Positions 1 to 9,795 of a DNA stretch of 9,795 nt are shown piece by piece. Position numbers and translations under genes: made by a program. Source of the DNA: an uncultured Coriobacteriales bacterium (lineage in GTDB: Bacteria; Actinomycetota; Coriobacteriia; Coriobacteriales; Atopobiaceae). Under the pieces are notes generated by a model, which saw nothing but the letters and a program-made list of their open reading frames with translations, was not told where the DNA came from and ran no database searches. How positions within the stretch are numbered: the first letter of the stretch is position 1; each line of letters opens with the position of its first letter. The stretch spans positions 1 through 9,795 of the forward strand of contig CAMNAH010000025.1 of NCBI GenBank assembly GCA_946530775.1, in the 5' to 3' direction.

Positions 1-232
1 TCTTCTCGGCGCAGTTCCAGGTCTGGTGGTAGTCGGGCAGATCGAGCGCCACGCGATCCTTGGCCTTTGCGTCCTCGGCGAGGTTCGCGAAGGAGACCTT
101 GGTCTCCTGCAACGCGAACACATCCGCATCGAAGGTGCGGATGATGCTCTCGATGCTGGGATCCTTCTTCATGACGGCGCGCAGGCCGTTCACATTCCAG
201 GAAACGAGGCGGTATTCGCGGGTATCGGCCAT
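1..232 (-). CDS. xth: Exodeoxyribonuclease III (5' part, runs off left edge)
   Basis: Exonuclease III/AP endonuclease of the EEP nuclease superfamily: it cleaves DNA at abasic sites and degrades 3' ends in base excision repair, in the cytoplasm. Only the first 77 codons are in the window. The protein begins MADTREYRLVSWNVNGLRAV; WNVNGLRA is the family's first metal/phosphate-binding motif, and LQETKVS near residues 41-47 carries the metal-binding glutamate. YHQTW also fits the family. The start is ATG at 232-230, preceded on the minus strand by AGGAGG (complement of 242-247) nine bases upstream. A pair of palindromic repeats separates it from the patatin gene on the same strand, so it may have its own promoter. 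The C-terminal catalytic Asp/His residues lie outside the window. Confidence 0.93.
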   Translation of the reverse strand, partial: MADTREYRLVSWNVNGLRAVMKKDPSIESIIRTFDADVFALQETKVSFANLAEDAKAKDRVALDLPDYHQTWNCAEK

Positions 233-260
233 GGGCTCGGCCCTCCTCTGGAAGCTTTCT

Positions 261-302
261 GCCTTTTGAGACAAATATCTGCCGTTTATTGTCTCAAAAG
301 GC
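261..302. repeat. 42-bp palindromic repeat, copy 1
   Basis: Perfect 14-bp inverted repeat: GCCTTTTGAGACAA at 261-274 and TTGTCTCAAAAGGC at 289-302, with a 14-nt centre; the T/A pair 260/303 extends it to 15 bp. Three more copies occur at 344-385, 4205-4246 and 4288-4329. The centre of this copy resembles the centres of copies 2 and 3 when read on the other strand, so it looks inverted relative to them. It lies upstream of xth and downstream of the patatin gene. No T-run follows the stem, so it is not a standard intrinsic terminator. Confidence 0.9.
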
Positions 303-342
303 ATAGGGGGGTTGTGACGAGAATACCCATCGCCTTCCCATC

Positions 343-386
343 CGCCTTTTGAGACAAAAAATCGCGAATATTTGTCTCAAAAGGCG
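343..386. repeat. 42-bp palindromic repeat, copy 2
   Basis: Inverted repeat with 16-bp perfect arms, 343-358 and 371-386; the shared 14-bp core arms are 344-357 and 372-385. The centre contains TCGCGA, so the element is close to a full palindrome centred at 364.5. It begins exactly 83 bp after copy 1. The right flank continues GGCGAGTTGA, which also follows copy 3. It lies 27 bp beyond the stop codon of the minus-strand patatin gene. Confidence 0.9.
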
Positions 387-413
387 AGTTGAGGCGAGTC
401 GAGCCCCGAGAAG

Positions 414-1319
414 CTACCCGAAGAGGTATTTCTCGATGCGCGGCCAGTCGCGCTGCGCCTGCGCGTAGCCCATCTCGTAGGAGATGAGCAGCTCAGCGGG
501 CTTGATCGTGGTGCTCGAGACGGGCATCACCTCGGGGCGGATCACCAGCGCGCGCCCGTCTCGCTCGAGCTCCGCCACGTGGTCGAGTTCGGCGTTGTAG
601 CGCTCGCTGCGCGTCATCATGGCCTCAAAGAGCGGCTCGAATCCGCGCGAAAGCGCCTTGTACATGGCCTTCTCACCAGCGGTGGGCGGCTTCTTGCGGT
701 AACCCGCGGGCCGCGTGGCCACAAAGACCATGCGCTCGTAGCCTGCGTCCTCGGCAAGGCGCACCGGGATGCCCGCCCCGCGTCCAAGGCCGCCGTCGTA
801 CATGGTGAGCCCATCGATGACCAGCGGATGCATGAATCCGGGCAGCGTGGAGCTCGCGCGCACGCGGTCGACCATCGCATACATGTCGGGCATGTCGGCC
901 CTGCTCCACACCACGCTCTCGCCCGTCTCGGCCGCGAACGACTGCATGCGCAGGTCGGCGGGATTGGCCGAGAAGGTCTCCCAGTCGAAGGGCATGTAGC
1001 CGTCTTCGATGCAGCCGCGGTAGTCGTAGTCGGCGTTGAAGTAGCCGTGCCCCGTGAGCATGCTGCGCAGGCCGCCCGCCTTGGGCATGTTGTCGGGCAG
1101 CAGGGTGAAGCCCGCCTTCACGCGCCACTTATCGCGGCTCAGGTAGTCAACCGTGTGACTCGCACCTGCGCTGATGCCGCAGACCAGCGGGAAGTACACG
1201 CCGTGCTCGAGCAGGATGTTCGCCGTGCCCGCCGTGTAGCTGGCACGGTATCCGCCGCCCTCGAACACCAGGGCGGCATCGTTCACGTTGCAGGTGAGGT
1301 CGGACACGGAATCGCGCAT
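414..1319 (-). CDS. Patatin-like phospholipase family protein
   Basis: Probable serine acyl hydrolase (lipase/phospholipase A type) of the bacterial patatin family, close in architecture to YjjU/RssA-like proteins; substrate unknown. All catalytic landmarks are present in 301 residues: the oxyanion-hole glycine run GGGYR at 21-25, the nucleophile elbow GISAG at 48-52 (Ser50), and the dyad aspartate in DGGLG at 175-179 (Asp175). There is no signal peptide or membrane segment, so it is probably cytoplasmic or peripheral. The chosen ATG (1319-1317) has GGAAGG upstream on the minus strand with about ten bases spacing, and the motifs sit at normal distances from this start. It is divergent from the Sir2 gene across 70 bp. 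A weak minus-strand promoter candidate is TACGAT (complement of 1342-1347) with TTGTTG (complement of 1363-1368), but the 15-bp spacer is short. Confidence 0.9.
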   Translation of the reverse strand: MRDSVSDLTCNVNDAALVFEGGGYRASYTAGTANILLEHGVYFPLVCGISAGASHTVDYLSRDKWRVKAGFTLLPDNMPKAGGLRSMLTGHGYFNADYDYRGCIEDGYMPFDWETFSANPADLRMQSFAAETGESVVWSRADMPDMYAMVDRVRASSTLPGFMHPLVIDGLTMYDGGLGRGAGIPVRLAEDAGYERMVFVATRPAGYRKKPPTAGEKAMYKALSRGFEPLFEAMMTRSERYNAELDHVAELERDGRALVIRPEVMPVSSTTIKPAELLISYEMGYAQAQRDWPRIEKYLFG

Positions 1320-1348
1320 GTCGGCGGGGCCTTCCCAAGGAATCGTAA

Positions 1349-1357
1349 TGCTACAGT
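1349..1357 (+). promoter_or_regulatory. Candidate extended -10 promoter for the Sir2 gene
   Basis: TGC followed by TACAGT forms an extended -10 element about 33 bp before the ATG at 1390. No good -35 is seen, which extended -10 promoters can tolerate. The same TGC-TACANT form occurs before rpmE. A gene-specific Shine-Dalgarno AAGGAG (1379-1384) lies five bases from the start codon. Confidence 0.4.
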
Positions 1358-1389
1358 AACCCCAACAATCCTAGCGGGAAGGAGCGCTC

Positions 1390-2127
1390 ATGGCCCGTAC
1401 AATCTCCGATTCCATACAGGCAGCCCAAGAACTGAAGGCAATCGTAGACGCCGCCGGCAGCGTGGCGTTCTTCGGCGGCGCGGGCGTCTCCACCGCCAGC
1501 GGCATCCCCGATTTCCGCTCGCCGGGCGGCCTCTACCACCAGAAGTTCGCCTACCCGCCCGAGGAGATGCTCGGCCACGACTTCTTCTACAGCCACACCG
1601 AGGAGTTCTACGAGTTCTACCGCACGCGCATGATCGCGCTCGACGCCAAGCCCAACCAGGCGCACCTCAAGCTCGCCGAGCTCGAGCGCGACGGCAAGCT
1701 CACGGGCGTCGTCACCCAGAACATCGACGGCCTGCACCAGATGGCCGGCTCGAAGAACGTCTTCGAGCTGCACGGGTCGGTGCACCGCAACATCTGCACG
1801 CGCTGCGGCAAGACCTACTCCGCCGAGTGGATCCTCGGCACCGAGGGCGTGCCGCATTGCGAGGAGTGCGGCGCCCTCATCAAGCCCGACGTGGTGCTCT
1901 ATGGCGAGTCGCTCGACGAGACGTGCATCCTCGGCGCCATCAACGCCATCGCCCACGCCGACGTGCTCATCGTGGGCGGAACGTCGCTCGTGGTGTATCC
2001 CGCGGCGGGCCTCGTGCGCTACTTCCAGGGCTCTAAGCTCGTGATCGTGAACCTCGAGCCCACACCGCAGGACGCCAATGCCGACCTCGTCTGCGCCTGC
2101 GACATCGCCGCAGCGTTCGATTTTTGA
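1390..2127 (+). CDS. cobB: Sir2-family NAD-dependent protein deacylase
   Basis: Sirtuin that removes acyl groups from protein lysines using NAD+, giving nicotinamide and O-acyl-ADP-ribose; cytoplasmic. At 245 residues it has the usual length of the bacterial, Thermotoga-like class. The NAD-binding motif GAGVSTASGIPDFRS is at 30-44, TQNIDGLH at 109-116, and the catalytic histidine in LHG is His128. The zinc ribbon is complete, with Cys136/Cys139 and Cys157/Cys160. GGTSLVVYPAAGL near 198-210 is the late Rossmann motif. It starts with ATG after AAGGAG at 1379-1384. It has its own promoter region, divergent from the patatin gene, and its stop codon overlaps the -35 box of the next gene, so the two are packed but separately promoted. 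No acetyl-CoA synthetase or acetyltransferase partner is in view. Confidence 0.96.
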   Translation: MARTISDSIQAAQELKAIVDAAGSVAFFGGAGVSTASGIPDFRSPGGLYHQKFAYPPEEMLGHDFFYSHTEEFYEFYRTRMIALDAKPNQAHLKLAELERDGKLTGVVTQNIDGLHQMAGSKNVFELHGSVHRNICTRCGKTYSAEWILGTEGVPHCEECGALIKPDVVLYGESLDETCILGAINAIAHADVLIVGGTSLVVYPAAGLVRYFQGSKLVIVNLEPTPQDANADLVCACDIAAAFDF

Positions 2128-2153
2128 GTGAACGCGCATATACGCGCTACAAT
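2124..2153 (+). promoter_or_regulatory. Sigma-70-type promoter for folP-folK
   Basis: TTGAGT at 2124-2129 and TACAAT at 2148-2153 are separated by 18 bp. The -35 overlaps the stop codon (2125-2127) of the Sir2 gene. The predicted start near 2160 leaves a leader of about 55 nt before the ATG at 2216. The leader shows only a weak TCGGA/TCCGA hairpin, too slight to call a switch. Confidence 0.65.
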
Positions 2154-2215
2154 AGGGGAAGGCAAACGCAGCTGAAACCGTTCGGAGCCATTACGGTCCG
2201 AGAAAGGCCTAAACC

Positions 2216-3646
2216 ATGCTCAAAGAGGGATACGCAGTCTGGCAGTGCGGCAACTATGAGCTGTCGCTCACGCGTCCGCGCATCATGGGCATCCTCAACG
2301 TGACGCCCGATTCCTTCTCGGATGGGGGAGAGCACCTCGATGTCGATGCGGCCGTTGCCCGCGCACTCGAGATGCTCGACGAGGGCGCCGACATCATCGA
2401 CGTGGGCGGCGAGTCCACGCGACCCGGCCACACGCCCGTCTCGCCCAACGTCGAGGCAGAGCGCGTGGTGCCGGTCATCCGCAAGATTATCGCTGCGGTG
2501 CCCGACGCGATCATCTCCATCGACACGCGCCACCCCGAGGTGGCCAAGATGTGCGTGCGCCTGGGCGCGTCGATCATCAACGACGTCACCGGCTTCACCA
2601 ACCCCGCCATGGTGGACGTTGCCGCGGGATCCAACTGCGGCTGCGTGATCATGCATTGGGATCGCACGCTCGACGAGCCGCCTGCGCGCAGGCAGGTTGT
2701 GCTCGACGACACCAAGCCTGTGCGCACCGTGCCCTCGAGCCAGCGCTTCACCCTGCCCGAAGAGGCGCCCATCATGCGCAAGGTCATGGGTTTTCTCGGC
2801 GATTCCGCCCGCACCCTGCTGCGCGCGGGCATCGCGAAGGAGCGCATCTGCGTCGACCCGGGCGCGGGCTTCGATAAGGACGCCAACCAGGACGTGGTGA
2901 TCCAGCGCGCCACGCGCTCCATGGTGTCGATGGGCTATCCGCTCATGTGCGCCGTGTCGCGCAAGCGCTTCACGGGCGCGGTTTCGGGCGAGAAGGACGC
3001 CACCCAGCGTGACGCCGCCACCATCGGCATCGCGCTCTCGTCCATCGCGGCCGGTGCGCGCATCCTGCGCGTGCACAACGTGGCTGCTACGGCCGACGCG
3101 GTCAACGCCTATTGGGCCGTCAACCGCAAGGATCCGCGCCAGGCGTTCGTGAGCTTGGGCTCCAACCTGGGCGACCGTCTCGACAACCTCTCGCGCGCCG
3201 TTGCGCTGATCGACCATATCCCCATGACCTGCGTGGTGCAGGTGAGCCATGCCTACGACACCGCTCCCGCCTACGGCATCTCGTCGTCGGTGGCCAACGC
3301 CGTGGTTGAGATCCGCACCGAGCTGCACCCGCTCGTGCTGCTCGACGAGCTGCTCAAGGTGGAGGACACGCTGGGCCGCGAGCGCCCCGCGGGCCAGGAC
3401 GGCTTTGGCGACCGCACCATCGACTGCGACCTCGAGTGGGTCGAGGGCGAGCGGCACGCCGGCAGGAAGCTCACGCTGCCGCACTCCCGCATGGGCGAGC
3501 GCGACTACGTGATCCTGCCCATGGAGGACCTCATGCACGACCCCGCGCGCTTCTTCGAGTACGCCAACGCCCCGGTCAAGGTGCTGCCGCGCGAGCAGCG
3601 CGTGGGCATGGTCATGTCCGACCTGGGCGAGCTCACGTGGGAGTAG
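2216..3646 (+). CDS. folPK: Fused dihydropteroate synthase / HPPK
   Basis: Bifunctional folate enzyme of 476 residues. The N-terminal half is dihydropteroate synthase, joining p-aminobenzoate to hydroxymethyl-dihydropterin pyrophosphate. The C-terminal domain is 6-hydroxymethyl-dihydropterin pyrophosphokinase, which makes that pyrophosphate. DHPS signatures: GILNVTPDSFSDGG at 25-38, DVGGESTRPG at 62-71, SIDTR near 100-104, the SRK..F loop and a late RVHN. HPPK starts at about residue 310 with FVSLGSNLGDR; GRERP at 387-391 and DRTIDCDL at 399-406 carry the Mg/ATP residues. Between MHW (146-148) and DSARTLL (196) there are about 47 residues, roughly 20 more than in E. coli FolP by recall. No folB (aldolase) domain lies between the two enzymes. 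The Shine-Dalgarno is modest (AAAGG, 2203-2207). Two bases separate its stop from the next start, so the pair is surely cotranscribed. Confidence 0.96.
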   Translation: MLKEGYAVWQCGNYELSLTRPRIMGILNVTPDSFSDGGEHLDVDAAVARALEMLDEGADIIDVGGESTRPGHTPVSPNVEAERVVPVIRKIIAAVPDAIISIDTRHPEVAKMCVRLGASIINDVTGFTNPAMVDVAAGSNCGCVIMHWDRTLDEPPARRQVVLDDTKPVRTVPSSQRFTLPEEAPIMRKVMGFLGDSARTLLRAGIAKERICVDPGAGFDKDANQDVVIQRATRSMVSMGYPLMCAVSRKRFTGAVSGEKDATQRDAATIGIALSSIAAGARILRVHNVAATADAVNAYWAVNRKDPRQAFVSLGSNLGDRLDNLSRAVALIDHIPMTCVVQVSHAYDTAPAYGISSSVANAVVEIRTELHPLVLLDELLKVEDTLGRERPAGQDGFGDRTIDCDLEWVEGERHAGRKLTLPHSRMGERDYVILPMEDLMHDPARFFEYANAPVKVLPREQRVGMVMSDLGELTWE

Positions 3647-3648
3647 CC

Positions 3649-4176
3649 GTGGAAGGCGCGCAGACGCTCGAGATAACCCTGCGGCCGCGGGTTCCCATGC
3701 CCTATGTGCAGGCAGCGGCGCCGCTTGCCGCGCTGGCGATTGCCGAGCAGGTCGGTCCGGACGCGCAGGTGCTCTGGCCGTGCGCGGTTGTGGCTGATGG
3801 CTGCGAGATTGCCCGCGTGAGCGCCAAAGCCGGCTACGACGAGGGCATGTTCGTGCGGCTCTGCGTTGCGTTCGCGACGCCGCGCGATGACCTTGCGCAG
3901 ATGGAAGCTTCGATTGCTTCCCGTGCGGATGCGTGGGAGCGTTCCGTGGGGGAGGGGCGCGCTGCCGCGGGGCCCTTCTCGCCGTTCGCGAGCGACTTCT
4001 TTGACCGGATGGCGGGTATGGGCACGGCCGTTGACCTGCTGTTTCCCAACGGCAACCTGTTCAGCGAGGCTGTGCTCAAAGGTCTCGACATGTGGGGCCG
4101 CATCTCGGTCGAGTTGGCGGACGGACGCCAGATGGATTGCCCGCCGGAGCAGGTTTCGCTGCGCCTGAAGGCGTGA
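3649..4176 (+). CDS. Degenerate biotin-protein-ligase-like protein, catalytic parts missing
   Basis: 175-residue protein that aligns by eye with the second half of biotin protein ligase (BirA). LEITLRPRVP at 7-16 matches the strand after the biotin loop; VLWPCAVVADGCEIA at 41-55 matches the KWPND region; the C-terminal LADGRQMDCPPEQVSLRLK matches the small BirA C-domain ending in GEISLR. The N-terminal third with the GRGRRGR biotin/AMP loop is absent. The catalytic lysine and the N-D of KWPND are replaced (LWPCA), and the GxGIN motif is not recognisable. It therefore probably cannot biotinylate; a regulatory or structural role is possible, as is slow decay, although the frame is open. The GTG at 3649 (GGGAG five bases upstream) follows the folPK stop by two bases; an alternative GTG at 3637 would overlap folPK. 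The homology claim is mine by inspection. Confidence 0.7.
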   Translation: MEGAQTLEITLRPRVPMPYVQAAAPLAALAIAEQVGPDAQVLWPCAVVADGCEIARVSAKAGYDEGMFVRLCVAFATPRDDLAQMEASIASRADAWERSVGEGRAAAGPFSPFASDFFDRMAGMGTAVDLLFPNGNLFSEAVLKGLDMWGRISVELADGRQMDCPPEQVSLRLKA

Positions 4177-4204
4177 GCCAGAGCGCTCTGGGCCTTCTCC
4201 CCAT

Positions 4205-4246
4205 GCCTTTTGAGACAAAAAACGCGAATAATATGTCTCAAAAGGC
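4205..4246. repeat. 42-bp palindromic repeat, copy 3
   Basis: Arms of 13 bp pair perfectly (4205-4217 with 4234-4246); the 14th core position is a mismatch, A4218/A4233. The 14-nt centre AAAACGCGAATAAT is close to that of copy 2. The right flank GGCGAGTTGA is shared with copy 2. It lies 28 bp after the stop of the biotin-ligase-like gene. Confidence 0.9.
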
Positions 4247-4285
4247 GAGTTGAAGGCACCTGTAGGATGTATACGAAAGCATCCT

Positions 4286-4331
4286 TCGCCTTTTGGGACA
4301 ACTTTTCGAGTATTTTTGTCTCAAAAGGCGA
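4286..4331. repeat. 42-bp palindromic repeat, copy 4
   Basis: Arms 4286-4301 and 4316-4331 pair over 16 bp with one G-T; the left arm carries GGGACA instead of GAGACA. The 42-bp core is 4288-4329 and starts exactly 83 bp after copy 3. Its right flank GGCGAG runs straight into the Shine-Dalgarno (AAGGAG, 4333-4338) of the next gene, so a hairpin in the RNA would end one or two bases before the ribosome binding site. Between copies 3 and 4 a small AGGATG/CATCCT stem (4264-4269 and 4280-4285) is also present. Confidence 0.9.
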
Positions 4332-4345
4332 GAAGGAGCTGCGAA

Positions 4346-4927
4346 GTGGGGGATGAGATGGAAGAGGACGTCCGCGAAACGGTGATCTGCACCGAGCACA
4401 CGCAATCCAACCTGCGCGGATACGGAATCCTGCTCGCGTTTGGCCTCATCATGGTCGTAAGCACGCTGTTCGGCATCCTGACTGGAGGCCGCGACAACAT
4501 CTATGCCGGCATCGGCCTGGTGACGGGCGCCGTGCTCTCGGTGCTTGCCGGCTACATGCTCGTGGTGTGGAAGAACCGCCAGGTCACGGTGGGTCCCGAA
4601 GGCATCGAGCTCGTCGACGCCTTCGGCAAGGTGCGCACCTACGCCTGGAACGACGTGCGCATCGACGACAGCCGCACCACCTCGTCGGGCGGCATAACCT
4701 TCCGCACGCGCGACAAGCGCGAAGAGCCGTTCGCACCCTCGTGCGGCGGCTTCCGCGATATGTGCGAGCTGCTCATCGGCATGGGCAAGCTCCGCCGCAT
4801 CGACGAGGCGGCCCTGGCGCGCAAGCGCAAGATGAAGGGCCTCTTCGATGTGGTCCAGAGCGCTGGCCGCGAGAAGGTCGACGAGAGCCTCTACCTGCCC
4901 GAATCCAAAACTGACGACGCCGAATAG
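4346..4927 (+). CDS. Two-helix membrane protein with PH-like domain
   Basis: Hypothetical 193-residue protein. After an acidic N-terminus there are two hydrophobic segments (about residues 26-45, GILLAFGLIMVVSTLFGIL, and about 51-72, ending YMLVVWKNR). A cytosolic region beginning VTVGPEGIELVDAFGKVRTY resembles bacterial PH-like domains of the YdbS/DUF304 type: beta strands, a conserved W-x-D/E turn (AWNDVRIDD), then a closing helix. The Lys/Arg-rich C-terminus is soluble. Function is unknown; related proteins are generic membrane-associated factors. An upstream in-frame ATG at 4250 is rejected because it would translate palindrome copy 4. GTG 4346 has AAGGAG (4333-4338) seven bases upstream; ATG 4358 is an alternative. 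It ends five bases from the end of the convergent coaX. Confidence 0.75.
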   Translation: MGDEMEEDVRETVICTEHTQSNLRGYGILLAFGLIMVVSTLFGILTGGRDNIYAGIGLVTGAVLSVLAGYMLVVWKNRQVTVGPEGIELVDAFGKVRTYAWNDVRIDDSRTTSSGGITFRTRDKREEPFAPSCGGFRDMCELLIGMGKLRRIDEAALARKRKMKGLFDVVQSAGREKVDESLYLPESKTDDAE

Positions 4928-4932
4928 ACGCC

Positions 4933-5700
4933 CTACGCGCGCAGCGCCATTGCGTGGATGCCGCGCAGCGTGAGGTCGCCGTCGATGTGATCGAACAGAT
5001 CGGTGGCGCCGCTCACCGTGCGCGCAAGCCCGCCCGTTCCGATGACGGGCGCGTCCTCGATGCCCAGCTCGGCCTTGATGCGCGCGACGAGCCCCTCCGC
5101 CTGCACAGCGGCGCCGATCACCAGGCCCGACTGTACGGCCGTCTCGGTGTCGGTGCCCAGCGCCGCAGGTGGCACCTCGATGGGCACGCTCGAGAGCTTG
5201 GCCGCGCGCGAGAAGAGGGCGTCGGCCGAGAGCATGAGCCCCGGCGCGATGGTTCCGCCGCGATAGGCTCCGCGCGCGTCCACCACATCGATGTTGGTCG
5301 CCGTACCAAAATCCACCACGATGACCGGCGCACCATACCGCTCGCGCGCCGCGATGGCGTTGGCGATGCGGTCGGCACCCACCTGGCGCGGATTGGGCAT
5401 ATCGATCTCGAGGCCGTAATCGTTGCGCGGGTCGATGATGTGCGGCTCCGTGCCCATGACCGCCTTCAGGCACTTGCGCCACGCGCGCGCAAGCACGGGC
5501 ACCACGCACGCCACGCCTGCCTGCGTAACCGTGCCCAGGTCGAGCCCGTCCTTGGCGAAGTAGCCCCACAGGCGCGAATGCAGCATATCGGACGTATCGG
5601 TGGCGACGGTCGCCATGCGCCATCCCATAACGGGCGCGCCCGTCTCGTCGTACAGGCCCAGCGCAGTCTGGGTATTGCCCACGTCAACTGCAAGAAACAT
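4933..5700 (-). CDS. coaX: Type III pantothenate kinase
   Basis: CoaX phosphorylates pantothenate with ATP, the first step of coenzyme A synthesis; it belongs to the ASKHA fold and forms cytoplasmic dimers. 255 residues is the normal length. Motifs: DVGNTQ at 6-11 (phosphate-1), GADR at 108-111 (pantothenate site and catalytic region), DFGTATN at 130-136 (phosphate-2; usually DFGTATT, here with a terminal Asn), and GGTIAPG near 147-153. The frame stays open far upstream through rpmE, but the real start is ATG 5700-5698: MFLAVDVGN is the canonical beginning, and GGAGG lies about five bases before it on the minus strand. An in-frame ATG four codons earlier overlaps that Shine-Dalgarno. It is divergent from rpmE. 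No pantothenate synthesis genes are nearby. Confidence 0.95.
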   Translation of the reverse strand: MFLAVDVGNTQTALGLYDETGAPVMGWRMATVATDTSDMLHSRLWGYFAKDGLDLGTVTQAGVACVVPVLARAWRKCLKAVMGTEPHIIDPRNDYGLEIDMPNPRQVGADRIANAIAARERYGAPVIVVDFGTATNIDVVDARGAYRGGTIAPGLMLSADALFSRAAKLSSVPIEVPPAALGTDTETAVQSGLVIGAAVQAEGLVARIKAELGIEDAPVIGTGGLARTVSGATDLFDHIDGDLTLRGIHAMALRA

Positions 5701-5722
5701 CGCGCCCTCCATCGTGAAGATA

Positions 5723-5751
5723 TTGTCATCGCCTCGAATACATGCTACACT
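5723..5751 (+). promoter_or_regulatory. rpmE promoter
   Basis: TTGTCA at 5723-5728, a 17-bp spacer, and TACACT at 5746-5751 preceded by TG at 5743-5744 (extended -10). This is the best promoter in the window, as expected for a ribosomal protein gene. Predicted start is near 5758, giving a leader of about 78 nt. Confidence 0.75.
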
Positions 5752-5757
5752 TCCAAG

Positions 5758-5835
5758 GCTTGACTGTCTTGGTCGGAAACCAAGACGAAGACCCCGCCCT
5801 GGTCGGAAACCAGGGCACAGAAAAGGAGTCCTGCT
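5758..5835 (+). promoter_or_regulatory. rpmE (L31) leader with two tandem hairpins
   Basis: Two 21-nt hairpins, 5766-5786 and 5796-5816, start exactly 30 nt apart. Each has an 8-bp stem and the same CGGAA loop closed by GGU/ACC (shared core GGTCGGAAACC). The lower stems differ by two compensatory U-A to C-G changes (GTCTTGGT/ACCAAGAC versus GCCCTGGT/ACCAGGGC), so structure is kept rather than sequence. The Shine-Dalgarno AAGGAG (5823-5828) follows within seven bases of hairpin 2. This is the layout of a ribosomal-protein leader bound by its own product. I recall that L31 leader motifs, including a Coriobacteria class, have been described, so this may be a member. Confidence 0.7.
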
Positions 5836-6228
5836 ATGAAACAAGGTATCCATCCCCAGTACATGGCCTGCACGGTCCGCTGCAGCTGCGGCAACACGTG
5901 GGTGACCCGCGCCACCAAGCCCGAGATGCGCCTCGACCTGTGCGATAAGTGCCACCCGTTCTACACCGGCACCCAGAAGCTCGTCGACACCGGTGGTCGC
6001 GTCCAGCGCTTCGCCGACAAGTTCGGCTCCGCTGCCCAGGCTCGCCTCGATGCCGCTGCCAAGGCCAAGGCCGCCAAGGCCGAGAAGGCCGCTGCCGCCG
6101 AGGCTGCCCGCAAGGCTGCCGCCGAGGCCAAGGCCGCCGAGAAGGCCCGCCGCGCCGCCGAGTTCGAGAAGAAGGCCGCCGAGGCTCCCGCCGTTGAGGA
6201 GGCTCCTGCCGAGGAGACCGCCGAGTAG
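5836..6228 (+). CDS. rpmE: 50S ribosomal protein L31 with long Ala/Lys-rich tail
   Basis: Large-subunit protein bridging the 50S central protuberance and the 30S head. It is a zinc-binding (C+) form, with CSC at 16-18 and CDKC at 36-39 matching the four zinc cysteines. IHPQY, the CHPFYTG motif and [12 protein letters not shown] are canonical. A standard L31 ends near residue 66-75; here an extra stretch of about 65 residues continues to 130, made almost entirely of Ala, Lys and Glu in helix-forming repeats and ending in an acidic tail. The start is ATG 5836 with AAGGAG seven bases upstream. It is monocistronic: own promoter and leader, and a strong terminator at 6258-6292. Zinc-type L31 is often paired with a zinc-free paralogue under zinc limitation, but none is in view. 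Confidence 0.95.
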
Positions 6229-6257
6229 GCCGCCTGCGCAACAACCCGCGCAAAGAC

Positions 6258-6292
6258 AAGCGCCTGTCCCATCGGGGCAGGCGCTTTGCTTT
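6258..6292 (+). terminator. rpmE intrinsic terminator
   Basis: A 13-bp stem (6258-6270 with 6274-6286, one G-U pair), a 3-nt ATC loop and a TGCTTT tail, 29 bases after the rpmE stop. It lies just before the next start codon at 6304. Confidence 0.85.
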
Positions 6293-6303
6293 AAGATGGT
6301 GCC

Positions 6304-6765
6304 ATGGAGACCGAGAACGACAAGACCTTCGAGGAAATCGCCGCCGAGTTCGCCGACGAGGCCAAGGAGCTGGGCAAGACCGCCGGCAAGGTGGCCATGT
6401 CCGCGGCGCTTGCGACCACGCTCTCGGCCGCGCTGCAGGAGCCGCCCAACACCGACCTCATGAACCTGCCCGAGCCCACGCCCATCGTGCGCGTGCTCGA
6501 GGAGGAGAAGGCCGAGGCGCTGCCGCCCGAGGACGACGCCGAGACCGACGACGAGGAAGCCCGTCGCCAAAGGCTCCGCAAGCTGCTCAAATACCTGATC
6601 ATTGCCCTGTTCATGATTGCGGCGCTGCTTTTTGGCGCGCTCAAGGGCTGCGCCTCGTGCACCGCCGCGACGCTGATTCCGCATGAGGATGAGGCGGCGC
6701 AGGAGCAGGAGGAAGACGACGAGGGTGGCGTCGATGCGACCGATTTGGCGGTGCTGTTCGCGTAG
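6304..6765 (+). CDS. Acidic single-pass membrane protein, unknown function
   Basis: 153-residue protein that I do not recognise. It has an acidic N-terminal region (about 1-88, partly helical and Ala-rich around 25-45), a basic stretch RRQRLRK (88-93), one hydrophobic segment at about 95-113 (YLIIALFMIAALLFGAL), a Cys pair (GCASC) just after it, and an acidic C-terminus. The positive-inside pattern suggests an inside N-terminus. Codon use matches the neighbours, supporting a real gene. No Shine-Dalgarno precedes ATG 6304; the rpmE terminator ends 11 bases before it, and a -10-like TAAGAT at 6292-6297 would give a leaderless transcript. A later start has no better signal. It could be a small envelope factor, but nothing supports a specific role. 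Confidence 0.65.
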   Translation: METENDKTFEEIAAEFADEAKELGKTAGKVAMSAALATTLSAALQEPPNTDLMNLPEPTPIVRVLEEEKAEALPPEDDAETDDEEARRQRLRKLLKYLIIALFMIAALLFGALKGCASCTAATLIPHEDEAAQEQEEDDEGGVDATDLAVLFA

Positions 6766-6828
6766 GGAATCGCGTCGTCTGCGCCAAAGCCGCGCTCTTC
6801 GCCCAACTATTTATTATGTTCGCCGCAA

Positions 6829-6853
6829 AAAAGATGGCTTTCAGCCGTCTTTT
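6829..6853 (-). terminator. Symmetric terminator hairpin, best on minus strand
   Basis: 11-bp stem (6829-6839 with 6843-6853, one T-G pair) and a 3-nt loop, with A-run and T-run sides. On the minus strand it ends in a six-T run, so it can end the transcript of the spermidine-synthase-like gene; on the plus strand the T-run is four bases, so it may work both ways. Confidence 0.65.
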
Positions 6854-6907
6854 CGTCCTCCGCAAGCGCGAGGAGTAGGCCCTGCGGCACATAACGCACG
6901 TCAAGAC

Positions 6908-6939
6908 GGCGGGGGAGCGAAAAGCTTCCCCGCCTTTTT
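6908..6939 (+). terminator. Intrinsic terminator, plus strand
   Basis: 11-bp GC-rich stem (6908-6918 with 6924-6934, one G-U), GAAAA loop and a five-T tail (6935-6939). It is the strongest terminator for the plus-strand acidic membrane protein gene, about 145 bases past its stop. Confidence 0.85.
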
Positions 6940-6969
6940 ACGTACACGCATAAGCGACTAGCGAATGGC

Positions 6970-7065
6970 GTCAGCCACACTTAGGGGTAGCTTCATGTGG
7001 TTGGTTTGCAAAACCGCAGCTAGTTTGTTCGTTAAGTCACTATACAATTGCTTAGTGTGGTTGAC
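6970..7065. repeat. 96-bp inverted-repeat element, partly tRNA-like
   Basis: GTCAGCCACACTTAG (6970-6984) pairs with CTTAGTGTGGTTGAC (7051-7065) over 15 positions with one G-U and one mismatch. Inside are TAGCT/AGCTA (6988-6992, 7018-7022) and GGTTT/AAACC (7003-7007, 7011-7015), and CACTA/TAGTG (7038-7042, 7053-7057) competes with the outer stem. The inner hairpin shows TTGCAAA, a tRNA-Cys-like anticodon loop, but there is no T-loop or CCA. No flanking target duplication is seen. It may be a small MITE-like remnant or a structured RNA. Confidence 0.5.
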
Positions 7066-7078
7066 TCTTTGTTCATGT

Positions 7079-7855
7079 TCAGACGCGGGCGATAAGCACG
7101 TTGTTGGCCAGGGTGCCCGGCTCCTCGGGATGCTCGGGCACCACTTCTACCTCGGCAAACTCACGCTCGAATGCTGCGCGCACGTCTGCGAGCGGACGCG
7201 CCTTGGGCCCCTCGAGCGGTGTGCGCACGTTTGCCAGATACATGCCTCGATCGGTGAGATGCGCGGCGATGAGCGCAGCGCCCTCCTCGTTGCCGAGCGC
7301 TCCCAGCGGCTTGGCGCCCGAGAACGCATCGTTCACGATCACATCGAAGCTGCGCCCGCAGTCGCGCAGGTACTCCCAGCCATCTCCGTTCACCAGCACG
7401 AGGCGCTCGCCGGCCATCTCCTCCACACGGTCGAGGAAGAAGCGCTCGCGGGCAATCCGCGTGATGAGTGGGTCGATCTCGACCACCGTGACCTGCATGC
7501 GCTTGGTGTGGGCGATAAGGTACTTGGGCAGCGAATAACCGCCACCGCCTATGACGAGCACGCTGCGTGCACGGCCCATCTCGTCGATCGCATCGACCAT
7601 GGTGCGGTGATACTCGCACACGAGCTCCGACCACAGCTCATCCGAGATATAGCTCGCCGACTGGAACGTGCCATCCACGTTGAGCAGGCGCACCGGTGTG
7701 CCGTCCTCGTCGGCCGACTCGAAGACGAGCGCCGTCCCGAAGAGCGAGCGACGGTACATGTCGACCCCGCGCAGGCGCAGCAGCCACGGCAGCGTCCAGA
7801 ACACAACCGAGACGCAAACCGAGAGCACGAGCAAGATCACAGCCCAAATCGGCAT
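7079..7855 (-). CDS. Membrane-anchored spermidine-synthase-like protein
   Basis: 258-residue protein with an N-terminal hydrophobic segment (about 4-26, WAVILLVLSVCVSVVFW), then a Rossmann methyltransferase fold of the spermidine/spermine synthase family. SAM/dcSAM motif I is LVIGGGGYS near 100-108, the acidic motif II is VEIDP at 125-129, and VNDAFSG at 174-180 replaces the DSxDP-type catalytic segment of true polyamine synthases. The DAFSG form is typical of membrane-linked or fused spermidine-synthase-like proteins whose substrate is unknown, so aminopropyl transfer should not be assumed. The start is ATG 7855-7853 with GGAAGGG nine bases upstream; a longer frame to 7906 lacks this Shine-Dalgarno. 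It is divergent from tatA and convergent with the acidic membrane protein gene. No speA/speH genes are nearby. Confidence 0.82.
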   Translation of the reverse strand: MPIWAVILLVLSVCVSVVFWTLPWLLRLRGVDMYRRSLFGTALVFESADEDGTPVRLLNVDGTFQSASYISDELWSELVCEYHRTMVDAIDEMGRARSVLVIGGGGYSLPKYLIAHTKRMQVTVVEIDPLITRIARERFFLDRVEEMAGERLVLVNGDGWEYLRDCGRSFDVIVNDAFSGAKPLGALGNEEGAALIAAHLTDRGMYLANVRTPLEGPKARPLADVRAAFEREFAEVEVVPEHPEEPGTLANNVLIARV

Positions 7856-7913
7856 GAAATATATCCCTTCCGTGGGGAATACCGTAACTATGGTAAAGGT
7901 TTGCACGTGAAGA

Positions 7914-7943
7914 TTGTGATTGACGTGCGTTTTTGGCTATACT
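7914..7943 (+). promoter_or_regulatory. tatA-greA promoter
   Basis: TTGTGA at 7914-7919 and TATACT at 7938-7943, 18-bp spacer. A better-looking TTGACG at 7920-7925 is only 12 bp from the -10. Start near 7950 gives a leader of about 55 nt, containing a CCTAA/TTAGG hairpin (7977-7981, 7989-7993) that covers the first half of the AGGAGG Shine-Dalgarno (7991-7996). Confidence 0.6.
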
Positions 7944-8004
7944 GTCCTGTGCACCATTTTCGCACATGCAGTGCCACCTAACGGTACTTTAGGAGGAACC
8001 AAAC

Positions 8005-8349
8005 ATGATTCTCGGTATGGGCCCCATGGAGCTGATCGTCATCCTGGTCGTCGTTCTGGTGATCTTCGGGCCGAAGAACCTTCCCAAGCTCGGCAAGAGC
8101 CTCGGCCAGACCGTCAAGAATGTCCGCGAGGGCATGGAAGAGGACGACGCTGAGGAGGAAGAGGAGAAGCCCGCCAAGAAGTCCAAGAAGAAGGCCGCTG
8201 TCGTCGAGGTCGAGGAGGACGAGGACGACGAGGTCGAGTACGTCGACGAGGACGATGAGGACATCGACGAGGACGACGAGGACGACGAGGACGAGGAGGA
8301 GCCCGAGCCCGCTCCCAAGAAGAAGACCGTCAAGAAGACTTCCAAGTAG
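8005..8349 (+). CDS. tatA: Twin-arginine translocase subunit TatA/TatE family
   Basis: Pore-forming component of the Tat pathway, which exports folded proteins with RR signal peptides across the cytoplasmic membrane. The N-terminal signature is complete: a short transmembrane helix at about 8-21 with Glu9 in the usual polar position, the FGPKNLPKLG hinge (21-30), then an amphipathic helix to about residue 42. The remaining 70 residues are extreme low complexity: a Lys-rich patch (about 55-65), a long Asp/Glu run, then a Lys-rich end. TatA tails are often acidic, but this one is unusually long and charged. The start is ATG 8005, AGGAGG eight bases upstream; ATG 8017 is a weaker alternative. 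No tatC or tatB is in the window. greA follows after 28 bp without a terminator. Confidence 0.92.
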   Translation: MILGMGPMELIVILVVVLVIFGPKNLPKLGKSLGQTVKNVREGMEEDDAEEEEEKPAKKSKKKAAVVEVEEDEDDEVEYVDEDDEDIDEDDEDDEDEEEPEPAPKKKTVKKTSK

Positions 8350-8377
8350 ACCGTCGAGTAAGGCAAAAGGCTAGAGC

Positions 8378-8857
8378 ATGGACAACATCAAAGAGATTCA
8401 CCTCACTCCCGAAGGACGCCAGAAGCTCGTCGACGAGCTCGCGTATCGCGAGGGCGAGAAAGACGCCGAGATCATTGAGCGCATCCAGGAGGCCCGTGGC
8501 TTCGGCGACCTCTCCGAGAACGCCGAGTACGATGCCGCCAAGGAGGAGCAGGCCAAGAACGCGGCCCGCATCGCCGAGATCCGCCAGATCCTCTCGGTTG
8601 CCAAGGTGGTCGACAACTCCAAGAGCCGCAGCGTGAAGATCTCCATCGGCTGCACCGTCGAGCTCGAGGACGACAAGGGCAAGCGCTCCACGTTCACCAT
8701 CGTGGGCACCACCGAGACCAACTCCCTCGAGCACAAGATCTCCAACGAGTCGCCCGCCGGCGCCGTCCTTATCGGCAAGAAGAAGGGCGACGAGGTGGAG
8801 TTCACCACGCCGTCCGGCAAGACCAAGAAGTACACCATCGTGGGAATCACCCGCTAA
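8378..8857 (+). CDS. greA: Transcription elongation factor GreA
   Basis: GreA enters the RNA polymerase secondary channel and stimulates cleavage of backtracked RNA, rescuing arrested complexes. 159 residues matches the family (E. coli 158). The N-terminal coiled coil carries the tip motif GDLSENAEYDAAKEEQ, with Asp44 and Glu47 equivalent to the catalytic acidic tip pair. The C-terminal FKBP-like domain runs from about residue 85, with the conserved SPAGAVLIGKKKGDEVEF and a final ITR. It starts with ATG 8378 after a modest AAAGG (8366-8370) seven bases upstream. It is 28 bp downstream of tatA, so probably on the same transcript, and ends at the 8881-8917 terminator. The greA-lysS order is common in Gram-positive bacteria. 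Confidence 0.97.
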   Translation: MDNIKEIHLTPEGRQKLVDELAYREGEKDAEIIERIQEARGFGDLSENAEYDAAKEEQAKNAARIAEIRQILSVAKVVDNSKSRSVKISIGCTVELEDDKGKRSTFTIVGTTETNSLEHKISNESPAGAVLIGKKKGDEVEFTTPSGKTKKYTIVGITR

Positions 8858-8880
8858 TCGGCAGGCGAGAGCGTACAAGC

Positions 8881-8917
8881 GCACCCCGTGACTGCTGAGC
8901 AGCGCGGGGTGCTTTTT
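8881..8917 (+). terminator. Terminator between greA and lysS
   Basis: GCACCCCG (8881-8888) pairs with CGGGGTGC (8905-8912); inside, a CTGC/GCAG hairpin continues the stem with a bulged A. Five Ts follow (8913-8917). lysS begins only 21 bases later with no visible promoter between, so some read-through is expected. Confidence 0.8.
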
Positions 8918-8937
8918 CTTTCAACAAGGAGACTTCC

Positions 8938-9795
8938 ATGGCAGACGAGACCAACCAGAGCCAGCACGTCGACGAGCGTGCCGCGCGCCGCGCCCGCAGG
9001 CAGGCCCTTATCGATGCAGGCATCAACCCGTATCCCATCAAGAACACCATCGACTGGCGCGTGTCTCAGGTCGAGGAGCAGTTCGGCGGCCTCGAGAACG
9101 GCGAGTTCGACCCGCAGGAGCGCGTCATCACCGTGGGCGGCCGCGTGAGGGCCTTCCGCCGTCACGGCAAGCTCGCCTTCATCGACTGCGAGGACGCCAC
9201 TGGCACCATCCAGCTTTTCTGCAAGATCGACGAGATGGACGAGGCTTCGTGGGCGCTGCTCGACAGCATCGACATGGGCGATATCGTGCAGGCTTCCGGC
9301 AAGGCCACCCGCACCAAGCGCGGCCAGCTCTCCATCATGGTCGCCGGCCTCAAGCTGCTCTCCAAGGCCGTGCGCCCGCTGCCCGAGAAGTTCCACGGCC
9401 TGTCCGACCGCGAGATCCGCTACCGCCAGCGCTACGTGGACCTCATCATGAACCCCGAGTCCAAGCAGGTCTTCATCAACCGCTCCAAGATCGTCTCCAC
9501 CATCCGCCGCTTCATGGAGTCGAAGGGCTACCTCGAGGTCGAGACGCCCATCCTGCAGGAGACCCTCGGCGGCGCCAACGCCAAGCCCTTCACCACGCAC
9601 TTCAACGCCCTCGACCAGGACTGCTACCTGCGCATCGCCACCGAGCTGCACCTCAAGCGCTGCATCGTGGGCGGCATGGACCGCGTCTTCGAGATCGGCC
9701 GCCAGTTCCGCAACGAGGGCATGGACCTCACGCACAACCCCGAGTTCACCTCCATGGAGGCCTACTGCGCCTACTCCGACCTCGACGGCATGAAG
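8938..9795 (+). CDS. lysS: Lysyl-tRNA synthetase, class II (5' part, runs off right edge)
   Basis: Charges tRNA-Lys with lysine using ATP; cytoplasmic homodimer. 286 codons are visible out of roughly 500 expected. The N-terminal anticodon-binding OB-fold begins near residue 62 (RVITVGGRVRAFRRHGK) and includes DCEDATGTIQLF. HGLSDREIRYRQRYVDLI is the conserved linker. Class II motif 1 is at about 192-206 (FMESKGYLEVETPIL), and motif 2 starts at about 249 (RVFEIGRQFRNEG...HNPEFTSMEAY). Motif 3 lies outside the window. The start is ATG 8938 with AAGGAG at 8926-8931, six bases upstream. It probably depends on read-through from tatA-greA or on an unseen promoter inside greA. Confidence 0.97.
   Translation, partial: MADETNQSQHVDERAARRARRQALIDAGINPYPIKNTIDWRVSQVEEQFGGLENGEFDPQERVITVGGRVRAFRRHGKLAFIDCEDATGTIQLFCKIDEMDEASWALLDSIDMGDIVQASGKATRTKRGQLSIMVAGLKLLSKAVRPLPEKFHGLSDREIRYRQRYVDLIMNPESKQVFINRSKIVSTIRRFMESKGYLEVETPILQETLGGANAKPFTTHFNALDQDCYLRIATELHLKRCIVGGMDRVFEIGRQFRNEGMDLTHNPEFTSMEAYCAYSDLDGMK

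Follow-up and report, generated by a model that had tools for sequence, protein, structure and literature searches.

What are the two pairs of 42-bp palindromes, each with the same start offset of exactly 83 bp, that lie between genes in this window (the whole 9,795-nucleotide stretch analysed, from an uncultured Coriobacteriales bacterium)? The reading preferred here, with a probability of roughly 0.6, is that they serve as scattered binding sites for a predicted, lineage-specific nuclease that joins an AbiEi-like part to a Vsr/I-Bth0305I-like part; perhaps they are also its cutting sites. The four palindromes look like docking sites because similar palindromes in related genomes enclose the gene for this nuclease and dot the genome at fixed geometry.

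The palindromes occupy positions 261-302 and 344-385 (pair A) and 4205-4246 and 4288-4329 (pair B), the second of each pair beginning 83 bp after the first, as the original prediction had it. Their common form is GCCTTTTGAGACA / 16 nt / TGTCTCAAAAGGC, with 13-mer half-sites at 261-273 and 290-302, 344-356 and 373-385, 4205-4217 and 4234-4246, and 4288-4300 and 4317-4329. Seven of these eight half-sites are identical; the exception is 4288-4300, in the left arm of palindrome 4, which has one changed base and begins GCCTTTTGGGACAA. The 14-bp arms of palindromes 1 and 2 are perfect, and palindrome 3 has ATGTCTC rather than TTGTCTC at its end, a change just inside the right 13-mer. Four copies are present, as first described, but the third and fourth are each one base off, and the end coordinate given earlier (4331) falls 2 bases beyond the fourth copy. 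The 41-nt spacers (303-343 and 4247-4287) had been called largely unrelated, and they are: aligned directly, they agree at 10 of 41 positions, and with one of them reverse-complemented, at 16 of 41.

Gene calls around the sites come from our own codon-score script and from open reading frame (ORF) lists. Pair A lies between two genes on the minus strand, 28 bp upstream of the start of an endonuclease/exonuclease/phosphatase family gene (start portion at 2..232, PF03372; start set by the codon-score script), which we take to be xthA-like, and 28 bp beyond the stop of a patatin-like phospholipase gene (414..1319; PF01734, PF19890). Pair B lies between two genes on the plus strand. It begins 28 bp after the stop of a gene for a 175-aa protein without a Pfam family (3649..4176) and ends 16 bp upstream of GTG 4346 of a 193-aa gene (4346..4927, start GTG 4346 or ATG 4358; DUF6560 below cut-off). 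The window sequence bears out the earlier statement that both pairs lie between co-directional genes and are not followed by a T-run, which is missing at all four copies. The 175-aa gene sits between folP/folK and the 193-aa gene and has matches in 114 of 140 relatives. An L31-Coriobacteria ribosomal protein leader (Rfam RF03128) scores 48.5 bits at 5796-5828, and the ORF at 5836-6228 lies downstream of it.

Chance is excluded for the window palindromes because the folding of each far beats that of its dinucleotide shuffles, with z from -5.8 to -7.9 and not one of 200 shuffles equalling it. No Rfam family matches them at gathering scores, and neither GTAG nor CGTC occurs within 12 nt of any of the four. 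Scans of genome contigs and viral contigs for the exact pattern gave 0 and 0 matches, and a relaxed pattern gave 0 matches in 140 genomes of the family. A CRISPR mini-array was rejected, since the 16-nt gaps inside the would-be repeat vary among copies.

A FolP/FolK query returned 78 loci. Closest were L071 (91% identity), L001, L002, L003 (strain OH1046), and L004, which belong to genomes G001, G002, G003, G004, and G005, respectively. G001 carries palindrome pairs at both orthologous sites, with arms quite different from those of the window and spacings of 74 bp at site A (L071 1792-1921) and 85 bp at site B (L071 5725-5864). G004 and G005 have a single longer palindrome at site A, with GAGACA-N16-TGTC within it, and none at site B. 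Both sites lack a palindrome in G003, and the G002 locus ends short of site A. Site A is therefore occupied in the window, G001, G004, and G005; site turnover between G004/G005 and G001 is compared at one of nine sites (site A). The inner half-site of G005 is near-identical to that of the window (11 of 12 bases). Sites at orthologous positions agree in geometry and differ in sequence from species to species, a pattern that co-evolution of sites and protein would be expected to produce. The window pairs are assigned to the AbiEi-nuclease system because of their orthologous position, the shared gap, and the G005 half-site; the assignment would thus draw on relatives and not on a partner gene from the window's own genome.

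The arm CTTTTAGTATCTGGACA, searched with up to 3 mismatches across the whole of G001, was found 30 times (29 arms in clusters and one, C1, alone), and the reversed pattern used as a control was found 0 times. Two palindrome types were distinguished. Type X, sought genome-wide, comprises 18 palindromes with 23-bp half-sites AGCTGGCTTTTAGTATCTGGACA, and type Y, sought only in the 749 kb read of about 1.6 Mb, comprises 8 palindromes with half-sites ACTTGGNTATCTGGAYA. All fit a 16-nt gap, as in the window. Sixteen of the 18 type X palindromes are in pairs, and X-X spacing is exactly 74 bp in all eight. Y-Y pairs are spaced by 75, 85, and 85 bp, Y-X neighbours by 84, 91, 91, and 104 bp, and a further pair of different sequence (L223) by 91 bp. 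The arrays are ordered, with YYXX twice, YXX once, and YX once, and in this they resemble BIME mosaics. All eight X-X doublets are outside called genes. The only single X palindrome, C137 (L216 3451-4143), lies between divergent genes, 55 bp upstream of a Vsr-family mismatch endonuclease gene.

In the other genomes, the arrangement is simpler. Palindromes are single in G003, G004, and G005 (search at up to 3 mismatches), and a 15-bp gap separates the arms in all six G003 palindromes that have both. As sequence features, inverted long repeats of 22-23 bp in G001, G004, and G005, with a fixed gap of 15-16, would suit AbiEi-type operators. From 2 to about 28 palindromes were seen per genome in G001-G005. 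Fixed doublet spacing throughout the genome, which the original prediction implied, is thus a property of the G001 X pairs but not of the single palindromes of G003-G005, nor of the G001 Y-X neighbours, which also stand at 91 and 104 bp.

Taken at a 10.5-bp period, spacings between palindromes of the same type are clustered (13 spacings, resultant 0.92; four distinct values, 0.85), in a small set in which the independence of the eight 74-bp values is unproven. When all 18 spacings are taken, including Y-X and L223, the resultant is 0.66, and the value 91 misfits the period. Compared pairwise, the eight G001 X pairs have mean identities of 0.77-0.85 for the arms and 0.37-0.41 for the gaps; the spacer reaches 0.34, versus 0.25 when shuffled, and the outer flanks 0.27. 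The proposal that selection acts on geometry gains support here, because same-type spacings (X-X all 74; Y-Y 75, 85, and 85) phase near seven or eight helical turns with nearly random spacer sequence.

Near-perfect pairing in the window, with the folding scores given above, and a location after stop codons could indicate RNA or DNA hairpins under selection for base pairing (terminators, mRNA stabilisers, or cruciforms). Under such selection, the arms of one palindrome should match better than arms across palindromes. In G001, to which the arm-matching test applies (the window arms are too alike for it), type X arms match at 0.787 within a palindrome versus 0.773 between palindromes (p 0.14), and type Y arms at 0.860 versus 0.840 (p 0.13). 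Arm covariation is not significant in the 26 G001 palindromes, in a test of limited power. Conservation depends on the position within the half-site: that of type X has C3, CTTT at 7-10, G20, and A21 invariant in 36 of 36 arms. Because same-palindrome arms match no better than arms of different palindromes, the G001 arms appear to behave as protein half-sites and not as hairpins, which would favour the earlier two-operator reading. Hairpins also leave the exact pair spacing unexplained, and their gap is fixed at 15-16 although a loop could vary; with neither a T-run nor an Rfam family at the window copies, they are an improbable explanation. The pairs could instead be remnants of a transposon with palindromic ends (MITE), duplicated together as one unit and afterwards decayed. 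Copying a unit yields fixed spacing, and the G001 spacer identity is a little above that of shuffled sequence. However, neutral decay should erode all parts alike and bring indels, whereas the arms are far better kept than spacer and gaps (0.34-0.41), so this origin is quite doubtful.

A palindrome family flanks a homolog of one gene in each of the five close relatives. In G001, a 344-aa partner gene (L126 7658-8692, minus strand) is enclosed by two X pairs. In G004 and G005, the family encloses the homolog between genes that we take to be mraZ-like and xerD-like (the names glycosyltransferase (GT), DivIVA, Trk, mraZ, xerD, and dnaX were assigned by eye from translations), and in G003 palindromes enclose it at a third chromosomal place. 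The only motif matches in G002 (3 arms) flank the partner gene, with one poor arm in the right palindrome. The predicted partner protein has an AbiEi-antitoxin-like DNA-binding part and a nuclease domain like that of the homing enzyme I-Bth0305I. Its predicted fold includes the N-terminal winged helix and C-terminal domain fold of the AbiEi family, together with the catalytic fold and conserved acidic and lysine residues of Vsr-like homing endonucleases. A PDB sequence search with A1 gave only weak flagellin matches (E 0.14 and 0.15). Of the 140 genomes of the family, 92 have partner homologs, frequently several each; in a sample of the phylum, 71 of 396 genomes do (E 1e-8; best 5 candidates per genome scored).

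The association between gene and repeats extends to these homologs. A set of 50 partner genes was assembled from 30 loci of the family search and 20 genes hand-picked among the other matches of that search (paralogs in 7 genomes). In 34 of the 50, the 450 bp to the left and the 450 bp to the right have an exact string of at least 14 in common, versus 2 of 30 control genes; when the five G001-G005 loci are left out, the count is 31 of 45. Palindromic arms of at least 12 occur on both sides of 16 of the 50 partner genes versus 0 of 30 controls, and on either side of 35 of 50 versus 7 of 30. In a set of 54 loci (26 of 30 family loci and 29 of 30 phylum loci, L300 skipped), an exact 14-mer is common to both flanks at 31 loci versus 0 of 54 when distal flanks of these loci serve as the control; the palindromic-arm figure is 19 of 54 versus 0 of 54. 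In another comparison, 17 of 29 loci share a 14-mer, and one of these, L349, is the same gene as L323 of the 50-gene set. Flank association is seen in seven of ten distant homologs (E 1e-58 to 1e-46). Paralogs of one genome mostly carry different flank repeats: strings of at least 14 are shared within a locus in 18 of 22 cases and between loci in 12 of 52 comparisons. At L288, a partner gene is flanked by many-palindrome arrays (823-1386 and 2649-3029), several about 109 bp apart.

The unit of palindrome, gene, and palindrome occupies three chromosomal places in five species: between glycosyltransferase-like genes (G001, G002), in the presumed mraZ-xerD interval (G004, G005), and at another place (G003). 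The mraZ-xerD interval of G002 has neither the partner gene nor the genome motifs. These two findings suggest that the unit may move. A Vsr-like homing endonuclease gene would sit in its own target site and disrupt it; here the gene stands between two palindromes, and the empty G002 interval is motif-free. In G003, the palindromes to the left and right of the partner gene (L280, about 1317-1390 and 2570-2646) have additional adjoining bases in common, in direct orientation, which gives the impression of a unit with defined ends.

Ordinary operators, through which an AbiEi-like or other transcription regulator would control the adjoining genes, with the doublet for looping or cooperative repression, are possible but unlikely. 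Each window pair lies upstream of a start codon and stops 16-28 bp short of it, the occupancy of site A in the window and three relatives fits operators, as do half-site behaviour and fixed spacing, and AbiEi proteins repress via inverted repeats (PMC7319586). Yet 11 of 12 G001 clusters lie about 1-82 bp from the nearest stop codon, three of them between convergent genes, where a promoter is unexpected; no common theme was seen among the flanking genes, which were annotated unsystematically; and the partner protein carries a conserved predicted nuclease domain. The operators of AbiEi and Rv2827c, which serve type IV toxin-antitoxin autoregulation, are nonetheless among the closest known systems. 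They too are built of long inverted repeats, 23 bp in length there and 22-23 bp in G001/G004, separated by a fixed gap. AbiEi and Rv2827c bind once per 23-bp repeat, and the predicted fold of the partner's binding part is related. The two tandem pairs of Rv2827c run 23-13-23-4-23-13-23, against 23-16-23-12-23-16-23 in G001. Unlike those operators, the present repeats have a gap of 15-16 instead of 3 or 13 and are dispersed far from the gene of a protein with a predicted nuclease domain. An AbiEi-type operator would lie in the promoter of an abiE operon with a DUF1814 toxin; the genes beside the window sites are others. The partner differs from I-Bth0305I in that its nuclease is joined to an AbiEi-like part and its gene has palindromes on both sides.

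REPs flank RAYT genes, and the original prediction had offered a REP/BIME-like element. Its organisation is matched by the dispersed, intergenic, palindromic, mosaic arrays (the doublets being a feature of G001 and not of G003-G005), and Y1_Tnp genes are found in all five relatives (14 matches). Its family is not: the genome motifs are absent from all 12 Y1 loci read of those 14 matches in G001-G005, three of which carry other long palindromes, the flanked gene is non-HUH, and the window palindromes lack the GTAG and CGTC tags. Repeats mobilised by an HUH (Y1) RAYT transposase are accordingly very improbable. REPIN/RAYT and BIME systems share with the present repeats short palindromic intergenic units, doublets, mosaic arrays, and distinct single-copy partner genes (PMC3116915, PMC8266576, the latter also giving the GTAG criterion; CGTC from PMC3733652). 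The present repeats differ in their non-HUH partner, the lack of a GTAG tag, their low copy number, and arms whose behaviour is that of protein half-sites on double-stranded DNA. Palindromes of another sort, very long (74-87 bp, loop 0-12) and perfect or near-perfect, occur at L001 2759-2844, L002 12543-12616, L071 6518-6591, and L128 11937-12023 and 14890-14975, and are probably separate REPIN-type families; similar-looking palindromes lie near Y1_Tnp genes in L373 and L377.

The case for binding sites of the AbiEi-nuclease draws on geometry, gene-repeat association, non-covariation of G001 arms, and the predicted fold. From these we infer that such a protein would bind, may cut, and may spread its sites, and that the window's species would carry the partner gene. 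Geometry and homology suggest the following scheme. A palindrome would be an inverted half-site pair over a fixed 16-bp gap, with one protein molecule per half-site and two nuclease domains meeting across the gap. In each window doublet, an offset of 83 bp, or about eight helical turns, would bring two sites onto one DNA face, and neighbouring palindromes would be spaced for two dimers to stack or loop. The palindromes may persist and spread as nuclease target or docking elements, much as REPINs depend on RAYTs.

If this reading is right, REP-like palindromes of these actinobacteria depend on a fused DNA-binding nuclease and not on an HUH transposase, such gene-repeat dependence arose more than once, and a protein family without a Pfam name, present in most relatives, gains a testable function. 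The AbiEi-nuclease would then represent a partner type new to REP-like repeat systems. A wider proposal, put forward tentatively and at a little under even odds, is that this is a widespread actinobacterial repeat class in which every AbiEi-nuclease paralog has a dispersed palindrome family of its own, which encloses it and which it binds or cuts. Such a class would parallel RAYT/REPIN independently, with a double-strand, dimer-type nuclease at its core, and from species to species the specificity of the protein would shift in step with all of its sites in the genome. Titles and abstract openings in the literature tied no palindromes to an AbiEi-nuclease, in a search covering few subscription journals or preprints, so absence is unproven. 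By eye, the 15-16 nt gap of the window and G001-G005 often has A/T-rich edges and CG near the dyad, a possible cleavage centre.
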